Shown here: positions 1-64,000 of the stretch, in pieces | Layout: each line of letters opens with the position of its first letter | How positions within the stretch are numbered: the first letter of the stretch is position 1 | Assembly: GCA_018714845.1 (NCBI GenBank) | Contig: DVMR01000058.1 | Coordinates: forward strand, 1 to 64,000 | Length of the DNA: 64,000 nt | Direction: 5' to 3' | Source: Candidatus Ventrousia excrementavium | GTDB taxonomy: Bacteria > Bacillota > Clostridia > Oscillospirales > Butyricicoccaceae | Program-made: the position numbers and the translations under genes | Notes under the pieces: model-generated | The model's input: the letters and a program-made list of their open reading frames with translations, nothing else | Database searches by the model: none | What the model was told of the DNA's origin: nothing

Positions 1-23
1 TCTCCCAGCTGAGCTATGCTCCC
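1..23 (-). tRNA. tRNA gene, 5' part only (cut by window edge)
   Basis: Read on the minus strand, the edge gives a 7-base acceptor arm (GGGAGCA), then T8-A9, a GCTC D-stem and the AGCTGGGAGA D-loop found in many bacterial tRNAs. The anticodon lies outside the window. The 5' half resembles Clostridia tRNA-Val or tRNA-Ala, but the isotype cannot be fixed from what is visible. Confidence 0.75.
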
Positions 24-83
24 GCGCCTCACAGCGACGAGAATTATTATACACATTTCCCGGCCTATTGTCAAGGGTTTCCT

Positions 84-965
84 TCAATTTTTTTGATTGG
101 AAAGCAAAGCGCGCAGCTCTTCCGGCGTAAAGGCATAGTCTGCATCGCAGAACTGGCAGGTGACATGGGTATCTTCCCCGCTGTCGGCCAGCTTCAAAAG
201 CTCATCGCGTCCCATGCTCAAAAGGGCCTGTTCAACTTTTCCGCGCGAGCACTTGCACTCATAGGCAACCGGATGCCGGTCCAGCACTTCAACATCCATA
301 CCATCAAACAGCGCCGCCATAGCCTGTTCAATACTTTGTTTCTGCAAATGTCCAGTCACGCTGCCAAAGGCCGCGATGCGTTTTTCAAGCTCAGTGATGA
401 GCTCGTCATCCGCGCCCGGCATAAGCTGGATCATAAATCCACCGGCACAGGTCACCGACTGATCCCGCCCGACCAGCACGCCCAGCGCGCACACTGTCGG
501 CACCTGCTCGCTGACCGCGAAATAGGCCGCCACATCCTCGGCAATCTCGCCGCTTTGCAGCTCGACCCGGCCGGAAAATGGCTCGCCCTCGCCCATATCG
601 CGCAGGACAGTCAGCACGCCATCCGCCCCTACGCCGCCGCCGACATCCAGCTTGCCATCAGGACGCAGCGGCAGCTCGACCGCCGGATTCTGCAAATAGC
701 CCCGCGCGTTGCCGTGCGCGTCGGCCACAGCCGTAATGGAGCCCAGCGGTCCGCCGCCGCGAATCTGTAGCGTTACCGAACCGTTGTCATTTTTAATGTC
801 GTCGCCCATCATGCTGCACGCCGTCAGCGTGCGTCCCAACGCCGCCGTTGCCAGTGGCAGGGTACGGTGGATGGTGCGCATCCGCTCGACCATATTGGTC
901 GACTGCTCGGCGACAAACCGAACCATGCCGTGTGCCGCCATTCCGCGAATCAAAAGATCAGCCAT
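84..965 (-). CDS. hslO: Hsp33 redox-regulated chaperonin
   Basis: A 293-residue protein, the usual length of Hsp33, a cytosolic holdase switched on by oxidative unfolding. The C-terminal zinc switch is intact: Cys237-x-Cys239 (YECKC) and Cys270-x2-Cys273 (CQFC). The N-terminal half carries the family's beta-rich chaperone core, including the RGGGPLG segment near residue 69. It is the last gene before the edge tRNA and lies 9 nt downstream of the methyltransferase gene, so the two are probably co-transcribed. Confidence 0.95.
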   Translation of the reverse strand: MADLLIRGMAAHGMVRFVAEQSTNMVERMRTIHRTLPLATAALGRTLTACSMMGDDIKNDNGSVTLQIRGGGPLGSITAVADAHGNARGYLQNPAVELPLRPDGKLDVGGGVGADGVLTVLRDMGEGEPFSGRVELQSGEIAEDVAAYFAVSEQVPTVCALGVLVGRDQSVTCAGGFMIQLMPGADDELITELEKRIAAFGSVTGHLQKQSIEQAMAALFDGMDVEVLDRHPVAYECKCSRGKVEQALLSMGRDELLKLADSGEDTHVTCQFCDADYAFTPEELRALLSNQKN

Positions 966-974
966 TGATTTTCC

Positions 975-1745
975 TCACTTTTTGCCGTTGATCGTCCCTG
1001 TAGGGGACTGCTTTTGGGCGGCAAAAAACAGCCGCCCTGTCTCCTCCTGCGCCGGATGCAGAGATAAACCCTGAAAGACGCCGCGCAACGAAAACCCGGT
1101 TTCAGCCAGCACCTGCTCCAGCACTTCGCGCGGATAGGCACGCTGAACATGCTCTTCCGTACGGCGCTGATAACCGCCATGCTGCTCAAAAAACAGGTCA
1201 ACCTGATGCACGCACAGCCGGCTGCGGCCGTCCCAGCCATAGCGCCATGCGCTGAACCACCCTTCGCCCTCATCGACGCTGCACAGCCCGTCCATCGCTC
1301 GAAACAGCGCAGGCGTTTTGACATCAAACAAAAACAGTCCGCCCTGCTCCAAAAAGAGTGACACACGCGAAAAGGCACGCCTGAGCTGCCGGCGGTCGGT
1401 CAGGTAATTGACACTGTCCAGGCAGCAGACCGCAGCCTGGACAGTACCGTACAAATCGAGTTCACACATGTCCTGGCAGATAAAGACCGGCGGTACCGGC
1501 AGGTCCCCACACTTTTCCCTGGCTACAGTGAGCATATCAGGCGAAATGTCGGCCGCGATCATTTCATATCCGCGCTGCGCCAAAAGCCGGGTCAGCGACC
1601 CGGTGCCGCAGGCCAACTCGAGCACGATTGACGGTTTTTGCCTGTAACGACGGAAAAGCCGCTCAATCTGAGCGGCATATTCCTCATAGGGCACATTGTC
1701 GGTCAGGCAGTCGTAAAGCCCGGCCAGGGAAGAATACTGCGTCAT
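975..1745 (-). CDS. Class I SAM-dependent methyltransferase
   Basis: A 256-residue soluble protein with a Rossmann methyltransferase fold. Motif I reads LELACGTGSLT, with the adenine/ribose-binding acidic strand IAADIS after it. The reading frame is open further upstream, but the ATG at 1745 overlaps the stop of the yerC gene (ATGA), which argues for translational coupling and this start. The substrate cannot be told from sequence. Homologues are commonly placed next to yerC-type genes and annotated only as methyltransferases. Confidence 0.85.
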   Translation of the reverse strand: MTQYSSLAGLYDCLTDNVPYEEYAAQIERLFRRYRQKPSIVLELACGTGSLTRLLAQRGYEMIAADISPDMLTVAREKCGDLPVPPVFICQDMCELDLYGTVQAAVCCLDSVNYLTDRRQLRRAFSRVSLFLEQGGLFLFDVKTPALFRAMDGLCSVDEGEGWFSAWRYGWDGRSRLCVHQVDLFFEQHGGYQRRTEEHVQRAYPREVLEQVLAETGFSLRGVFQGLSLHPAQEETGRLFFAAQKQSPTGTINGKK

Positions 1746-2035
1746 TCCTCTTCTTTCACGCGCTCCAGCGCTTTGCGGTAGCCGCCTTTGCCATAGTTGA
1801 GGCAACGGTTGACACGGCTGATGGTCGCCGTGCTGGCACCTGTCATCTCAACAATATCAGTATAGATATACCCTGCGCTCAAAAGCCGCGCCACCCAAAA
1901 GCGCTGCTTGATGGCCAGAAGCTCGGACACAGTACACAGGTCGTCAAACAGGTCATAGCACTCTTCCACGCTTTCCAGCTTCAAAATGGCTTCGAACAGT
2001 TTGTCCATGTTCTCATCGCGAATGCTGTTGTTCAT
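1742..2035 (-). CDS. YerC/YecD-family TrpR-related DNA-binding protein
   Basis: A 97-residue all-helical protein of the TrpR superfamily. The central part (LLAIKQRFWVARLL, then YTDIVEMTGASTATISRVNR) is the helix-turn-helix characteristic of this clade. These proteins resemble the tryptophan repressor but their ligand is not established. An internal ATG at codon 10 is a possible shorter start. It is first in a short operon with the methyltransferase and hslO. A palindrome overlaps its likely -10 element, which suggests autoregulation (inference). Confidence 0.85.
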   Translation of the reverse strand: MNNSIRDENMDKLFEAILKLESVEECYDLFDDLCTVSELLAIKQRFWVARLLSAGYIYTDIVEMTGASTATISRVNRCLNYGKGGYRKALERVKEEE

Positions 2036-2083
2036 ACGATCCCCTTCCTATTCCGGCGCAGACAGTACAGCCGCGCCTATTCT

Positions 2084-2118
2084 AACTATAAGTATAGTTT
2101 ATCGAAAATCGCATACAA
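2084..2118 (-). promoter_or_regulatory. Candidate promoter and palindromic operator of the yerC operon
   Basis: On the minus strand TTGTAT (2113-2118), a 16-nt spacer and TATACT (2091-2096) form a plausible sigma-A promoter. The -10 lies inside a 16-bp palindrome, arms AACTATA and TATAGTT at 2084-2099, separated by two bases. The half-site resembles the ACTAG half of TrpR operators only loosely. Confidence 0.5.
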
Positions 2119-2151
2119 AGTAAAGTGCTAAAACGTTTTTCCGCTATCGGA

Positions 2152-2796
2152 TTATTTGATAACCTGCCATAATTCGCGCAAATCGGATATGACCGGACAA
2201 CCGCAGCGCGACAAATCCGCATACGACTGGTGGCCGCAGCTGAGCAGGACGCAGCGGGCCCCCAATGCCTGCGCCACTTCCCAATCGTGGACCAAGTCGC
2301 CGATGACCAGCACCTGATCCGGCGGCGCCCCGCTTTGCTTCAGCCAGTCCTGAGCACGGCCGACCTTGCTCTCTGACCGGATGTTCTCGGCCCCCAGCAC
2401 CGCTTCAAAGGCGTCTGCCAGCTCAAGTTCCTGTAAAATGGTGAGCAGGCGCTGCTGCTCAAAGGACGAGAGCACGACCTGTCGGCAGCCCGCGGCCGCA
2501 AAGCGGCTGACCGCCTCACGCGCGCCGGGAGCCAGGCGCGCCAGTGAAAAATGGCGTGCATAGCCCTCAACAAACTCGCGGCTCAGCGTTTCAAACGGGA
2601 CCTGCGACAGGTCGAACAGTTTTTCATAATAGCGGATGATGGGCATTTCCATCAGCTCATAGTACCAGGCACGGGTCATGGGCTCCCTGCCGCGGCTGAC
2701 CAGCATGTCGCTGACCGCAGCGACTGCGACGTCCAAATCGTCGAGCAGCGTGCCGTTGAAGTCCCACAAAACGTGAGTACAACTGCCCACAGGCAT
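2152..2796 (-). CDS. HAD-family hydrolase, phosphoglycolate-phosphatase-like
   Basis: A 214-residue protein with all four HAD motifs: the nucleophile motif DFNGT (residues 12-16, with Asn in place of the usual Gly), the Ser motif VVLSS, the Lys in SKVGRAQ, and the acidic motif VIGDLVHDWE. A helical cap is inserted after motif I, as in the phosphoglycolate phosphatase/beta-phosphoglucomutase branch. Its ATG overlaps the sdaAA stop (TAATG), so it is the last gene of the long operon. The physiological substrate is unknown. Confidence 0.85.
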   Translation of the reverse strand: MPVGSCTHVLWDFNGTLLDDLDVAVAAVSDMLVSRGREPMTRAWYYELMEMPIIRYYEKLFDLSQVPFETLSREFVEGYARHFSLARLAPGAREAVSRFAAAGCRQVVLSSFEQQRLLTILQELELADAFEAVLGAENIRSESKVGRAQDWLKQSGAPPDQVLVIGDLVHDWEVAQALGARCVLLSCGHQSYADLSRCGCPVISDLRELWQVIK

Positions 2797-3665
2797 TAAA
2801 AGAGGCGCCGCTTGGCCTTGAGCCCGGTCGGCGTGATGGCCAGTCCGCCCTCGGCCGTTTCACGGATGCAGGCCGGCAGGTTGCAGCCAATCTGGTACAT
2901 GGCGTCAATAACCTCATCAGGGGGAATAAAGCTCTCAACCCCGGCCAGTGCCAGGTCCGCCGCCGCAATAGCCATACAGGCATACATGCCGTTGCGCTTG
3001 ATGCACGGCACTTCGACCAGACCGGCCACCGGGTCGCAGGCCAGGCCCAGCGCGTTTTTGAGCGCAATGGCCGCTGCGTGAGTTGTCTGACGTGCCGTGC
3101 CACCCATGACGTCGCACAGTGCGGCAGCCGCCATGGCACAGCCGCTTCCGACCTCGGCCTGACAGCCGCCCTGCGCGCCCGAAATGGTCGCCCGGGTGGC
3201 GATGACAGCGCCGATACCCGTCGCGGTAATCAGCGCGTTGACGGCCTCACGGTCAGTAAAACCGTACTCTTCCTGCGCGGCCAGCAAAACACCGGGCAGC
3301 ACGCCTGCCGCTCCTGCCGTCGGCGCTGCGACAATGACGCCCATAGCCGCGTTGTACTCGCTGGTGCCCAGCGCATAGGCCATGGCACGGGCTGACAGGG
3401 AGCCGAGCAAATTCTTACGGTTTTTGAAGTGCCGGTAATACCGTGCCGCATCGCCCCCTGTCAAACCGCTGACCGAGCGGATCTCGCTCGAGATTCCGCC
3501 ATTGGCCGCGTCGCGCATGATATCATATGTTTTTAAAACCCGCTCACGCAGTTCTTCGATGCTCAAGCCGCTGTCAGCCTGTTCTTCACGCAGGACGATC
3601 TGCCAGATAGGCTGATTGTCCTTGGCCGCCTCGTCAAGCAGGTAATCAATGCTGGGAATATTCAT
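2796..3665 (-). CDS. sdaAA: L-serine ammonia-lyase, iron-sulfur-dependent, alpha subunit
   Basis: A 289-residue catalytic subunit of the two-subunit anaerobic L-serine dehydratase, which deaminates serine to pyruvate and ammonia using an oxygen-sensitive [4Fe-4S] cluster. Family-typical segments are visible: GGISSEIRSVSGLTGGDA, PTAGAAGVLPGVL, the SGAQGGCQAEVGSGCAMA cysteine-rich loop, and CDPVAGLVEVPCIKRN. It lies 17 nt after sdaAB. In this genome the order is beta then alpha, both embedded in the rpoD operon. Confidence 0.95.
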   Translation of the reverse strand: MNIPSIDYLLDEAAKDNQPIWQIVLREEQADSGLSIEELRERVLKTYDIMRDAANGGISSEIRSVSGLTGGDAARYYRHFKNRKNLLGSLSARAMAYALGTSEYNAAMGVIVAAPTAGAAGVLPGVLLAAQEEYGFTDREAVNALITATGIGAVIATRATISGAQGGCQAEVGSGCAMAAAALCDVMGGTARQTTHAAAIALKNALGLACDPVAGLVEVPCIKRNGMYACMAIAAADLALAGVESFIPPDEVIDAMYQIGCNLPACIRETAEGGLAITPTGLKAKRRLF

Positions 3666-3682
3666 AGTCTGTCCGCCTGCCT

Positions 3683-4345
3683 TTAAAATTTGGGTATGGA
3701 GACCACGCTTTTGACGTTGTGAACCTGCGAAAGCGCAGCGACGGTTTTCGGGTCGACCGGCACGTCGGTCTCAATAATGGTGATGACGTTTCCGTCACGT
3801 CTGTCGCGGGAAAGGCGCAGGTTGCCGATGTTGTAGCCACAGCCTGACAGCGTCTGCGCCATGCCAGCCAGTGTCCCCGGCGCGTCCTGGTGAAAGACGA
3901 CCAGCGTGTCGTAAAGACAGGCCGCGTCGATGGCAAAGCCGTTGAGCTCGACCAGCCGAATGGCGCCGCCGCCCACTGAAACGCCGCGCAGATTGACGCT
4001 TTTAAGCGCCCCCTGCGCCTCGATACGCACTGTATTGGGGTGAAAGCGCGGCTCTTCCGCCGTGGTGAGCTCGTATTCCATGCCGCGCAGCTGGGCGAGC
4101 TGAAGGCTGTCACGCACCTTGACATTGTCCGTGTTAAAACCGAGCAAACCGCCGATAACGGCCTTGTCAGTGCCGTGTCCGCGATAAGTGTCGGCAAACG
4201 AGCCGTAAAAGGTCACCTTGGCCTTTTTGACGTCCTCGCCCAAAATGATTCGGCAGGCCAGCCCGATGCGGATGGCGCCCGCTGTGTGCGAAGACGACGG
4301 CCCGACAGTGATCGGGCCGAGGATATCAAACATATTCACGCTCAT
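3683..4345 (-). CDS. sdaAB: L-serine ammonia-lyase, iron-sulfur-dependent, beta subunit
   Basis: A beta subunit of about 220 residues. The N-terminus carries the family signature FDILGPITVGPSSSHTAGA, and the C-terminal roughly 75 residues (NVITIIETDVPVD onward) look like an ACT domain, the likely regulatory part. I placed the start at the ATG at 4345. An in-frame GTG three codons earlier is also possible, because no strong Shine-Dalgarno decides between them. It lies between gdhA and sdaAA with very short spacers. Confidence 0.93.
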   Translation of the reverse strand: MSVNMFDILGPITVGPSSSHTAGAIRIGLACRIILGEDVKKAKVTFYGSFADTYRGHGTDKAVIGGLLGFNTDNVKVRDSLQLAQLRGMEYELTTAEEPRFHPNTVRIEAQGALKSVNLRGVSVGGGAIRLVELNGFAIDAACLYDTLVVFHQDAPGTLAGMAQTLSGCGYNIGNLRLSRDRRDGNVITIIETDVPVDPKTVAALSQVHNVKSVVSIPKF

Positions 4346-4360
4346 GCTGCCCACCGTCCA

Positions 4361-5617
4361 TCAGGGGAAAATGCCGCGAATGCGCTTGGCCGTGCATACA
4401 CGCTCCAGCGCGATCAAATAAGCGCCCATGCGCATGGGGACGGCGTTTTTCCGCGAAACTTCCCACACCTCGTCATATGCCTTGAGAATGACGTTTTTGA
4501 GCATGCGGTTAATCTCGAACTCATCCCACATCAGCGACTGCACATTCTGGACGCGCTCGAAGTACGAAACGATGATGCCGCCCAGCGTGGCCACAAGGTC
4601 AGGGATGACAAGACATTCCTTTTTGTTCAGGACTTCGTCAGCCTCAGCCGTGATCTGTGCGTTGCCGCCTTCAATAACAATCTGTGCCTGCACTGATGCG
4701 GCATTCTGGGCATTGATAACATCAGAAACGGCACAGGGCGCCAGGATGGTGCATTCTGTGGCGATCAGTTCTTCATTGGTGATGTGCTCCACGCCGTTTT
4801 CCTGATACTCCGCGATTTTGTGCCCGCTTTCAACGTGTGCGACCACAGCCTGAATGTTGAGCCCGCGGGCGCTGCGCACACCGCCGCTCGTGTCACTGAC
4901 AGCGACCACGCGCACGCCGTCTTCAAACAGGCGGCGCGCTGCTTCCTTGCCGACTTTGCCAAATCCCAGAATAGCCGCTGTGCAGTCCTCTTCAAGAATC
5001 TTGAGGCGCTTGCGAGTCTCTCGCAGGATGTAACTTACGCCGCGGCCGGTCGCTTCAGTCCTGCCCAGCGATCCGCCGAGAAGCAGCGGCTTGCCCGTGA
5101 CGATGCCCGGCACAGCGTGGCCGCGCATCATGCTGTAGGTATCCATGATCCAGCCCATGATTTCTTCATTGGTGTTTACATCGGGCGCCGGAATGTCTTC
5201 GTCCGGCCCGATGATAGGCAGAATCATGGCGGTATAGCGCCGTGTCAGGCGCTTGAGCTCGTTTTTGGACAGGGTCGACGGGTCGACGATAACTCCGCCC
5301 TTGGCCCCGCCGAAGGGGAGATTGGCCAGCGCACACTTAAAGGTCATGAGCGCGGCCAGCGCCTTCATCTCATCGTGATTGACGCTCTGATGATAGCGCA
5401 CGCCGCCCTTGTACGGGCCGAGCAGGCTGGAGTGCTGGACGCGGAAGCCCTCGAAAATAGTGACCGTGCCGTCGTCCATTTCAACGGGGATGGAGACCGA
5501 CAGCTCGCGCTCAGGATATTTGATAAACTCATAGGCCGACCGCTCGTAGCCCAAAAGTTTGGCCGCCTGGTCGACTGTCTGCGTAAAGCTGACATACGGA
5601 TTATTGGCTTGTGTCAC
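4361..5617 (-). CDS. gdhA: Glu/Leu/Phe/Val-type dehydrogenase, probably glutamate dehydrogenase
   Basis: A 418-residue enzyme of the hexameric amino-acid dehydrogenase family, which interconverts glutamate and 2-oxoglutarate with NAD(P)(H). Substrate-site residues are seen in GPYKGGVRYH (Lys70) and the catalytic PFGGAKGG (Lys106). The nucleotide-binding Rossmann motif is LGFGKVGKEAA. The length matches the roughly 420-residue clade. The start is GTG, with GAGGTGA correctly spaced upstream. It lies 9 nt after rpoD, and with sdaAB/sdaAA it gives the operon two amino-acid deaminating activities. Confidence 0.92.
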   Translation of the reverse strand: MTQANNPYVSFTQTVDQAAKLLGYERSAYEFIKYPERELSVSIPVEMDDGTVTIFEGFRVQHSSLLGPYKGGVRYHQSVNHDEMKALAALMTFKCALANLPFGGAKGGVIVDPSTLSKNELKRLTRRYTAMILPIIGPDEDIPAPDVNTNEEIMGWIMDTYSMMRGHAVPGIVTGKPLLLGGSLGRTEATGRGVSYILRETRKRLKILEEDCTAAILGFGKVGKEAARRLFEDGVRVVAVSDTSGGVRSARGLNIQAVVAHVESGHKIAEYQENGVEHITNEELIATECTILAPCAVSDVINAQNAASVQAQIVIEGGNAQITAEADEVLNKKECLVIPDLVATLGGIIVSYFERVQNVQSLMWDEFEINRMLKNVILKAYDEVWEVSRKNAVPMRMGAYLIALERVCTAKRIRGIFP

Positions 5618-5626
5618 ATTGTCACC

Positions 5627-6754
5627 TCAGTTTAAAAAGTCCTTGAGCTTTTTCGAGCGCGAGGGATGGCGCAGCTTGCGCAGGGCCTTGGCCTCGATTT
5701 GACGGATACGTTCGCGCGTGACGTTGAATTCCTTGCCGACCTCTTCCAAAGTGCGGGTGCGGCCGTCTTCAATGCCAAAGCGCAGGCGCAGCACCTTTTC
5801 CTCGCGCGGGGTCAGCGTTTTGAGCACGTCGACGAGCTGCTCCTTGAGCAGGGTGAACGATGCGACCTCTGCCGGCTCGGGCGCATCATCATCCGGGATA
5901 AAGTCGCCCAAATGGCTGTCTTCCTCCTCGCCGATCGGGGTTTCGAGCGAGACCGGCTCCTGCGCAATCTTCAGGATTTCGCGCACCTTCTGCACCGGCA
6001 TTCCCATTTCCTCCGAAATCTCTTCAGGGGTGGGGTCGTGCCCCAGCTCCTGCAGAAGCTGACGTGACACGCGAATCACCTTGTTGATGGTCTCGACCAT
6101 GTGTACCGGAATGCGGATGGTGCGGGCCTGGTCGGCAATGGCGCGGGTAATTGCCTGGCGAATCCACCACGTCGCGTAGGTCGAGAACTTGTAGCCTTTT
6201 GTATAATCAAACTTTTCGACCGCCTTGATGAGGCCCAGATTACCCTCCTGAATCAAGTCCAGAAAGAGCATTCCGCGGCCGACATAGCGCTTGGCGATAG
6301 AGACAACGAGGCGCAGGTTGGCCTCGGCCAGGCGTTTTTTGGCCGCCTCATCTCCCTCGAGCATCCGGCGGGCCAGCTCAATCTCTTCGTCAGGCTGCAA
6401 AAGGTCGACCTTGCCAATCTCTTTCAAATACATGCGCACCGGGTCGTCGATAGCCAGTCCCTCGGCCAGCGCCGACGTGTCGACCAGCTCTTCCTCGGGA
6501 ATCTCTTCCACGTTGCCGGGAAAGTCTCCGTCCACATCGTCCAGGGCAGGCGCATCGAGCAAAAAGTCCTCGTCCTCGACGGCGACGTCGATGCCCGCCT
6601 TTTCCAGCGCCTCAAAAAAGCGGTCCTGCTGATCGGGGTCGAGCTCCATCTCGTCAAAGACGACATTGATTTCTTTCATCGTCAGCTTGCCATTCTTTTT
6701 GCCCTGCTCCAGCAGATCGTGCAGCAGGTTTTTTGCATTTTCCATTTCCGCCAT
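5627..6754 (-). CDS. rpoD: Primary RNA polymerase sigma factor (RpoD/SigA)
   Basis: A 375-residue group 1 sigma factor. Region 1.1 is short and acidic (residues 1-90). Region 1.2/2.1 starts at [11 protein letters not shown]. Region 2.3-2.4, which melts and reads the -10, is [19 protein letters not shown]. Region 4.2, which reads the -35, ends with [20 protein letters not shown]. It is preceded by a strong GGGAGGA site 3 nt after dnaG, the classical dnaG-rpoD arrangement. Promoters elsewhere in this window fit its TTGACA/TATAAT specificity. Confidence 0.97.
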
Positions 6755-6757
6755 TCT

Positions 6758-8509
6758 TTATCCTCCCTCTTTGGAACGCCGACGGCTGGCCGCTTTGCGC
6801 AGCAGATCGTCGCCGTCCGGCTCGGTTCTCTTTTCATATTCGGACAAAATCGTGCTGATATAATCATCCATTTCGCGTTCCGGCTCGCGAGAACGCACCG
6901 ACTCGGCCAAAACACCCGACAGGTGGCGCACCTCGCCTTCCGGCAGTCCTGCCATGCAGGCGGCCGCAGACAGCTCAAGCCCCTGTTCGCGCCGCTCAAT
7001 GGCCTTTTGGTATATCTTTGCCAGAAAATCCGAAGAAAACGCGTCTGGAGATACTTTTTCCCTTGCTTGGTCTAAAAGATCCTGGTCCTGCAATACCAGC
7101 GCCAGCAGCTTTTCTTCACACAGCGCCGAGCGCGGATTCTGGTACCGCAGCTCACGCTCATGCGGCTGGACCTGCCGCAGCGGCTGCAGTGCCCGGCGCT
7201 CGGTCTCCTGCTTTTTCCGGCGCTCGCCGCGCGCCGATGCACGGGCGACCTCAGTCAAAACAGCGTTTTCAGAAAGCCCGGCCATCTGCGCGGCCGAGCG
7301 CGCGTAAATCTCGCGCTCAATGCGGTTGGGCATAGCCGCCAGCATGGGCACAGCGGCCTTTAAAAAGGCGATGCGCCCGTCGTCCTGGGTCAGGTCGTAC
7401 TGTGCAGCGAGCTGTGCGACGCGGTATTCGCCGTCGGTCTGCGGTTTCCGCAGCAGCAGGCCAAAGGCCTCGCTGCCGTTTTCACGGATATATTCGTCAG
7501 GGTCCTTGGCACCGGGGATGCGCAGCACACGCACCTCCATTCCGGCCCTGTTCAAAATGTCAATGGCGCGCTGCGCCGCCTTCTGCCCCGCTTCGTCCGA
7601 GTCGTAGCAGATGACAACCTCTTTGGTATACCGGGTCATCAGTTTGGCCTGCTCGTCAGTCAGCGCTGTGCCCAGCGACGCGACGGCGCAGTCAAACCCC
7701 GCCTGGTGCAGGGCGATGACATCCATATACCCTTCGGCCAGAATGAGACGGCCCTGCCTGCTTTTTTTTGCCAGGTTGAGGGCAAACAGGTTGCGGTTTT
7801 TATGAAACACCAGCGTGTCCGGCGAGTTTAAGTACTTGGGCTTGCTGTCATCAAGCACCCGTCCGCCAAAGCCGATGACATTGCCCCGCACATCGATGAT
7901 GGGGAACATGACCCGGCCGCGGAACCGGTCATACAGTCCGCCGCCGCTGCCGCGCACGGCAAGGCCGGCCTTTTCAATCTCAGCAGGCCGGTAACCCAGC
8001 CCGGTCAGATGCTTTAACAGACTGTCCCATGAATTCTCGGCCCAGCCCAGTCCAAAGCTGGTCACCGTTCGCTTTGACAAACCGCGGCGGACAAAGTAGG
8101 CCTGTGCCTGTTCGCCCTGCGGCTGCTGCAGCAGGGTGTGAAACCAGCGTGCCGCGTCGCGGTTCATGCTCAGCATCCGCTCGCGCGCACGCCGCTGCTC
8201 GTCGCTCTGCTCACGGTCCGTCGGCATTTCCATGCCGGCGCGGTCGGCCAAAAGCCGCACTGCATCCAGAAAGGGCAGGCCCTCAATCTTCATGATGAAC
8301 TGAATGACCCCGCCGCCTTCGCCGCAGCCGAAGCAGTAAAAAATCTGCTTATCTGGCGAGACGGAAAAGGACGGCGAGCGTTCGTTGTGAAAGGGACACA
8401 GGCCAAAGTAGTTGCTCCCGCTTTTTTTCAGGGGAACATAATGCTGAACGACCTCGACGATGTCGCTGCGCGCGACCAGCTCGTCCAGGAAGCTGTCAGG
8501 CAGTGCCAC
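6758..8509 (-). CDS. dnaG: DNA primase
   Basis: A 583-residue replication primase. The N-terminal CHC2 zinc-binding domain is complete (CPFHNERSPSFSV with a YCFGCG pair). The TOPRIM catalytic core follows, with LAEGYMDVIAL and the acidic CYDSDEAGQKA. A C-terminal helical domain that would contact the helicase follows. The start is GTG with AGGAGGG eight bases upstream. It is sandwiched between dgt and rpoD in the same operon. Confidence 0.97.
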   Translation of the reverse strand: MALPDSFLDELVARSDIVEVVQHYVPLKKSGSNYFGLCPFHNERSPSFSVSPDKQIFYCFGCGEGGGVIQFIMKIEGLPFLDAVRLLADRAGMEMPTDREQSDEQRRARERMLSMNRDAARWFHTLLQQPQGEQAQAYFVRRGLSKRTVTSFGLGWAENSWDSLLKHLTGLGYRPAEIEKAGLAVRGSGGGLYDRFRGRVMFPIIDVRGNVIGFGGRVLDDSKPKYLNSPDTLVFHKNRNLFALNLAKKSRQGRLILAEGYMDVIALHQAGFDCAVASLGTALTDEQAKLMTRYTKEVVICYDSDEAGQKAAQRAIDILNRAGMEVRVLRIPGAKDPDEYIRENGSEAFGLLLRKPQTDGEYRVAQLAAQYDLTQDDGRIAFLKAAVPMLAAMPNRIEREIYARSAAQMAGLSENAVLTEVARASARGERRKKQETERRALQPLRQVQPHERELRYQNPRSALCEEKLLALVLQDQDLLDQAREKVSPDAFSSDFLAKIYQKAIERREQGLELSAAACMAGLPEGEVRHLSGVLAESVRSREPEREMDDYISTILSEYEKRTEPDGDDLLRKAASRRRSKEGG

Positions 8510-8551
8510 ACTGCGCCCTCCTTTCGTTCATACAGGTCAAACCACCGCCTC

Positions 8552-9559
8552 TTATATCTTGCTCCAGAATTTGGGGATAAACAGATCCTCGAACTTGGCG
8601 ACGGCAAAGCGGTCGGTCATGCCGGCAATATAGTCGCACACCGCGCGCGACAGCCCGTCGCGCTGCGCGATATCGCAAAACTCCTGCGGCATGTCGTCAG
8701 GATTGCGAAAGTAATGTTCATATAGGCGCTTTAAAATGTCCATGCCTCGGCTTTCCTCGCCCTTGGCCACGGGATTTTTATATACAGCCTCGAACATGAA
8801 ATCCCACATTTCATCCATGGCCGCGGCAAACTCAGGCTCAAGCCCGATGTTTCCGGTCCGGGCACCGTAGCGGATGGCCGACAGCACCAGCGAGTTGATG
8901 CGGCTGCTGTGCGAGTTTCCCAAAAGCGCGCTCAGGTGGGCCGGAATGTCACTTTCGTGCAGAATACTGCCCCTCAGAGCGTCATCGATGTCGTGATTGA
9001 TGTAGGCGATGCGGTCGGAATAATGGACAATCTGCCCCTCCAGCGTGTCGGCCAGCTTGCCGCCGCTCGAGTGGCAGACAATGCCGTCGCGAACTTCCCA
9101 GGTCAGGTTGAGGCCGCGTCCCCCTTTTTCCAGCTGCTCAACAACGCGCAGGCTCTGTTCGTTGTGGCGGAACCCACAGTCGGAAATGCTGTCGAGCGCC
9201 CGCTCGCCGGCGTGGCCAAAGGGGGTATGCCCCAGGTCATGTCCCAGCGCAATGGCCTCGACCAGGTCCTCGTTGAGGCGCAGGCCGCGCGCGATGGTGC
9301 GGCCGATTTGCGACACCTCGAGCGTGTGGGTCAGACGGGTCCGGTAGTGGTCGCCCTCGGGCGAGATAAAGACCTGTGTCTTGTGCTTGAGCCGGCGGAA
9401 GGACTTGCTGTGAATGATGCGGTCGCGGTCGCGCATGTAACAGGTGCGCACCTCGCACACATCGTCAGGCCAGGCGCGTCCGCGCGAGCATGCGGACAGA
9501 GCCGCACGGGGCGACAGGGTCTCTCTTTCTGTCTGCTCAATCGTTTCGCGTACTGTCAC
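8552..9559 (-). CDS. dgt: Deoxyguanosinetriphosphate triphosphohydrolase-like HD-domain protein
   Basis: A 335-residue HD-superfamily hydrolase. Metal-binding residues lie in TRLTHTLEVSQIGRTIARGL and ALGHDLGHTPFGHAGE. The opening FRRLKHKTQVF is typical of the dGTPase branch, which cleaves dNTPs to nucleoside and triphosphate. The length fits the shorter Firmicutes type. Start GTG. It lies 43 nt upstream of dnaG, a common Clostridia neighbour, so dNTP control and primer synthesis are probably co-expressed. Confidence 0.92.
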   Translation of the reverse strand: MTVRETIEQTERETLSPRAALSACSRGRAWPDDVCEVRTCYMRDRDRIIHSKSFRRLKHKTQVFISPEGDHYRTRLTHTLEVSQIGRTIARGLRLNEDLVEAIALGHDLGHTPFGHAGERALDSISDCGFRHNEQSLRVVEQLEKGGRGLNLTWEVRDGIVCHSSGGKLADTLEGQIVHYSDRIAYINHDIDDALRGSILHESDIPAHLSALLGNSHSSRINSLVLSAIRYGARTGNIGLEPEFAAAMDEMWDFMFEAVYKNPVAKGEESRGMDILKRLYEHYFRNPDDMPQEFCDIAQRDGLSRAVCDYIAGMTDRFAVAKFEDLFIPKFWSKI

Positions 9560-9624
9560 ACGCAGTCCCCCCTTTTTGAACTCTCATTATATATATACGT
9601 TTAATCGGTCTTTTTTCCTCTTTT

Positions 9625-10251
9625 TCAATCCAGTTTTTTTGCAAAAAGCTTCTGCCCCTGCCGCTCGGGCCGAACGGCGCCGTTGGTCTTGTCGACCATG
9701 TGGGCGCAAAAATCCTCTCCCCGCTCGGCGGGCAGGCAGACGGTCAGCACAACCGACGCGCCGTAGTCGGCGCTTTCTTCGGCGGCGTCAAAGCCCCCGA
9801 GCTGCCGCCGCACAGTCTCCAGCAGCCCGTACGGACAGTCGAGGCGGTAAAAATCAAACGGCTGCATGACGGCGATACCGGCGGCGTCAAGCGCCTGCTT
9901 GCACGCTTTTCCATAAGTTCGTGTCAGGCCGCCGGCCCCTAAAAGCGTGCCGCCGAAATACCGCGTTGTGATGCACAGGACGTTCTTAATCTCTTCCTTG
10001 CGCAGCACCTCAAGGGTCGGCATCCCGGCCGTTCCCTGGGGCTCGCCGTCGTCGCTCATGCGCATGACGCCGTTTTCCAGAATGTAGGCATGGACATTGT
10101 GGCTGGCGTCCCAGTGCTGCTTTCTGATTTTCTGCAGAATCTCCTGCGCCTGCTCGGCGCTCTCGATTTTAAAAATACGGCTGATAAAGCGCGACTTTTT
10201 TTCAATGAGCTCAATCTCGCTCTCTCCGGCGGGCACTCTATAGGGCGTCAT
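9625..10251 (-). CDS. YigZ/IMPACT-family protein
   Basis: A 208-residue protein. The N-terminal IMPACT domain contains SKFISRI-like KSRFISRIF, DDGEPQGTAGMP and RYFGGTLLGAGGL, all diagnostic. A smaller C-terminal DUF1949-like domain follows. Its role is unclear; homologues are loosely linked to translation control. Three consecutive ATGs occur (10257, 10254, 10251). GGAGGAG sits directly against the first, so I chose the third, which gives normal spacing. The start overlaps the 3' end of hflX. Confidence 0.9.
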   Translation of the reverse strand: MTPYRVPAGESEIELIEKKSRFISRIFKIESAEQAQEILQKIRKQHWDASHNVHAYILENGVMRMSDDGEPQGTAGMPTLEVLRKEEIKNVLCITTRYFGGTLLGAGGLTRTYGKACKQALDAAGIAVMQPFDFYRLDCPYGLLETVRRQLGGFDAAEESADYGASVVLTVCLPAERGEDFCAHMVDKTNGAVRPERQGQKLFAKKLD

Positions 10252-11536
10252 CATCATTCTCCTCCGCAGGCAGAAACTCGCGCAGACGGCCGAACATGCG
10301 CGCGTCAACCACAGCCTCGACGTCGATTCCGTCTTCGACATACTCGGCGCGTTTGACGCTGGCCTCGCGATACAGCTCATCCAGCAGCGATGCGCGGGCA
10401 TAGGGCAGCACAAAGGAAACGCGGCGGTGCCCCTGTGACAGGCAGGAGACCATGCGGCCCATCAGCTCGTCAAGTCCCCTGCCGTATTTGGCCGAACAGT
10501 AAACAGCGTCAGCCTTGTGCGGCAGTTCGGTATCGGGCACCAGATCGACCTTGTTGAACACCGTGATATGCGGTACCGCGCCCGCCCCCAGCTCTGTCAC
10601 CAGCTTGTCGACAACCTCGGCCTGCTCCTGCCAGACCGGGTTGCTGACGTCGATGACATGAACGATGACGTCGGCGTAAGTGACTTCTTCCAGCGTGGCC
10701 CGGAAGGCGCTGACCAGATGGTGGGGCAGCTTGCGGATGAATCCGACGGTGTCAGACACCAGAACCTGCATGCCGTCGGGCGTGGTCAGACTTTTGGTCG
10801 TGGGGTCAAGGGTGTCGAACAGCCGCCCCTCTGCGTGCACGCCGGCCCCGGTCAAGGCGTTGAGCAGCGTCGACTTGCCGGCGTTGGTATAGCCCACAAT
10901 GCAGACGAGCGGCACGGCCGCCTTTTCGCGCCCGCGCCGCTGCACGGCGCGCACCCGGCGGACGTCGTCAGTCTCTTCCTTGAGCTTGGCAATCTTGCGG
11001 CGGATGTGACGGCGGTCTGTCTCGAGCTGCGTCTCGCCCGGGCCGCGGGTGCCGATGGGGCTGCGGCCGCCTGCCGCCGTCTGCCGCACCAGGTGCCCCC
11101 ACATACCGGACAGACGGGGCAGCAGGTACTGGTACTGCGCAAGCTCGACCTGCAGCTTGCCCTCGCGCGTCTGCGCGCGGTCGGCAAAAATATCCAGAAT
11201 CAAAGCGCTGCGGTCTATGACGCGGCAGTCGAGCTCTTTTTCCAGCGCCCGTGTCTGCGACGGTCCCAGCTCGTTGTCAAACACGGCCAGTTCAATGTCA
11301 TTGGCCTTGATGAGCTCGCGCAACTCGTGGCACTTTCCCTCGCCGATAAAGGTGCGCGGGTCCGGGGTCTTGCGGTTCTGCATGGCGGTCAGCACCGTCT
11401 CGCCGCCCGCGGTCTCCAAAAGCTCCTGCAGCTCGCGCATGGTCTCTTCGTCCGAGTTGTCAAAGTCCGGCACAGCCGTGCAGCTGACGCCGACCAGAAT
11501 GGCGCGCTCTTTGGCGCTCTGCCTTTTCTCTATCAA
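10238..11536 (-). CDS. hflX: Ribosome-associated GTPase HflX
   Basis: A 432-residue two-domain GTPase that splits or rescues stalled ribosomes in other bacteria. The N-terminal HflX domain includes DPRTFIGEGKCHEL and the linker GGRSPIGTRGPGETQLETDRR. The G domain carries GYTNAGKST (G1), DTVGFIRKLPH (G3) and NKVD (G4). The start is TTG at 11536, with GGAGGAG upstream. It heads the long operon and is separated from rpmE by a terminator hairpin. Confidence 0.95.
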   Translation of the reverse strand: MIEKRQSAKERAILVGVSCTAVPDFDNSDEETMRELQELLETAGGETVLTAMQNRKTPDPRTFIGEGKCHELRELIKANDIELAVFDNELGPSQTRALEKELDCRVIDRSALILDIFADRAQTREGKLQVELAQYQYLLPRLSGMWGHLVRQTAAGGRSPIGTRGPGETQLETDRRHIRRKIAKLKEETDDVRRVRAVQRRGREKAAVPLVCIVGYTNAGKSTLLNALTGAGVHAEGRLFDTLDPTTKSLTTPDGMQVLVSDTVGFIRKLPHHLVSAFRATLEEVTYADVIVHVIDVSNPVWQEQAEVVDKLVTELGAGAVPHITVFNKVDLVPDTELPHKADAVYCSAKYGRGLDELMGRMVSCLSQGHRRVSFVLPYARASLLDELYREASVKRAEYVEDGIDVEAVVDARMFGRLREFLPAEENDDDAL

Positions 11537-11550
11537 AACAGCTCCTCCAA

Positions 11551-11582
11551 GATGAAAAGCGGCGCCCCAGCAGGGCGCCGCG
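11551..11582 (-). terminator. Rho-independent terminator of rpmE
   Basis: A 9-bp GC-rich stem (GCGGCGCCC at 11559-11567 with GGGCGCCGC at 11573-11581). On the minus strand it is followed by TTTTCATC. It lies between rpmE and hflX. Confidence 0.75.
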
Positions 11583-11650
11583 CAGAATATCGGCGAAGCC
11601 GGACACAGCCGGCCCCAACCCTCGCCGACGCAGTCCGCAGACGCTGTCGG

Positions 11651-11854
11651 TTACTTGTCCAGGTTGAAACGCTTTTTGAAACGGTCCACACGTCCGCCGG
11701 TGTCGACCAGCTTTTGCTTACCGGTAAAGAACGGATGGCACTTGCTGCAAATCTCAACGCGGATGTTCTCTTTGGTCGAGCCCGTCTCAAAGGTGTTGCC
11801 GCAGGCGCACTTGACGGTGGTCACCTGGTATTTGGGATGGATCTTTTCCTTCAT
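11651..11854 (-). CDS. rpmE: 50S ribosomal protein L31
   Basis: A 67-residue L31 of the zinc-binding (C+) type, with cysteines in VKCACGNTF and [11 protein letters not shown]. The ATG at 11854 has a GAGGTGA site seven bases upstream. The open frame runs four codons further, but that would place the start on the ribosome binding site. It is monocistronic, with its own promoter and terminator. The C+ form indicates that zinc-dependent switching to a C- paralogue, if any, would involve a gene elsewhere. Confidence 0.95.
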
Positions 11855-11940
11855 CGCTTGTCTCACCTCGCATCACAAAAGCAGCCCGCCTGACAGTATT
11901 CCCGCCCGGCCGACACGCTTCCAACATACATTCGAAATGT

Positions 11941-11969
11941 AGTTTACCACATTTTACGCCGAAATGCAA
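11941..11969 (-). promoter_or_regulatory. rpmE promoter
   Basis: On the minus strand TTGCAT (11964-11969), a 17-nt spacer and TAAACT (11941-11946), with a TG one base before the -10 (extended -10). Confidence 0.6.
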
Positions 11970-12031
11970 GAGATATTTTTCCGCGCTCAGCTGATTTCGG
12001 CGCAAATACCCGCCGGCCGCAGTATTTTCGC

Positions 12032-12060
12032 TTGCGCAAAGAACATGATAATGATATAAT
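12032..12060 (+). promoter_or_regulatory. Promoter of the peptidase-E-like gene
   Basis: TTGCGC (12032-12037), a 17-nt spacer and a perfect TATAAT (12055-12060), about 30 nt before the ATG with its AGGAGG site. Confidence 0.65.
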
Positions 12061-12090
12061 CACTTCATTCGTATTTCAGGAGGTGTTGAT

Positions 12091-12810
12091 ATGGGACGCA
12101 TAGTCGCCATCGGCGGCGGCGATCTGCGCGCCGGCGAGACTCTTCCCATTGACCGATACATCGTATCGCTGGCGCGGAGCGAAAGCCCCCGCCTGCTCTT
12201 CATCCCGACGGCGAGCCATGACTCTGCGGGATACATCGAACTGGTCCAAAAGGTTTACGGCTCACTCGGGTGCACAGTCGAAGCCCTGTGCCTGTACGGA
12301 GAAGAGAGCGACGACGAAATCCGGCGCAAGGTGCTGACCGCTGACATTATTTATGTGGGCGGCGGCAACACCGAGGCCATGATGGAGCTGTGGCGCAGCC
12401 GGTCAGTTGACCGATACCTTCGCCAGGCCTATCGCGCAGGTACGGTGCTGGCGGGACTGAGCGCAGGTTCCATCTGCTGGTTCATCGCAGGCCACAGCGA
12501 CAGCGAGTTTATTGCGGGCACAGACCAGCCGGTGTACAAATGGGTGCGTGGTCTGGGGCTTCTGCCCTTTCTGCACTGCCCGCACTACAATGAGCCCGAG
12601 CGGCAGGGCTTTGACGGCTTTGTCGACGGCCAGATCGCCGACGCCATTGCGCTTGAGAACAACACGGCCTTTGTCGAGCTGGACGGCGAGTATTTTGTAA
12701 TCCGCTCGAATGAGTCGGCGCGCGCCTTTCTTTTGTCGTGGGATGGCGCTGCGGTGCATAAGCGCGCGCTGAGCGGCGAAAAGGACGACTGCTTTGTCCG
12801 TGCTCTGTAG
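12091..12810 (+). CDS. Peptidase E (S51)-like class I glutamine-amidotransferase-fold protein
   Basis: A 239-residue cytosolic protein. The nucleophile elbow is AGLSAGSICW, with the Ser of GLSAGS as the probable S51 nucleophile. IIYVGGGNTEAMM is the family's conserved glycine loop. PHYNEPERQGF supplies a conserved His. Known relatives are alpha-aspartyl dipeptidases or cyanophycinases; this one is closer to the uncharacterised Clostridia type, so the substrate is left open. It has its own promoter and a strong AGGAGGTG site. Confidence 0.85.
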   Translation: MGRIVAIGGGDLRAGETLPIDRYIVSLARSESPRLLFIPTASHDSAGYIELVQKVYGSLGCTVEALCLYGEESDDEIRRKVLTADIIYVGGGNTEAMMELWRSRSVDRYLRQAYRAGTVLAGLSAGSICWFIAGHSDSEFIAGTDQPVYKWVRGLGLLPFLHCPHYNEPERQGFDGFVDGQIADAIALENNTAFVELDGEYFVIRSNESARAFLLSWDGAAVHKRALSGEKDDCFVRAL

Positions 12811-12880
12811 TTCCGCCGGGCGGCACTGCCGATGCACGACCAGTTTCAGTGCCCGGCACCGCCGTCTTTGCAGAAATGGG

Positions 12881-12909
12881 TTGACAATTTGTCCGCTTTC
12901 CCCGATAAT
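12881..12909 (+). promoter_or_regulatory. Promoter of the PPIC foldase gene
   Basis: Perfect TTGACA (12881-12886), a 17-nt spacer and GATAAT (12904-12909). The start site would leave a leader of about 90 nt. Confidence 0.55.
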
Positions 12910-13004
12910 TTACATGTTCTTAACATACCCTTCATTGTTTTGCGATACAATGGGGCTTGCGCATATTCCAAAAGACAGTTATAAAACGAAGGATGGTTTT
13001 TGAG

Positions 13005-14567
13005 ATGGGAAAAGGAGCCAGAATCCGGCGCGAACACGAAAATGAGAGCAAAGCGCCCAAGCAGAAGCAAGCCGAGTCCAAGATCTGGAAAATTCTTGGA
13101 CGTGCGGGAATTATCGCCATCTGCCTGCTTGTCGTCGTCGGCGCCGCATGGGGCGTCGTTTACACCACAGGTGTGCTGCAGCGCAGCTTTACCGCTGTCA
13201 CGGTCGGCGATTATAAGGTCAGCGCTCTTGAGTTCAATATGTATTATAATGACATTTTGTCGAACCTGATGAACACCTATGCGCAGTACGGCATGGATGC
13301 GCAGAACCTCGAGATTCAGATGTACGATGAGGAGCGCACCTTTGCCGACTATATCCGCGAATCGGCGGTCAGCCAGGTCACCGAGGTCTATGTTTTGTAC
13401 AGCGAGGCCCAGGCCAACGGCTATGATTATGAAAACGACGTCTATGCGCAGGCGCTGTACCAGTCCTCGATGTCACAGCTTCAGGAGTCTGCCGAGACCT
13501 ACGAGATGGAGCCCGAGGCTCTGCTCAAGGCCATTTACGGCAATCAGATGAAAATGTCAGACTTTGAGGCCTTCCTCACCCGCCGCACCACGGCGCAGGG
13601 CTATGCCGAGCAGCTTGAGTCCGGCCTGACCGTGTCCGACGACGAGGCCGAGAATTACTACAGCGAGAACAAGGATGAGTACGACAACGTCTCTTACCGC
13701 TACTTCACCTTCCCGTATGAGACGGTGACCTACACCGAACCTGAGGACGGCGAAACCCCCGAAGAGGGCGCCCCGACCAGCGAGGAAGAAGCGACTGCCA
13801 TGACCGAGGAAAACCGCGCCGCGGCCGAAGCCCTGGCCAATGAGATGCTCGAGCGCATCACCGACGAGCAATCCTTTATTGACCTTGCTCTGGAGTACGC
13901 CGACGAAGAGGACAAAGAGGAGTATTCCGACGATGACGCCACCCTGGTGACTAACGGCAGTGCCACCGCGACCAGCCCGCTGGCTCAGTGGTACAGCGAC
14001 CCGGCCCGCACGGAGGGCGAAACCGCTGTCATTGACAACAACAACAATGGCTATACCGTTGCCTACTTTATTTCGCGCGAGCGCGATGAGTCCGCTACCG
14101 TCAATATCCGCCACATTCTGTTCGGAACCGAGGATGCCGCTTCCGACGCCACCGAAGAGGAGCTTGCCGCAGTCGAAGAGGCCAACGCGGCCCAGCAGGA
14201 GCTGGCCCAGCAGATTTATGACGAGTGGCTGACCGGCGACCAGAGCGAGGAAAGCTTTGCCGCCCTGGCCCGTGAGTATTCCGACGACGGCAACGCCCCC
14301 GAAGGCGGCATTTACGAAAACGTCTACGAGGGCCAGATGGTCAGCGAGTTCAATGACTGGATTTTTGACCCGTCGCGCCGGACCGGCGACTCCGATATCG
14401 TCGAAACCAGCTACGGCTACCACATCATTTACTTTATCGGCGAAGGTCTGCCCCGTTGGAGAGCCGACGTTGAGACTGACCTTATCAGCGAAAAGTACAC
14501 GGCTTTGTACAACGACCTTGTACAGAAATACACCATTACAACCAGTGAGTTTGCCATGAAGCTGTAA
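13005..14567 (+). CDS. Membrane-anchored SurA/PrsA-like PPIC peptidylprolyl isomerase
   Basis: A 520-residue protein. A short basic cytoplasmic tail is followed by a single transmembrane segment (IIAICLLVVVGAAWGVVYT, around residues 35-55), then a long acidic extracytoplasmic region. The N-terminal SurA-like helical domain comes first and a parvulin (PPIC) domain begins at TVNIRHILFGTED; EGGIYENVYEGQMVSEF and SYGYHIIYF are typical PPIC strands. It is anchored by a helix rather than a lipid, unlike PrsA. I chose the ATG with AAGGA upstream at 13005. A terminator follows, so the gene is monocistronic. Confidence 0.85.
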   Translation: MGKGARIRREHENESKAPKQKQAESKIWKILGRAGIIAICLLVVVGAAWGVVYTTGVLQRSFTAVTVGDYKVSALEFNMYYNDILSNLMNTYAQYGMDAQNLEIQMYDEERTFADYIRESAVSQVTEVYVLYSEAQANGYDYENDVYAQALYQSSMSQLQESAETYEMEPEALLKAIYGNQMKMSDFEAFLTRRTTAQGYAEQLESGLTVSDDEAENYYSENKDEYDNVSYRYFTFPYETVTYTEPEDGETPEEGAPTSEEEATAMTEENRAAAEALANEMLERITDEQSFIDLALEYADEEDKEEYSDDDATLVTNGSATATSPLAQWYSDPARTEGETAVIDNNNNGYTVAYFISRERDESATVNIRHILFGTEDAASDATEEELAAVEEANAAQQELAQQIYDEWLTGDQSEESFAALAREYSDDGNAPEGGIYENVYEGQMVSEFNDWIFDPSRRTGDSDIVETSYGYHIIYFIGEGLPRWRADVETDLISEKYTALYNDLVQKYTITTSEFAMKL

Positions 14568-14581
14568 CGGCTTTCTTTCAT

Positions 14582-14612
14582 GCAGAGCGGCATATGCCGC
14601 TCTGCCTTTTTC
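14582..14612 (+). terminator. Rho-independent terminator after the PPIC gene
   Basis: A 10-bp stem GCAGAGCGGC / GCCGCTCTGC around an ATAT loop (14582-14605), followed by CTTTTTCT. Confidence 0.85.
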
Positions 14613-14623
14613 TATCCGGCAAT

Positions 14624-14665
14624 GATTGTCAACTGCTTGACAATCCCTCCGCTACCTGATACCAT
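14624..14665 (+). promoter_or_regulatory. Promoter with a Rex-like palindrome, hydrogenase-phosphatase operon
   Basis: TTGACA (14637-14642), a 17-nt spacer and TACCAT (14660-14665). The -35 is the right arm of a perfect inverted repeat: GATTGTCAA at 14624-14632 and TTGACAATC at 14637-14645, four bases apart. The core TTGTCAA-N4-TTGACAA differs from the Rex consensus TTGTGAA-N4-TTCACAA at one symmetric position per arm. A repressor bound here would block RNA polymerase (inference). Confidence 0.6.
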
Positions 14666-14710
14666 GATAGCAGCACCGATTCTTGACATTTCACAGAGGA
14701 GGCATGTACA

Positions 14711-14959
14711 TTGAACATATCTGTCTGTGTCGGCAGTTCCTGCCATCTCCGCGGCTCTTACAACATCATCGAGCAGATGAAGAGCAGCCTGGCCCGTTAC
14801 GGCCTGACCGACAAGGTCAACCTGGGCGCCGCCTTTTGCCTGGGCAAATGCACTGAGGGCGTCTCGATTCGCTTTGACGACGAGATTGTCTCGGGTGTCA
14901 GTCTTGAAAACTTTGACAAGGTCTTCAAAGAACATGTTCTGGACCCGCTGGGTCTGTGA
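14711..14959 (+). CDS. Small thioredoxin-fold [2Fe-2S] ferredoxin-like protein
   Basis: An 82-residue protein of the NuoE/HydC-like thioredoxin-fold [2Fe-2S] type. The four candidate ligands are Cys6 and Cys11 (CVGSSC) and Cys43 and Cys47 (CLGKC). It starts at a TTG at 14711 with GAGGAGG eight bases upstream. It ends as the hydrogenase-like gene's open frame begins. It is probably the electron-relay partner of the downstream sensor hydrogenase, since family members pass electrons between flavin or iron-sulfur modules. Confidence 0.85.
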   Translation: MNISVCVGSSCHLRGSYNIIEQMKSSLARYGLTDKVNLGAAFCLGKCTEGVSIRFDDEIVSGVSLENFDKVFKEHVLDPLGL

Positions 14960-14991
14960 GCAGTCCTGTGAGATTTGAAAGGAGGCAGCTT

Positions 14992-16668
14992 GTGAACGAA
15001 TATCTGCGTCTGAAAAAATCCAACTGCAAAAACTGCTACAAATGCATCCGCCACTGCCCGGTCAAGTCCATTCGTTTTTCCGACAACCAGGCCCATATCG
15101 TCGGCGACGAGTGTATTTTGTGCGGCCAATGCTTTGTCGTATGCCCCCAAAATGCCAAAGAGATTCGCTGCGACCTTGACCGCGCCCGCGCCCTGCTTGC
15201 TTCCGGCCGGCCGGTCTACGCCAGCCTGGCGCCGTCCTTTGCCGCCGACTTCCCCGGCGTCACCATCACAGCCATGCAGAAAGCACTGTCCGCGCTGGGC
15301 TTTGCCGGCGCCGAAGAAACGGCGGTCGGCGCCACTATGGTCAAAAAGAGGTATGAAGAAATCCTCGTCACTGAGCACCCGGATGTTTTAATTTCATCCT
15401 GCTGCCACAGCGTCAACCTGCTCATCCGCCGCTATTTTCCCGAGGCCCTGCCCTACCTGGCAGCAGTACGTTCACCCATGCAGGCGCACTGCGTGGACCT
15501 CAAGCGCCGCCACCCCGGCGCAGCGGCCATCTTCATCGGCCCCTGCATCTCCAAAAAGGCCGAGGCCGACGAATACCCCGACGGCGCCGACTGCGTTCTG
15601 ACCTTTGAAGAGCTCAATCAGTGGCTGGCGGGCGAGAACATCACATTCGAAGACATTCCCGACCCGCCCGAGGTCGGCGGACGCGCCCGCCTCTTCCCCA
15701 CGTCAGGGGGCATTCTGCGCTCCATGCACGAAAAGACGCCTGACTATACATATCTTGTCGTTGACGGGCAGGAGAACTGCATCGCCGCGCTGCAGGACGT
15801 TATCCGCGGGGATTTGAAAAACTGCTTTATCGAGATGTCGGCCTGCTCGGGCAGCTGTGTCGGCGGGCCGGCCATGGGCAAAAACCACCGCGCGCCTGTC
15901 CGCGATTTTGCTTATGTCGACCGCTATGCCCAAAACTGTGACTTCCCTGTCGACATGTCTGTCCAAAAGCTGCACGCCGAGCACAGCTTCATGGGGCTCC
16001 ATCACCAGAAGCCGGGCCAGCGCGCCATTGAAGAGGTCCTTCACGCGCTGGGCAAGATGACTCCCGAGCAGGAGCTCAACTGCGGCAGCTGCGGCTACAA
16101 TACCTGCCGCGAAAAGGCCGAAGCCGTTGTTCTGGGCAAGGCCGACCTGACCATGTGCCTGCCGTACCTCAAGGAAAAGGCCGAGACCTTTTCCGGCAAT
16201 GTGTTGGAAAACACGCCCAATGGCATCATTCTGCTCGACGAGGACATGCAGATTCAGCAGATCAACCCTGCGGCCTGCGGCATCATGAACATCCCCATGC
16301 CTTCAGACGCCGTCGGGCAGCCCATTATCCGCTATTTGAACCCCGAGCCTTTTGTGCAGGTTCTGCAGAGTAAGCGCTCCAGCAAGGCCACACAGGTCTA
16401 CCTGGCGGAATACAAAAAGCACGTCGAGCTGACCATTGTGTATGACGGTAAGTACCACAATGTGATGGCCATTCTGCGCGACATCACGCGCGAGGCCGAG
16501 GAGCAGGCGCGCAAGGACGCGGCCAGCCGCCACACCATCGAAGTCACGGACAAGGTCATCGAAAAGCAGATGCGCGTCGTGCAGGAGATTGCTTCGCTGC
16601 TCGGCGAGACAACGGCTGAAACCAAGATTGCACTGACCAAGCTGAAGGAGTCGCTGAACGATGAGTGA
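14992..16668 (+). CDS. PAS-containing [FeFe] hydrogenase of the sensory (HydS, group C-like) type
   Basis: A 558-residue protein. Two [4Fe-4S] ferredoxin motifs lie at Cys12/15/18/22 and Cys41/44/47/51. The H-cluster domain keeps all ligands: SSCCHS (Cys137-138), GPCISKK (Cys185) and SACSGSC (Cys285, Cys289). A further CGSCGYNTC cluster motif (Cys364/367/372, with Cys389) follows, then a PAS domain (about 400-500) and a C-terminal helical, probably coiled-coil tail. This order matches sensory group C hydrogenases, not the catalytic monomeric or electron-bifurcating types. The GTG at 14992 with AAAGGAGG is preferred over the earlier in-frame GTG. The maturases HydE/F/G are not in this window. 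Confidence 0.85.
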   Translation: MNEYLRLKKSNCKNCYKCIRHCPVKSIRFSDNQAHIVGDECILCGQCFVVCPQNAKEIRCDLDRARALLASGRPVYASLAPSFAADFPGVTITAMQKALSALGFAGAEETAVGATMVKKRYEEILVTEHPDVLISSCCHSVNLLIRRYFPEALPYLAAVRSPMQAHCVDLKRRHPGAAAIFIGPCISKKAEADEYPDGADCVLTFEELNQWLAGENITFEDIPDPPEVGGRARLFPTSGGILRSMHEKTPDYTYLVVDGQENCIAALQDVIRGDLKNCFIEMSACSGSCVGGPAMGKNHRAPVRDFAYVDRYAQNCDFPVDMSVQKLHAEHSFMGLHHQKPGQRAIEEVLHALGKMTPEQELNCGSCGYNTCREKAEAVVLGKADLTMCLPYLKEKAETFSGNVLENTPNGIILLDEDMQIQQINPAACGIMNIPMPSDAVGQPIIRYLNPEPFVQVLQSKRSSKATQVYLAEYKKHVELTIVYDGKYHNVMAILRDITREAEEQARKDAASRHTIEVTDKVIEKQMRVVQEIASLLGETTAETKIALTKLKESLNDE

Positions 16669-17836
16669 GCTTTGCACGGACATCGGCTATTACAGCCTGA
16701 ATAAAAAGGGCGAGCAGCTTTGCGGCGACCACATTGACGTCATCGAGCCTGACAACGACAACACCATCACCGCTGTGCTGGCCGATGGGCTGGGCAGCGG
16801 GGTCAAGGCCTGCATTCTTTCGACCCTGACGAGCAAAATCATCTCGACGCTGATGGCCAACAATATCAGCATTGAGGAATGTGTTGAGACCATCGCGGCC
16901 ACGCTGCCGGTCTGCTCGGTTCGCGGCGTCGCCTATTCGACTTTCACCATTCTGCGCATCGTCGACAACCGCGAGGCTGAGATCATTCAGTTTGATAATC
17001 CCCATGTCATTTTGCTGCGCGGCGGCAAAAGCTTTGCCTATCCCGAGGAAGAGCGGGTTATCGGCGGCAAAAAAATCTACCGCTCGCGCCTCACGCTTCA
17101 AGAGGGCGATATTTTCCTCGCCATGAGCGACGGCGTCATTCACGCCGGCGTCGGCATGACCCTCAACTTTGGCTGGCTGCGCGAAAACGTCATCGAGTTT
17201 CTCGAAATGATGTACGACCCCGACTTCACCGCCAAGACCTACTCGACCATTCTGCTCAACGAGTGCAACCGCCTGTACGAAGGGATGCCGGGCGACGACA
17301 CCACGGTGCTCGCCATCAAGGTGCGGCGGCGCCAGCCGGTCAGCCTGATGATTGGTCCCCCGCGCGACCCCAATGACCTGCACGAAATGCACGAGCGCTT
17401 CTTCGGCGAAGAGGGCAAGCACATTGTCTGCGGCGGCACGACTTCCAAGCTGGCTGCCGAATACCTGGGCAAAACAGTCGACACCTGCATGGACTACCTC
17501 GATCCCGAGATTCCGCCCATTGCCACAATCGACGGTGTCGACCTTGTAACAGAAGGCGTCATCACCTTCAGCCGCGTGCTCGAATACGCCGAAAATTATC
17601 TTGAAGACAACACCCGCTACACAGACTGGAGCTACAAGCGCGACGGCGCATCGCTCATCGCGCGCATGCTTTTTGAGCAGGCGACAGACATTCATTTTTA
17701 TGTCGGCCGCGCTGTCAACCCCGCCCACCAGAACCCCAGCCTGCCCATCAACTTCAATATCAAAATGCAGCTGGTCGACAAGCTGACCGACTGCCTGAAA
17801 AAAATGGGCAAGCGCGTGCAGGTGACCCGCTACTGA
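16661..17836 (+). CDS. SpoIIE-family (PP2C-type) protein serine/threonine phosphatase
   Basis: A 391-residue soluble protein that starts inside the hydrogenase gene (8-nt overlap, translational coupling). The first 220 residues carry the PP2C/SpoIIE acidic metal sites: VLADGLGSG, FLAMSDGVIHAG and GDDTTVLAIKV. The C-terminal roughly 150 residues (from PVSLMIGPPRDP) are a separate domain I do not recognise by name. Unlike sporulation SpoIIE, there are no membrane segments. By position it is the output of the hydrogenase sensor, dephosphorylating an unknown partner, possibly an anti-anti-sigma factor. Confidence 0.85.
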   Translation: MSELCTDIGYYSLNKKGEQLCGDHIDVIEPDNDNTITAVLADGLGSGVKACILSTLTSKIISTLMANNISIEECVETIAATLPVCSVRGVAYSTFTILRIVDNREAEIIQFDNPHVILLRGGKSFAYPEEERVIGGKKIYRSRLTLQEGDIFLAMSDGVIHAGVGMTLNFGWLRENVIEFLEMMYDPDFTAKTYSTILLNECNRLYEGMPGDDTTVLAIKVRRRQPVSLMIGPPRDPNDLHEMHERFFGEEGKHIVCGGTTSKLAAEYLGKTVDTCMDYLDPEIPPIATIDGVDLVTEGVITFSRVLEYAENYLEDNTRYTDWSYKRDGASLIARMLFEQATDIHFYVGRAVNPAHQNPSLPINFNIKMQLVDKLTDCLKKMGKRVQVTRY

Positions 17837-17839
17837 TGC

Positions 17840-17872
17840 AAAAAGCCACTCGCATGAGTGGCTTTTCTCTTC
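17840..17872 (+). terminator. Rho-independent terminator of the hydrogenase operon
   Basis: A perfect 11-bp stem: AAAAGCCACTC (17841-17851), loop GCAT, GAGTGGCTTTT (17856-17866), followed by CTCTT. Confidence 0.9.
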
Positions 17873-17915
17873 TGTTTTCCGCCTGCAGTAACCAATCGAC
17901 GCCGAGGTGACCGCC

Positions 17916-18803
17916 ATGCTCGAAAGCATCCCCGCCAAAACCATTGTATCAGGCTACCGGAAAAATAACCGCTGGTTTGGCATGCACTACAACATGAACA
18001 TTTACAAAGGCTGCTGCCACGGCTGCATTTACTGCGACAGCCGCAGCGACTGCTACCGCGTCGATGACTTTGACCGCGTGCGCGTCAAAAGCGATGCACT
18101 GCGCGTAATCCGCGACGACCTGCAGAGCAAGCGCCGTACCGGCGTCGTGGCGACAGGCGCCATGAGCGACCCCTATAACCCCTTTGAAAAGGAGCTTCTG
18201 CTGACCCGCCACGCGCTTGAGCTGCTTTCGGCCTTTGGCTTTGGCGTGGGCATTGCCACCAAAAGCCCCCTGGTTACGCGGGACATCGACGTTTTGCAGG
18301 AAATCGCCGCGCGTTCGCCCGTGCTGTGCAAGGTGACCGTGACAACGGCTGATGACGCGCTGGCCCGCAAGCTCGAGCCACATGCGCCGCCGCCCTCGGC
18401 TCGGCTGGACGCCATTGCAAAGCTGTCGGACGCCGGACTGTTTGCCGGCGTGCTGCTGCTGCCGGTTCTCCCCTTCATCACCGACGGCGAGGACAGCGTG
18501 CGCACCCTTGTGCGCAGGGCGCAGGAATGCGGCGCGCGCTTTGTATACGCCTGGTTCGGCGTCACTTTGCGCAGCAACCAGCGGCAGTATTTTTATGACC
18601 GGCTCGACGAGCAGTTCCCCGGCCTGCGCGCACGCTATGACAGCGCGTTCGGCGAGCGCTATGAATGTGTCAGCCCGCGTGCGCAGCGGCTGCGGGACGT
18701 TTTTGCCTCAGAATGCCGCGAGCCCGGGCTTTATTACCGCATGAGCGATATCATCCGCGCCTATCAGGCCCCTTACGCCGAGCCTCAGCTGCGCCTTTTC
18801 TGA
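17916..18803 (+). CDS. SPL-like radical SAM protein (Rv2578c type)
   Basis: A 295-residue radical SAM enzyme. The cluster motif Cx3Cx2C reads CCHGCIYC near residue 32, followed by ATGAMSDPYNPFEKELLLTR, a signature of the spore-photoproduct-lyase-like Rv2578c subfamily. The function of that subfamily is not established, so a DNA-repair role is only a possibility. ATG at 17916, preceded by GAGGTGA six bases away, is preferred over the GTG within that site. Its 3' end overlaps the convergent yaaA by 19 nt. Confidence 0.85.
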   Translation: MLESIPAKTIVSGYRKNNRWFGMHYNMNIYKGCCHGCIYCDSRSDCYRVDDFDRVRVKSDALRVIRDDLQSKRRTGVVATGAMSDPYNPFEKELLLTRHALELLSAFGFGVGIATKSPLVTRDIDVLQEIAARSPVLCKVTVTTADDALARKLEPHAPPPSARLDAIAKLSDAGLFAGVLLLPVLPFITDGEDSVRTLVRRAQECGARFVYAWFGVTLRSNQRQYFYDRLDEQFPGLRARYDSAFGERYECVSPRAQRLRDVFASECREPGLYYRMSDIIRAYQAPYAEPQLRLF

Positions 18804-19546
18804 CCAGGCGGCGCGACAAAAACCAGTCTGCTTTCGTCGGACAGCGCAGGCTGAAAAACAAACCCCAGACGGTCAAAGCTGCGCAGTTCTTCGGGCCGCT
18901 GCATATGATTTTCCGCCATAAACCGCACCATTTCGCCGCGCGCCATTTTGACGTAAACTCCCTTTTCAACCACTCTGCCGCCCTGCTGCTCGCCAAAAAT
19001 GCAGGTGACGAAGCGCGCGCCTTTGGGCAGATGCCGCCGGACGAGTCTGCTGTACTCGCCGGACGCCAGGTTGACGATGGTATCGGTCTCGCGCAGCAGG
19101 GCGCGGCAGGGCCCATCACCCCAGAAATCATACAAATCAGCACAGAAATCAGTGCGCAGGCGCGCCTGCATTTCGAGCCGGTAGGGCGTAACCCCGTCAA
19201 AGGGGCGCAGCAGGCCGTAAAAGCCTGACAAAATGCGCACATGATGCTCGATGTAGTCAAAGCAGCGGTCGTCAAACACGCCGGGCGCCATATACTGATA
19301 CTGGATGCCGTCAAAGGACAGCACAGCCGGACTGAGCCCGGCGCGCAGGTCCATGGTCTGGTACTGCCGCCAGCTGCGGCGGGCAATGTCGTCGTTGCAC
19401 TGCAGCAGCGTTTGCAGCTGCGGCAGCGTCATGCCGCGCAAAACGCCGAGCAGCTGTTCAGTCCGCGCCAGAAACATCGGCTCAGTCCGCGGCGCCAGGC
19501 AGTCTTCCGTTTTCATCCGTTTGGCCGGCGAAAGAATGGCCAGCAT
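18785..19546 (-). CDS. yaaA: Peroxide stress protein YaaA (DUF328/UPF0246)
   Basis: A 253-residue protein opening with the family signature LAILSPAKRMK and carrying SGFYGLLRPFDGVTPYRLEMQARL and NLASGEYSRLV. In Escherichia coli YaaA lowers free iron and limits Fenton damage during peroxide stress, with DNA-binding reported for the fold. The gene is monocistronic and convergent with the radical SAM gene, the two stop regions overlapping. Confidence 0.93.
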   Translation of the reverse strand: MLAILSPAKRMKTEDCLAPRTEPMFLARTEQLLGVLRGMTLPQLQTLLQCNDDIARRSWRQYQTMDLRAGLSPAVLSFDGIQYQYMAPGVFDDRCFDYIEHHVRILSGFYGLLRPFDGVTPYRLEMQARLRTDFCADLYDFWGDGPCRALLRETDTIVNLASGEYSRLVRRHLPKGARFVTCIFGEQQGGRVVEKGVYVKMARGEMVRFMAENHMQRPEELRSFDRLGFVFQPALSDESRLVFVAPPGQKRRS

Positions 19547-19564
19547 GGCTTTTCCTCCTGTCTG

Positions 19565-19601
19565 ACAGTCTAAAACAGCCCCGCTGTGCGGGGCTGTTTT
19601 T
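19565..19601 (-). terminator. Rho-independent terminator of the acetyltransferase/cyclophilin genes
   Basis: A 13-bp stem AAAACAGCCCCGC / GCGGGGCTGTTTT with a TGT loop (19572-19600). It follows the stop codon at 19601 on the minus strand. Confidence 0.8.
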
Positions 19602-20020
19602 TACAGAGCCTTTATCAAAAAGATCTCCATGTTCTCGACCAGCGGCGGGCAGTTTTTGACCAGACAGCCGCAGTCATGATAACCCAGGCGGTGATAAAAA
19701 TGCTGCGCATCTTCTTCGGCCATAGTCGACGTCATGGCAAGCCTGTGGCCGCCTGCGCGCATCTGCGCCTCCCACTGCTCCATGGCCTGACGGCCCACGC
19801 CGCGGCCGCGCCGGTCCCCGGTCAGCCACAGCAGGGTGACAAAAGGAATCCAGTCCCAAAACAGCTGCCAGCGCAGCACGCCGACAGCCTGACCGGCCTC
19901 GTACACAAACAGACAGCGGCCGGCTTCGGCCTTGAGCCGGTATTCGCTTTCCGCCAGATGCGGGTCGAACGACTGCCACAGGGCAAAATCCTGCGCGCCC
20001 GCCCGTTCGAGCGTCACCAT
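19601..20020 (-). CDS. GNAT-family N-acetyltransferase
   Basis: A 139-residue single-domain acetyltransferase. The acetyl-CoA pyrophosphate loop (motif A) is RRGRGVGRQAMEQWE, and the C-terminal HFYHRLGYHDCG is the usual motif B end. The substrate is not predictable. It begins 2 nt after the cyclophilin stop and probably shares its transcript, which ends at the hairpin just past its own stop. Confidence 0.85.
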   Translation of the reverse strand: MVTLERAGAQDFALWQSFDPHLAESEYRLKAEAGRCLFVYEAGQAVGVLRWQLFWDWIPFVTLLWLTGDRRGRGVGRQAMEQWEAQMRAGGHRLAMTSTMAEEDAQHFYHRLGYHDCGCLVKNCPPLVENMEIFLIKAL

Positions 20021-20022
20021 GC

Positions 20023-20490
20023 TTACAAAATGCGGACCGTCTTCATCTCGGCGGTGACGCCGTTCTGCGAATCTTCAACAATTTTGTCCACGACGTCCAT
20101 GCCGTTTGTCACGCGGCCAAAGGCGGCGTACTGACCGTCAAGGTGCGGCGCGTCCTCAACCATGATAAAGAACTGGCTGCCCGCCGAGTCATAGGCCTGT
20201 GCACGGGCCATGGACAAAACGCCGCGGGTGTGCTTGAGGTCGTTTTTGACGCCGTTGGCCCGGAACTCGCCCTTGATTTGATAGCCGGGACCACCCATGC
20301 CCGTGCCTGTCGGGTCACCGCCCTGAATGACAAAGCCGGGAACCACGCGGTGAAAAATGACGCCGTCATAAAACCCGTCTCTGGCCAGCTTGACGAAGTT
20401 CTCAACCGAAATGGGGGCCGTTTCAGGGTACAGCTCCAGCGCGATGACGCCGCCGTCCTGCAGCTCGATCTCTGCCTGTATTGTTTTCAT
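20023..20490 (-). CDS. Cyclophilin-type peptidylprolyl isomerase
   Basis: A 155-residue cytosolic cyclophilin with the conserved core FHRVVPGFVIQGGDPTGTGMGG, active-site Arg in FHRV, SMARAQAYDSAGSQFFI and FGRVTNGMDVVDKI. The open frame is 47 codons longer, but the ATG at 20490 has AGAGGA seven bases upstream and matches the family N-terminus. It has no signal peptide, unlike the membrane-anchored PPIC protein at 13 kb. Confidence 0.93.
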   Translation of the reverse strand: MKTIQAEIELQDGGVIALELYPETAPISVENFVKLARDGFYDGVIFHRVVPGFVIQGGDPTGTGMGGPGYQIKGEFRANGVKNDLKHTRGVLSMARAQAYDSAGSQFFIMVEDAPHLDGQYAAFGRVTNGMDVVDKIVEDSQNGVTAEMKTVRIL

Positions 20491-20539
20491 ATGCATCCTC
20501 TTTTTCCCTTGATTTCCGCTGTACGGATACTTTATTCTA

Positions 20540-21403
20540 TCATATCGGCCCGCCCGGTGCAAGGTCACCCTTTGCCTGCGCGTGAAGTCCCGGATGCTCC
20601 TGGCCCCGCCAGTCTTCGGCATCGGCCGCACGAAGCGCAGGCGCGGGCCGGTTCGGTGCTTCTTCCTCCATTTCGGTCATATGCACCCAGTAGCGTTTGG
20701 GCATGTGCGTCATGCGGCAGCGTGGATTTTCACGTCCTTCAATGCCAATGACGCGGTAAAACCGCTTCCATAGCTGCCGCCACTGCTCTTCCGCAGCGTC
20801 AGGCGGCGGAAACTGCACGCTGGCGCGGACCACGCCCCACTGCCCTGCCCGGCACCACAGCACAAGGCCGTGGGTGTCGTCGTAAATGACAATGCGTTCG
20901 CCGGGAAACCGGTCGCTGAAGTGCGGTCCCAGCCGCTGCAGCACCTGATGCTTGGGCGAAATGGTCGCTGTCAGTACGCCGTCGTGCTCAACAAAGCGGA
21001 TAAATCCGGTCAGCAGATGCGCTTCCTGGTGCATCTGGTACACCGCAGTGCGCAGGGCGGCAACCGACCGGTCGCCGTGCGCTGACGCGGCCATGGGCCC
21101 CAGCCTGCGCGCCAGCAGAAGCAGGCGCAGGATGTGCATTTCCTTTTGCGGCAGGCTGGACAGAAAGCCCTCGCGCGCCAGCTCCGACACCTCTCCCCCC
21201 AGCGTCGTGCTCAGCCAGCGCGCCACGCGGCGCGACCGCTCCGGGTCCGTTCGAACGAGCCGGGCCGGGTACAGGCTCTGCTGCGCTCCCTCGCCGCCCT
21301 GGATATCAGCCGGTATCTCACGCCGCTCAAAGCATTCAAAAACGCAGCACAGAAAGCCCTTCCATGTGCCGTCGTAACGGTAGACCTCTCCCCCCTGCTT
21401 CAC
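20540..21403 (-). CDS. DUF4130 (TIGR03915-type) putative DNA repair protein
   Basis: A 287-residue protein that opens with VYRYDGTWKGFLCCVFECF, the characteristic start of the family that is almost always paired with the radical SAM protein encoded just upstream. It includes GFIRFVEHDGVLTATISPKHQVL, and a YWVHMTEM segment lies near the C-terminus. GTG at 21403 overlaps the upstream stop as GTGA, which fixes the start and implies coupled translation. A role in DNA modification or repair is proposed for the pair from domain architecture only; no reaction is proven. The last 40 residues are proline/alanine-rich. Confidence 0.88.
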   Translation of the reverse strand: MKQGGEVYRYDGTWKGFLCCVFECFERREIPADIQGGEGAQQSLYPARLVRTDPERSRRVARWLSTTLGGEVSELAREGFLSSLPQKEMHILRLLLLARRLGPMAASAHGDRSVAALRTAVYQMHQEAHLLTGFIRFVEHDGVLTATISPKHQVLQRLGPHFSDRFPGERIVIYDDTHGLVLWCRAGQWGVVRASVQFPPPDAAEEQWRQLWKRFYRVIGIEGRENPRCRMTHMPKRYWVHMTEMEEEAPNRPAPALRAADAEDWRGQEHPGLHAQAKGDLAPGGPI

Positions 21404-22692
21404 GGGGCAATACACCTCCTCAAATCGTCGTCGCCGACCTCGAACAGCGAAAGCTGTTCTCCCTGCGCACCGGGCAGCATGGACAGGCTGCGATCGGACA
21501 AAAGCCCGCGCAAAATCCCTTCCGGTCCTTCCTGTCGCCGCACCATGGACCTGCCCTGGCAGGTGACAAAATACTGCGCCCGCTTGAGCACAACGCCGAT
21601 TCTTTTGAGCGCGCCGAAGTCAAGGGAATGGACCTTCCGCGCTTTGACGATGCGCCCCGCGCTGCGCACTCCGATGCCGGGCACGCGCAGCAAAAGGTCA
21701 TACGGCGCGCGGTTGACCTCGACCGGAAAGTGCTCCGGATGGCGCAGCGCCCAGTTGCATTTGGGGTCAATGAGCGGATTTAAATTGGGGTGTTTTTCGT
21801 CGATAATCTCATTGACGTCAAAGCGGTAAAAGCGCAAAAGCCAGTCAGCCTGGTACAGCCGGTGCTCACGCAGCAGGGGCGGGCGCGTGCCGAGTGCCGG
21901 CAGGTTTTTCCCCTCGACAACCGGCATATACGCCGAAAAAAAGACCCGTTTGAGCGCATACTTTTTATAAAGCCCGGCTGTCAGCCCGAGAATCTGATAA
22001 TCGGTGTCCGGCGTGGCGCCGATAATCATTTGCGTGCTTTGTCCCGCCGGCACAAAGCGCCGTGCACGGCTGTAGCGCACAAGGTCGCTTTTGCGCTCGG
22101 CGATGCCCTGTGAAATCTGCCCCATGGGCTTTAAAATGCCGTCGCGGTCCTTTTGCGGGGCCAGCAGACGCAGGCTCTGCTGCGAAGGCAGCTCGATATT
22201 GACGCTCATGCGGTCGGCGAGCAGCCCCAGCGCCTCGACAAGCCGGGGGTCGGCCCCCGGAATGGCCTTGACGTGGATATACCCGCCAAAGCGGTATTCC
22301 TCGCGCAGCAGCGTCAGGACGCGCAGCATCTGTTCACAGGTGAAGTCAGGATTTTTGACCACAGCTGACGACAAAAAAAGGCCTTCGATATAGTTGCGCC
22401 GGTAAAACTGCATGGTCAGGTCAGCCAGCTCGCGCGGCGTAAAGGATGCGCGCGGCGTATCGTTGCTGCGCCGGTTGACGCAGTACGCACAGTCGTAAGC
22501 GCACATATTGCTCATCAATACCTTGAGCAGCGAAATGCACCGCCCGTCAGCGGCAAAGCTGTGGCAGATTCCGCAGGCAACGGCGCTGCCGATGCCCCCG
22601 GCTTTCCCGGCCCTGTTCACACCGCTTGACGTGCAGGCGACGTCGTACTTGGCCGCATCGGTCAAAACGGTCAGCTTTTGCATGAGATCCAT
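21400..22692 (-). CDS. Putative DNA modification/repair radical SAM protein (TIGR03916 type)
   Basis: A protein of about 430 residues. The radical SAM motif is CAYDCAYC (Cx3Cx2C), inside an N-terminal TIM barrel. The C-terminus holds a helix-hairpin-helix segment (LLRVPGIGVRSAGRIVKARK) expected to bind DNA. ATG at 22692 with GGGGTGA upstream is chosen over the in-frame GTG inside that site. It shares a GTGA overlap with the DUF4130 gene. A LexA-type box lies between its promoter and start, so SOS control is likely. Confidence 0.9.
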   Translation of the reverse strand: MDLMQKLTVLTDAAKYDVACTSSGVNRAGKAGGIGSAVACGICHSFAADGRCISLLKVLMSNMCAYDCAYCVNRRSNDTPRASFTPRELADLTMQFYRRNYIEGLFLSSAVVKNPDFTCEQMLRVLTLLREEYRFGGYIHVKAIPGADPRLVEALGLLADRMSVNIELPSQQSLRLLAPQKDRDGILKPMGQISQGIAERKSDLVRYSRARRFVPAGQSTQMIIGATPDTDYQILGLTAGLYKKYALKRVFFSAYMPVVEGKNLPALGTRPPLLREHRLYQADWLLRFYRFDVNEIIDEKHPNLNPLIDPKCNWALRHPEHFPVEVNRAPYDLLLRVPGIGVRSAGRIVKARKVHSLDFGALKRIGVVLKRAQYFVTCQGRSMVRRQEGPEGILRGLLSDRSLSMLPGAQGEQLSLFEVGDDDLRRCIAP

Positions 22693-22709
22693 TCTGTTCA
22701 CCCCGAAAA

Positions 22710-22756
22710 GAACATTTGTTCTGTTTTATTGTAACAGATTCTCTGCCCTTTGTAAA
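22710..22756 (-). promoter_or_regulatory. Promoter with LexA (SOS) box of the radical SAM/DUF4130 pair
   Basis: On the minus strand TTTACA (22751-22756), a 17-nt spacer and TACAAT (22728-22733). Downstream at 22710-22721 lies GAAC-N4-GTTC, the Gram-positive LexA/DinR core, flanked by A and T. A repressor here would sit on the initially transcribed region and block the promoter. Confidence 0.75.
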
Positions 22757-22787
22757 GAGGAAATCACTGGTCTCTGTCCCGCTTGAA

Positions 22788-22826
22788 ATACTTTTGTTTG
22801 ACAAAATGCAAAAGTATCCGTAAAAT
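22788..22826 (+). promoter_or_regulatory. lysR promoter inside a 9-bp inverted repeat
   Basis: TTGACA (22798-22803), a 17-nt spacer and TAAAAT (22821-22826). The -35 sits between the perfect arms ATACTTTTG (22788-22796) and CAAAAGTAT (22809-22817). The T-N-A dyad symmetry suits a LysR-type binding site, so autoregulation is likely. Confidence 0.6.
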
Positions 22827-22894
22827 AAGACCATAAGATGGATAAAATCCGCCAGTTACAGCCCGATTTCTGACCGAAAGGACGATGATTCCCT

Positions 22895-23800
22895 TTGTAC
22901 AATCCACAGCTGGAGACCTTTTTGTGCGTGGCGCAGTGCGGCAGTTTTAACAAGGCCGCCGAAAAGCTGTATATCTCGCCGCCTGCCGTCATCAAGCAGA
23001 TTAACCTGCTCGAAGAAAGCCTCGGCCTGCAGCTGTTTGTCCGTACGCACCGCGGCCTGGCATTGACTGAGGCTGGCCAGTCTCTGTGCCAGGACGCAAA
23101 ATACATCATTCAGTACTGCAAGGACTCGGTCACGCGGGCCAAAAACACCATGCAGGAAAGCGACAGCGTCATCCGCATCGGCACTTCTCCCATGACGCCG
23201 GCGCAGGTGCTGGTGGATCTGTGGCCTCAGGTCCAGCAGCACTGCCCCAACATTAAATTTCAACTGATCCCCTTTGAAAACACCCCGGAAAACGCCCGCG
23301 AAATCCTGGGCCATCTGGGCCAGAACATCGACGTCGTCGCCGGTATCTTTGACGAGACCATGCTCAATCTTCGTCAGTGCGCGGGCCTGGAAATCTCGCG
23401 CGAGCCCATCTGCTGCGCGGTGTCCATCCATCACCGCCTGGCGCAGAAGGAAAAACTGTCTGTTCAGGACCTTTACGGCGAGCGGCTCATGCTCATGCGC
23501 CGGGACTGGAGCCATTATGTCGACCTGCTGCGCGACGACATCTGGAAAAACCATCCGCAGATTCAGATTGTGGACTTTGATTTTTACGATGTCGCGGCAT
23601 TTAATCAATGTGAAAACAACAACTGTGTACTGATGGCCATAGAAAACTGGCGGTACGTCCATCCGCTTTTAAAGATTCTTCCGGTGGACTGGGGATATAC
23701 CATTCCCTTTGGCCTGCTTCACTCCCCCGAGCCGTCCCCGGCGGTCCGGCGTTTTCTACAGGCAGTGGAAAAAGCTGTGGCTGTCCGCTCGAAGCTATAA
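22895..23800 (+). CDS. LysR-family transcriptional regulator
   Basis: A 301-residue LTTR. The N-terminal winged helix-turn-helix is FLCVAQCGSFNKAAEKLYISPPAVIKQINLLEESLG, and the remaining roughly 210 residues form the effector-binding domain (IRIGTSPMTPAQVL onward). It starts at TTG 22895 with AAAGGA upstream; no in-frame ATG is nearby. It is followed by a strong terminator and then the lipoprotein/redox cluster in the same direction, its most likely target together with its own promoter. Confidence 0.92.
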   Translation: MYNPQLETFLCVAQCGSFNKAAEKLYISPPAVIKQINLLEESLGLQLFVRTHRGLALTEAGQSLCQDAKYIIQYCKDSVTRAKNTMQESDSVIRIGTSPMTPAQVLVDLWPQVQQHCPNIKFQLIPFENTPENAREILGHLGQNIDVVAGIFDETMLNLRQCAGLEISREPICCAVSIHHRLAQKEKLSVQDLYGERLMLMRRDWSHYVDLLRDDIWKNHPQIQIVDFDFYDVAAFNQCENNNCVLMAIENWRYVHPLLKILPVDWGYTIPFGLLHSPEPSPAVRRFLQAVEKAVAVRSKL

Positions 23801-23823
23801 ACCTTTAGGTATGCACTGTATAA

Positions 23824-23860
23824 CAAAACGAGACTTCTGCAGAAGTCTCGTTTTGTTTAT
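23824..23860 (+). terminator. Rho-independent terminator after lysR
   Basis: A self-complementary hairpin of up to 16 bp (CAAAACGAGACTTCTG and its complement, 23824-23855), ending in TTTTGTTTA. It separates lysR from the cluster. Confidence 0.85.
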
Positions 23861-23894
23861 AATAAGGACATCCAGAAAAAGAGAGGGGCGCGAG

Positions 23895-24929
23895 ATGAAA
23901 AAGGCAGCTGTAGCCGTTTTAATACTCTGCGTACTGCTTTGCTTTTCCGGCTGTAAAGCCGAAAGCGCCGCAGCCGATACTTCCCGCGAGACCCCGGCAG
24001 ACAATATTTCACAGGAACCAGGAGATGAAAGCACTGTGCAGGCAAAGTCAGATACCGGCAGTCTGTACACCACAGATTCACGCATTGAAGATGTCATGCA
24101 CGACCCGGTGTTCGACGATTACGGGCGGCTGATTTTTCCCGCCGACACAGCTTACTGGAGCGGCGACACTCTGGCCGAGCTGCGTCTGACGTGGTACAGC
24201 AACATTGACCCTGACATGACGGTCGAAATCGTCAATTACCTGAAAGAACATGCGCAGGCCGGCGACACTGTCTTTTACGACATTTACACGGATGAAGAAA
24301 AGGCCGGGGACCCTGACAAAGAGGACACGGGCCTGTTCTTCTTCCGGGGCGAGCCCGGCGCCAAATTTTCCGTGTGCAATGCCGGCGGCGCTTTTGCCTA
24401 CGTCGGGGCCATGCAGGACAGCTTCCCGCACGCTTTGGAGCTGTCAAAGCGGGGCTACAACGCCTTTGCGCTGATTTACCGTCCCGGGGCCCAGACCGCC
24501 TGCGAAGACCTGGCGCGTGCCATCAGCTTTATTTTTGAAAACGCCGAAGAGCTCGAGGTCGACACCGACTGCTATTCCCTGTGGGGCGGCTCTGCCGGAG
24601 CACGCATGGCCGCGTGGCTCGGCTCTTACGGTCCGGCCGCGTTCGGCGGCGATGACCTCCCGCAGCCCGGCGCAGTCGTCATGCAGTACACCGGACATTC
24701 CAACACCACCCGCAGCGACCCGCCCACCTTTGCCTGCGTGGGCGAAAGCGACGGAATTGCCGGCTGGCAGACCATGCAGCGCCGCATTGATGCGCTGTCC
24801 GCCATGGGGATTCCCACCGAATTTCACCACTACCCCGGGCTGGGACACGGGTTCGGGCTGGGCACCGGCACTGCCGCCGAAGGCTGGCTTGACCAGGCTG
24901 TCGCCTTTTGGGAAGCACAGATGCAGTGA
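23895..24929 (+). CDS. Lipoprotein alpha/beta-hydrolase (esterase-like)
   Basis: A 344-residue protein with a type II signal peptide: MKKAAVAVLILCVLLCFSGC, lipobox FSGC. After a low-complexity linker of about 60 residues comes an alpha/beta-hydrolase domain with nucleophile elbow GGSAGARMA and a C-terminal catalytic-type His in YPGLGHGFGLG. This fits acetyl/feruloyl esterase-like (BD-FAE, Aes) enzymes acting outside the membrane. The ATG at 23895 is chosen over a far longer open frame because it starts the signal peptide and has a purine-rich site. A paralogue-like gene lies at 26.9 kb. Confidence 0.85.
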   Translation: MKKAAVAVLILCVLLCFSGCKAESAAADTSRETPADNISQEPGDESTVQAKSDTGSLYTTDSRIEDVMHDPVFDDYGRLIFPADTAYWSGDTLAELRLTWYSNIDPDMTVEIVNYLKEHAQAGDTVFYDIYTDEEKAGDPDKEDTGLFFFRGEPGAKFSVCNAGGAFAYVGAMQDSFPHALELSKRGYNAFALIYRPGAQTACEDLARAISFIFENAEELEVDTDCYSLWGGSAGARMAAWLGSYGPAAFGGDDLPQPGAVVMQYTGHSNTTRSDPPTFACVGESDGIAGWQTMQRRIDALSAMGIPTEFHHYPGLGHGFGLGTGTAAEGWLDQAVAFWEAQMQ

Positions 24930-24958
24930 TTGAAATACACAGTAAAGGAAGCATTGCC

Positions 24959-26128
24959 ATGAACAACTTCATTTTTGAAAACGCAACCAAAGTCTATTTT
25001 GGTCAGGGGTGCGTCAAAGAGTACCTTTCCTGTCTGACAAAGTCCAGCAGCACGGTTCTGCTGGCCTACGGCGGCGGCTCTGTCAAGCGCAACGGCGTTT
25101 ATGACGAGGTCACGGGCATTTTAAAGGCGGCTGGAAAAACGATTGTCGAGTTTTCCGGCATCATGGCCAATCCCACCTATGCCAAGGTGCAGGAAGGCGC
25201 CCGACTGGCCCGCGAGCATCATGCAGACATGATTCTGGCCGTTGGCGGCGGTTCTGTCATGGACTGCTGCAAAGCCGTATCGCTGGCCGCCCGGTATGAC
25301 GGCGACATCTGGGACAATTTCTGGGCCCGCCCGGGCGTCATCTCGGTCGATCCGCTTCCGCTGGGCGTCATCGTGACCGTGGCGGGCACAGGCAGTGAAT
25401 GCAACGGCGGCGCCGTCATCACCAACGAGGAGAAAAAAATCAAAACCGGCCGCGATTATCCAAAGCTCAATCCCCGGTTTGCGCTGATGGACCCCACCTA
25501 TACCTACAGCGTGCCGGCACGCCAGATGGTGTCGGGCGGCTTTGACATTCTCAGCCACATCATGGAGACCTATTTCAGCGGGCCCAACGAGGACAATGTG
25601 TCTGACGACATCATGGAAGCGCTGATGAAAAGCGTCATCCGCAACCTGCGCGCCGCCATCCGCGACCCCAGGGACTACACGGCCCGCAGCAACCTGATGT
25701 GGGACGCCACAATGGCCGAAAACCGCATCATCAAGATGGGTAAAAAATGCGATTTCCAGTGCCACAATATGGAGCATCAGCTGGGAGCTTTTACAGACTG
25801 CAACCACGGCTGCGGCCTGGCTGTGCTACACCCCGTCTATTACCGCCATATTTACAAAGACGGCCTGCCCAAGTTTGTCCGCTTTGCGGAAAACGTCTGG
25901 GGGATTGCCCGCGGCTGTCAGAGCGATGAAGAGCTGGCGCTGGCCGGTGTCAATGCCCTGGCCGCCTTTATCAAAGAAATCGGTCTGCCCACCACACTCA
26001 AAGAACTTGGCGTGACCGATGAATCCATGCTCAAAGAAATTGCCGATTCCTGCGGCATTTCTGCGGGCAGCTACCGCAAAATGACCCATGAAGAAATTTT
26101 GAAGATTTTTCAGGAATGTTATGCGTGA
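24959..26128 (+). CDS. Iron-containing alcohol dehydrogenase (butanol-dehydrogenase-like)
   Basis: A 389-residue group III alcohol dehydrogenase. NAD(P)-binding glycines lie in LAVGGGSVMDCCKA. Metal ligands are expected in the Asp/His set GGFDILSHIMETYF and HNMEHQLGA...DCNHGCGLAVLHP. It resembles the BdhA/YqhD branch that reduces aldehydes with NAD(P)H. ATG 24959 has AAAGGA upstream. It lies 29 nt after the hydrolase and just before the flavodoxin gene, so it is probably in one operon. Confidence 0.92.
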   Translation: MNNFIFENATKVYFGQGCVKEYLSCLTKSSSTVLLAYGGGSVKRNGVYDEVTGILKAAGKTIVEFSGIMANPTYAKVQEGARLAREHHADMILAVGGGSVMDCCKAVSLAARYDGDIWDNFWARPGVISVDPLPLGVIVTVAGTGSECNGGAVITNEEKKIKTGRDYPKLNPRFALMDPTYTYSVPARQMVSGGFDILSHIMETYFSGPNEDNVSDDIMEALMKSVIRNLRAAIRDPRDYTARSNLMWDATMAENRIIKMGKKCDFQCHNMEHQLGAFTDCNHGCGLAVLHPVYYRHIYKDGLPKFVRFAENVWGIARGCQSDEELALAGVNALAAFIKEIGLPTTLKELGVTDESMLKEIADSCGISAGSYRKMTHEEILKIFQECYA

Positions 26129-26142
26129 AGGGAGTCATGAAC

Positions 26143-26844
26143 ATGAAGAAAACTGTTTGCCTGCTGCTGGCCTTTGCCATGCTGTTCAGCCTGGCTGCGT
26201 GCAGCCAGCCATCCGAACCGTCTGAGCCCGCACAAAATGAGCCCGTGCAGCCTCAGGAGCCCCAGTCGCCGGACACATCCGAGCCGTCAGGCAGCACAGA
26301 TGACACTGCTGCGCCGTCCGAGCCCGAGCCGTCCGCGGACGACGCAGCTGAACCCGAGACCGGCAAGACTCTGGTCGTCTATTTTTCTGCAACCGGTAAC
26401 ACCGAACAGGCGGCTGGTTACATTGCCGAAGCCACGCGCGGCGACCTCTTTGAACTGACCCCGGCAGAGCCGTATTCCGATGACGACCTGAACTGGCGCG
26501 ACGAAAGCAGCCGCGTGGTCTATGAGTACGAGCACCCCGACGAGCGCGACATCGAGCTGACGGCTGCCTCGCTTGACAACTGGGATGAGTATGATACGAT
26601 ATTTATCGGATACCCGATTTGGTGGGGCATTGCCGCCTGGCCGGTCGACACCTTTGTCGAGGCCAACGACTTCACCGGCAAGACCGTCATTCCGTTCTGC
26701 ACATCTTCCAGCTCGGGACTGGGTGAAAGCGGCGAGCTGCTGGCCGAGCAGGCTGGCACCGGCGAGTGGCTGGAAGGCCATCGGTTTTCTTCCAGCGTAA
26801 GTGCCGACGACGTGCAGGCCTGGCTGGACGAGCTGGGGCTGTAA
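26143..26844 (+). CDS. Lipoprotein with a flavodoxin-like domain
   Basis: A 233-residue protein. The signal peptide ends in the lipobox LAAC, followed by a roughly 55-residue Ser/Pro/Glu-rich linker, then a flavodoxin domain: FMN-phosphate loop VVYFSATGNTEQAA, YPIWWGIAAWPVDTFVE around the isoalloxazine site, and FCTSSSSGLGES. The predicted lipid anchor puts the flavin domain outside the cytoplasm, unusual for classic flavodoxins. ATG 26143 is chosen because the ATG two codons earlier abuts the GGGAG site. It overlaps nothing and follows the dehydrogenase by 14 nt. Confidence 0.87.
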   Translation: MKKTVCLLLAFAMLFSLAACSQPSEPSEPAQNEPVQPQEPQSPDTSEPSGSTDDTAAPSEPEPSADDAAEPETGKTLVVYFSATGNTEQAAGYIAEATRGDLFELTPAEPYSDDDLNWRDESSRVVYEYEHPDERDIELTAASLDNWDEYDTIFIGYPIWWGIAAWPVDTFVEANDFTGKTVIPFCTSSSSGLGESGELLAEQAGTGEWLEGHRFSSSVSADDVQAWLDELGL

Positions 26845-26869
26845 GCCTCTGCCAAAAAAGGCGCTTCCC

Positions 26870-27838
26870 ATGAAAAGAATGATTGCCATGATTCTGGCGC
26901 AGATGCTGACCTTTGGCCTGGCCGCCTGCGAGGCGCAGGGCCCTGATTCCAAATCAGACGCCGGTGCAGGCAGCGACGCGCCGCAGCAAGACAACGTCCA
27001 GCCCATTCCCGAAGAACCGGTCGAAGGCGGCGATACCGTCGCCACGGCCGTGGTAACGCCGGATGCGCAGCAGGTGCTGTATCTGTGGGAGAACGGCAAT
27101 GTGCCCGCGACCACAGAATACACCGAAAACAACGGCAGCTACTTTGACGCCCCGGATTTCCGCCCCTATATCACCAGCTACCCCGTTCCATCGGGGACTG
27201 ACATCAAGGGCGCAGTGCTCATCTGTGCGGGCGGCGCGTTTCAGTTCCGCAGTGAGAGTGAGGGCCGCCCGGTGGCCGAGGCGCTGAGCGAACGGGGCTA
27301 TCAGAGCTTTGTTGTGGACTACCGCCTGCGCCCCTATACCCAGCAGGAAGGCGCGCTCGATCTGGCCCGGGCAGTCCGGTTTGTCCGCGCCCATGCCGAA
27401 GAATATGGCATTGACGAAAACGACATCGCTGTGATGGGCTTTTCGGCCGGCGGGATTTTAAGCGGTGAAATGCTGCTGCACTTTGACGGTCAGGTCGACG
27501 GAACAGCATTAGATCCTGATTATGTCCCGGACGCGCTCGACCAGGTTTCCGCTGACGCGGCAGCCTGCGGCATGATTTATTCGTTTTACGGCCGGCTGAG
27601 CATCGGCACCACTGATGTAGAGCTGCTGCGCTCGGGGAATCTTCCGCCGACCTTTTACTGCTACGGCACCCTCGACCCGTTCTATTCACAGTTTCTCGCC
27701 AATGCCGATGCCGCCGAGCAGGCCGGCGTAAGTATGCAGCGCCTGCAGCTGGACGACATGCCTCACGGCTTCGGTGCAGGCGGAGACTGGATTCCCACCT
27801 ATGACGAATGGCTGTCCCGTATTTTTGACGGCCAATAA
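26870..27838 (+). CDS. Second lipoprotein alpha/beta-hydrolase (acetyl-esterase-like)
   Basis: A 322-residue protein with signal peptide MKRMIAMILAQMLTFGLAAC and lipobox LAAC. The hydrolase domain has an oxyanion region ICAGGAFQFRSESEGRPVAEAL, nucleophile GFSAGG, and a late His in DMPHGFGAGG. This is the BD-FAE/Aes architecture, distinct in sequence from the 23.9 kb lipoprotein but with the same plan. It probably removes acetyl or acyl groups from an external substrate. The ribosome binding site before ATG 26870 is weak, so coupling to the flavodoxin gene is likely. Confidence 0.85.
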   Translation: MKRMIAMILAQMLTFGLAACEAQGPDSKSDAGAGSDAPQQDNVQPIPEEPVEGGDTVATAVVTPDAQQVLYLWENGNVPATTEYTENNGSYFDAPDFRPYITSYPVPSGTDIKGAVLICAGGAFQFRSESEGRPVAEALSERGYQSFVVDYRLRPYTQQEGALDLARAVRFVRAHAEEYGIDENDIAVMGFSAGGILSGEMLLHFDGQVDGTALDPDYVPDALDQVSADAAACGMIYSFYGRLSIGTTDVELLRSGNLPPTFYCYGTLDPFYSQFLANADAAEQAGVSMQRLQLDDMPHGFGAGGDWIPTYDEWLSRIFDGQ

Positions 27839-27898
27839 TTCCCGGTACGGCTATACCGGTTTGACATACACAATTATTTTATCAAAGGAGTGCTTATC

Positions 27899-28459
27899 AT
27901 GCGGAAAAACTTCGGAGCAAAGCCCTGGCTGTACCCTCTTCCTGTGCTCATCATCGGCACCTATAATGAAGACGGCACTGCCGATGCCATGAACGCCGCC
28001 TGGGGCGGTCTGTACGGCTCTGACAAAGTCGTTTTGTGCCTGAGCGCAGGCCATAAAACCACTGCCAACATCAAGGCAAAAGGCGCCTTTACCGTCAGCT
28101 TTGCCGACGCTGCCAACGTGGTCGCCTCAGACTATGTGGGCATGGTCTCTGCCAACAGCGAACCCAAGAAGCTGGAAAAATCCGGCTTTCACACGACCAA
28201 GAGCGAGTTTGTGGACGCGCCGCTGATTGACGAGCTGCCTGTCGCCATGGAGTGCGAGCTGCTCAAAATCACCGAGGATGGCAACATCATCGGCCGGATT
28301 GTCAATGTCAGTGCTGATGAGAGCGTTCTGGACGCGGACGGCAGCATCGATCTCGGCAAGTTCCGCCCCATTTCCTTTGAACCGGTACACAGGGTCTATC
28401 ATGTCATGGGCGAGCGGGTCGGCAACGCTTTCAGCGACGGCGCAGCCCTGAACAAGTAA
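27899..28459 (+). CDS. Flavin reductase-like (FMN-binding split barrel) protein
   Basis: A 186-residue cytosolic protein. KPWLYPLPVLIIGTYNEDGTADAMNAAWGG and GHKTTANIKAKGAFTVSFAD are typical of the flavoredoxin-type flavin reductases of Clostridia and of the paralogue at 35.7 kb. These bind FMN; partners vary. ATG 27899 has AAAGGAG eight bases upstream. A small inverted repeat (CCGGTA/TACCGG, 27842-27859) precedes it. Confidence 0.88.
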   Translation: MRKNFGAKPWLYPLPVLIIGTYNEDGTADAMNAAWGGLYGSDKVVLCLSAGHKTTANIKAKGAFTVSFADAANVVASDYVGMVSANSEPKKLEKSGFHTTKSEFVDAPLIDELPVAMECELLKITEDGNIIGRIVNVSADESVLDADGSIDLGKFRPISFEPVHRVYHVMGERVGNAFSDGAALNK

Positions 28460-28470
28460 GGCGGTCAGTG

Positions 28471-28794
28471 ATGGACAAGGTGACTGCCGGCAGAGATGCC
28501 ATGGGCGAGTTTGCGCCCAAGTTTGCACAGTTCAATGACGATGTGCTGTTCGGCGAGGTCTGGTCCCGCGAGGACCAGCTCTCGCCCCGGGACCGGAGTC
28601 TGATTACTGTCTCTGCCCTGATGGCCAGCGGTATTCTGGACTCTTCCCTGCTTCATCATATCCAGCGGGCCAAAGCCAACGGCGTGACACAGGTGGAAAT
28701 GTCCGAGGCCCTGACCCAGCTCGCCTTCTATGCGGGCTGGCCGAAAGCGTGGGCTGCCCTGCGCATGGCCAAGGATGTCTACACGGATGAATAA
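28471..28794 (+). CDS. Carboxymuconolactone decarboxylase-family protein
   Basis: A 107-residue AhpD-like/CMD fold protein: FAQFNDDVLFGEVWSRE, LSPRDRSLITVSALMASG, HIQRAKANGVTQVEMSEALTQLAFYAGWPKAW. The CxxC pair used by peroxidase members is absent, so a thiol peroxidase role is unlikely. CMD genes of this kind often travel with flavodoxin, aldo/keto reductase and alcohol dehydrogenase genes. Start ATG 28471 (a GTG lies one codon before). Its end overlaps the next start. Confidence 0.88.
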   Translation: MDKVTAGRDAMGEFAPKFAQFNDDVLFGEVWSREDQLSPRDRSLITVSALMASGILDSSLLHHIQRAKANGVTQVEMSEALTQLAFYAGWPKAWAALRMAKDVYTDE

Positions 28795-29521
28795 AACCGA
28801 CCGCCCCTTTGTTGTCTGCCACATGCTCACATCGCTGGATGGAAAGATAGACGGCGAGTTCTTTGCAGCGCCTGAAACCGCACCCGCGCAGGCGGAGTAC
28901 GGCCGTCTGCGCGGTTTTTACAGCTGCCAGGCCACGCTGTACGGCACAACGACCATGCAGGGCAGCTACTCTGAAGGCCTGGCTCCTGCCGTTCTGCCGC
29001 CGGCCGACGGGACTGTTCCCAGAAGCGACTACGTCAATGCAGACGGGCTTGCGCTGGGGAACTTTATTGTCTCTATGGACCCGCAGGGCGTGCTGGGCTG
29101 GAACTCCAACATTATCGAAAAAAAGAACCGCCCCAAAGCACACGTCATCGAGGCGCTGACCGAGCAGGTGTCTTCTGAATACCTCAGCTATCTGCGGCAG
29201 TTCGGCATCTCTTATCTGTTTGCCGGCAAAGACCGCCTGGACTGTGCCCTGCTCCTTCAAAAGCTGAAAAAGCTCTTTTCCATCGAACGCCTGATGATTG
29301 CCGGCGGCGGCGTCGCCAACTGGTCCCTTTTGCAGGACGGACTGATTGACGAGCTCAGCCTGGTCATCGCCCCGGTGGCCGACGGCAGCACAACGGCGGT
29401 TTCCATCTTTGAAAAGGCCGGCTTTTTGCCTCCACACGGGCCGGTGGCCTTTACACTGAAGGAAGCCAGACCCTTTGAGGGCAATGGCCTGTGGCTGCGG
29501 TATGAGACCGCAGAGCCTTAA
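28787..29521 (+). CDS. Dihydrofolate-reductase-fold protein (RibD C-terminal domain family)
   Basis: A 244-residue single-domain NADPH-dependent reductase of the RibD-C type: VVCHMLTSLDGKIDGEFF at the N-terminus, LMIAGGGVANWSLLQDGLIDELSLVIAPVA in the core, and the usual end GLWLRYE. It lacks the deaminase domain, so it need not make riboflavin. It overlaps the CMD gene by 8 nt. Its TAA stop lies right at the junction with the truncated aldo/keto reductase, which may mark a deletion end point. Confidence 0.85.
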   Translation: MNKTDRPFVVCHMLTSLDGKIDGEFFAAPETAPAQAEYGRLRGFYSCQATLYGTTTMQGSYSEGLAPAVLPPADGTVPRSDYVNADGLALGNFIVSMDPQGVLGWNSNIIEKKNRPKAHVIEALTEQVSSEYLSYLRQFGISYLFAGKDRLDCALLLQKLKKLFSIERLMIAGGGVANWSLLQDGLIDELSLVIAPVADGSTTAVSIFEKAGFLPPHGPVAFTLKEARPFEGNGLWLRYETAEP

Positions 29522-30199
29522 AAAAGCGGCGTGCCCAGAGATGAGCTTTTTCTGACCACAAAGATATGGATTTCGAATGCCGGGTATGAAAAAGCCAAGG
29601 CATCCATCAACAGTTCATTGCAGAGGCTGAAAACCGACTATATCGATTTGCTGCTCATCCATCAGCCTTTTGGCGACTATTACGGCGCCTATCGCGCCAT
29701 GGAAGAGGCCTACAAGGCCGGCAAGCTGCGCGCCATCGGCGTGTCAAACTTTTACCCTGACCGGCTCATCGACCTGTGTCAGTTTGCCCGGGTGACGCCG
29801 GCCGTCAACCAGGTCGAAACCCATGTGTTCCATCAGCAGAAAACCGCACATGAATATATGAAAAAGTACGGCGTTCAGCATGAATCCTGGGGTCCCTTTG
29901 CCGAGGGCAGAAAGGACTTTTTCTCCAATCCCGTGCTGACCGAAATCGGCGCCAAATACGGCAAAACATCTGCACAGACCGCGCTGCGCTTTCTGCTGCA
30001 AAGCGACGTGGTCGTCATTCCCAAGTCCACACACAAAGAGCGTATGGCACAGAATATCGACGTATTTGACTTCACCCTGAGCGATGAAGATATGCAGTCC
30101 ATTGCCGCGCTCGACGAAGGCGAAAGCCTGTTCTTTTCACACTATGACCCTGCGACAGTCGAGATGCTGACCAATATGGGAAAAACGCGGATTGTGTAG
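29522..30199 (+). pseudogene. 5'-truncated aldo/keto reductase
   Basis: The frame reads KSGVPRDELFLTTKIW directly after the preceding stop codon and continues to a normal AKR C-terminus. The catalytic Lys (TTKIW) and His (LLIHQP) are present. The first 60 or so residues, which hold the catalytic Asp and Tyr and the first barrel strands, are missing. There is no ribosome binding site before the only usable start (GTG 29531). The homology begins mid-motif, which indicates a deletion rather than a misplaced start. No internal frameshift is visible, so the loss looks recent. Confidence 0.8.
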
Positions 30200-30278
30200 T
30201 CCAAAGTCCGCCCCATATAAGTCCGCAGACGTTGTCCAGGTTCTCTGATACTCTTTCCTGCTGCTTTTTACCCTGACG

Positions 30279-30328
30279 GCAAGCCCGCCGGTTCTGGTTT
30301 TCCTGATTTCCCAGACCGGCAGGCTTGC
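30279..30328 (+). terminator. Imperfect hairpin after the accessory cluster
   Basis: Arms GCAAGCCCGCCGGTTCTGG and CCAGACCGGCAGGCTTGC (one mismatch, one bulge) with a loop of about 12 nt. The following T tract is poor (TCTATT), so termination may be partial. The rest of 30200-30373 holds nothing else I recognise. Confidence 0.5.
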
Positions 30329-30373
30329 TCTATTCGGTACCGATACACCCGCTGCGCCCCGGCGGCTAAAAGT

Positions 30374-30601
30374 TCACCAGACTTCCAGGGCGTCCTCCAC
30401 TACATCGAGCAGATGGTCCAGCGCCAGTTCTGACTGTGTGCATCTCTGCGCCAGCTGCAAAACAAAATCCCGATCAAGTGATATATCGGCAATGCGCGCC
30501 GCGCAGCTTCCGTCCCGCATGGCGCAAATGCCAAACGCTTGGTATTCTCCCGCTTCCTCACTGTATTCCCGGCTTTCAAACATGCAGTACTGTATCTTCA
30601 C
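30374..30601 (-). CDS. Small DUF6514-like protein
   Basis: A 75-residue soluble protein. Its C-terminal half, ARIADISLDRDFVLQLAQRCTQSELALDHLLDVVEDALE, matches my recollection of the DUF6514 family common in Clostridia, whose function is unknown. I chose GTG 30601, since AAAGG lies nine bases upstream, while the in-frame ATG at 30610 touches it. The gene overlaps the end of the HTH gene by 26 nt, so the two form a translationally coupled pair. Confidence 0.6.
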   Translation of the reverse strand: MKIQYCMFESREYSEEAGEYQAFGICAMRDGSCAARIADISLDRDFVLQLAQRCTQSELALDHLLDVVEDALEVW

Positions 30602-30818
30602 CGCTCTCATCCTTTCTGTCAAGGAATTGATTCAAGTCCAGCTCCAGGACCCGCGCTACGCGCACGCATATTTCAAAGCCCGCGCTCACGTCTCCCTTTT
30701 CAATCTGCTGGTACCATCGCGTTGAAATATCGGCCAGCTCGGCAACCTTTTCCTGCGACCAGTGCTTTGCTTCCCGCGCCTCGCTGACCGCGCGGGCAAA
30801 GTCGGCTAGTATGTGCAT
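30576..30818 (-). CDS. Short XRE-family helix-turn-helix regulator
   Basis: An 80-residue Cro/CI-type DNA-binding protein: FARAVSEAREAKHWSQEKVAELADISTRWYQQIEKGDVSAGFEICVRVARVLELDLNQF is one complete HTH_3 domain with nothing else. ATG 30818 has AGGAGGAG upstream. It is divergent from the pheST leader across an AT-rich region. The coupled DUF6514-like gene suggests a small two-gene regulatory unit. Confidence 0.88.
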   Translation of the reverse strand: MHILADFARAVSEAREAKHWSQEKVAELADISTRWYQQIEKGDVSAGFEICVRVARVLELDLNQFLDRKDESGEDTVLHV

Positions 30819-31083
30819 GCTTTTCTCCTCCTTTGCATACAGAATACCTTTTGCGCCGCCATTTCGGAACGATTCATGGTTCATTATCACTAATAATCCA
30901 CAATATTCACCAAAAATGAACAATTTATTTTGACAAATATCCAAAATATTCTGCTTTGCATGGTATACTGATGCTGCTTTTCACTGAGCAGAATGATTAT
31001 ACAGGAAGCAGCAGGTAAATTCCAGCATTATTTTCTATATATTACCATATTTCTATCTTTGCAAGGCATATGCGCAAAAGCTC

Positions 31084-31112
31084 TTGCGTTTTTTCACGGA
31101 ATGTGGTATAAA
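31084..31112 (+). promoter_or_regulatory. Candidate pheST promoter
   Basis: TTGCGT (31084-31089), a 17-nt spacer and TATAAA (31107-31112) with TG one base upstream (extended -10). It would start the T-box leader about 290 nt before pheS. Another TGGTATACT lies at about 30962-30970. Confidence 0.5.
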
Positions 31113-31118
31113 AAGATG

Positions 31119-31377
31119 TATATATCGCAAAATGCGATGACGGAGAGAGTAGCGTGCCTGTTCCTGTGGCAGAGAATGGCGGTCACCGGCTGCGAGCCGC
31201 CTGCGGGAAAGCTGCGTGAAGTTCACTCCTGAGCACCGGCGTGGAACCCCCTGGGGCAGTAGACGCCGGCGGTCGGCCCCGTTACGGCCTAAAGCGCCCG
31301 CCCATTGATGGCGGGAAGCAGGGTGGTACCGCGGAAGGTTGCTTTCGTCCCTATGGGGGCGGAAGCTTTTTTTGTTT
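31119..31377 (+). promoter_or_regulatory. Phe T-box leader with intrinsic terminator
   Basis: Stem I starts with GGAGAGAGTAGC. The 3' side of the specifier loop carries TTC (31222-31224, phenylalanine) just before ACTCC, which pairs with the GGAG. The T-box sequence AGGGTGGTACCGCGG is at 31320-31334. A terminator stem follows (GCTTTCGTCCC / GGGGGCGGAAGC, 31341-31366) with seven Ts. Uncharged tRNA-Phe should favour the antiterminator and so expression of pheST. Confidence 0.92.
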
Positions 31378-31408
31378 TCTATTTTCATCATACAAGGAGC
31401 TGTTGACA

Positions 31409-32428
31409 TTGAAGCAGAAACTCAGGCAGATTCTCGACTCTGCGCTCGGCGACATCCAGGGCGCTGTTTCGAAAGAGGCGCTGGAAAACGTCCGTGTCCG
31501 TTTTCTGGGCAAAAAGGGCGAGTTGACCGCTATTTTGCGCGGCATGGGCGCTCTGAGCCCTGAAGAGCGCCCGGCTATGGGCCAGCTGGCCAACGAGGTG
31601 CGCGCCAAAATTGAAAAGGCCCTTGAAGACGCGGCCGCAGGTATGGAACGCCGCGCTTTTGAGGCGCGCATAGCGCGCGAGACCATCGACGTCACCATGC
31701 CGGGCACCAAAATGGCCACAGGCCGCAAGCACCCGCTCAACATCGTGCTCGACGAGCTGTGCGACATTTTTGTCGGCATGGGCTTTTCCATCGCTGAAGG
31801 GCCGGAGGTCGAACTGGATTACTATAATTTCGAAGCCCTGAACATCCCCAAAAATCACCCTGCACGCGACACGCAGGATACCTTTTACGTCAATGACAAC
31901 ATCGTGCTGCGCACTCAGACTTCCGGTATGCAGGTGCGCACCATGGAAAAGCAAAAGCCTCCCATCCGCATGATTGCACCGGGGCGCGTTTTCCGCTCGG
32001 ACGCCGTCGACGCCAACCACTCGCCTGTCTTCCACCAGATCGAGGGTCTGGTCGTTGACAAGGGCGTCACCATGGGCGACCTCAAGGGCACGCTCGAAAT
32101 CTTTGCCAAGCGACTGTACGGCGAAGACACCCGCGTGCGCTTCCGCCCGCACCACTTCCCCTTTACCGAGCCGAGCGCCGAAATGGACATGATGTGTTTC
32201 AAATGCCAGGGCGAAGGCTGCCGGCTGTGCAAGGGCGAGGGCTGGATTGAGATTCTCGGCTGCGGCATGGTGCATCCGCGCGTGCTGCGCACCTGCGGCA
32301 TTGACCCGGACGTCTATTCAGGCTTTGCCTTTGGCATCGGCCTTGAGCGCATCGTCATGCGCCGTTACAAAATCGACGACATGCGCCTGCTGTTCGAAAA
32401 CGACGCGCGCTTCTTGTCGCAATTCTAA
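31409..32428 (+). CDS. pheS: Phenylalanyl-tRNA synthetase alpha subunit
   Basis: A 339-residue class II synthetase subunit. A coiled N-terminal arm is followed by the catalytic domain: [19 protein letters not shown], motif 2 region [31 protein letters not shown], and motif 3 [15 protein letters not shown]. Start TTG 31409, with AAGGAG ten bases upstream; the open frame runs into the T-box and is not coding there. Residues 255-280 contain [16 protein letters not shown], a Cys-rich insertion that could bind zinc. Confidence 0.96.
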
Positions 32429-32442
32429 GGAGGGACACATTC

Positions 32443-34833
32443 ATGAAACTGCCTTACAAATGGCTTCAGGAATATACTGACGTTCACGAAGACCCCAAAA
32501 GCTACGCTGCCCGCATGACCATGACCGGTTCCAAAGTCGAGGGCTGGGAATCGCCTGCGGATGAAATCAAAAACGTCGTCGTTGGCCGCGTGCTGGCGGT
32601 GCGCAAGCATCCCCACGCCGACAAGCTGGTCGTTTGTGACGTCGATGTGGGCGGCAAGACTTTGCAGATCTGCACCGGTGCCCCCAATATCCGTGCGGAC
32701 GTGCTTGTCCCCGTCGCGCTCGACGGCGCCGTTTTGCCCGGCGGGCACCGCATCGAGACCACAACCATGCGCGGCGAGCTGTCGCAGGGCATGATGTGCT
32801 CGTTTGCCGAGCTGGGCCTGACCCAGAACGACGTCCCCTATGGCGACCCGGACGGGCTTTTATTCCTGCCCGAGGGCACGCCCGGACAGGATATCTGCCC
32901 CCTTTTCGGGCTGGACGACGTCATCTTTGATTTTGAGATCACCCCCAACCGCCCTGACTGCCTGAGTGTCATCGGTCTGGCGCGCGAAAGTGCCGCGTCG
33001 TTCGGCAAGCCGCTGCGCCTGCACGAGCCTGTTGTGCACAAAACCACCGGGGATATCCGCGAGCTGCTGGCGGTCGAGATCGACGCCCCGGACCTGTGCC
33101 CGCGCTACAGCGCTGCCATGGTCAAAAACATCAAAATCGAACCGTCGCCCGAATGGATGCGCGAGCGCCTGCGCAACGCCGGCGTGCGTCCCATCAACAA
33201 CATTGTCGATATCACCAACTATGTCATGCTGGAATATGGCCAGCCCATGCACGCTTTTGACTATTCCTGCATCGAGCAGAACAAAATCATCGTGCGCCGC
33301 AGCCGGCCGGACGAAGTTGTCACCACGCTGGACGGCCAGCAGCGCCGTGTCGCGCCCGAGACGCTGCTCATCACCGACCCGGTCAAGGCCGTGGGCATTG
33401 CCGGCGTCATGGGCGGTGAAAACAGCGAAATCACTGAAAACACCAAAATGGTGGTCTTTGAAAGCGCCACATTCTCCGGTCCCAGCGTCCGCGTCGCGTC
33501 GCGCCGCATCGGAATGCGCACCGAGGCCTCGGGCCGCTTTGAAAAGGGTCTGGACTGCGAAAACACCATGCCCGCCCTGCTGCGCGCCTGCGAGCTGGTC
33601 GAAATGCTGGGCGCCGGCGAAATCATCGGCGGCGTGATCGACACCTACCCCAACCCCAAACAGCCTCGTGTTCTGCCCTTTGAGCCGGACAAAATGCGCG
33701 CGCTCATCGGCGCTGACATTCCCGACGCCGACATGGTCCAAAGCCTTGTATCCCTGGGCTTCACGGTTGAAAACGGCAATGTCACCGTGCCCTCGTGGCG
33801 CGACGACGCCGAGGGCATGGCCGACCTGGCCGAAGAGGCCGCCCGCATGTACGGCTACGACAAAATCGAGCCCACTCTGCTGAGCGGATCCACGACCATC
33901 GGCGGTCTGAACGACTGGCAGAAGTTCGAGCATACGCTGCGCGCCGCCTGTATTTCGGCCGGGTATATGGAATGTGTCACCCTGTCCTTCCTGGGCCCCA
34001 AGGTCTTTGACAAGCTGCTGCTGCCACAGGATTCCCCGCTGCGCACGGCTGTCGTCATTCAAAATCCGCTGGGCGAGGACCAGAGCCTGATGCGCACCAC
34101 GCCGCTTCATTCCATGCTCGAGGTGACGGCGCGCAACTACAACCTGCGCAATCCGGCCATGAACGCCTTTGAGCTGTCGACGACCTATACCCCTGCCGTT
34201 AAAGACGGCCAGGCTGATATGAGTGTCCTGCCCGAAGAAAACCGCATCCTCACCCTGATGAGTTATGGCAATGGGGATTTTTATTCCCTCAAGGGCGCGG
34301 CTGAAGCCATTTTGGATATGGCGGCAGTGCACGGTCTGGAAGTCCTGCCGTGCCGTGACAATCCGACCTATCACCCCGGCCGCTGCGGTATCATGGTGGT
34401 TCAGGGACAGACCATCGGCGTCATCGGCCAGATTCATCCGCAGTGTGCGCAAAATTACGGCATTGGCGCCGAGGTCTATATGGCTGAAATCGACATGAAA
34501 AAGCTCTTTGCCCTGCGTGACACTGAAAAGTCCTACCGTCCGCTGCCGAAGTATCCGGCCGTTGCCCGCGACCTCGCCGTTGTCGTGCGCGAAGACATCA
34601 CCGTGCTTGAACTGGAAAAGACCATTTCTGCCGCGGCAGGCGAGCACCTGGAGTCCATCGCGCTGTTCGATGTGTATCGCGGTGCTCAGGTGCCGGCGGG
34701 TCAAAAGAGCGTCGCCTTCTCGCTCGCCTTCCGGTGCTTTGACCGCACCCTGACCGACGCCGAGGTTGACGCGGCCATGACCAGCGCTCTGCACGCGCTT
34801 GAAAAAGAATACCAAGCAGTGCTGCGCGCATAA
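32443..34833 (+). CDS. pheT: Phenylalanyl-tRNA synthetase beta subunit
   Basis: A 796-residue subunit of normal length. In order: the tRNA-binding EMAP/OB domain ([25 protein letters not shown]), B3/B4 editing domain ([25 protein letters not shown]), B5 domains, the catalytically inactive synthetase core, and the C-terminal ferredoxin-fold anticodon-binding domain ([13 protein letters not shown]...[17 protein letters not shown]). It begins 14 nt after pheS, with AAGGAGGG upstream. Confidence 0.97.
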
Positions 34834-34842
34834 TATTAGCGC

Positions 34843-34871
34843 TTTACTTTAAGCGCAAACCGGTGTATAAT
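34843..34871 (+). promoter_or_regulatory. ireB promoter
   Basis: TTTACT (34843-34848), a 17-nt spacer and TATAAT (34866-34871). A GCGCTT/AAGCGC hairpin (34839-34856) overlaps the -35 and may be the end of the pheT transcript. Confidence 0.65.
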
Positions 34872-34904
34872 AACAGTAATATCGTTTATGGGGAGGTTTT
34901 CTTG

Positions 34905-35150
34905 ATGCTCGACGGCACCCGCAAGTTCACCATCGCAGATGAGGCCGATCAGGAGATGAAGCGCATCCTGACCACGGTGTACGACGCTCTGCGTGAAAAG
35001 GGCTATAATCCCATCAATCAAATCGTCGGGTATATTTTGTCAGAAGACCCGACCTATATCACCAATCATTTAAATGCCCGCAGCCTGATTCGCAAGATCG
35101 ATCGCGACGAGCTTTTGCAGGAGCTTGTCCGGCAGTATCTCGCCGATTGA
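34905..35150 (+). CDS. IreB-type regulatory phosphoprotein (UPF0297/DUF965)
   Basis: An 81-residue protein with the strongly conserved family sequence [30 protein letters not shown] and a C-terminal [18 protein letters not shown]. In Enterococcus IreB is a substrate of the PASTA kinase IreK and affects cephalosporin tolerance. Two N-terminal threonines (Thr5, Thr9) sit where the phosphorylated ones do. The usual ruvX-like neighbour is not here. ATG 34905, with GGGGAGG upstream. Confidence 0.92.
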
Positions 35151-35210
35151 GAGCGGAGCTCAGGCTTTCCTCTGCTTTGCAGGATAATCCAAACTCCTTT
35201 CTTTACCGCA

Positions 35211-35243
35211 CAGGGCGGCATGGCTAAAGGCCATGCCGCCCTG
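35211..35243. terminator. Strong hairpin between convergent ireB and hxlR-type genes
   Basis: A 14-bp stem CAGGGCGGCATGGC / GCCATGCCGCCCTG with a five-base loop. T tracts on both sides are weak (CTTTC on the plus strand), but the position suits a bidirectional terminator. Confidence 0.6.
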
Positions 35244-35251
35244 CTTTCATG

Positions 35252-35593
35252 TCAGCGCTCATCATCGCGATGCTCTTCCCCCCAAACGCACAGCTGATCG
35301 AGCACCGTCATCAGCGACTTTCCCCTGTCCGACAGGCTGTACTCTACTTTGGGCGGAATCTGCGGGTAAACCGTGCGGATAATCAGCCGGTCAGCCTCAA
35401 GCTCCTTCAGGTTTTGGCTCAGTGTCTTGTCTGAAATTTTGCGCAAATACCGCTGAAGCTCGTTAAACCGGACTGCTCCGAACTCCATCAGGCAGTACAG
35501 AATAACCATCTTGTATTTGCCTGAAATCAGCGACAGCGTATAGCTGAAGCCTGTTTCTTCAAAATTGGCGTCTTTAATATACCTTGATATCAT
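35252..35593 (-). CDS. HxlR-family winged-helix transcriptional regulator
   Basis: A 113-residue MarR-like regulator: SLISGKYKMVILYCLMEFGAVRFNELQRYLRKISDKTLSQNLKELEADRLIIRTVYPQIPPKVEYSLSDRGKSL covers helix-turn-helix and wing. The N-terminal cysteine used by redox-sensing YodB/HypR members is absent; a Cys at VILYC and one near the C-terminus remain. ATG 35593 is preferred. It is divergent from a flavin reductase, a common regulator-target layout, and an inverted repeat lies between them. Confidence 0.9.
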   Translation of the reverse strand: MISRYIKDANFEETGFSYTLSLISGKYKMVILYCLMEFGAVRFNELQRYLRKISDKTLSQNLKELEADRLIIRTVYPQIPPKVEYSLSDRGKSLMTVLDQLCVWGEEHRDDER

Positions 35594-35611
35594 TTTACAC
35601 TTTCTTTCTGT

Positions 35612-35666
35612 CAAGTACGTAACCTATATATCGGTACTTGTTTTTTTATTTCATGTCTATTATAAT
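35612..35666 (+). promoter_or_regulatory. Flavin reductase promoter with inverted-repeat operator
   Basis: TTGTTT (35638-35643), a 17-nt spacer and TATAAT (35661-35666). Perfect arms CAAGTAC (35612-35618) and GTACTTG (35634-35640), 15 nt apart, end on the -35. A GTAC-N-GTAC plan fits a dimeric HxlR-type site. Confidence 0.6.
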
Positions 35667-35736
35667 AGATTTATAGAGAAATGGGAAGATGTCCGCAGCG
35701 CCTTTTCCCACAAATTATCAATATGGAGGTTGCCTT

Positions 35737-36309
35737 ATGAAAAAAGATCTGGGCGTCAAGCCCTATTTGTTCCCCATGCCGGTTCTGATGATTTCAACCT
35801 ATGGCGACAACGACGTCGTCGATGTCATGAATATGGCCTGGGGCGGCATTTGTGCAGATAACATGGTCTCGCTCAACATCAGCGAAGATCACAAGACATC
35901 GGAAAACATCAAAAAGCGCGGCGCGTTTACCCTGAGCATTGCCGATTTGCCCCACATCGAAGCCGCCGACTTTTTCGGAATTGCCTCGGGCAATAAGATG
36001 CCGGATAAATTTGAGCGCTCCGGCCTGACTGCCGTGAAGAGCCAAAAGGTTGATGCGCCTGTTGTCGAGGAATTTCCACTGACGCTGGAATGTAAGGTCG
36101 TCGAAGCCAAAAACGAAGTTTACGGATTTCACGTCATTGGTGAAATCGTCGGCGTGCTGGCCGACGAGGCAGTCCTTGATGCGAATGGAAAGGTCGACCC
36201 GGCCAGGCTCAATGCCTTTGTGTTCGACCAGTTCCAGAACGGCTACTACGCCATCGGTGAAAAGGTCGGCCAGGCCTGGCACACCGGCGCCCCGCTGATG
36301 AAGAAATAA
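35737..36309 (+). CDS. Flavin reductase-like (FMN-binding split barrel) protein
   Basis: A 190-residue paralogue of the 27.9 kb protein: KPYLFPMPVLMISTYGDNDVVDVMNMAWGG, DHKTSENIKKRGAFTLSIADLPHI, and a late GYYAIGEKVG. The FMN-binding split-barrel fold is expected; the physiological partner is not known. ATG 35737 with GGAGG upstream. It is probably repressed or activated by the divergent HxlR protein in response to an electrophile or quinone (inference). Confidence 0.88.
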   Translation: MKKDLGVKPYLFPMPVLMISTYGDNDVVDVMNMAWGGICADNMVSLNISEDHKTSENIKKRGAFTLSIADLPHIEAADFFGIASGNKMPDKFERSGLTAVKSQKVDAPVVEEFPLTLECKVVEAKNEVYGFHVIGEIVGVLADEAVLDANGKVDPARLNAFVFDQFQNGYYAIGEKVGQAWHTGAPLMKK

Positions 36310-36328
36310 AGTTGTCTACTGTTATCTG

Positions 36329-36357
36329 AGGCACCCGCAGACTGCGGGTGCCTTTTT
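36329..36357 (+). terminator. Terminator of the flavin reductase gene
   Basis: Stem GGCACCCGC / GCGGGTGCC followed by TTTTT. Confidence 0.9.
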
Positions 36358-36363
36358 CGGCAG

Positions 36364-36396
36364 TAAAAAGGTCCGGTGAGCATTGCCCACCGGACC
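36364..36396 (-). terminator. Terminator of the EF-G-like gene
   Basis: On the minus strand the stem GGTCCGGTG / CACCGGACC (36370-36396) is followed by TTTTTA. It lies back to back with the plus-strand terminator. Confidence 0.85.
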
Positions 36397-36409
36397 AAGA
36401 CAAAGTTTT

Positions 36410-38488
36410 TTATTCGTCGTCATCTGCCGAGAACTTGGCTTCGGCAATGATCTTTTCCTGCACATTGGCCGGGACCTGCTCATACCGCTCAAACTTTGCG
36501 GTGAACGAGCCGCGGCCCTGCGTCATCGAGCGCAGCGAGATAGCGTAGTCGGCGATTTCGCTCTGCGGGACCTCAGCCTCGACGATCTGGGTGCCGTCTC
36601 CTTGCGGCTCCATACCCAGGATGCGGCCGCGGCGCTTGTTCATATCGCCCATGACGTCGCCGGTGTTGCTGTCAGGCACACAGATTTTCATCGAGCAGAC
36701 CGGCTCGAGAATAACCGGATTGGCCTGCGGAATGCCGGCCTTGTAGGCCAGGCGGGCCGCCATTTTAAAGGACAGCTCGTTAGAGTCGACATCATGGTAC
36801 TTGCCGTCCATCAGCGTAGCCTTGAGGCCGACCATCGGGTAACCGGCCAGAACGCCGTGCTCCATGGCCTCGCGGATGCCCTTTTCGACCGCGGGATGGA
36901 AGTTCTTCGGCACGCTGCCGCCGAAAATCTTTTCTTCAAAGACAAAGTCCTCGCCTTCGATGGGCTCAAAGTCCATCTTGACATTGCCGTACTGGCCATG
37001 TCCGCCCGACTGCTTTTTGTGGTTACCCTCGACCATCGAGACCTTTTTGCGGATGGTCTCGCGGTAAGCGACCTTCGGATTGCTCAGCTCAACCTCAACG
37101 CCGAACTTGCTCTTGAGCTTGGAGCACAGCACGTCGATATGAATGTCGCCGGCGCCCGAAATGACCATCTGCTTGGTCTCGGGGTTGTTGACGACAGTAA
37201 AGGTCGGGTCCTCGTCATGCAGGCGCGCCAGACCGGAAGCAATTTTTTCCTCGCCGCCCTTGACCTTGGGCGAAATGACCTGGCTGTAGCACGGCTCGGC
37301 AAACTCGATGCCCTTTAAGGTGATGCCAACCCCTGGCGCGCACAGCGTATCGCCTGTGCTGGTATCAGTCAGCTTGGAGACCGCGCCAATGTCGCCGCAG
37401 CCGACCTCCTTGACCTCATAATTCTTTTTGCCCTTGACAATATAGATATGACCCATCTTTTCGCTGGCACCGCTGCGGGTGTTCTGCAGCGTCATGTCAG
37501 ACGTTACCTTGCCCGAAATGACTTTAAAGAACGAGAAACGGCCATACTGGTCGGCAATGGTCTTAAAGACCAGAGCAATGGTCTTGCCATCGGGGTCATA
37601 CTTGACCTCGACCGGCTCGCCATCTTCATTGACGCCTTCTTCCACACGCACTTCGTTGGGCGCGGGTGCGAAGTCGATGATGGTCTCAAGCAGCTGCATG
37701 GTGCCAAAACCGGTCAGCGCCGAGCCGCAGACAACAGGTACGACATCGCCCTTCAAAACGCCCTGGCGCAAGCCCTGGCGCAGCTCTTCATCGGTAAAGC
37801 TCTCGCCGGCCAGGTATTTATCCAGCATCTCTTCCGACGTCTCGGCCACACTCTCAACCAGCGCATTGCGCAGCCGCTCAACTTTATCCTTTTTATTGTC
37901 AGGCAGCGGATGCTCGGTGATCTTATTTCCGTCAGCCTTGTACACCTTTTCAGTCAGCAGGTTGATAACGCCCTGGGCCTTGCCATTCTCATCGAACAGG
38001 GGAATGACAAAAGGTGTGGCCGCATTGCCGAAGGCCGCGCGCAGGCTTTCATATGCCTTGTCAAAATCAGCGTGCTCTTCGTCGACCTTGGAGATGTAAA
38101 AGAACGAGGGCAGTTTTTTCTTCTGCACGGCCTTCCATGCCTTTTCGGTGCCGACAGCGCAGCCGTTTTTGGCCGAAACAACAATAATGCCGCAGTCAGC
38201 GACGCGCAGCGCCTGCGCGACCTCGCCCTCGAAGTCAAAATAACCCGGAGTATCGATGACATTGACGATATGGCCCTTGTACTCGACAGGAGCCAGCGCC
38301 GTGGAAATGGAAATCTGGCGCTTGACCTCTTCGGGGTCAAAGTCGCAGACAGTGTTTCCGTCAGATACCTTGCCCAGGCGGTCGGTCCCGCCGGTCAAAA
38401 ACAGCAGGCTCTCCGCCAGCGAGGTCTTTCCGTCGCCACCGTGTCCCAGCAAGCAAACATTGCGGATTTTGTCAATGGGATATGCCAT
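36410..38488 (-). CDS. EF-G paralogue (EF-G-2/translation-factor GTPase family)
   Basis: A 692-residue five-domain GTPase with EF-G architecture. Its G motifs differ from housekeeping EF-G: G1 is GHGGDGKT (residues 15-22) instead of AHIDAGKT, and G4 is SKVD (133-136) instead of NKMD; G3 DTPGYFDF is conserved. Domain IV (VAYRETIRKKVSMVEGNHKKQSGGHGQYGNVKMD) is intact. This is the EF-G-2-like branch, whose role is poorly defined, so translocation should not be assumed. No str-operon genes are next to it. It has its own promoter. Confidence 0.9.
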   Translation of the reverse strand: MAYPIDKIRNVCLLGHGGDGKTSLAESLLFLTGGTDRLGKVSDGNTVCDFDPEEVKRQISISTALAPVEYKGHIVNVIDTPGYFDFEGEVAQALRVADCGIIVVSAKNGCAVGTEKAWKAVQKKKLPSFFYISKVDEEHADFDKAYESLRAAFGNAATPFVIPLFDENGKAQGVINLLTEKVYKADGNKITEHPLPDNKKDKVERLRNALVESVAETSEEMLDKYLAGESFTDEELRQGLRQGVLKGDVVPVVCGSALTGFGTMQLLETIIDFAPAPNEVRVEEGVNEDGEPVEVKYDPDGKTIALVFKTIADQYGRFSFFKVISGKVTSDMTLQNTRSGASEKMGHIYIVKGKKNYEVKEVGCGDIGAVSKLTDTSTGDTLCAPGVGITLKGIEFAEPCYSQVISPKVKGGEEKIASGLARLHDEDPTFTVVNNPETKQMVISGAGDIHIDVLCSKLKSKFGVEVELSNPKVAYRETIRKKVSMVEGNHKKQSGGHGQYGNVKMDFEPIEGEDFVFEEKIFGGSVPKNFHPAVEKGIREAMEHGVLAGYPMVGLKATLMDGKYHDVDSNELSFKMAARLAYKAGIPQANPVILEPVCSMKICVPDSNTGDVMGDMNKRRGRILGMEPQGDGTQIVEAEVPQSEIADYAISLRSMTQGRGSFTAKFERYEQVPANVQEKIIAEAKFSADDDE

Positions 38489-38613
38489 ATACGTCTCTCC
38501 TTCAAGGTAAAATATCGCCGCAGCCGCCGGGAACAGAACCACGCTCAGGCATGTACAGTCCCCCGCCCCGCGGCGTCAAACCGCAGTTACGGTTAAATAA
38601 CCACGTCTTAGTT

Positions 38614-38642
38614 ATTATATAATAATTCGGCCTCCAATTCAA
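38614..38642 (-). promoter_or_regulatory. Promoter of the EF-G paralogue
   Basis: On the minus strand TTGAAT (38637-38642), a 17-nt spacer and TATAAT (38614-38619). The leader is about 120 nt. Confidence 0.65.
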
Positions 38643-38669
38643 CATATTTTTTGGGGTTTTTGATTAAAG

Positions 38670-40877
38670 TTAAAATTTCGTAATGAGCAGGCCGCAAAGC
38701 AACGCCGGGACCTCCCACAAAAGCAGAAAAAGCAGGACATTATAGGGTGTTGCGCTCGATGCCTTGAAGGATGCAACCAGAAAATACATGAAAAACAGTC
38801 CTATTGCCGCGCTGATCAAGCCGATGGCAATGCCCAGCTTTTCGGCGCGGCACTGCTGCCGCGCGCCGCCGGCTGCCTCGGCAAAGGCCATGGCCGAATC
38901 CCGGGACAAAAGGGCCAGCGGCTCTTCCCTTCGACCACATTCAGGCGCCGACAAGTCGATGCGGTCAGCCATATCAGGATAATCGGCTCCGCCCGAACGC
39001 AGCTCGAAACGTTTTTCAACCAGCGCCTGCGTCAGTCCGAAAAACACCGTTGCCAGCACCGGACGCAGCCGGCACCGCTGCAGTACGCGAAAAGTGGAAA
39101 AAGCCTGCGGCTGCACGGCGTATTTGACGGTAAACACCCCTGCGAACGCCGAGTCGATAGCCAGACACAGCCCGTCAGCCATCTTGCTGCTCAGGGAAAC
39201 ATGCACGCCCATCCGCAGCAAAAAGCTGGGAGTTCCCGCCAGCACATAATGACCGCCAACATTGGCCGACATTCCTCCTGTTTCAAAGAACCGAAAGTCG
39301 CTGGCCTGCTTGATGATGATGTACTGCTGCCGCGCAAAGTCGGAAAAAGCCTTGGCAACGCCGCTGCCGCAGGCCGAAAAGACCGCTGCCGCTGTGCCGA
39401 TAATGTCTTCCATACGCATGCTGTTTGACAGCTTCATACCTGTGATGGCGATACTGCCGGCCGGGAACAGGTCTCCGTCGCGCAGCACTGCCTCCCGGCA
39501 TCGCGACAGCCGCGCTGCACCGCGGCTGCCGAGCAGAGCCGCGCCCGAGGTAAACAGTTTTTTGGCTACGCGGCGCGCCGGTCCGGTTGACGCAAACAGC
39601 AGCGGCAATGGCACGCAGACCGACGACAAAGCGGCGAGTGCCCACAAAAAGAGCTGTCCCTGCCCCTGTCCAAAGGTTGCCACGCCAGCCAGTACCAGGC
39701 AGGCAATGATGACGATAGGCGCATACAGCGTCGATACCCGCTCGGTCCGGCTGGGGCCAGCCAGGCGTTCGACGTCCGGATAGGCTCCCTGCTGCGTCTT
39801 GACGGCAGCAAAGGTGCCATCAGGCATACGGATGCGCTTAACCGCCGTCGGGGCCGTCGCCACCTGACATATTTTGTACGCGCGCTTCAAAATATCCGCC
39901 CGCTGCCGCTTGGCCATGACGGCCAACAGGCAGACCAGAACCGAAACACAACAGTAGGGCAGATATCCGCCCCACTCGGGCACGGCAATGATCGACACCG
40001 CATGCGCCAGCGTACAAAGACAGCTGAACAGCACAGCGCTGTCCAGCGTCGGGCGAAACACGGCCAAACGGTACAGCCCTGCCCCCGTGACATCTGCCGC
40101 GAGCAGCATGGCGCAGACTTCGATGCCGCACAGCACCAGAATATAAAGAAACGGGCTCTGCGTATAGGTAAACCCGGGCGGCATGGGCAGCGCCAGCATG
40201 GACGCCAGCGTCATATAGACCGATACTGCCAAAAGGGGCAGCATAAATAAAATGCGCGCTGACAGCGAGGCCGTCTTTGCCGTGCAATAGGCCGCCCCCT
40301 GTCCGGCGTCGTCGAAGCTGGGGTTGGACAGGTCATACGGCCGATTGGGAGCAGTGTGAACGCCCTCCCCGTCCTCGTCCTCCGGCGGCAGCGTGTCGTC
40401 CTCAGGCTCGGCTTCCCAATCGGCCGGCGCCTGTGTGCGCCACGGCGCACGCGGCCGGCGGCGGGGTTTTTCCGGCTCCAGAGCGTCTTCTTCGCCATAT
40501 CCGGCTTCAGGAAACTCTAAAATCTTGGCTCGAGCCGCAGACCGCGCCTTTTCCGTTGCGCTTGCTTGCGGCTGTTCCGGCGGCTGATGCCGGGGCGGTT
40601 CGGTCCTTTCAACCACCGGTTCCTGCGGACGGGCCGGGGGCGGGGACGCCGGACGCAAACGCGGCGCCTGATCCTGTTCGTCTGCACTCCGGCCGGCCGC
40701 CTCTTCCGGCGCCGCGTGCCCAGGCTGCGGCGCAACTGACGCACGCGGTACCTCAGGCTCCGGACGGGCACGCCGGGGGACAGCCCCGTCTTCCGGCGCG
40801 GCCGTATCCGGCGGCGATGACAGCTTGCCGCTTTTAACCTCAGCTATGATTTCTTCAAGGGTATATTGCTCTTCCAA
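38670..40877 (-). CDS. Degenerate P-type ATPase-like membrane protein with a long proline-rich N-terminus
   Basis: 735 residues, not annotated by simple motif reading. Residues 1-205 are cytoplasmic, Pro/Glu/Arg-rich and probably disordered. Eight membrane segments follow in 4+2+2 order (about 209-230, 242-261, 279-299, 303-321, 383-403, 409-430, 681-702, 712-732), the P1B-ATPase layout. RPTLDSAV matches the usual PNMDTL before TM3; CVPLPLLFASTGP matches CPCALGLATP. Residues 463-473 (AVLRDGDLFPA) sit where DKTGTLT should be. The N-domain-like part (SGVAKAF, FFETGGMSANVGGHYVLAGTP, AIDSAFAGVFTV) is recognisable. The TGES actuator loop, phosphorylated Asp, TGD and GDGxND are all missing. It follows rlmB by 32 nt. 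Function is unknown; I infer a non-catalytic, possibly scaffolding or sensing role. Confidence 0.6.
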   Translation of the reverse strand: MEEQYTLEEIIAEVKSGKLSSPPDTAAPEDGAVPRRARPEPEVPRASVAPQPGHAAPEEAAGRSADEQDQAPRLRPASPPPARPQEPVVERTEPPRHQPPEQPQASATEKARSAARAKILEFPEAGYGEEDALEPEKPRRRPRAPWRTQAPADWEAEPEDDTLPPEDEDGEGVHTAPNRPYDLSNPSFDDAGQGAAYCTAKTASLSARILFMLPLLAVSVYMTLASMLALPMPPGFTYTQSPFLYILVLCGIEVCAMLLAADVTGAGLYRLAVFRPTLDSAVLFSCLCTLAHAVSIIAVPEWGGYLPYCCVSVLVCLLAVMAKRQRADILKRAYKICQVATAPTAVKRIRMPDGTFAAVKTQQGAYPDVERLAGPSRTERVSTLYAPIVIIACLVLAGVATFGQGQGQLFLWALAALSSVCVPLPLLFASTGPARRVAKKLFTSGAALLGSRGAARLSRCREAVLRDGDLFPAGSIAITGMKLSNSMRMEDIIGTAAAVFSACGSGVAKAFSDFARQQYIIIKQASDFRFFETGGMSANVGGHYVLAGTPSFLLRMGVHVSLSSKMADGLCLAIDSAFAGVFTVKYAVQPQAFSTFRVLQRCRLRPVLATVFFGLTQALVEKRFELRSGGADYPDMADRIDLSAPECGRREEPLALLSRDSAMAFAEAAGGARQQCRAEKLGIAIGLISAAIGLFFMYFLVASFKASSATPYNVLLFLLLWEVPALLCGLLITKF

Positions 40878-40909
40878 AAAAACTGCCTCCGACTTTAATG
40901 TTGACAGAT

Positions 40910-41737
40910 TTACCTGACACCACGCTGCCGCACTGTCTCGAACAGCAGCACAGCTGCCGCGTTCGACGCATTGAGTGAGGGGATGTGCCCATGCTGCGGG
41001 ATGCTGACGACGGCGTCACACCCCTCGCGCACCAGCCGTGAAAGCCCCGCGCCCTCGGACCCAATAACAATGCCGGCCGGCACCGTCAAGTCGGTCTCAT
41101 AGAGGCTGACGCCCGCCATATCAGCGGCAAACAGAAATAACCCGTTTTCTTTGAGCTCTGCCATGGCCGCAGGCAGATTGCTGACCCGTGCGACCGGCAA
41201 ATGCTCAAGCGCGCCGGCCGCAGCCTTTGCGCAGGCCCCGTTGAGCCCGGCGCTGCGCCGGCGGGGGATGACGACGCCGTGTGCCCCGGCCACCTCAGCT
41301 GAACGGATGATGGCGCCGAGATTGTGCGGGTCAGTGATTCCATCGCACAGGATAACAAGCGGTGTCTCCCCTTTGTTTTTCGCCAGTGCCAAAATGTCTG
41401 CAATCGAAGCGTACTGCGCCGCCGCAGCGACGGCGATAATGCCCTGGTGTGCGCCCGTGGCGCTCATGCGGTCCAGCTTGCGGCGGTCACATTCCTGTAC
41501 CGGCACTCCCTGCTTTCGCGCACGGTCGATGATGCGCCCTACCGATGATGCCGACCCGCTGGCGAAAAACAGCTTATCCAGCTGACGCCCGGCGTTCAGC
41601 GCCTCCCAGACGGCATTTTTTCCTTCAAGCAAATCCTCGCGCTCTGCCGTATCCTTTTCATAGCGCTCGTTTGCGGCATAAACCGACCCATGATGCACAC
41701 GCCCGGACGGACGCGAATTCTTTTTCTTCTGTTCCAC
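40910..41737 (-). CDS. rlmB: 23S rRNA (guanosine-2'-O-)-methyltransferase RlmB-like (SpoU family)
   Basis: A 275-residue SPOUT methyltransferase. A basic N-terminus precedes the substrate-binding domain (LLEGKNAVWEALNAGRQLDKLFF), then the trefoil-knot domain with CDGITDPHNLGAIIRSAEVAGAHGVVIP, IVIGSEGAGLSRLVREGCD and SIPQHGHIPSLNASNAAAVLLFE. These are the three SpoU motifs. The start is GTG 41737 with AGGAGTGA upstream; the frame is open for 33 codons more without a better site. Confidence 0.9.
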   Translation of the reverse strand: MEQKKKNSRPSGRVHHGSVYAANERYEKDTAEREDLLEGKNAVWEALNAGRQLDKLFFASGSASSVGRIIDRARKQGVPVQECDRRKLDRMSATGAHQGIIAVAAAAQYASIADILALAKNKGETPLVILCDGITDPHNLGAIIRSAEVAGAHGVVIPRRRSAGLNGACAKAAAGALEHLPVARVSNLPAAMAELKENGLFLFAADMAGVSLYETDLTVPAGIVIGSEGAGLSRLVREGCDAVVSIPQHGHIPSLNASNAAAVLLFETVRQRGVR

Positions 41738-41955
41738 CTGATCACTCCTGACCGCCGCGGCATACCGGGGCGAATACACAGCGACAACCACTCGGTGTCT
41801 GTCGAGTGTTTTCAGTATATCACATTCGCAAGTCATTTGGAATAGAAAAAACGACCACTTTCGACCAGCTTATACCTTGTGCTTTCGCACGCTACACCGG
41901 GTACGAGGGCATATCGCTTACAGATTGTCATCATTTTCGCAGAGTAAATGGTCTA

Positions 41956-41988
41956 TAGCAAAAGGAGACGCCCTGCGGGCGTCTCCTT
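41956..41988 (-). terminator. Terminator of the alanine racemase operon
   Basis: A 12-bp stem AAGGAGACGCCC / GGGCGTCTCCTT with a TGC loop (41962-41988), followed on the minus strand by TTTGC. The rest of 41738-42001 shows no gene. Confidence 0.8.
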
Positions 41989-42001
41989 GAGTTTAGCAGT
42001 T

Positions 42002-43159
42002 TTATTTTGTCTTTTCGCCTTTGTAAACGCGCAGCACACGCTGATTCGGGCTGCAGATGGGATAGACAAAGCTCTGGCCGGTGAAACGCTCAAGCTCAAA
42101 GGCTGACAGCAGTTCGCCGCCCTTGGAATAACCAAAGATTGTGACCTCATCGCCCAGCTTGCAGTCAATGCCAGTTACGTCGACAAAGGTCTGGTCCATG
42201 CAGATGCCCAGGTAGCGGGTGCGGGTGTCATTGACCAGCACAGGCCCAAAATTCATGGCCAGCGGACGGTAGAAGCCGTCACCGTAGCCGATGCTGACCG
42301 TCGCGACCGTGGTCGGCTTGTCGGGCTTGAAATAACGGTTATAGCCGAGGCTCTCGCCCGGGCCAATCTCGTGGATATTGGTGATAAAGGCGCGCCACGA
42401 GAACGGCTCTTTGACGTTCAAAGGATTGGAGTAGTCATCCATCGAGCTGTAGCCCAGATACAGGCTGCCGTTGCGCACATGGGTGCAGATTTCCTTAGCT
42501 TTTTCAAACCATACGGTTGCGCCGGTGTTGGCACAGTGGATGTAGCGCATATTGCTCCAGCCGGCCGCCTTGATCTGCTCTACGCCCTGGACAAACAGCT
42601 GATACTGTTCTTCGGTGAAGGGATTGTTGTATTCTGTCGAATGGGCAAAGTGGGTAAAGCAGCCGACGATCTCGATATTTCCGCATTCGCGGATGCAGTC
42701 GAGCAGCTCAGCCAGCTGCTGGCCCGGCCGTGCACCGATGCGATTAAGGCCGGTCTCGACCTTAATCTGTGCCTCAATGCGTGAAACGCCCTGGTCGCGC
42801 GCCGCTTTGGACAGCGCAAGCGCACATTCCTTATTGAACAGCGGCAGCTGCAGGCGGTATTTGACCGCATACGGAATGGCGTGGAAAGGCGCAGCCCCCA
42901 TGATGAGAATGTCGACGTCCTCGTAGCCGGCTTCGCGGATCTGTGCAGCTTCAAAGATCTGTGCATTGCCCAGCACGGTAACGCCGCAGTCCTCGATGAG
43001 CATACGGGCGATGGGCAGCGTCCCCATGCCATAGGCATTGCCCTTAACGACCGGGATAAAGCCCTGGCTGGGACCAATGTGCGCCTTGACCTTGGCAAAA
43101 TTGTCGCGCAGCACGTCAAGGTCGACTTCGGCATACGAGTTGTAGTACTTGAGATCCAT
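42002..43159 (-). CDS. alr: Alanine racemase
   Basis: A 385-residue PLP-dependent fold III racemase. The PLP lysine lies in PVVKGNAYGMG (Lys39; the canonical form is KADAYGHG, so this copy is divergent). The second catalytic tyrosine region reads SLGYNRYF, and VSIGYGDGFYR and LGICMDQTFVDVT are conserved. The enzyme makes D-alanine for peptidoglycan; another amino-acid racemase specificity is possible given the altered PLP motif. ATG 43159 has GGGAGG upstream. It follows the beta-lactamase-like lipoprotein gene. Confidence 0.85.
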   Translation of the reverse strand: MDLKYYNSYAEVDLDVLRDNFAKVKAHIGPSQGFIPVVKGNAYGMGTLPIARMLIEDCGVTVLGNAQIFEAAQIREAGYEDVDILIMGAAPFHAIPYAVKYRLQLPLFNKECALALSKAARDQGVSRIEAQIKVETGLNRIGARPGQQLAELLDCIRECGNIEIVGCFTHFAHSTEYNNPFTEEQYQLFVQGVEQIKAAGWSNMRYIHCANTGATVWFEKAKEICTHVRNGSLYLGYSSMDDYSNPLNVKEPFSWRAFITNIHEIGPGESLGYNRYFKPDKPTTVATVSIGYGDGFYRPLAMNFGPVLVNDTRTRYLGICMDQTFVDVTGIDCKLGDEVTIFGYSKGGELLSAFELERFTGQSFVYPICSPNQRVLRVYKGEKTK

Positions 43160-43194
43160 GAATGGTTCCTCCCTAAATAAGTTTCTATGCTCGA

Positions 43195-44310
43195 TTATTC
43201 CTGCATGAGTGAAAGTATTTGCGCGCCGATCTCTTCCACATCGATGGCGCTGTTGCACAAAACCGCGACTCCGGTACCTGTCTCAGGAACAAAACCGATA
43301 TAGCTGCCATAGCCGCCGGTCATCCCGCTCTGCCACAGCACCTGCTTCCCCGCGGACTCACCGTGCCGCAGCCCCAGCCCGACAACCGTTTCGCCGTCGT
43401 CAAACCAGACTTTTTGTGCTTCCTGCATTCCCTGTACCAGCGTCTCAGTCTCCACAGGGATCTGTCCCATGTTGGCGGCAAGGTACAGCATCAGGTCATA
43501 AGTCGTGCTCTTGACTCCGCCGGCCGACTGAAGTGCTGCGTAATCCCACTGACTAACCGGCTGGCCTGACGCGTCATGCGGCATGGCGCGGGCCTCTTCC
43601 TGTTCTTCGGTCAGGAAAATGGCGGTATTTGACATGCCGAGCGGCCAGATAAGCCGCGCCTGCAGCAGGTACTCATACGGCGTACGCATGGCATACGAAA
43701 GGGCATAGCCCAAAAATCCCGCGCCCAAATCCGAGTACAGATACTCAGTCCCCGGTTCGGACAAAAGCTCTGCCTGCGATAGATACTCGCGCAGATCAGC
43801 AGCCGAATAGTCGGCAAAAGGATTGTCGCCAGTCGGTTCAATATTGTCAGGCAGCGCAGGCAGGCCCGAAACGTGAGCAGACAGATGCCACCACTGAATG
43901 GGTTCATCATCATAGGTCGGCAGGTCGAAATAGGGCATAAACTCCTGCACGGTGTTGGTCGTTCGGATATTAAGCGTCTCAACACTGCTCAGCGTACCCA
44001 GCACAGTGCCGGCCATGGCCTGTGAAACGCCGCCGAGCTCGAACCGGGTGTTCTCAGTGACAGCAGAGCCGCCTTCGCTTTTGACGCCGTAGTTAAAAAA
44101 CTGAACTCGGCCATCGCGAATGACACCCACTGACAAACCAACTGGCTGCTGCTCATCATAAAATGCCTGCGCCGCCTGGCCGATGGACTGGGCCAGCGCA
44201 TCGTCACCCAGCTTGCGGAAGGGCGAAACAGCCGACGTCTGCGTGCCGCAGGCCGTCAGAACAGACATCAAAAGCAAGGCGGTTAGCAGCAGGGAAAGTT
44301 TTTGTTTCAT
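43195..44310 (-). CDS. Beta-lactamase-fold lipoprotein lacking catalytic residues
   Basis: A 371-residue protein; the signal peptide ends in lipobox LTAC (Cys21). The rest follows the class C beta-lactamase/DD-peptidase fold: VGLSVGVIRDGRVQFFNYG, HVSGLPALP and TEYLYSDLGAGFLGYAL. The nucleophile motif SxxK is replaced by GGVSQ (residues 93-97), so both the Ser and the Lys are changed. YxN is YSD (192-194), and the KTG-like box reads QSGMTGG. It is therefore probably not a serine hydrolase and may bind rather than cut. It lies between a cupin regulator and alr in one operon. Confidence 0.8.
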   Translation of the reverse strand: MKQKLSLLLTALLLMSVLTACGTQTSAVSPFRKLGDDALAQSIGQAAQAFYDEQQPVGLSVGVIRDGRVQFFNYGVKSEGGSAVTENTRFELGGVSQAMAGTVLGTLSSVETLNIRTTNTVQEFMPYFDLPTYDDEPIQWWHLSAHVSGLPALPDNIEPTGDNPFADYSAADLREYLSQAELLSEPGTEYLYSDLGAGFLGYALSYAMRTPYEYLLQARLIWPLGMSNTAIFLTEEQEEARAMPHDASGQPVSQWDYAALQSAGGVKSTTYDLMLYLAANMGQIPVETETLVQGMQEAQKVWFDDGETVVGLGLRHGESAGKQVLWQSGMTGGYGSYIGFVPETGTGVAVLCNSAIDVEEIGAQILSLMQE

Positions 44311-44324
44311 CCGGTTTTCTCCTT

Positions 44325-44876
44325 TTACCATGTAAACGGGGTCTGTGCCCAGATAGCCACACAGTCAGTGTCATCCTCGTTGACATTGACTATGCGGTGG
44401 GGCAGCGTGCTCTCAAAATAAATGCTGTCGCCAGGCAGCATATCGTACTCGCCTTCGCTGGTCAGAATGCGCAGATGCCCTGACAGCAGAAAACCGCATT
44501 CTGCGCCCTCATGAACGGCCAGGCAGCCATGGTCGTCACGGTTCTTCTTGAAAATGACTTTATACATCTCGATTTGCCTGTCAGGGTTGAGCGTAAGCAG
44601 ATGGTACTCGTTCCCCGTCCCGCTGACGACGCGATGCGCGCCTGCGCGGATGAGGGACACCCGCTCGCGCGGCTGCTCCTCGTCGAGAAAATACGAGATG
44701 TTTTCGTCCAGGGCCTTGGCGATTTTGGCAAACAGCAAAATGGAAGGAACCGTGGTGTTTCGCTCGATCTGGCTGATCATTCCCGGGCTGACGCCTGCTT
44801 TTTCGGCCAGCGCGGCAATGCTCATACCCCTTTCCTTGCGAACCTTTCTGAGCTTTTCGCCCAGCTTGATCTCCAT
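44325..44876 (-). CDS. XRE-family regulator with a C-terminal cupin domain
   Basis: A 183-residue protein. Residues 5-60 form a Cro/CI helix-turn-helix (LRKVRKERGMSIAALAEKAGVSPGMISQIERN). Residues about 105-175 form a cupin (HEGAECGFLLSGHLRIL, YDMLPGDSIYFESTLPHRIVN), the ligand-sensing half. Such PuuR-like regulators respond to small amines or amino acids. ATG 44876 has AAAGGAG upstream. It precedes the lipoprotein and alr genes in the same direction by 14 nt, so it probably heads and controls this operon. Confidence 0.9.
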   Translation of the reverse strand: MEIKLGEKLRKVRKERGMSIAALAEKAGVSPGMISQIERNTTVPSILLFAKIAKALDENISYFLDEEQPRERVSLIRAGAHRVVSGTGNEYHLLTLNPDRQIEMYKVIFKKNRDDHGCLAVHEGAECGFLLSGHLRILTSEGEYDMLPGDSIYFESTLPHRIVNVNEDDTDCVAIWAQTPFTW

Positions 44877-45033
44877 CTTATCTGCTCCTTTCGCAAAGCA
44901 AACCTCGATACAGTCCAATCAAATCATCTATTCAGTCTATTATATAGATTACCTCGAAAAGCCGACGAAATCAATACTTTTTTATAGCTTTTTCAAAGAC
45001 CCGCAGGACCTGCCCTCTCCGCCCGCACGGCAA

Positions 45034-45062
45034 GAAAAAGGACCGCCTTTTTCAGGCGGTCC
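45034..45062 (-). terminator. Terminator of the peptide ABC transporter operon
   Basis: On the minus strand the stem GGACCGCCT / AGGCGGTCC is followed by TTTTTC. It comes right after the last ATPase gene. Confidence 0.85.
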
Positions 45063-45076
45063 CTGGGTCGTAACTC

Positions 45077-46048
45077 TTACAGCTTTTCGGCAAACGGGCA
45101 GGCACAGAAGTGACCGGGAGAAATCTCGCGGAACTCGGGGTCCTTGCCCAGGCATGCGTCGGTGGCAAACTCACAGCGCGCGGCAAAACGGCAGCCGGGC
45201 TTGGGGTCGATGGGACTTGTGACCTCGCCCTTGATGACCTTGATTTCTTTGTCGCGCATGCTGAGCGAGGGCACGGGGATGGCCGACAAAAGCGCTTTGG
45301 TGTACGGGTGCATGGGATTCTCAAACAACTCGTCGCTCGGCGCCTTTTCAACGCACTGGCCCAGGTACAAAACCGCAATCTCGGTCGAGATGTGCTTGAC
45401 GACCGACAGGTCGTGGGTGATGAACATGTATGTCAGGCCCAAGTTGTCCTGCAGGTCCATCAACAGGTTGAGAATCTGCGCCTGAATGGATACGTCAAGG
45501 GCCGAGACAGGCTCGTCGCACACGATGAACTTGGGGTCCAGGGCAAGTGCACGGGCCACGCCGATACGCTGACGGCGGCCGCCGTCGAGCTCATGCGGAT
45601 AGGTATTGTACAGTCGCTCGGCCAGGCCGACAATCTCCATCAGCTCGTCAATGCGGCGCAAAAGCTCATCCTTGCTTTTAAAGGTCTTGTTGACAATCAT
45701 GGGCTCGGCGATGATTTCACTGACCGACAGACGCGGATTGATGCTGGAATACGGGTCCTGGAAGATGATCTGCATATCCTTGCGCATTTCCCGCATCTGC
45801 GCCTTGCTCAGCTTGGAGATATCCTTGCCGTTGAACAGGATTTCGCCGCTCGTCGGTTCCAAAAGCCGCAGAATGGTACGGCCCAGCGTCGACTTGCCAC
45901 AGCCTGACTCGCCGACAACGCCCAGCGTCTTACCCTCGTCAATGGTCAGGTTGATATTGTCGACCGCGTGCAGAAAGCTCTTTTTAACCTTGAAATACTT
46001 TTTCAGGTTGCGGGTCTCGATCATGGGGACTTTATTGCTGGCTGTCAT
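45077..46048 (-). CDS. Oligopeptide/dipeptide ABC transporter ATPase (OppF/DppF type)
   Basis: A 323-residue ATPase: Walker A GESGCGKST, signature ELDGGRRQRIGVARAL (LDGGR instead of LSGGQ, as in related Clostridia OppF proteins), Walker B FIVCDEPVSALDV, H-loop ITHDLSVV. The C-terminal oligopeptide-transporter extension has a Cys cluster (GCRFAARCEFATDAC) like those that bind an iron-sulfur cluster in DppD. It is the last gene of the five-gene import operon. Confidence 0.93.
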   Translation of the reverse strand: MTASNKVPMIETRNLKKYFKVKKSFLHAVDNINLTIDEGKTLGVVGESGCGKSTLGRTILRLLEPTSGEILFNGKDISKLSKAQMREMRKDMQIIFQDPYSSINPRLSVSEIIAEPMIVNKTFKSKDELLRRIDELMEIVGLAERLYNTYPHELDGGRRQRIGVARALALDPKFIVCDEPVSALDVSIQAQILNLLMDLQDNLGLTYMFITHDLSVVKHISTEIAVLYLGQCVEKAPSDELFENPMHPYTKALLSAIPVPSLSMRDKEIKVIKGEVTSPIDPKPGCRFAARCEFATDACLGKDPEFREISPGHFCACPFAEKL

Positions 46049-46062
46049 GTCACTCTCCTCCT

Positions 46063-47043
46063 TTACGCCTTGCCGCCAAAGAGGTGGCAGGCGATGCAGT
46101 GGGTCCCGTCGACATACTCTTTCGGCGGCGTCTCTTTACAGATGTCCATGCATTTGGGGCAGCGGGGAGAGAATTTGCAGCCCTTGGGCAGGTCAGTCGG
46201 GTCGGGAATCAGGCCCTCGATGGGACTTAAGCGGGCACTCTTTACGGTCAAGTTGGGAATGGAGCCAAACAGGCCGTCCGTATACGGATGGTGTTTGTCG
46301 GACTCAAAAATATCCTCGACCGTGCCCTTTTCCACAAGCTCACCGGCGTACATGACGGCGACCTTGTCGCAAACCTGCGCCACAATGCCCAGGTCGTGCG
46401 TAATCATGATGAGCGCTGTGCCCAGCTTGCGGCGCAGCTCGACCATCATGGCCAGCACCTGTGCCTGAATGGTGACGTCCAGCGCTGTCGTCGGCTCGTC
46501 GGCAATCAAAAGGTCCGGCTCGCACGCCAGCGCAATGGCAATGACGACGCGCTGCTTCATTCCGCCCGAGAACTGGTGCGGGAAGTCGTTTTTGCGCGCG
46601 CGGGGAATACCGACCAGCTCGAGCGTCTCTTCGACGCGCTTTTCAATCTGCTCCTTGGTCTTGTGGTCACTGTTGTGATAAATCAGCGCTTCCGCAATCT
46701 GCTCACCAACGCGCAGAACGGGGTTTAAGCTGGTCATCGGGTCCTGAAAAATCATGGAGATGCGTTCGCCGCGGTAAATGTCGCGCATTTCGACCTCAGG
46801 CACTTCAAGCAGGTTAACACCGTCCATGGTAATGCTGCCGGCCTTGACGATGCCGGTCTTTTCCGGCAAAAGGCGCAAGATGGAAAGCGCTGTCGTCGTC
46901 TTGCCCGCGCCTGTCTCGCCGACAATGCCGATGGATTCGCCGGCATTGAGGTCAAACGAAATACCGTTGACTGCGTGAACGGTCTCTTCGTCGGTCTGAT
47001 AAATGACCTCCAGGTCTTTTATTTCAAGCAGTTTTTCGCTCAT
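46063..47043 (-). CDS. Oligopeptide/dipeptide ABC transporter ATPase (OppD/DppD type)
   Basis: A 326-residue ATPase: Walker [10 protein letters not shown], signature [15 protein letters not shown], Walker [15 protein letters not shown]-loop [10 protein letters not shown]-terminal extension carries [15 protein letters not shown], the Cys motif of DppD-type proteins. It heterodimerises with the downstream ATPase, 14 nt away, to drive peptide import. Confidence 0.93.
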
Positions 47044-47092
47044 GTCCTCTTCGTCCTTTCTGTAATAGAATAGTGATGGCTCTTTGCCGACG

Positions 47093-47989
47093 TCAATCCT
47101 TCAGACGCGGGTCAAGAGCGTCGCGCAGGCCGTCGCCGACCAGGTTAAAGGACAGAGCAGTCAAAATAACGCAGATACCGGGGAAAATCATCAGATACGG
47201 GTACTCGCGCATGAACTCACGCGACTCGGACAGCATATAGCCCCATTCCGGCTGCGGCGGCTGAACGCCCATGCCGATGTACGACATGCCTGAGGCCTGC
47301 AGAATCATGCCAGAAATGCTCGACGTCGTCTGAATGATGATGGTGCCGATGGCGTTGGGCAGAATGTGCTTGTAAATGATGCGCGCGTCACGGGTGCCGC
47401 AGGCGCGCGCCGCCTCGACATAGTCCATTTCAACGACCGTCAGAACCACCGAGCGGATCAGGCGCACAAAGCCCGGAATACTCGAAATGGTGATGGCGAT
47501 GAGCAGGTTTGTCATGCTGGCGCCCAGCGCCGCAACGATGGCCAGAGCCAGCAGCGTGCTGGGGATAGATGTCAGCATGTCCATGCAGCGCATGATGACA
47601 TTGTCAACCTGACCGCCGTAAAACGCGGCCATGGCGCCCAGCACGCCGCCGATAAGCAGCGAGAACAGCGCCGTGACAAAGCCGATGGTCAGTGAAACGC
47701 GCGAGCCGTACAGCACGCGGGTAAATACGTCGCGGCCAAAGGCGTCAGTGCCGAACCAGTGCTCGCTCGAGGGCGGCTGGAGACGGATTTTTGCGTCCTG
47801 TGCGGTCACCAGCTCTTCTGGTGAAATGAAGTTGGCAAAAATGGCGGCCAGAGCAAAAATAATCAGAATGACAAGGCCGATCATCGAGCCCTTGTTCTTT
47901 TTCATGCGGCGCCAGGTCTCTTTAAACTTGCTTTTTTTCTTTCCCTTGGCGCTGACGACATCCTTATTGGTCAGTCTTTTTGTGCTCAC
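47093..47989 (-). CDS. Peptide ABC transporter permease (DppC/OppC type)
   Basis: A 298-residue membrane protein. A basic N-terminus and TM1 (IGLVILIIFALAAIFANF) are followed by a large loop containing HWFGTDAFGRDVFTRVLYGSR, the DppC signature. Five more helices include the EAARACGTRDARIIYKHILPNAIG cytoplasmic EAA loop that contacts the ATPases. GTG 47989 with GGAGGC upstream is preferred to an earlier ATG, which would overlap dppB. Confidence 0.92.
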   Translation of the reverse strand: MSTKRLTNKDVVSAKGKKKSKFKETWRRMKKNKGSMIGLVILIIFALAAIFANFISPEELVTAQDAKIRLQPPSSEHWFGTDAFGRDVFTRVLYGSRVSLTIGFVTALFSLLIGGVLGAMAAFYGGQVDNVIMRCMDMLTSIPSTLLALAIVAALGASMTNLLIAITISSIPGFVRLIRSVVLTVVEMDYVEAARACGTRDARIIYKHILPNAIGTIIIQTTSSISGMILQASGMSYIGMGVQPPQPEWGYMLSESREFMREYPYLMIFPGICVILTALSFNLVGDGLRDALDPRLKD

Positions 47990-48002
47990 AGTCTCCGCCT
48001 CC

Positions 48003-48935
48003 TTATTTCGAGTACTTGGCCTTAATGCGCGGATCGACAAAGGCATACAGCAAATCGACGACCAGCATGATAATGCTGAACATCACTGCGAGGAACAAAA
48101 TCGCGGCCAGCACGACCGGTTTGTCTCTCTGCCTGATACCCGTGACAATCAGCGTGCCGAGCCCGGGGATGGAAAAGACCGATTCAGTGATGACGGCGCC
48201 GCCCAGCAATCCGCCGAACGAGGTCGCCATGATAGTGATAATGGGCAGCAGCGCGTTGCGCAGAGCATGCTTGAAAACGATGGTGCGCTGCGGCACGCCC
48301 TTGGCGCGCGCAGTGCGGATGTAGTCCTGCCGGATGGTCTCAAGCATGGTCGAGCGGGTCATGCGCAGCATGCTGCCGGCGTAAGGAATGGCCAGCGTAA
48401 TCATGGGCAGGATAAAGTGTTTCCAGCTTTCGGCGCCCGACGAGGGCAGCCAGCCCAGCTTGAGGGCAAAGGCAAAAATCAGCATCATGCCCAGCCAGAA
48501 CGGCGGAATGGCCGCAGCCAGCATGGCGGTGACGCGCGAAATCGTGTCAACGGCCGAATACTGCTTGACAGCCGACAGAATGCCGAGCGGAATACCGATG
48601 ATACATGCGCCCAGAATGCCGTTGAACGAAATTTTCAGGCTGTTGGGGATGCGGGCGAACACGTCGTCAAACACCGGCTTGGATGTACGGTAGGATTCGC
48701 CGAAGTCCAGTTTGGTAATGGCGTCCTTCAGGTAATTAAAAAACTGCACAAAGAATGGGTCATAATAGCCCAGCTCCTCGTTTTTCTGGTCAACCGCCTC
48801 CTGCGACGCATTTTCACCCAGAATGATGCGGCCGGGGTCACCGGGCATCAGGTACATAATGGTGAAAATAATGAGGATGACGCCGAGAATAACGGGGATC
48901 AGCAGCAAAAGCCTCTTGAGAACATACTTGATCAT
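48003..48935 (-). CDS. Peptide ABC transporter permease (DppB/OppB type)
   Basis: A 310-residue permease with six predicted helices. It starts MIKYVLKRLLLLIPVILGVILIIFTIMYL, contains LNFGES-like LDFGESYRTSKPVFDDV, and has the EAA loop YIRTARAKGVPQRTIVFKHALRNALLP. It pairs with DppC. A hairpin separates it from the substrate-binding protein gene upstream. Confidence 0.93.
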   Translation of the reverse strand: MIKYVLKRLLLLIPVILGVILIIFTIMYLMPGDPGRIILGENASQEAVDQKNEELGYYDPFFVQFFNYLKDAITKLDFGESYRTSKPVFDDVFARIPNSLKISFNGILGACIIGIPLGILSAVKQYSAVDTISRVTAMLAAAIPPFWLGMMLIFAFALKLGWLPSSGAESWKHFILPMITLAIPYAGSMLRMTRSTMLETIRQDYIRTARAKGVPQRTIVFKHALRNALLPIITIMATSFGGLLGGAVITESVFSIPGLGTLIVTGIRQRDKPVVLAAILFLAVMFSIIMLVVDLLYAFVDPRIKAKYSK

Positions 48936-48969
48936 TCAGTCACTTCTCCTTTGCTGGTTGCCTTGCATA

Positions 48970-49004
48970 AAAAGAACAGGGCCGGCCCGGCAGGCCGGCC
49001 CTGC
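48970..49004 (-). terminator. Attenuating hairpin between binding-protein and permease genes
   Basis: On the minus strand CAGGGCCGGCC / GGCCGGCCCTG (48977-49003) is followed by TTCTTTTTA. As an internal terminator it would keep binding-protein mRNA in excess of the membrane components. Confidence 0.7.
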
Positions 49005-49071
49005 TTTACTGAAATCACCTGGAAACCCACGGCCTCTTTTGCCGGGGCAACCGCCCGCGGCAGGCCAGGCC

Positions 49072-50604
49072 TTAGTTCCAGCTCATCTCATAGACATAGT
49101 ACGGGTGGCCGGAGTTGATATGCGGGGTGGCGTTGAGGTCTTTGGCCCAGACCCAGGGAATCTGCTTGTTGAAGATGGGGATGTTGGGGCAGTCTTCCTG
49201 GATAATCTGGATGACCTGGCCGTACAGCTCAAGACGGCGGTCGCTGTCCTGTTCCTGAGCCGCCTCCTCAAACAGAGCGGTGACTTCGGGATTGTCGTAG
49301 TTCATCATGTTGTCAGGCACATAGTGTGAGGAATTGTAGGCAAAGTCCGAGGTAAAGCCGTTGCCCATGGTGCACAGAGTGTAATCGTGCGCCGTGGCGT
49401 CAGCAACCGCTGTTTCAGAGGCCTGCAGCTCGATGGTGACGCCGATCTCGGACAGGCTCTGCTGGAAGACCTGCGCATACTTTTCGTGATAGGTGCCGCC
49501 CATGATGGTCATGGTGCCCAGATCCAGCCCGTCGGGATACCCGGCAGCCGCCAGTTCCTCTCTGGCCAAATCGAGGTCATAGGGGTAAGCATTGACAAAG
49601 TTTTCTTCCGTAACGCCAAAGGTCGAGGTATTGGCCATCAGATAGGCCGGGGTTGCCAGACCTTCATATGCAATCTCAATCATGGTCTCACGGTCGGTGG
49701 CATGAGCCAGCGCGCGGCGCATATGGACATTGTCCAGCGGCTCAACCTTGTTGTTCATCAGGATGTGGGCCGTATGGTAGGTCGAGCCCAGCATGGTATT
49801 GTACTTACCCGACTCTTCCAGCGGGGCAAAAGCCGAAACGTTGAAGCAGAAGATAAAGTCAAGCTCGCCCGACTCAAAGGCCACGACGGCAGTAGTGCCT
49901 TCGGTAATAACCTTGAACTTGGCATCCTTGATGCTGGCGGGCTCTTTCCAGTAATCGTCAAAGCGGGTCATGTTGCACTCGGTGTTCATGTCAAAGTCGA
50001 CCAGCTGATAAGGGCCGGTGCCGCAGGCGGTGTCAAGCAGCGAATTGCCCTCTTCAACGTACTTCTCGCTGACGACAGGAATATTTTCGGTATAGGTCAG
50101 GAACGGTGCGAACGCGTACTTCAGCGTAATCTCAAAAGTATAGTCGCCCGTTGCCGCAACCGAAGCGATGGGGGCGTAATAGGTCTCGAGCTCGGGGAAA
50201 CCCATGGCGCGCTCGTACGAATAAGCGACGTCTGAAGCCTTCATCTCTTCGCCGTTATGGAACTTGACGCCTTCCTGCAGATTAAAGGTGTAAACAAGGC
50301 CGTCATCACTGACCGTCCAGTCCTTGGCCAGTACCGGCGTGACTTCGCCTGCATCGTTGACATAGGTCAGGGACTCGTACATCTGGTTTGTGAGGTACAT
50401 GTTGACATAGGTGGTTGCGCCTGTACCATGCGGATCAAGCGAGGACCACGGGTTTTCGACATAGATGATGACATCGTCGCGCTTTTCACCCGAAGTCTCG
50501 CCATCGCCTTCATTGCCCGCAGTGCCGGTATCGCTGCTGCAGCCAAGGGCCAGAACGGAAACCAGCAGAAGCATCGCCAAGAGCAAAGACAGCTTCTTTT
50601 TCAT
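49072..50604 (-). CDS. Peptide ABC transporter substrate-binding lipoprotein (DppA/OppA, SBP_bac_5)
   Basis: A 510-residue lipoprotein; signal peptide with lipobox LALGC, then family 5 binding-protein features: VYTFNLQEGVKFHNGEEMKASDVAYSYERAM, GTGPYQLVDFD, HMRRALAHATDRETMIE and a C-terminal QEDCPNIPIFNKQ. It captures di- or oligopeptides outside the membrane for the permease encoded downstream. ATG 50604 is chosen because it starts the signal peptide. Confidence 0.93.
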   Translation of the reverse strand: MKKKLSLLLAMLLLVSVLALGCSSDTGTAGNEGDGETSGEKRDDVIIYVENPWSSLDPHGTGATTYVNMYLTNQMYESLTYVNDAGEVTPVLAKDWTVSDDGLVYTFNLQEGVKFHNGEEMKASDVAYSYERAMGFPELETYYAPIASVAATGDYTFEITLKYAFAPFLTYTENIPVVSEKYVEEGNSLLDTACGTGPYQLVDFDMNTECNMTRFDDYWKEPASIKDAKFKVITEGTTAVVAFESGELDFIFCFNVSAFAPLEESGKYNTMLGSTYHTAHILMNNKVEPLDNVHMRRALAHATDRETMIEIAYEGLATPAYLMANTSTFGVTEENFVNAYPYDLDLAREELAAAGYPDGLDLGTMTIMGGTYHEKYAQVFQQSLSEIGVTIELQASETAVADATAHDYTLCTMGNGFTSDFAYNSSHYVPDNMMNYDNPEVTALFEEAAQEQDSDRRLELYGQVIQIIQEDCPNIPIFNKQIPWVWAKDLNATPHINSGHPYYVYEMSWN

Positions 50605-50701
50605 GTTTTCTCCTTCTTTCTTTGCAAAAATTATAATCAAACCGATCTTTCGGCTTCATTATCCGTATATAAAGAACAAAGTACTACTCCTGATACATAT
50701 C

Positions 50702-50707
50702 ATTATA
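50702..50707 (-). promoter_or_regulatory. -10 of the peptide transporter operon (extended)
   Basis: On the minus strand TGGTATAAT gives an extended -10; no good -35 lies 17 nt upstream. The 50605-50968 gap is AT-rich and otherwise holds only this and the rimM promoter. Confidence 0.45.
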
Positions 50708-50909
50708 CCAGCAATTTGTTCATGGCGATAATACATTTTTTTCGTTAATGCTATAAAAAAATATGATAATGTTAAAATAGCAAAATTTTTCAGTTGATTT
50801 TTTGTTGCATTGCACCAAGTGCTCATCCTGTCCAGGCAGAGATTACACTGTTGCGCAGCGGTGCTCTTGGCACCTTTCCGGCCGAATCGATCGACTTTAT
50901 ATTTTTTCA

Positions 50910-50938
50910 TTGAAACCAAAGAAGTACAGTGTTATACT
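50910..50938 (+). promoter_or_regulatory. rimM-trmD promoter
   Basis: TTGAAA (50910-50915), a 17-nt spacer and TATACT (50933-50938), with TG one base before the -10. The leader is only about 24 nt. Confidence 0.65.
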
Positions 50939-50968
50939 AAATAAAATAACCTTTCTCAGGATGGATTT

Positions 50969-51475
50969 ATGAGCGAGTATCTGGAAATCGGAAAAATCAT
51001 CAACACCCACGGCGTACGCGGCGAGCTCAAGCTCGACCCGTGGTGCGAACCCGGCGAGGTCTTTGAGGGTCTGAGCCAGGTCTACATCGACGGCCGGCCC
51101 GTCAGCGTTCGGGGCTGGCGGCTGCATCAGCGCTTTGTGCTTCTGACCCTCGAGGGCGTCGGTGACATGGACGCCGCTGCCGCACTTAAAAACCGCGTCG
51201 TCAGCGCGCGGCGCGACGAGATTGAACTGCCCGAGGGGCAGTATTTTTACAGCGACCTGTTCGGCTTTGAAGTATATGACAGCCGGGTCGGACAGGTCAT
51301 CGGCGTGCTTGAGGATGTACGCGAGCTGCCGGGCAGCGATTTATACGTTGTTCGCGACGCACAGGGGCGCGAAATCCTGGTTCCCGCCGTCGAAGCTTTT
51401 GAAGAAGAGGTCAATTTTGACACGCGCCGCCTGGTTCTGCGCACAATAGAGGGAATGCTTCCCGATGAAAATTGA
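50969..51475 (+). CDS. rimM: Ribosome maturation factor RimM
   Basis: A 168-residue 16S rRNA processing factor. The N-terminal RimM beta-barrel (EIGKIINTHGVRGELKLDPW) is followed by a PRC-barrel (YFYSDLFGFEVYDSRVGQVIGVLEDV, ILVPAVEAFEEEVNFDTRRLVL). It binds ribosomal protein S19 in late 30S assembly. Its stop overlaps the trmD start by 11 nt. Confidence 0.95.
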   Translation: MSEYLEIGKIINTHGVRGELKLDPWCEPGEVFEGLSQVYIDGRPVSVRGWRLHQRFVLLTLEGVGDMDAAAALKNRVVSARRDEIELPEGQYFYSDLFGFEVYDSRVGQVIGVLEDVRELPGSDLYVVRDAQGREILVPAVEAFEEEVNFDTRRLVLRTIEGMLPDEN

Positions 51476-52190
51476 CATTCTTACCCTGTTCCCCGAGGTG
51501 ATCGAGGCTGTACTCGGCAGCAGCATCATCGGCCGCGGACGTGAAAAGGGGCTTTTGGACATTGCCGCGCACAATATCCGAGATTATACTCCCGATAAGC
51601 ACGGACGCACGGACGATTATCCCTACGGCGGCGGACGCGGCATGGTCATGCAGTGCGAGCCGCTCTTCCGCTGTCTTGAAGCTGTGCGCGGGGACGAGCC
51701 GGTGCACACCGTCATGATGAGCGCGCAGGGCGCGCCGTTTGACCAGCAGAAGGCGCGCGAGCTTTTGGCGCACGGACGTTTTATCATCGTCTGCGGGCAC
51801 TACGAGGGCATTGACCGCCGCTTTATTGACCGCTGCGTGGACGAAGAAATCTCGCTGGGCGACTTTGTACTGACAGGCGGTGAAATTGCGGCCATGGCCG
51901 TGGCGGACGCTGTGTGCCGCATGGTGCCCGGCGTGCTGGCCGAGGACGTCTGCTTCACCGATGAAAGCCATTATTCCGGGCTTTTGGAATATCCCCAGTA
52001 CACCCGGCCTGAGGAATGGCGCGGACAGCGCGTGCCTGACATTCTGCTCTCGGGCCACCATGCCAATATTGAAAAATGGCGGCGCCGCCAGTCGCTTCTT
52101 CTGACGCGCACACGTCGCCCTGATTTGTTTGAAAGGCTTGACCTTTCACCCGAGGACCAGAAGCTGTTAAAGGAGGAAGAATCATGCTGA
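51465..52190 (+). CDS. trmD: tRNA (guanosine(37)-N1)-methyltransferase
   Basis: A 241-residue SPOUT methyltransferase. The substrate loop is PYGGGRGMVMQCEPLF, the knot HYEGIDRRFIDRCVDEEISLGDFVLTGGE, and SGHHANIEKWRRRQSL forms the C-terminal G36/G37-recognising part. It prevents +1 frameshifting at proline codons. It is coupled to rimM upstream and to the acetyltransferase downstream (7-nt overlap). Confidence 0.96.
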   Translation: MKIDILTLFPEVIEAVLGSSIIGRGREKGLLDIAAHNIRDYTPDKHGRTDDYPYGGGRGMVMQCEPLFRCLEAVRGDEPVHTVMMSAQGAPFDQQKARELLAHGRFIIVCGHYEGIDRRFIDRCVDEEISLGDFVLTGGEIAAMAVADAVCRMVPGVLAEDVCFTDESHYSGLLEYPQYTRPEEWRGQRVPDILLSGHHANIEKWRRRQSLLLTRTRRPDLFERLDLSPEDQKLLKEEESC

Positions 52191-52729
52191 GCCACACCGG
52201 AACCCGCGTTTTGGAAACGCCCCGCCTGGTGCTGCGGCGGTTTGAGGAAAAGGACGCCGAGGCCATGTTCGCCTGGGCGGGCGACAGCCAGGTCACCCGC
52301 TTCCTGCGCTACGCGACGCACAAAAGCGTCGATGACTCGCGCGCCGTCCTGCGGCAGTGGCAGGAATGCTACCGCCGCCCTGACTTTTACGAATGGGCCG
52401 TCACGGAAAAAGAAAACTCGCGCACTGTCGGCGCCATCGCGCTCAACGTCTTAAATGAGCACGACCGCAGCGGCGACGTCGGCTACTGCCTGCTGCGCGA
52501 GTGCTGGGGCCGCGGATACATGAGCGAAGCGCTGAGCGCTGTTTTAGAGTTCGGCTTTCACACCGTCGGTTTCAACCGCATCGAGGGGACGCATTCCGAG
52601 CTCAACCCCGCATCGGGCGCCGTCATGCGCCGCTGCGGAATGCAGTACGAGGGTCTGTCGCGTCAGCTTTATTACAGCAATGAGGGATTTCAGGACTGCC
52701 ACCGCTACGCGCGGCTCAAGTCGGACTGA
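52184..52729 (+). CDS. GNAT-family acetyltransferase (RimJ/RimL-like)
   Basis: A 181-residue protein: TPRLVLRRFEEKDAEAMFAWAGD at the start, YCLLRECWGRGYMSEALSAVLEFGFHTVGFNRIEGTHSELNPASGAVMRRCGM in the core, the acetyl-CoA site and typical RimJ/RimL motif. The target could be a protein N-terminus or a small molecule. The ATG has GGAGGAAG upstream and overlaps trmD. Confidence 0.88.
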   Translation: MLSHTGTRVLETPRLVLRRFEEKDAEAMFAWAGDSQVTRFLRYATHKSVDDSRAVLRQWQECYRRPDFYEWAVTEKENSRTVGAIALNVLNEHDRSGDVGYCLLRECWGRGYMSEALSAVLEFGFHTVGFNRIEGTHSELNPASGAVMRRCGMQYEGLSRQLYYSNEGFQDCHRYARLKSD

Positions 52730-52740
52730 TAAAAATACAA

Positions 52741-52775
52741 AAACAGCATGGCTGCTCGTGCCATGCTGTTTTTTT
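52741..52775. terminator. Bidirectional terminator between convergent operons
   Basis: A 12-bp stem AAACAGCATGGC / GCCATGCTGTTT, loop TGCTCGT, with a T run on the plus strand and the matching A run serving the minus strand. Confidence 0.9.
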
Positions 52776-52797
52776 ACTGTACTTTATCCGGCAGGCC

Positions 52798-53043
52798 TCA
52801 GTCGAGGATATCGACCATGACCTTGCGTCCGTCGCGCAGGCCATACGCCTTGACCAGCGCGCGGATTTCTTTTGCTATGCGGCCCTGCCGGCCGATCACC
52901 TTGCCCATATCGTCGGGCGCGACGCGAAGCTGCAGAGTCAGCGTGTCGCCCGCCTCGACCTCATTGACAGAGATCGCGTCAGGGTCCTGCACAAGACTGC
53001 GCACAATGTAAGTGAGCAGCTCTTTGACGTTGTGGTTTTCCAT
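52798..53043 (-). CDS. khpA: KH-domain RNA-binding protein KhpA (YlqC)
   Basis: An 81-residue single KH domain; the GxxG loop lies in GKVIGRQGRIAKEIRALVKAYG. In other Firmicutes KhpA works with KhpB (Jag) in RNA binding and cell-size control. It lies 3 nt after rpsP and is the last gene of the ylxM-ffh-rpsP-khpA operon. Confidence 0.93.
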   Translation of the reverse strand: MENHNVKELLTYIVRSLVQDPDAISVNEVEAGDTLTLQLRVAPDDMGKVIGRQGRIAKEIRALVKAYGLRDGRKVMVDILD

Positions 53044-53046
53044 AGA

Positions 53047-53286
53047 TTACAGAACACCGGCCTTTTTGAGCAGTCCGCGAACAGTATCGGTGGGCTGTGC
53101 GCCGTTTTTGACCCACTGGTGCACGCGCTCGGCGTCCACCTTGATTTCGGCAGGATTGGTCAGGGGATTATAAGTGCCCAGCTCCTCGATAAACCGGCCG
53201 TCGCGCGGGGAACGGGAATCAGCGACGATGATGCGGTAAAACGGAGCCTTCTTGGCGCCCATTCTCTTCAGTCTGATCTTAACCAT
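53047..53286 (-). CDS. rpsP: 30S ribosomal protein S16
   Basis: A 79-residue S16: [25 protein letters not shown] and [13 protein letters not shown] are invariant family segments. ATG 53286 has GGAGGTGA five bases upstream; a codon three earlier is in frame but not usable. It lies between ffh and khpA. Confidence 0.96.
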
Positions 53287-53334
53287 GCTTTTCACCTCCG
53301 TATTTTTTCTCTGTATATTGCAATGCGTTATTGC

Positions 53335-54675
53335 CTAAAACGGGAACCTGATACCGCCGCGGCCGCGGCGCATTTTTTTGCCGCCGCCTGCCAGCTGCTT
53401 CATCATTTTCTGCGCTGCGTCAAACTGCTTGAGCAGCCGGTTGACGTCCTCGATTTTGAGCCCGCAGCCGGCGGCAATGCGCTTTTTGCGGCTGAAATTG
53501 AGGATATCCGGATTGTCGCGCTCGCGCGGGGTCATGGACAAAATAATGGCTTCGGTGCGCGCCATCTGCTTTTCGTCGACCTGCGCGCCGGCCAGCGCCT
53601 TGCCCGCGCCGCCGGGGAGCATGGCGGCAATCTCGCTCATGCCGCCCATATTTTTCATCTGGCTCATCTGGTCATAAAAGTCGGTCAGCGTCAGCTTGCC
53701 CTGGCGCATACGCTTTTCAAGGTCCTGCGCTTTTTTCTCGTCAAAGCTCTCCTGCGCCTTTTCGATGAGCGACATAACGTCGCCCATGCCCAGAATGCGC
53801 GACGCCATGCGGTCGGGATAAAAGGGCTCAATAGCGTCGAGCTTTTCACCCATGCCGCAGAACTTGATGGGCTTGCCGGTGACTGCGCGAATGGACAGTG
53901 CTGCGCCGCCGCGGCTGTCGCCGTCGAGCTTGGTCATGAGCACCGAATCGATGCCCAACGCCTCGTCAAAGGCTGTTGCGGCGTTGACAGCATCCTGGCC
54001 CGTCATGCCGTCGACGACCAGCATAATCTCGTGCGGCTTGACGGCTGCCTTGATATTTTTCAGCTCCTGCATAAGCTGCTCGTCAATGTGCAGACGGCCC
54101 GCCGTGTCGATAAACAGCATGTCGTTGCCATGCCGGCGCGCATGTTCATATGCCGCCTGCGCAATGGCGACCGGGTCGCCCTGGCCCTGCTCAAACACCG
54201 GAATGTCGAGTTTGCCGCCGACGACCTTGAGCTGGTCAATGGCGGCCGGGCGATAGACGTCGCAGGCCACCAGCAGCGGCCGGCGGCTCTCACGCTTTTT
54301 AAAATACCCTGCCAGCTTGGCGATGTTCGTCGTTTTACCCGCGCCTTGCAGGCCGACAAACATGATGACCGTCGGCGGCGAGTTGGCCATGCGAATGCGG
54401 CTCTGCCCGCCGCCCATCAGGGCACACAGCTCGTCGTTGACGATTTTGATGACCTGCTGCGCAGGCGACAGGCTTTCCAGAATATCCTCGCCCACTGCCT
54501 TTTCGCTGACGCGGGCGATAAAATCCTTGACCACGCGGAAGTTGACGTCAGCCTCGAGCAGCGCCATGCGAATCTCGCGCATGGCCGCCTTGACATCGCT
54601 TTCAGTCAGACGCCCGCGCGAACGCAGGTTTTTGAATACTTTATTGAGTTTTTCGGTCAGTCCTTCAAATGCCAT
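53335..54675 (-). CDS. ffh: Signal recognition particle GTPase
   Basis: A 446-residue SRP54/Ffh protein: N domain, then G domain with GLQGAGKTTNIAKLAGYF (G1), DTAGRLH (G3), TKLDGDSRGGAAL and FCGMGEKLDAIEPFYPDRMASRILGMGD. The C-terminal M domain is methionine-rich (QMSQMKNMGGM), ending in a Gly/Arg tail. It starts on the A of the ylxM stop (TGATG), so translation is coupled. Confidence 0.97.
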   Translation of the reverse strand: MAFEGLTEKLNKVFKNLRSRGRLTESDVKAAMREIRMALLEADVNFRVVKDFIARVSEKAVGEDILESLSPAQQVIKIVNDELCALMGGGQSRIRMANSPPTVIMFVGLQGAGKTTNIAKLAGYFKKRESRRPLLVACDVYRPAAIDQLKVVGGKLDIPVFEQGQGDPVAIAQAAYEHARRHGNDMLFIDTAGRLHIDEQLMQELKNIKAAVKPHEIMLVVDGMTGQDAVNAATAFDEALGIDSVLMTKLDGDSRGGAALSIRAVTGKPIKFCGMGEKLDAIEPFYPDRMASRILGMGDVMSLIEKAQESFDEKKAQDLEKRMRQGKLTLTDFYDQMSQMKNMGGMSEIAAMLPGGAGKALAGAQVDEKQMARTEAIILSMTPRERDNPDILNFSRKKRIAAGCGLKIEDVNRLLKQFDAAQKMMKQLAGGGKKMRRGRGGIRFPF

Positions 54676-55043
54676 CAGTTGTCTCCCATCAGCTCACGGG
54701 TCAGCGTCAGAATCTCGCCGACCGCCCCGGCAATCTCATAGCTTTTGATGCGGGCATTGGCCTGGTTGATGTACGCGGCGTTTTCGGCAATCTTGCGCAC
54801 GCGCGCTTCGACGCCGCCGTAGCGGCGCACCAGGTGCAGCCGGTCCTCGGTATCGCGCAGGATGGTCTCAGCGCGGACAATGGCGTCGCGCACGCCCTGA
54901 CGCGAAATTTCCGCCTGTTCAGCGATTTCAGACAGCGATAAATCCTCGTTATAATACAAATCGAAAAGCTCTTTCTGCTTTTCTGTCAAAAGTTCGCCGT
55001 AAAAGTCGAACAGCATCGACATGGTAAAGGTATCGCTTTTCAC
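54675..55043 (-). CDS. ylxM: YlxM-family (UPF0122) putative SRP-associated DNA-binding protein
   Basis: A 122-residue protein with a sigma-70 region 4-like helix-turn-helix: LLTEKQKELFDLYYNEDLSLSEIAEQAEISRQGVRDAIVRAE. YlxM proteins are encoded next to ffh in many Firmicutes and in Streptococcus modulate SRP activity. The start is GTG 55043 with GAGGATAG upstream; ATG seven codons later is a weaker option. Confidence 0.93.
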   Translation of the reverse strand: MKSDTFTMSMLFDFYGELLTEKQKELFDLYYNEDLSLSEIAEQAEISRQGVRDAIVRAETILRDTEDRLHLVRRYGGVEARVRKIAENAAYINQANARIKSYEIAGAVGEILTLTRELMGDN

Positions 55044-55091
55044 AAGCTATCCTCACTTTCTGTAAAGCCATGCCGCTTTACAACAAGAGAT

Positions 55092-55120
55092 ACTATACAT
55101 GATTTTCTTGTAAAAGTCAA
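55092..55120 (-). promoter_or_regulatory. ylxM-ffh-rpsP-khpA promoter
   Basis: On the minus strand TTGACT (55115-55120), a 17-nt spacer and TATAGT (55092-55097). Confidence 0.7.
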
Positions 55121-55253
55121 GCGGGATTTTCGTCTTTTCCTGCGATTTCATCGAGGCGGGGCGCGCCCTGGTGCCATACCTGCCGTCACAGCTAAATCTG
55201 GCTGCCACTCTTTATGCGCCGGGCTGCGGCAGCAGGTGTGTTTCCCCCGGCTC

Positions 55254-55282
55254 TTGCAAAAAGCTCCGGCCGCGGATATAAT
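55254..55282 (+). promoter_or_regulatory. lgt-folD promoter
   Basis: TTGCAA (55254-55259), a 17-nt spacer and a perfect TATAAT (55277-55282). Confidence 0.7.
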
Positions 55283-55328
55283 AGGGAATATTCCCCCTGA
55301 AAGGATGTGACGGGTTTTCCCGCGCAGC

Positions 55329-56174
55329 ATGACTCATACCATCGGATTCCCCGGTCTTTTTGAAAAGACTTTTACACTGAATACCGAGGCACTGTCCTTT
55401 TCCATTGGCTCATTTGATTTCAGCATCAAATGGTACGGCGTCATTATTGCCGTCGGCTTTATACTGGCTGTTTTGTACGTCACAAGGCGGGCGCCGCAGT
55501 TCGGCACGAACAGCGACGAAATCATCGACCTCTTGCTGTGGGCGCTGCCCATCGGCATCGTCGGCGCGCGGCTCTATTTTGTCTTGAACAAGTGGGACTA
55601 TTACGGCCAGCACCCTGAGGACATCGTCAAAATCTGGGAGGGCGGCCTGGCCATTTACGGCGGCATTATCGCCGCATTCCTTACTGTTGTCGTTTTCAGC
55701 CGCGTGCGCAAATGCAACATGCTGGGCATTATGGACATCGGTTCGCTCGGGCTGCTCATCGGCCAGCTGGTCGGGCGCTGGGCCAACTTTGTCAACGCCG
55801 AGGCTCACGGCGGCGAGACCGACTTGCCCTGGGGCATGACCATTGACGGCGGGACTCCGGTGCACCCGACCTTTCTCTATGAATCGTTATGGAATCTGAT
55901 TGGCTTTACGCTGCTGCACTTTTATTCCAAAAAGAAGCGCGCGTTTGCCGGCGAAATTACCCTGCTGTATTTTGCCTGGTACGGCTTCGGCCGCTTTTTC
56001 ATCGAGGGACTGCGCATCGACAGTCTCTACCTGGGGCACACCAATATCCGCATTTCGCAGGCGCTGGCGCTCGTTTTGTTCCTGATTGCGGGCGGTCTGT
56101 GGCTTTACCTGCGCCTGTCAAAAAACTACAAGCCTATTGCCAAGGAGGAACCGAAAAATGCCGACAATCATTGA
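55329..56174 (+). CDS. lgt: Prolipoprotein diacylglyceryl transferase
   Basis: A 281-residue polytopic membrane enzyme that transfers diacylglycerol to lipobox cysteines. The Lgt signature is [21 protein letters not shown], with [15 protein letters not shown] near the end. It processes lipoproteins such as the five predicted in this window. An AAAGGATG site lies 21 nt before the ATG, further than usual; no in-frame alternative exists because a stop is close upstream. Confidence 0.95.
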
Positions 56175-57012
56175 TGGTAAGACCACTGCCAAAAACCTGC
56201 GCGAGGACGTGCGGCGTCAGACCGAACAGCTCAAGGCGCAGGGCGTCGTGCCCGGGCTGGCCGTCATTTTAGTGGGCGACGACCCGGCGTCACAGATTTA
56301 CGTCCGCAATAAGGAAAAGGCGTGTGCTGACTGCGGCTTTTACAGCGAAAAGCACGCTTTGCCGGCGTCGACCACCGAGGCCGAGCTGCTTGCGCTCATC
56401 GACAGGCTCAATCACGACGACCGCATCAGCGGTATTTTGTGTCAGCTGCCTGTGCCCAAGCACATAGACGAACAGAAAGTCATTCTGGCCATTGACCCCA
56501 AAAAGGATGTCGATGCCTTTCACCCGCAGAATGTCGGCCGCATCATGACGGGCGACATTCTGTTCGCGCCCTGCACGCCGGCCGGCGTCATGACGCTTCT
56601 CGATACCTATGGCATTGACCCCAAAGGCAAAAAATGCGTTGTTGTCGGCCGCTCCAACATTGTTGGCAAGCCGCAGGCCATGCTTTTGCTGCACCGCCAC
56701 GGCACGGTGACCATCTGTCATTCGCGCACTGCCGACCTTGCCGCAGAGACCCGTCAGGCAGACATTCTGGTAGCCGCCATCGGCAAGCCCAAGTTCATCA
56801 CCGCCGATATGGTCAAGGATGGCGCCGTCGTCATTGACGTGGGCATGGACCACGACGAAAACGGCAAGCTGTGCGGCGACGTAGACTATGAAAACGTTGC
56901 GCCCAAGTGTTCGTTCATCACGCCGGTACCCGGGGGTGTCGGCCCCATGACCATTGCCACACTGATGCAGAACACCCTGCTGGCCGCAAAGCTTCAGCAC
57001 GGTCTGCAATAA
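56158..57012 (+). CDS. folD: Bifunctional methylenetetrahydrofolate dehydrogenase/cyclohydrolase
   Basis: A 284-residue one-carbon enzyme: [26 protein letters not shown] (catalytic Lys in YVRNKEKA), [39 protein letters not shown] for NADP, and [14 protein letters not shown]. It interconverts methylene- and formyl-tetrahydrofolate. ATG 56158 has AAGGAGG upstream and overlaps lgt by 17 nt. A terminator follows. Confidence 0.96.
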
Positions 57013-57027
57013 GCTGCGTACATGGTA

Positions 57028-57058
57028 AAAGCAGCAGGCCTGATGCCTGCTGCTTTCT
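57028..57058 (+). terminator. Terminator of lgt-folD
   Basis: Stem AAAGCAGCAGGC / GCCTGCTGCTTT with a five-base loop, then CTCT. Confidence 0.85.
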
Positions 57059-57142
57059 CTGTCAGAATTTTAAGATTTTCTTCATGCACTCCGCCAGTGT
57101 TTGTGGTAAGCTGAAACTATCCTGCCAGGGGGAGTGAGACCT

Positions 57143-57817
57143 TTGAACAACCATACAGACCGTCTGAGCGAACGGCAGAAGCGCGTGCGGATGCGCCGCC
57201 TGCGCCGCCGGATGATTTTATGCGCGCCGCCTGTCCTGCTGGCGCTCGTCATCGGCTTTTTGATTTTCCGGCCCCGCAGCCCTGTTTTGACAGCTGAAGA
57301 GCTGGGGCTGCCCGACTGGGTGACCGTCGACCTGCTGCCGGTCAACGAATGGTCGCGTCCCGGCACGCCCCTCGACGCTGTCAATGGCATTGTCGTGCAC
57401 TATGTCGGCAACCCGGGCACTACAGCGGCGCAAAACCACAGCTATTTTGAAAACCTTGCCACCACGCACGAGACCAAGGCGAGCAGCAATTTTCTCATTG
57501 GCCTGGATGGCGAGGTCCTGCTCAACGTCCCGCCCGATGAGGTCGCCTTTTGCTCGAACGAGCGCAATAACGACACTCTGTCCATTGAATGCTGCCATCC
57601 CGGCGCGGACGGCGCCTTTACCGACGAGACCTATGACAGCCTTGTACGGCTGGTCGCCTTTTTATGCGACGCCTATGACCTGTCGCGCGAAGACATCATC
57701 CGCCATTACGACATCACCGGCAAGCAGTGCCCGCTGTATTTTGTCGAGCACCCCGACGCGTGGGATGCCTTTCTCGACGACGTCGAAGCATATGAGGCGC
57801 CGTCCGAAGAGGCCTAG
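57143..57817 (+). CDS. Membrane-anchored N-acetylmuramoyl-L-alanine amidase (Amidase_2)
   Basis: A 224-residue protein. A basic cytoplasmic tail precedes one membrane helix (ILCAPPVLLALVIGFLIF, about residues 27-45), then an amidase_2/PGRP domain outside. The zinc ligands are expected in GIVVHYVG (His), IIRHYDITGKQCP (His) and the Cys/Asp after GKQC. It should cleave the sugar-peptide bond in peptidoglycan. Start TTG 57143, with GGGGGAGTGA upstream. Its stop overlaps the convergent ung by 4 nt. Confidence 0.88.
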   Translation: MNNHTDRLSERQKRVRMRRLRRRMILCAPPVLLALVIGFLIFRPRSPVLTAEELGLPDWVTVDLLPVNEWSRPGTPLDAVNGIVVHYVGNPGTTAAQNHSYFENLATTHETKASSNFLIGLDGEVLLNVPPDEVAFCSNERNNDTLSIECCHPGADGAFTDETYDSLVRLVAFLCDAYDLSREDIIRHYDITGKQCPLYFVEHPDAWDAFLDDVEAYEAPSEEA

Positions 57818-58494
57818 ACTTCCTCGTGCGACGGACTGGACCAGTCGATGGGCTTCTGTCCGTTCCGGACAAGGAATTCGTTGGCGCGTGAAAAGTGGCG
57901 GCACCCGAAAAAACCCGATGCTGAAAGGGGGCTGGGGTGCGCGCACTGCAGCACCAGATGGGGCGTGCCCCGCAAAAGGGGGGCTTTTGCCCGCGCATTG
58001 GCTCCCCACAGCATAAAGACCATTGGCTCGGGCCGCAGAGCCAGCTTTTCAATGACATGGTCGGTAAAAATCTCCCAGCCTGCGCCGCGGTGTGAGTTGG
58101 GCTGGCCCGCCCGCACGGTCAGCACTGTGTTGAGCAGCAGAACGCCCTGCCGGGCCCAGCTTTCAAGACATCCGTGCGGCGGAATCGGAGCCCCGACGTC
58201 ACTCTGAATCTCCTGAAAAATGTTGCTCAGCGACGGCGGCACGGGCACGCCGCGGCGGACCGAAAAGCTCAGTCCGTGCGCCTGTCCTGGACCGTGGTAC
58301 GGGTCCTGACCCAGAATGACGACGCTGACCGCACTGTAGGGCGTCAGCCGCAGTGCGTTGAAAATATCATACATATCCGGGTACACGGGGCCGGATGCGT
58401 ATTCGCGCTTTAAGAAAGCGCGCAGCTTCTGGTAATATTCCCTGTCAAACTCCCCCGCAAGCACAGTGTCCCAGTCATTTCCAATATGGACCAT
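57814..58494 (-). CDS. ung: Uracil-DNA glycosylase
   Basis: A 226-residue family 1 UDG: active site VVILGQDPYHGPGQAHGLSFSV (Asp and His motif), LLLNTVLTV, and the DNA-intercalating HPSPLSA loop. It removes uracil from DNA. The gene stands alone and is convergent with the amidase gene. Confidence 0.96.
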   Translation of the reverse strand: MVHIGNDWDTVLAGEFDREYYQKLRAFLKREYASGPVYPDMYDIFNALRLTPYSAVSVVILGQDPYHGPGQAHGLSFSVRRGVPVPPSLSNIFQEIQSDVGAPIPPHGCLESWARQGVLLLNTVLTVRAGQPNSHRGAGWEIFTDHVIEKLALRPEPMVFMLWGANARAKAPLLRGTPHLVLQCAHPSPLSASGFFGCRHFSRANEFLVRNGQKPIDWSSPSHEEV

Positions 58495-58552
58495 GGCGGC
58501 CTCCTTTTTTGTTTTCCACTATTATACAGCATGACCCGGTGCGCGGCAATGA

Positions 58553-58581
58553 TTGCATTGCGCGCTTTTTTTTGATATAAT
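58553..58581 (+). promoter_or_regulatory. Promoter of the SLH/WG-repeat gene
   Basis: TTGCAT (58553-58558), a 17-nt spacer with a T tract, and TATAAT (58576-58581). An 80-nt leader precedes the ATG. Confidence 0.7.
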
Positions 58582-58660
58582 AACCAGACAACCAGGCTTT
58601 GCCGGGCCGGCGCACTCGGCAGGGCCTTTTCACTCACTGCGCCGGAAAGGATGGCTGACT

Positions 58661-60484
58661 ATGAAAAAGCTGTTTTCGCGGCTGACCGCCGCCTGCCTTT
58701 GTCTTTTCATCCTGCTCCCCACCGCCGCTTCGGCCTCGGGACTGGACCTGTTCACCAAAAAGAACACCTACACGTCGGGGCAGTTTTCCGACGTATCCGC
58801 TTCAGCCTGGTACGCGGAAAGCGTGCAGACCTGCTATGAACTGGGCCTGATGAGCGGCTACGAGGACGGCACCTTCCGCCCCGGCGGCAACATCACGCTG
58901 GCTGAGTGCATCGTCATCGCCGCGCGCGTGCACAACATTTACCGCAGCGGGCTGGGCATTTTTGACCAGTCTGGCACCCCGTGGTACGACATTCCGGTCA
59001 AATACGCCATTTCGAGTAAAATTATCACCTCGACTGATTTTTCAGACTACACCCAGAGCGCGACGCGCGCGCAGATGGCCTACATTTTTTCTTCTCCCCT
59101 GCCCTCTTCCGAGCTGACCGCCATCAACACCATTGACTCCATTCCCGATGTGACGGCCGACGCACAGTACAGCGATTCCATTTATCTTCTCTACCGGGCT
59201 GGCGTGCTGACCGGCCGCGGCGACGAGGGCTACTTTGACCCCTCAAGCGCCATCACCCGCGGCGAGGCGGCGGCCATCATCAGTCGCCTGGTCGTGCCCG
59301 CCAACCGCAAAACCTTTACCCTGACGCCGGTCGTCGACCCGACAGACCCTGTCGACCCGGTTGATCCCGTTGACCCGGTCGACCCCACAGACCCGGATGA
59401 GACAGACCCCGTCGACCCGGTCGATCCGACCGGTGATGACGACATCTCATCGGGTACAGCCTTTTCCTTCACCGATGTGCAGAGCTTCAGCGAGGGTTTT
59501 GCCGTGGTCTCACGTTCGGGCGAATACGGCTATATCGGCACGGATGGAACCATGCTGACAGACACCAGCTACGCGGCCGCTTACCCGTTCAGCGAGGGCA
59601 AGGGCGTTGTACTGACGACCCGGGCCGCGGGCGGATACTCGCTCGGCTTTGTCGACCGCGATGGCGACTACACGTCCCTGGGCGTCAATATTGGGTCCGG
59701 CCTGGCCTACACCGGCACAGACGGGCAGTTCAGCGAGGGGCTTTTGCTGCTCAAGGGCGCTGCCCCTGCTCTGGTCGATGAGACAGGCGCCATTTTCTCC
59801 CTTGACGCTACCAGCGTCGCCGCTTCAGCCGCCGGCGACGGCCTCATTCTGATTGACGGCAATCTGGCCGGCGAATATCCCGACTACCGCTATGTTGACC
59901 ACAACGGCAGCACGGTTATAGACCTGTCCTGCGCCGGTGATTTGACCGGCGGCGTAGGCGACGCCATCGTCGATGCCGGCGCTTTTCACAACGGCATGGC
60001 GCCGGTGTGCATCGGCAGCTTTGCCGGTGGCAAACAGGTCTCGTCGAGCTGGGGTTTTATCGACCTGACCGGCAAGATCGTTGTTTCGGGATTTTCCAGC
60101 CAGCCGGCCCCATTTGAAGGTGGAGTGGCAACTGGGCTGCTGTCCGGCTCTCCGGTCCTTGTGACCGGCGCGGGCTCGACCATTTCGCTCAGCGGTTACA
60201 GCTCTGTGCTCGCGCCTTCCCCCGACTCGCCGCTTATCGGCGTGGTCAGAAATAACCGCTACGGTTTTGTTAACAAGACAGGCGCTCAGGTTATCACGCC
60301 GCAGTTCAGCTCTGCCCAACCTTTTTCTGACGGACTGGCTGCTGTCACCTCGGGCGGCAAGACGGGCTTTATCGACGAAAACGGTGACTGGGTCTTCAGC
60401 GCTGTGTATGACGAGGTTCGTTCTTTCTCCGGCGGTTTTGGCTGGGGCAAGACAGGCGGCGCCTGGTATATCCTCGAGTATTGA
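58661..60484 (+). CDS. Secreted S-layer-homology protein with WG repeats
   Basis: A 607-residue protein. Signal peptide MKKLFSRLTAACLCLFILLPTAASASG, three SLH motifs (FSDVSASAWYAESVQTCYELGLMSGYEDGTFRPGGNITLAE is the clearest), a VDPTDP-repeat linker (about residues 226-257), then 6 or so WG-like repeats (FVDRDGDY, FIDLTGKIV, FVNKTGAQV, FIDENGDW). The SLH part should bind pyruvylated cell-wall polymers; WG repeats are beta-strand modules of unknown ligand. ATG 58661, with GAAAGGA upstream. Confidence 0.9.
   Translation: MKKLFSRLTAACLCLFILLPTAASASGLDLFTKKNTYTSGQFSDVSASAWYAESVQTCYELGLMSGYEDGTFRPGGNITLAECIVIAARVHNIYRSGLGIFDQSGTPWYDIPVKYAISSKIITSTDFSDYTQSATRAQMAYIFSSPLPSSELTAINTIDSIPDVTADAQYSDSIYLLYRAGVLTGRGDEGYFDPSSAITRGEAAAIISRLVVPANRKTFTLTPVVDPTDPVDPVDPVDPVDPTDPDETDPVDPVDPTGDDDISSGTAFSFTDVQSFSEGFAVVSRSGEYGYIGTDGTMLTDTSYAAAYPFSEGKGVVLTTRAAGGYSLGFVDRDGDYTSLGVNIGSGLAYTGTDGQFSEGLLLLKGAAPALVDETGAIFSLDATSVAASAAGDGLILIDGNLAGEYPDYRYVDHNGSTVIDLSCAGDLTGGVGDAIVDAGAFHNGMAPVCIGSFAGGKQVSSSWGFIDLTGKIVVSGFSSQPAPFEGGVATGLLSGSPVLVTGAGSTISLSGYSSVLAPSPDSPLIGVVRNNRYGFVNKTGAQVITPQFSSAQPFSDGLAAVTSGGKTGFIDENGDWVFSAVYDEVRSFSGGFGWGKTGGAWYILEY
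59336..59430 (+). repeat. Tandem Val-Asp-Pro coding repeat
   Basis: Imperfect 9-nt units (GACCCGGTC and variants) coding VDP/TDP tripeptides in the linker between the SLH and WG domains. It is a length-variable, low-complexity tract. Confidence 0.85.
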
Positions 60485-60503
60485 TATTCTTTTATAAAAA
60501 CAG

Positions 60504-60530
60504 CGCCCCGGCACATGCCGGGGCGTTTTA
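60504..60530 (+). terminator. Terminator of the SLH/WG gene
   Basis: Stem CGCCCCGGC / GCCGGGGCG with an ACAT loop, then TTTTAAA. Confidence 0.85.
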
Positions 60531-60548
60531 AAGGACGGATGAGACCAT

Positions 60549-61718
60549 ATGACCCATTTTCTGGTTCAGCATTTTATCAAAAACTGGAACGACACCCGCG
60601 ACCCCGCCGTGCGCCAGCGCTACGGGGTACTGAGCGGCTGCGTCGGCATTGTACTCAACCTGCTGTTGTGCGCGGGCAAATTTCTGGCCGGTGTTCTGAC
60701 TTCATCCATCGCCGTCACAGCTGACGCCTTTAACAACCTGTCAGATGCAGGCTCGTCAATCGTCACCCTGGTGGGCTTTAAAATGGCAGGTCAAAAGCCC
60801 GACCTCGACCACCCGTTCGGTCATGGCCGCATTGAATACCTGGCCGGTCTGGCCGTCAGCATGGTCATCATTCTGGCCGGCGTTGAACTGGGAAAGGCGT
60901 CGGTCGAAAAGATTCTGTCCCCTGCACCCGTCGACTTCAGCGTGCTGTCCTGTGTCATTCTGGCCTGTTCCATCGCCGTCAAGCTGTGGATGTTTTTCTT
61001 CAACCGCCGCCTGGGGCGCGACATCGATTCGTCGGCCATGCAGGCGACGGCGACCGATTCCCTCAGCGATACGGCAGCGACGGCCGTTGTCCTGCTGGGC
61101 ACCCTGATCGGCCATTTTTCCAATCTGATGGTTGACGGCTGGCTGGGTGCGGCCGTTGCCCTGTTCATCATCTACAGCGGCATCGGCGCCGCGCGTGACA
61201 CCCTCAATCCGCTGCTGGGCCAAAAGCCCGACCCTGAGCTGGTTCAGAATATCGCCGACACCGTGCTGGCGCACAAAGAGATTGTCGGCGTGCATGACCT
61301 GATTGTCCACGACTACGGACCAGGCCGCTGTATGATTTCACTGCACGCAGAGGTGCCGTGCGACGCCAACATCATGCAGATGCACGACATCATCGACGAC
61401 GTCGAGCGCGAGCTGCAGGCGCGTTACTGCGCGGCGGCCGTTATCCACATGGACCCCATCGCGACTGACGACGAGTTGACCGTGCGCAAGCGCGCCGAGG
61501 TTGCGGCGCTCGTCAAGCTCATTGACCCGAGCGTCTCCATCCACGATTTCCGCATGACGGCCGGCCCCGAACACACCAACCTGATTTTTGACGTCGTCGT
61601 GCCGCACAATTTCCGCCTGAGCGACCAGCAGATTGCCCAGGCCATCCGCGACGCCATTTCGGCCATGGACGGCGGAAAATACTATGCCGTCGTGCAGATT
61701 GACAAGTCATATACATAA
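60549..61718 (+). CDS. Cation diffusion facilitator (CDF) exporter
   Basis: A 389-residue transporter. Six helices in the first about 220 residues carry the metal sites TADAFNNLSDAG (TM2) and ATATDSLSDTAAT (TM5); HPFGHGRIEYLAGL is the CDF signature. A cytoplasmic C-terminal domain follows, longer than in ZitB. The D-x-D-type TM2/TM5 sites without His suggest manganese or iron rather than zinc, but this is inference. The start ATG has AAAGGACGG upstream. Confidence 0.9.
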   Translation: MTHFLVQHFIKNWNDTRDPAVRQRYGVLSGCVGIVLNLLLCAGKFLAGVLTSSIAVTADAFNNLSDAGSSIVTLVGFKMAGQKPDLDHPFGHGRIEYLAGLAVSMVIILAGVELGKASVEKILSPAPVDFSVLSCVILACSIAVKLWMFFFNRRLGRDIDSSAMQATATDSLSDTAATAVVLLGTLIGHFSNLMVDGWLGAAVALFIIYSGIGAARDTLNPLLGQKPDPELVQNIADTVLAHKEIVGVHDLIVHDYGPGRCMISLHAEVPCDANIMQMHDIIDDVERELQARYCAAAVIHMDPIATDDELTVRKRAEVAALVKLIDPSVSIHDFRMTAGPEHTNLIFDVVVPHNFRLSDQQIAQAIRDAISAMDGGKYYAVVQIDKSYT

Positions 61719-61724
61719 AAACAC

Positions 61725-61753
61725 TTGACAACGGCGCACTCAAAGAGTATAAT
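61725..61753 (+). promoter_or_regulatory. Consensus promoter of the trpB T-box transcript
   Basis: Perfect TTGACA (61725-61730), a 17-nt spacer and perfect TATAAT (61748-61753). Confidence 0.85.
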
Positions 61754-61759
61754 GCCGTT

Positions 61760-62021
61760 AAACCGTTGAAGGGGAGATAAAACAGAGTACGCGCTCACAG
61801 AGAGTCCGGGCTGGTGGGATCCGGGCAGAAAGGCGGCTTTGGCAAATGGACCCCAGAGGGCGGGATGAACGGCGCTTTGCGCTCAGTATCTCCCGACGCC
61901 TGCACCGGCGTTATCGGGTGGGGAATGTGATGGCATTTCTGTAAAGTGGGTACGTTTGTACCAATCAAGGTGGCACCGCAGGTTTCAGCACCTGTCCTTG
62001 AAGAGGACGGGTGCTTTTTGT
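61760..62021 (+). promoter_or_regulatory. Trp T-box leader with intrinsic terminator
   Basis: A stem I region with an AGAGAGT motif. The specifier position reads TGG (61847-61849, tryptophan) followed by ACC. The T-box motif AAGGTGGCACCGCAGG is at 61967-61982. A terminator AGCACCTGTCCT / AGGACGGGTGCT ends in TTTTTG (61987-62020). Uncharged tRNA-Trp should turn on trpB. Confidence 0.9.
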
Positions 62022-62126
62022 TTTGTCCACCCGTGCAGAAACACTTCCCAAATCACAAAAAGGGCTGCAGTTTCAGCCCGCCACACACTGTACGGGCCCC
62101 GCAGGGGCAGGAAAGGAGAAAACAAA

Positions 62127-63335
62127 ATGAACACCATGCACACCGCTCAGCTCCCCAATGCAGACGGATTTTTCGGCCAGTACGGCGGCAGCTTTATCCC
62201 ACCGCAGCTGCAAAGCGTTTTGGACGAGGTCGCACGCGAGTTCCACGCCGCTGTGCGCGATCCGGCATTTCTCGCCGAGCTCAACCGCTACCAGGCCGAA
62301 TACATCGGCCGGCCATCCAACCTGTACTATGCCGAACGGTTGACAAAAAAGCTGGGCGGCGCCAAAATCTACCTCAAGCGCGAGGACCTCAACCACACGG
62401 GCGCGCACAAAATCAACCACGCCATCGGCCAGGCCCTGCTGGCCCGCCGGCTGGGCAAAAACCGCATTATTGCCGAGACCGGCGCGGGACAGCACGGCGT
62501 GGCGACAGCCACAGTGTGCGCGCTGTTCGGCATGGAATGTGTCATCTACATGGGCGCCGAGGACTGCCGCCGGCAGGCTCTCAACGTCTACCGCATGGAA
62601 ATGCTGGGCGCGACCGTCGTTTCGGTGGAAAGCGGTACGCGCACCCTTAAGGACGCCGTCGACGCCGCGCTGGTCGATCTGGTCGAAAACCGCGACAGCA
62701 CCTATTACCTGCTCGGCTCGGCCGTCGGCCCGGCCCCCTACCCTGAAATGGTCCGCTTTTTCCAGTCTGTCGTCGGGCAAGAGGCCCGCGCACAGTGCCT
62801 GGCCCTCGAACACCGACTTCCCGACGTCGTCATGGCCTGCGTCGGCGGCGGCTCCAACGCCATCGGCCTGTTTTCTCCGTTCTACAATGACCCCGATGTT
62901 CAGATGATCGGCGTCGAGGCCGCGGGCCGCGGGCTTGACACCCCTGACCACGCCGCCACCATGACGCTGGGCACGCCGGGTATTATCCACGGCTTTAAGT
63001 GTTATCTCGTTCAGGACGAACAGGGGCAGCCTCTGCCGGTCTATTCCATTTCAGCCGGCCTTGATTACCCCGGCGTCGGGCCTGAGCACTGCTATTACAA
63101 GGACACCGGCCGCGCGACTTATGTCGCTGCCACAGATGACGAGGCAGTCGATGCACTCTTTACCCTGTCGCGCACCGAGGGCATCGTCCCCGCCATTGAG
63201 AGCGCGCACGCGCTGGCTCACGCCATCAAACTTGCCCCCACTATGGAAAAGGACAAAATCATCATTGTAAACCTGTCGGGCCGCGGCGACAAGGACGTGG
63301 CTGAAATTGCCCGCCTGTACGGCAGCCGCCAATAA
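62127..63335 (+). CDS. trpB: Tryptophan synthase beta subunit (orphan)
   Basis: A 402-residue TrpB1-type enzyme joining indole and serine to tryptophan with PLP. The PLP lysine is in [14 protein letters not shown] (the usual form is HKINN), with GSNAIG as the PLP-phosphate loop [12 protein letters not shown], and [13 protein letters not shown] conserved. No trpA or other trp gene lies in the window, and a terminator follows, so the transcript is monocistronic behind a Trp T-box. ATG 62127, with GAAAGGAG upstream. Confidence 0.95.
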
Positions 63336-63343
63336 AAAGCAAA

Positions 63344-63386
63344 AAAGCCCTTCCGTCTGTTTCAAGCAGACGGAAGGGCTTTCTTC
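63344..63386 (+). terminator. Terminator of trpB
   Basis: A 16-bp stem AAAGCCCTTCCGTCTG / CAGACGGAAGGGCTTT, then CTTC. Confidence 0.9.
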
Positions 63387-63431
63387 ATTCACTCCGCCGC
63401 AGGCGGCGCTCAGTGCTGACAGGCAATCAGA

Positions 63432-63776
63432 TCAGTACAGCGCTTCGGACGCATATTTTTCGCGCCACAACGCCTCGAGCGCTTTGATGTCCTCGCGGAA
63501 AGCCGCGGCATCCTGATCGCTCTTTTGCTCCAGCGTCTCGAGCACTTCAAGCGAAAATGCGCCCGCTCCATACCGGTCCCAGTCGGCCTGAATGCGCGGC
63601 GAAACGCACGAGCCGGTGGCGCACGAAAACTGGAAGCGGTTTTGCAGTCCGCGCAAATCAGAGCCTGACATCAAAAGCCGTTTCCCCGTCTCGGCACATA
63701 CAATGGCGAGCACGCCGCCCAGGGCCTGCTTTTCACGGTATGCGGCTGTCATTTCTTTTCGTTTCTGTTTATCCAT
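63432..63776 (-). CDS. GIY-YIG-family-like small protein
   Basis: A 114-residue protein matching the clade of DKQKRKE...GGV...SGSDLRGLQNRFQFS...TGSCVSPRIQADW...LETLEQK proteins annotated as GIY-YIG nucleases. GIY reads GVL and YIG reads LMS, so both catalytic tyrosines are missing and nuclease activity is doubtful. ATG 63776 (second of two adjacent ATGs) gives better spacing from GAGGAG. Possible coupling to the gene upstream. Confidence 0.7.
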   Translation of the reverse strand: MDKQKRKEMTAAYREKQALGGVLAIVCAETGKRLLMSGSDLRGLQNRFQFSCATGSCVSPRIQADWDRYGAGAFSLEVLETLEQKSDQDAAAFREDIKALEALWREKYASEALY

Positions 63777-63794
63777 CATTTCTCCTCTTCTGCA

Positions 63795-64000
63795 TCAGCG
63801 CATCTCCTGCGCGCTGTTGACCGGCGTGTGCCACTCGCGGATGACCTGAATATCGTGGCGGGTGCGGCTTAAATCACTGAGAATGCCGGGCAACGCCTCG
63901 GCTGATGCCTCGTTGCTCAAAAGCCGGACCACGGCATTGCGCTCCATGCTCTGCAAAATGGTGCGCACGTTGGCGCGTACGCTGTAGGCCGACCGCTCAT
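63795..64000 (-). CDS. Unidentified protein, C-terminal part (cut by window edge)
   Basis: A minus-strand frame open from the edge to a TGA at 63795-63797 codes 68 residues: SVRANVRTILQSMERNAVVRLLSN..., then SDLSRTRHDIQVIREWHTPV. I do not recognise the family. It ends about 18 nt before the GIY-YIG-like gene start, so the two may form an operon. Confidence 0.5.
   Translation of the reverse strand, partial: ERSAYSVRANVRTILQSMERNAVVRLLSNEASAEALPGILSDLSRTRHDIQVIREWHTPVNSAQEMR

Follow-up and report, generated by a model that had tools for sequence, protein, structure and literature searches.

A phosphorylated aspartate defines the P-type ATPases. The P1B metal pumps among them, such as CopA and ZntA, are the closest described relatives of the protein analysed here, which shares with them (including Legionella CopA, LpCopA; 3rfu and 4bbj) the eight-helix topology, the domain order, the N-domain fold, the (A/R)P-x-x-D-S segment, the M4 proline and sequence homology. 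Unlike these pumps, it lacks DKTGT, TGES, GDGxND, the CPC cysteines and the SEHP histidine, its A domain is reduced to one hairpin, its P domain is shortened, and a long Pro/Glu/Arg-rich N terminus stands in place of the metal-binding domains. A degenerate P4-ATPase domain occurs in the apicomplexan guanylate cyclase PfGC-beta (PMC6592433); that domain is of the eukaryotic P4 type and is fused to a cyclase, whereas the protein described here is a stand-alone bacterial P1B descendant that is near-universal in its order. It resembles pseudokinases and other pseudoenzymes (PMC7586955) in that catalytic residues were lost, the fold was kept and a new use is presumed, and differs from pseudokinases in its fold. 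Our search of the open-licence literature turned up no account of a pseudo-P-type ATPase in bacteria.

Similarity of the window protein to P1B-type metal pumps

The window, i.e., the whole stretch of 64,000 nucleotides of Candidatus Ventrousia excrementavium DNA that was analysed, contains a gene of 735 codons (38670..40877, minus strand) with a TTG start and a GGAGG sequence approximately 8 nt upstream. The open reading frame proposed in the original prediction is therefore real, with the correction that it lies on the minus strand. With the window protein as a single-sequence query, no significant match was obtained in Pfam and nothing useful in the PDB, and NCBIfam gave weak matches only, far below the curated cut-offs (ZntA, E 9e-6 over residues 379-600). 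Since the single-sequence Pfam and PDB searches were uninformative, a profile was needed. A profile of 55 relatives matched LpCopA with an E-value of 8.6e-31 and also matched other P1B pumps, and 38 of the 55 relatives matched TIGR01525 (heavy-metal P-type ATPase). The region homologous to P1B metal-pump ATPases comprises residues 195-735, and an AlphaFold2 model of this region, built with 48 homologues, had a mean pLDDT of 90.7 and a pTM of 0.85. Foldseek searches with the model returned P1B ATPases as the best matches (4bbj, LpCopA, E 1.7e-17), and VIA-align against 3rfu gave a Z of 24.0 over 490 residues; the overall rmsd of 8.8 A is expected, as the domains move. When compared on its own, the N-domain of the model matched the CopA N-domain (2voy_J) with an rmsd of 1.9 A. 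The P-type ATPase similarity that had been proposed from an alignment by eye, and that the original prediction staked itself on, was thus found in both profile and structure searches. As judged from significant profile homology, the eight-helix topology and the P- and N-domain folds of the model, the pseudo-ATPase family descends from P1B-type metal pumps.

The phosphorylation site is both lost and rebuilt

Motifs were counted in 86 homologues in one MAFFT alignment, which was checked against a PDB profile alignment. DKTGT was present in none of the 86 by pattern search or alignment, and the pattern search for GDGxND was equally negative in all 86. As predicted, AVLRDGDLFPA at residues 463-473 of the window protein occupies the place of DKTGT (VLRDGDLFPAGS, 39453..39488, minus strand), and across the family the site reads [T/R/S]-D-x-D-[L/I]-F-P. 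The nucleophile column holds Asp in 8/86 homologues, and the position after it (D467) in 72/86; D469, at the +3 position, is Asp in 70/86 and Glu in 12, with F or Y and then P two positions on. The D-x-D pair is thus approximately 81-84% conserved. In each of the two alignments it sits one residue away from the nucleophile column, and a strand ends just before D467 in the AlphaFold2 model. Two members from one family of the order (L097 and L098) retain the nucleophile Asp itself but not KTGT (VMLDAQDLFP), which may represent a stage part-way through the motif change.

The TGD site (39039..39053, minus strand) reads ATVFF in the window protein, with TVF at the TGD position, and ATRDF is the family type. 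The Asp of TGD (D612) is kept in 74/86 relatives (86%), having been lost only in the window's own genus and lineage and in a few others. The proposal that every catalytic motif had been lost therefore stands for DKTGT, TGES and GDGxND and for the TGD of the window protein, but not family-wide for the TGD Asp, and the usual retention of this residue indicates that loss was accompanied by rebuilding of the site. The Mg-binding motif GDGxND is indeed absent, as originally claimed, although by deletion of a segment of approximately 32 residues rather than by mutation: from TGD to the last helices the family has a median length of 49 residues, compared to 81-85 in three full-length pumps. The stretch that follows the deleted segment starts with LLSRDS (38895..38912, minus strand); the initial alignment left GDGxND unplaced, and in the PDB profile alignment LLSRDG aligns with the stretch after GDGxND. 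Y586 is 93% conserved at a position occupied by Asp in true pumps. An active pump would be expected to show DKTGT, TGES in a full A domain, GDGxND, TGD, CPC and SEHP/GN, and the window protein has none of these.

The conserved acidic residues may indicate that the D-x-D-L-F-P loop and the TGD Asp together form a new phosphatase, phosphotransferase or metal site, i.e., a rewired HAD enzyme, since D-x-D resembles HAD motif I and the residues and the strand lie as described above. We consider this unlikely. The motif III region has no conserved lysine (the best K/R columns between residues 613 and 658 reach 59% and 44%), the acidic residues of motif IV are missing with the deleted GDGxND segment, the Asp sits one residue off the nucleophile column, and D612 has been lost in the window's own genus.

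The membrane part, A domain and N-domain

The 4+2+2 plan of eight hydrophobic helices is present. The first four helices (P1B MA, MB, M1 and M2; 39909..40256, minus strand) include the predicted RPTLDSAV segment before the third. They are followed by an A-domain remnant (39747..39875, minus strand), which is a single beta hairpin in the AlphaFold2 model and from which the TGES segment has been deleted. The distance from R329 to P423 is 94 in the window protein and 164-179 in true pumps; in the family this stretch has 91-126 residues (median 96), as against 164-179 in four true pumps, TGES having been lost together with approximately 78 A-domain residues. The pattern TGE[SAP] is absent from the window protein and occurs in 2/86 homologues only, once near the C terminus and once in the N-domain, neither being the A-domain motif. 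In the next two helices (M3 and M4; 39585..39728, minus strand), the CPC site reads VPL after C421, so that the proline of this site is kept and both cysteine positions are changed. The entry-site YFE and the TM6 motifs have also been replaced. The last two helices (M5 and M6; 38679..38831, minus strand) carry the family-specific W721, which is 91% conserved, and P724, both new near-invariant residues of the last helix.

The nucleotide-domain-like stretch noted in the original prediction corresponds to an N-domain (39111..39452, minus strand), which has kept its length (143 residues, compared to 142-152 in true pumps) as well as G535 and G548. SEHP reads CGSG in the window protein, with S505 at the histidine site and T549 at the site of the GN asparagine. 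In the SEHP histidine column of the family, the six most frequent residues account for 84/86, and histidine is not one of them.

Retention of all eight helices under constraint, along with the newly conserved W721 and P724, could indicate that the membrane path of the pump persists in a passive channel or a secondary transporter, its energy coupling having been lost. However, the CPC cysteines that bind ions are gone, as is the entry-site YFE, and the N-domain keeps both its length and its constraint, although a channel has no obvious need of one. A channel or transporter appears about as improbable as the HAD enzyme considered above.

Conserved gene neighbourhood

Directly upstream of the pseudo-ATPase gene, on the same strand, lies rlmB (40910..41836, minus strand), which encodes a SpoU-family rRNA methyltransferase (Pfam SpoU methylase, E 2.3e-40) and is a neighbour kept in relatives. 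The downstream neighbour encodes an EF-G-like protein (36410..38542, minus strand) and is conserved mainly in nearer relatives. In 79 loci of the sampled relatives, the pseudo-ATPase gene is preceded by a gene from the rlmB cluster that runs in the same direction, and a SpoU-type motif was detected upstream in 75 of the 80 loci with enough flanking sequence. Synteny with rlmB, the neighbour to which the original prediction had drawn attention, thus holds in most sampled loci.

The same genome contains intact P-type ATPases (L088 and L089), and the protein could regulate an intact P1B pump in the same cell, as the dead subunit of a heteromer. We regard this as improbable, more so than the enzyme or the channel, since the conserved neighbours are rlmB and the EF-G-like gene and synteny with a pump gene was not seen. 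To our knowledge, P1B pumps generally act without such a subunit.

Distribution, selection and phylogeny

The first profile was too diverse for the contig scan, for which a tighter one was used; as the tighter profile favours sequences with DxDL[FY]P, the motif counts were made without it. In the genome scans, presence was scored as a profile match with E <= 1e-45. A homologue was present in 137/147 genomes of the order (Oscillospirales, by named records) and in 113/118 of the good genomes, with named records including Butyricicoccus, Intestinibacillus, Oscillibacter, Faecousia and Oscillospiraceae. Matches fell in a single place in all matched genomes but one, in which the gene is split across two contigs. 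In a class sample of 245 genomes, the nine from the order all matched with E < 1e-75, and the best match outside the order (L100, E 6.6e-55), the only outside one to reach the E <= 1e-45 level, was an intact pump with all motifs. In a phylum sample of 149 genomes, two belonged to the order, and no others matched at E <= 1e-45.

Two good genomes of one genus (G357 and G421, genus g211) had no match, and a real loss is possible there. Several distant orthologues (matches in G430, G393, G355, G369, G368 and G404), four of which come from one family of the order, have a single in-frame stop codon (TGA, TAA or TAG) inside a match that is otherwise full-length, or a little beyond it.

When the 86 family members were placed in a FastTree phylogeny together with 10 true pumps, they grouped as a single clade with a support of 0.94, at the end of a long branch. 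The motif loss is old, and a new conserved signature arose afterwards. The orthologue search did not show the window copy to be one decayed gene among relatives with intact DKTGT, the outcome that the original prediction had set against itself; the loss is conserved in all 86 homologues examined. The dN/dS of the core was 0.08-0.24 against four relatives, and that of the N-terminal arm 0.31-0.33. Considering the window copy without catalytic motifs as a decaying pump, or a frameshift or annotation artefact, was rejected on dN/dS and distribution, and we give it almost no credence, since almost every copy in the order has an intact frame, dN/dS is well below 1, all relatives lack the motifs, and the residues that replaced them are conserved.

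The N-terminal arm

Residues 1-194 (40296..40877, minus strand) form a Pro/Ala/Glu/Arg-rich extension (P 18%, E 14%, R 9%) which, by its composition, is probably disordered. A Pro/Glu/Arg-rich tail of about 200 residues had been predicted and does exist, at the N terminus and not at the C terminus. The arm contains a short motif, YTLEEIIAEVKS (40830..40865, minus strand), of the family type F/Y-x-L-D/E-D/E-I-I/L-A-E. A short, helical motif of the type F/Y-S-L-D/E-D/E-I-I/L-A-E lies near the start of most family members; members of approximately 553 residues have neither the arm nor the motif. When a 20-residue motif profile was run against 30 genomes, the family gene was the best match in most of them and there were few other credible matches, so that the motif is nearly family-specific. 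The matches outside the family were mostly internal and in unrelated proteins. The exceptions, which made the most sense among these matches, lay at the N termini of single-pass proteins of the VanW family, in two genera and more weakly in a third.

These VanW-family proteins of related genera (L201, L202 and L204, with L203 weaker) start with FSVDDILNEY or ISVDDILNEY. Proteins L201, L202 and L204 are similar to the pseudo-ATPase in having the motif followed by a Pro/Ala-rich linker, and differ from it in their unrelated membrane and outside domains. The frame adjoining L180, the same gene as L201, resembles FtsW/RodA by eye. In L056, L057, L059 and L061, the N-terminal arms extend over approximately 700-900 residues and contain acidic runs of Asp/Glu as well as repeats, for example EPEVQADEEPETQILEPE.

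Discussion

The presence of new conserved residues in a broken site points to a new role rather than decay. Repurposing, as originally suggested, fits the order-wide and almost always single-copy occurrence, the rlmB synteny, the purifying selection and the new conserved motif. We are confident, on the basis of sequence and model, that the protein is a membrane pseudoenzyme derived from a P1B-type metal pump. The motifs for phosphorylation, dephosphorylation and ion binding have been lost, and by the established P-type cycle phosphorylation-driven pumping would not be possible.

What such a pseudoenzyme does can be proposed more tentatively. The eight-helix membrane part, the N-domain and a shortened P-domain have been retained, the phosphorylation cycle and metal pumping should have disappeared, and the protein may work at the cytoplasmic membrane as a non-pumping scaffold or sensor, a role that we infer and to which we give less than an even chance. 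The head formed by the N- and P-domains could bind a ligand or partner through the [T/R/S]-D-x-D-[L/I]-F-P loop, and the long N-terminal arm could recruit a cytosolic partner through its FSLEDIIAE-type helix. Recruitment through the motif cannot be universal, since the motif is missing in members of approximately 553 residues. Such recruitment might serve cell-envelope assembly, a link that we regard as doubtful. If the envelope link is left aside, the pseudoenzyme and its scaffold or sensor role, taken as one statement, seem to us about as likely to be right as wrong. Against this reading, the conserved loop with its acidic residues might in principle still have a catalytic function, and neighbours such as rlmB and the EF-G-like gene do not suggest work at the membrane. 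A bolder proposal, which is speculative and which we think rather unlikely, is that the cycle was lost in the ancestor of the order, that the acidic loop, in the old active site, and a partner-recruiting N-terminal arm were gained, and that the result is a near-universal, possibly essential membrane hub or ligand sensor with its own chemistry.

Given that the window protein has no significant Pfam match and only weak NCBIfam matches, genes of this kind will probably be labelled as hypothetical in annotations. The gene is almost always single-copy, syntenic and confined to the order, and is thus directly testable in a cultured member, for example Intestinibacillus or Butyricicoccus. A stand-alone bacterial branch that dropped the aspartate while its fold stayed under strong selection, and that runs through an entire order of common gut bacteria, would give a clear example from nature of a pump converted into something else, and the protein probably does a membrane job different from pumping.
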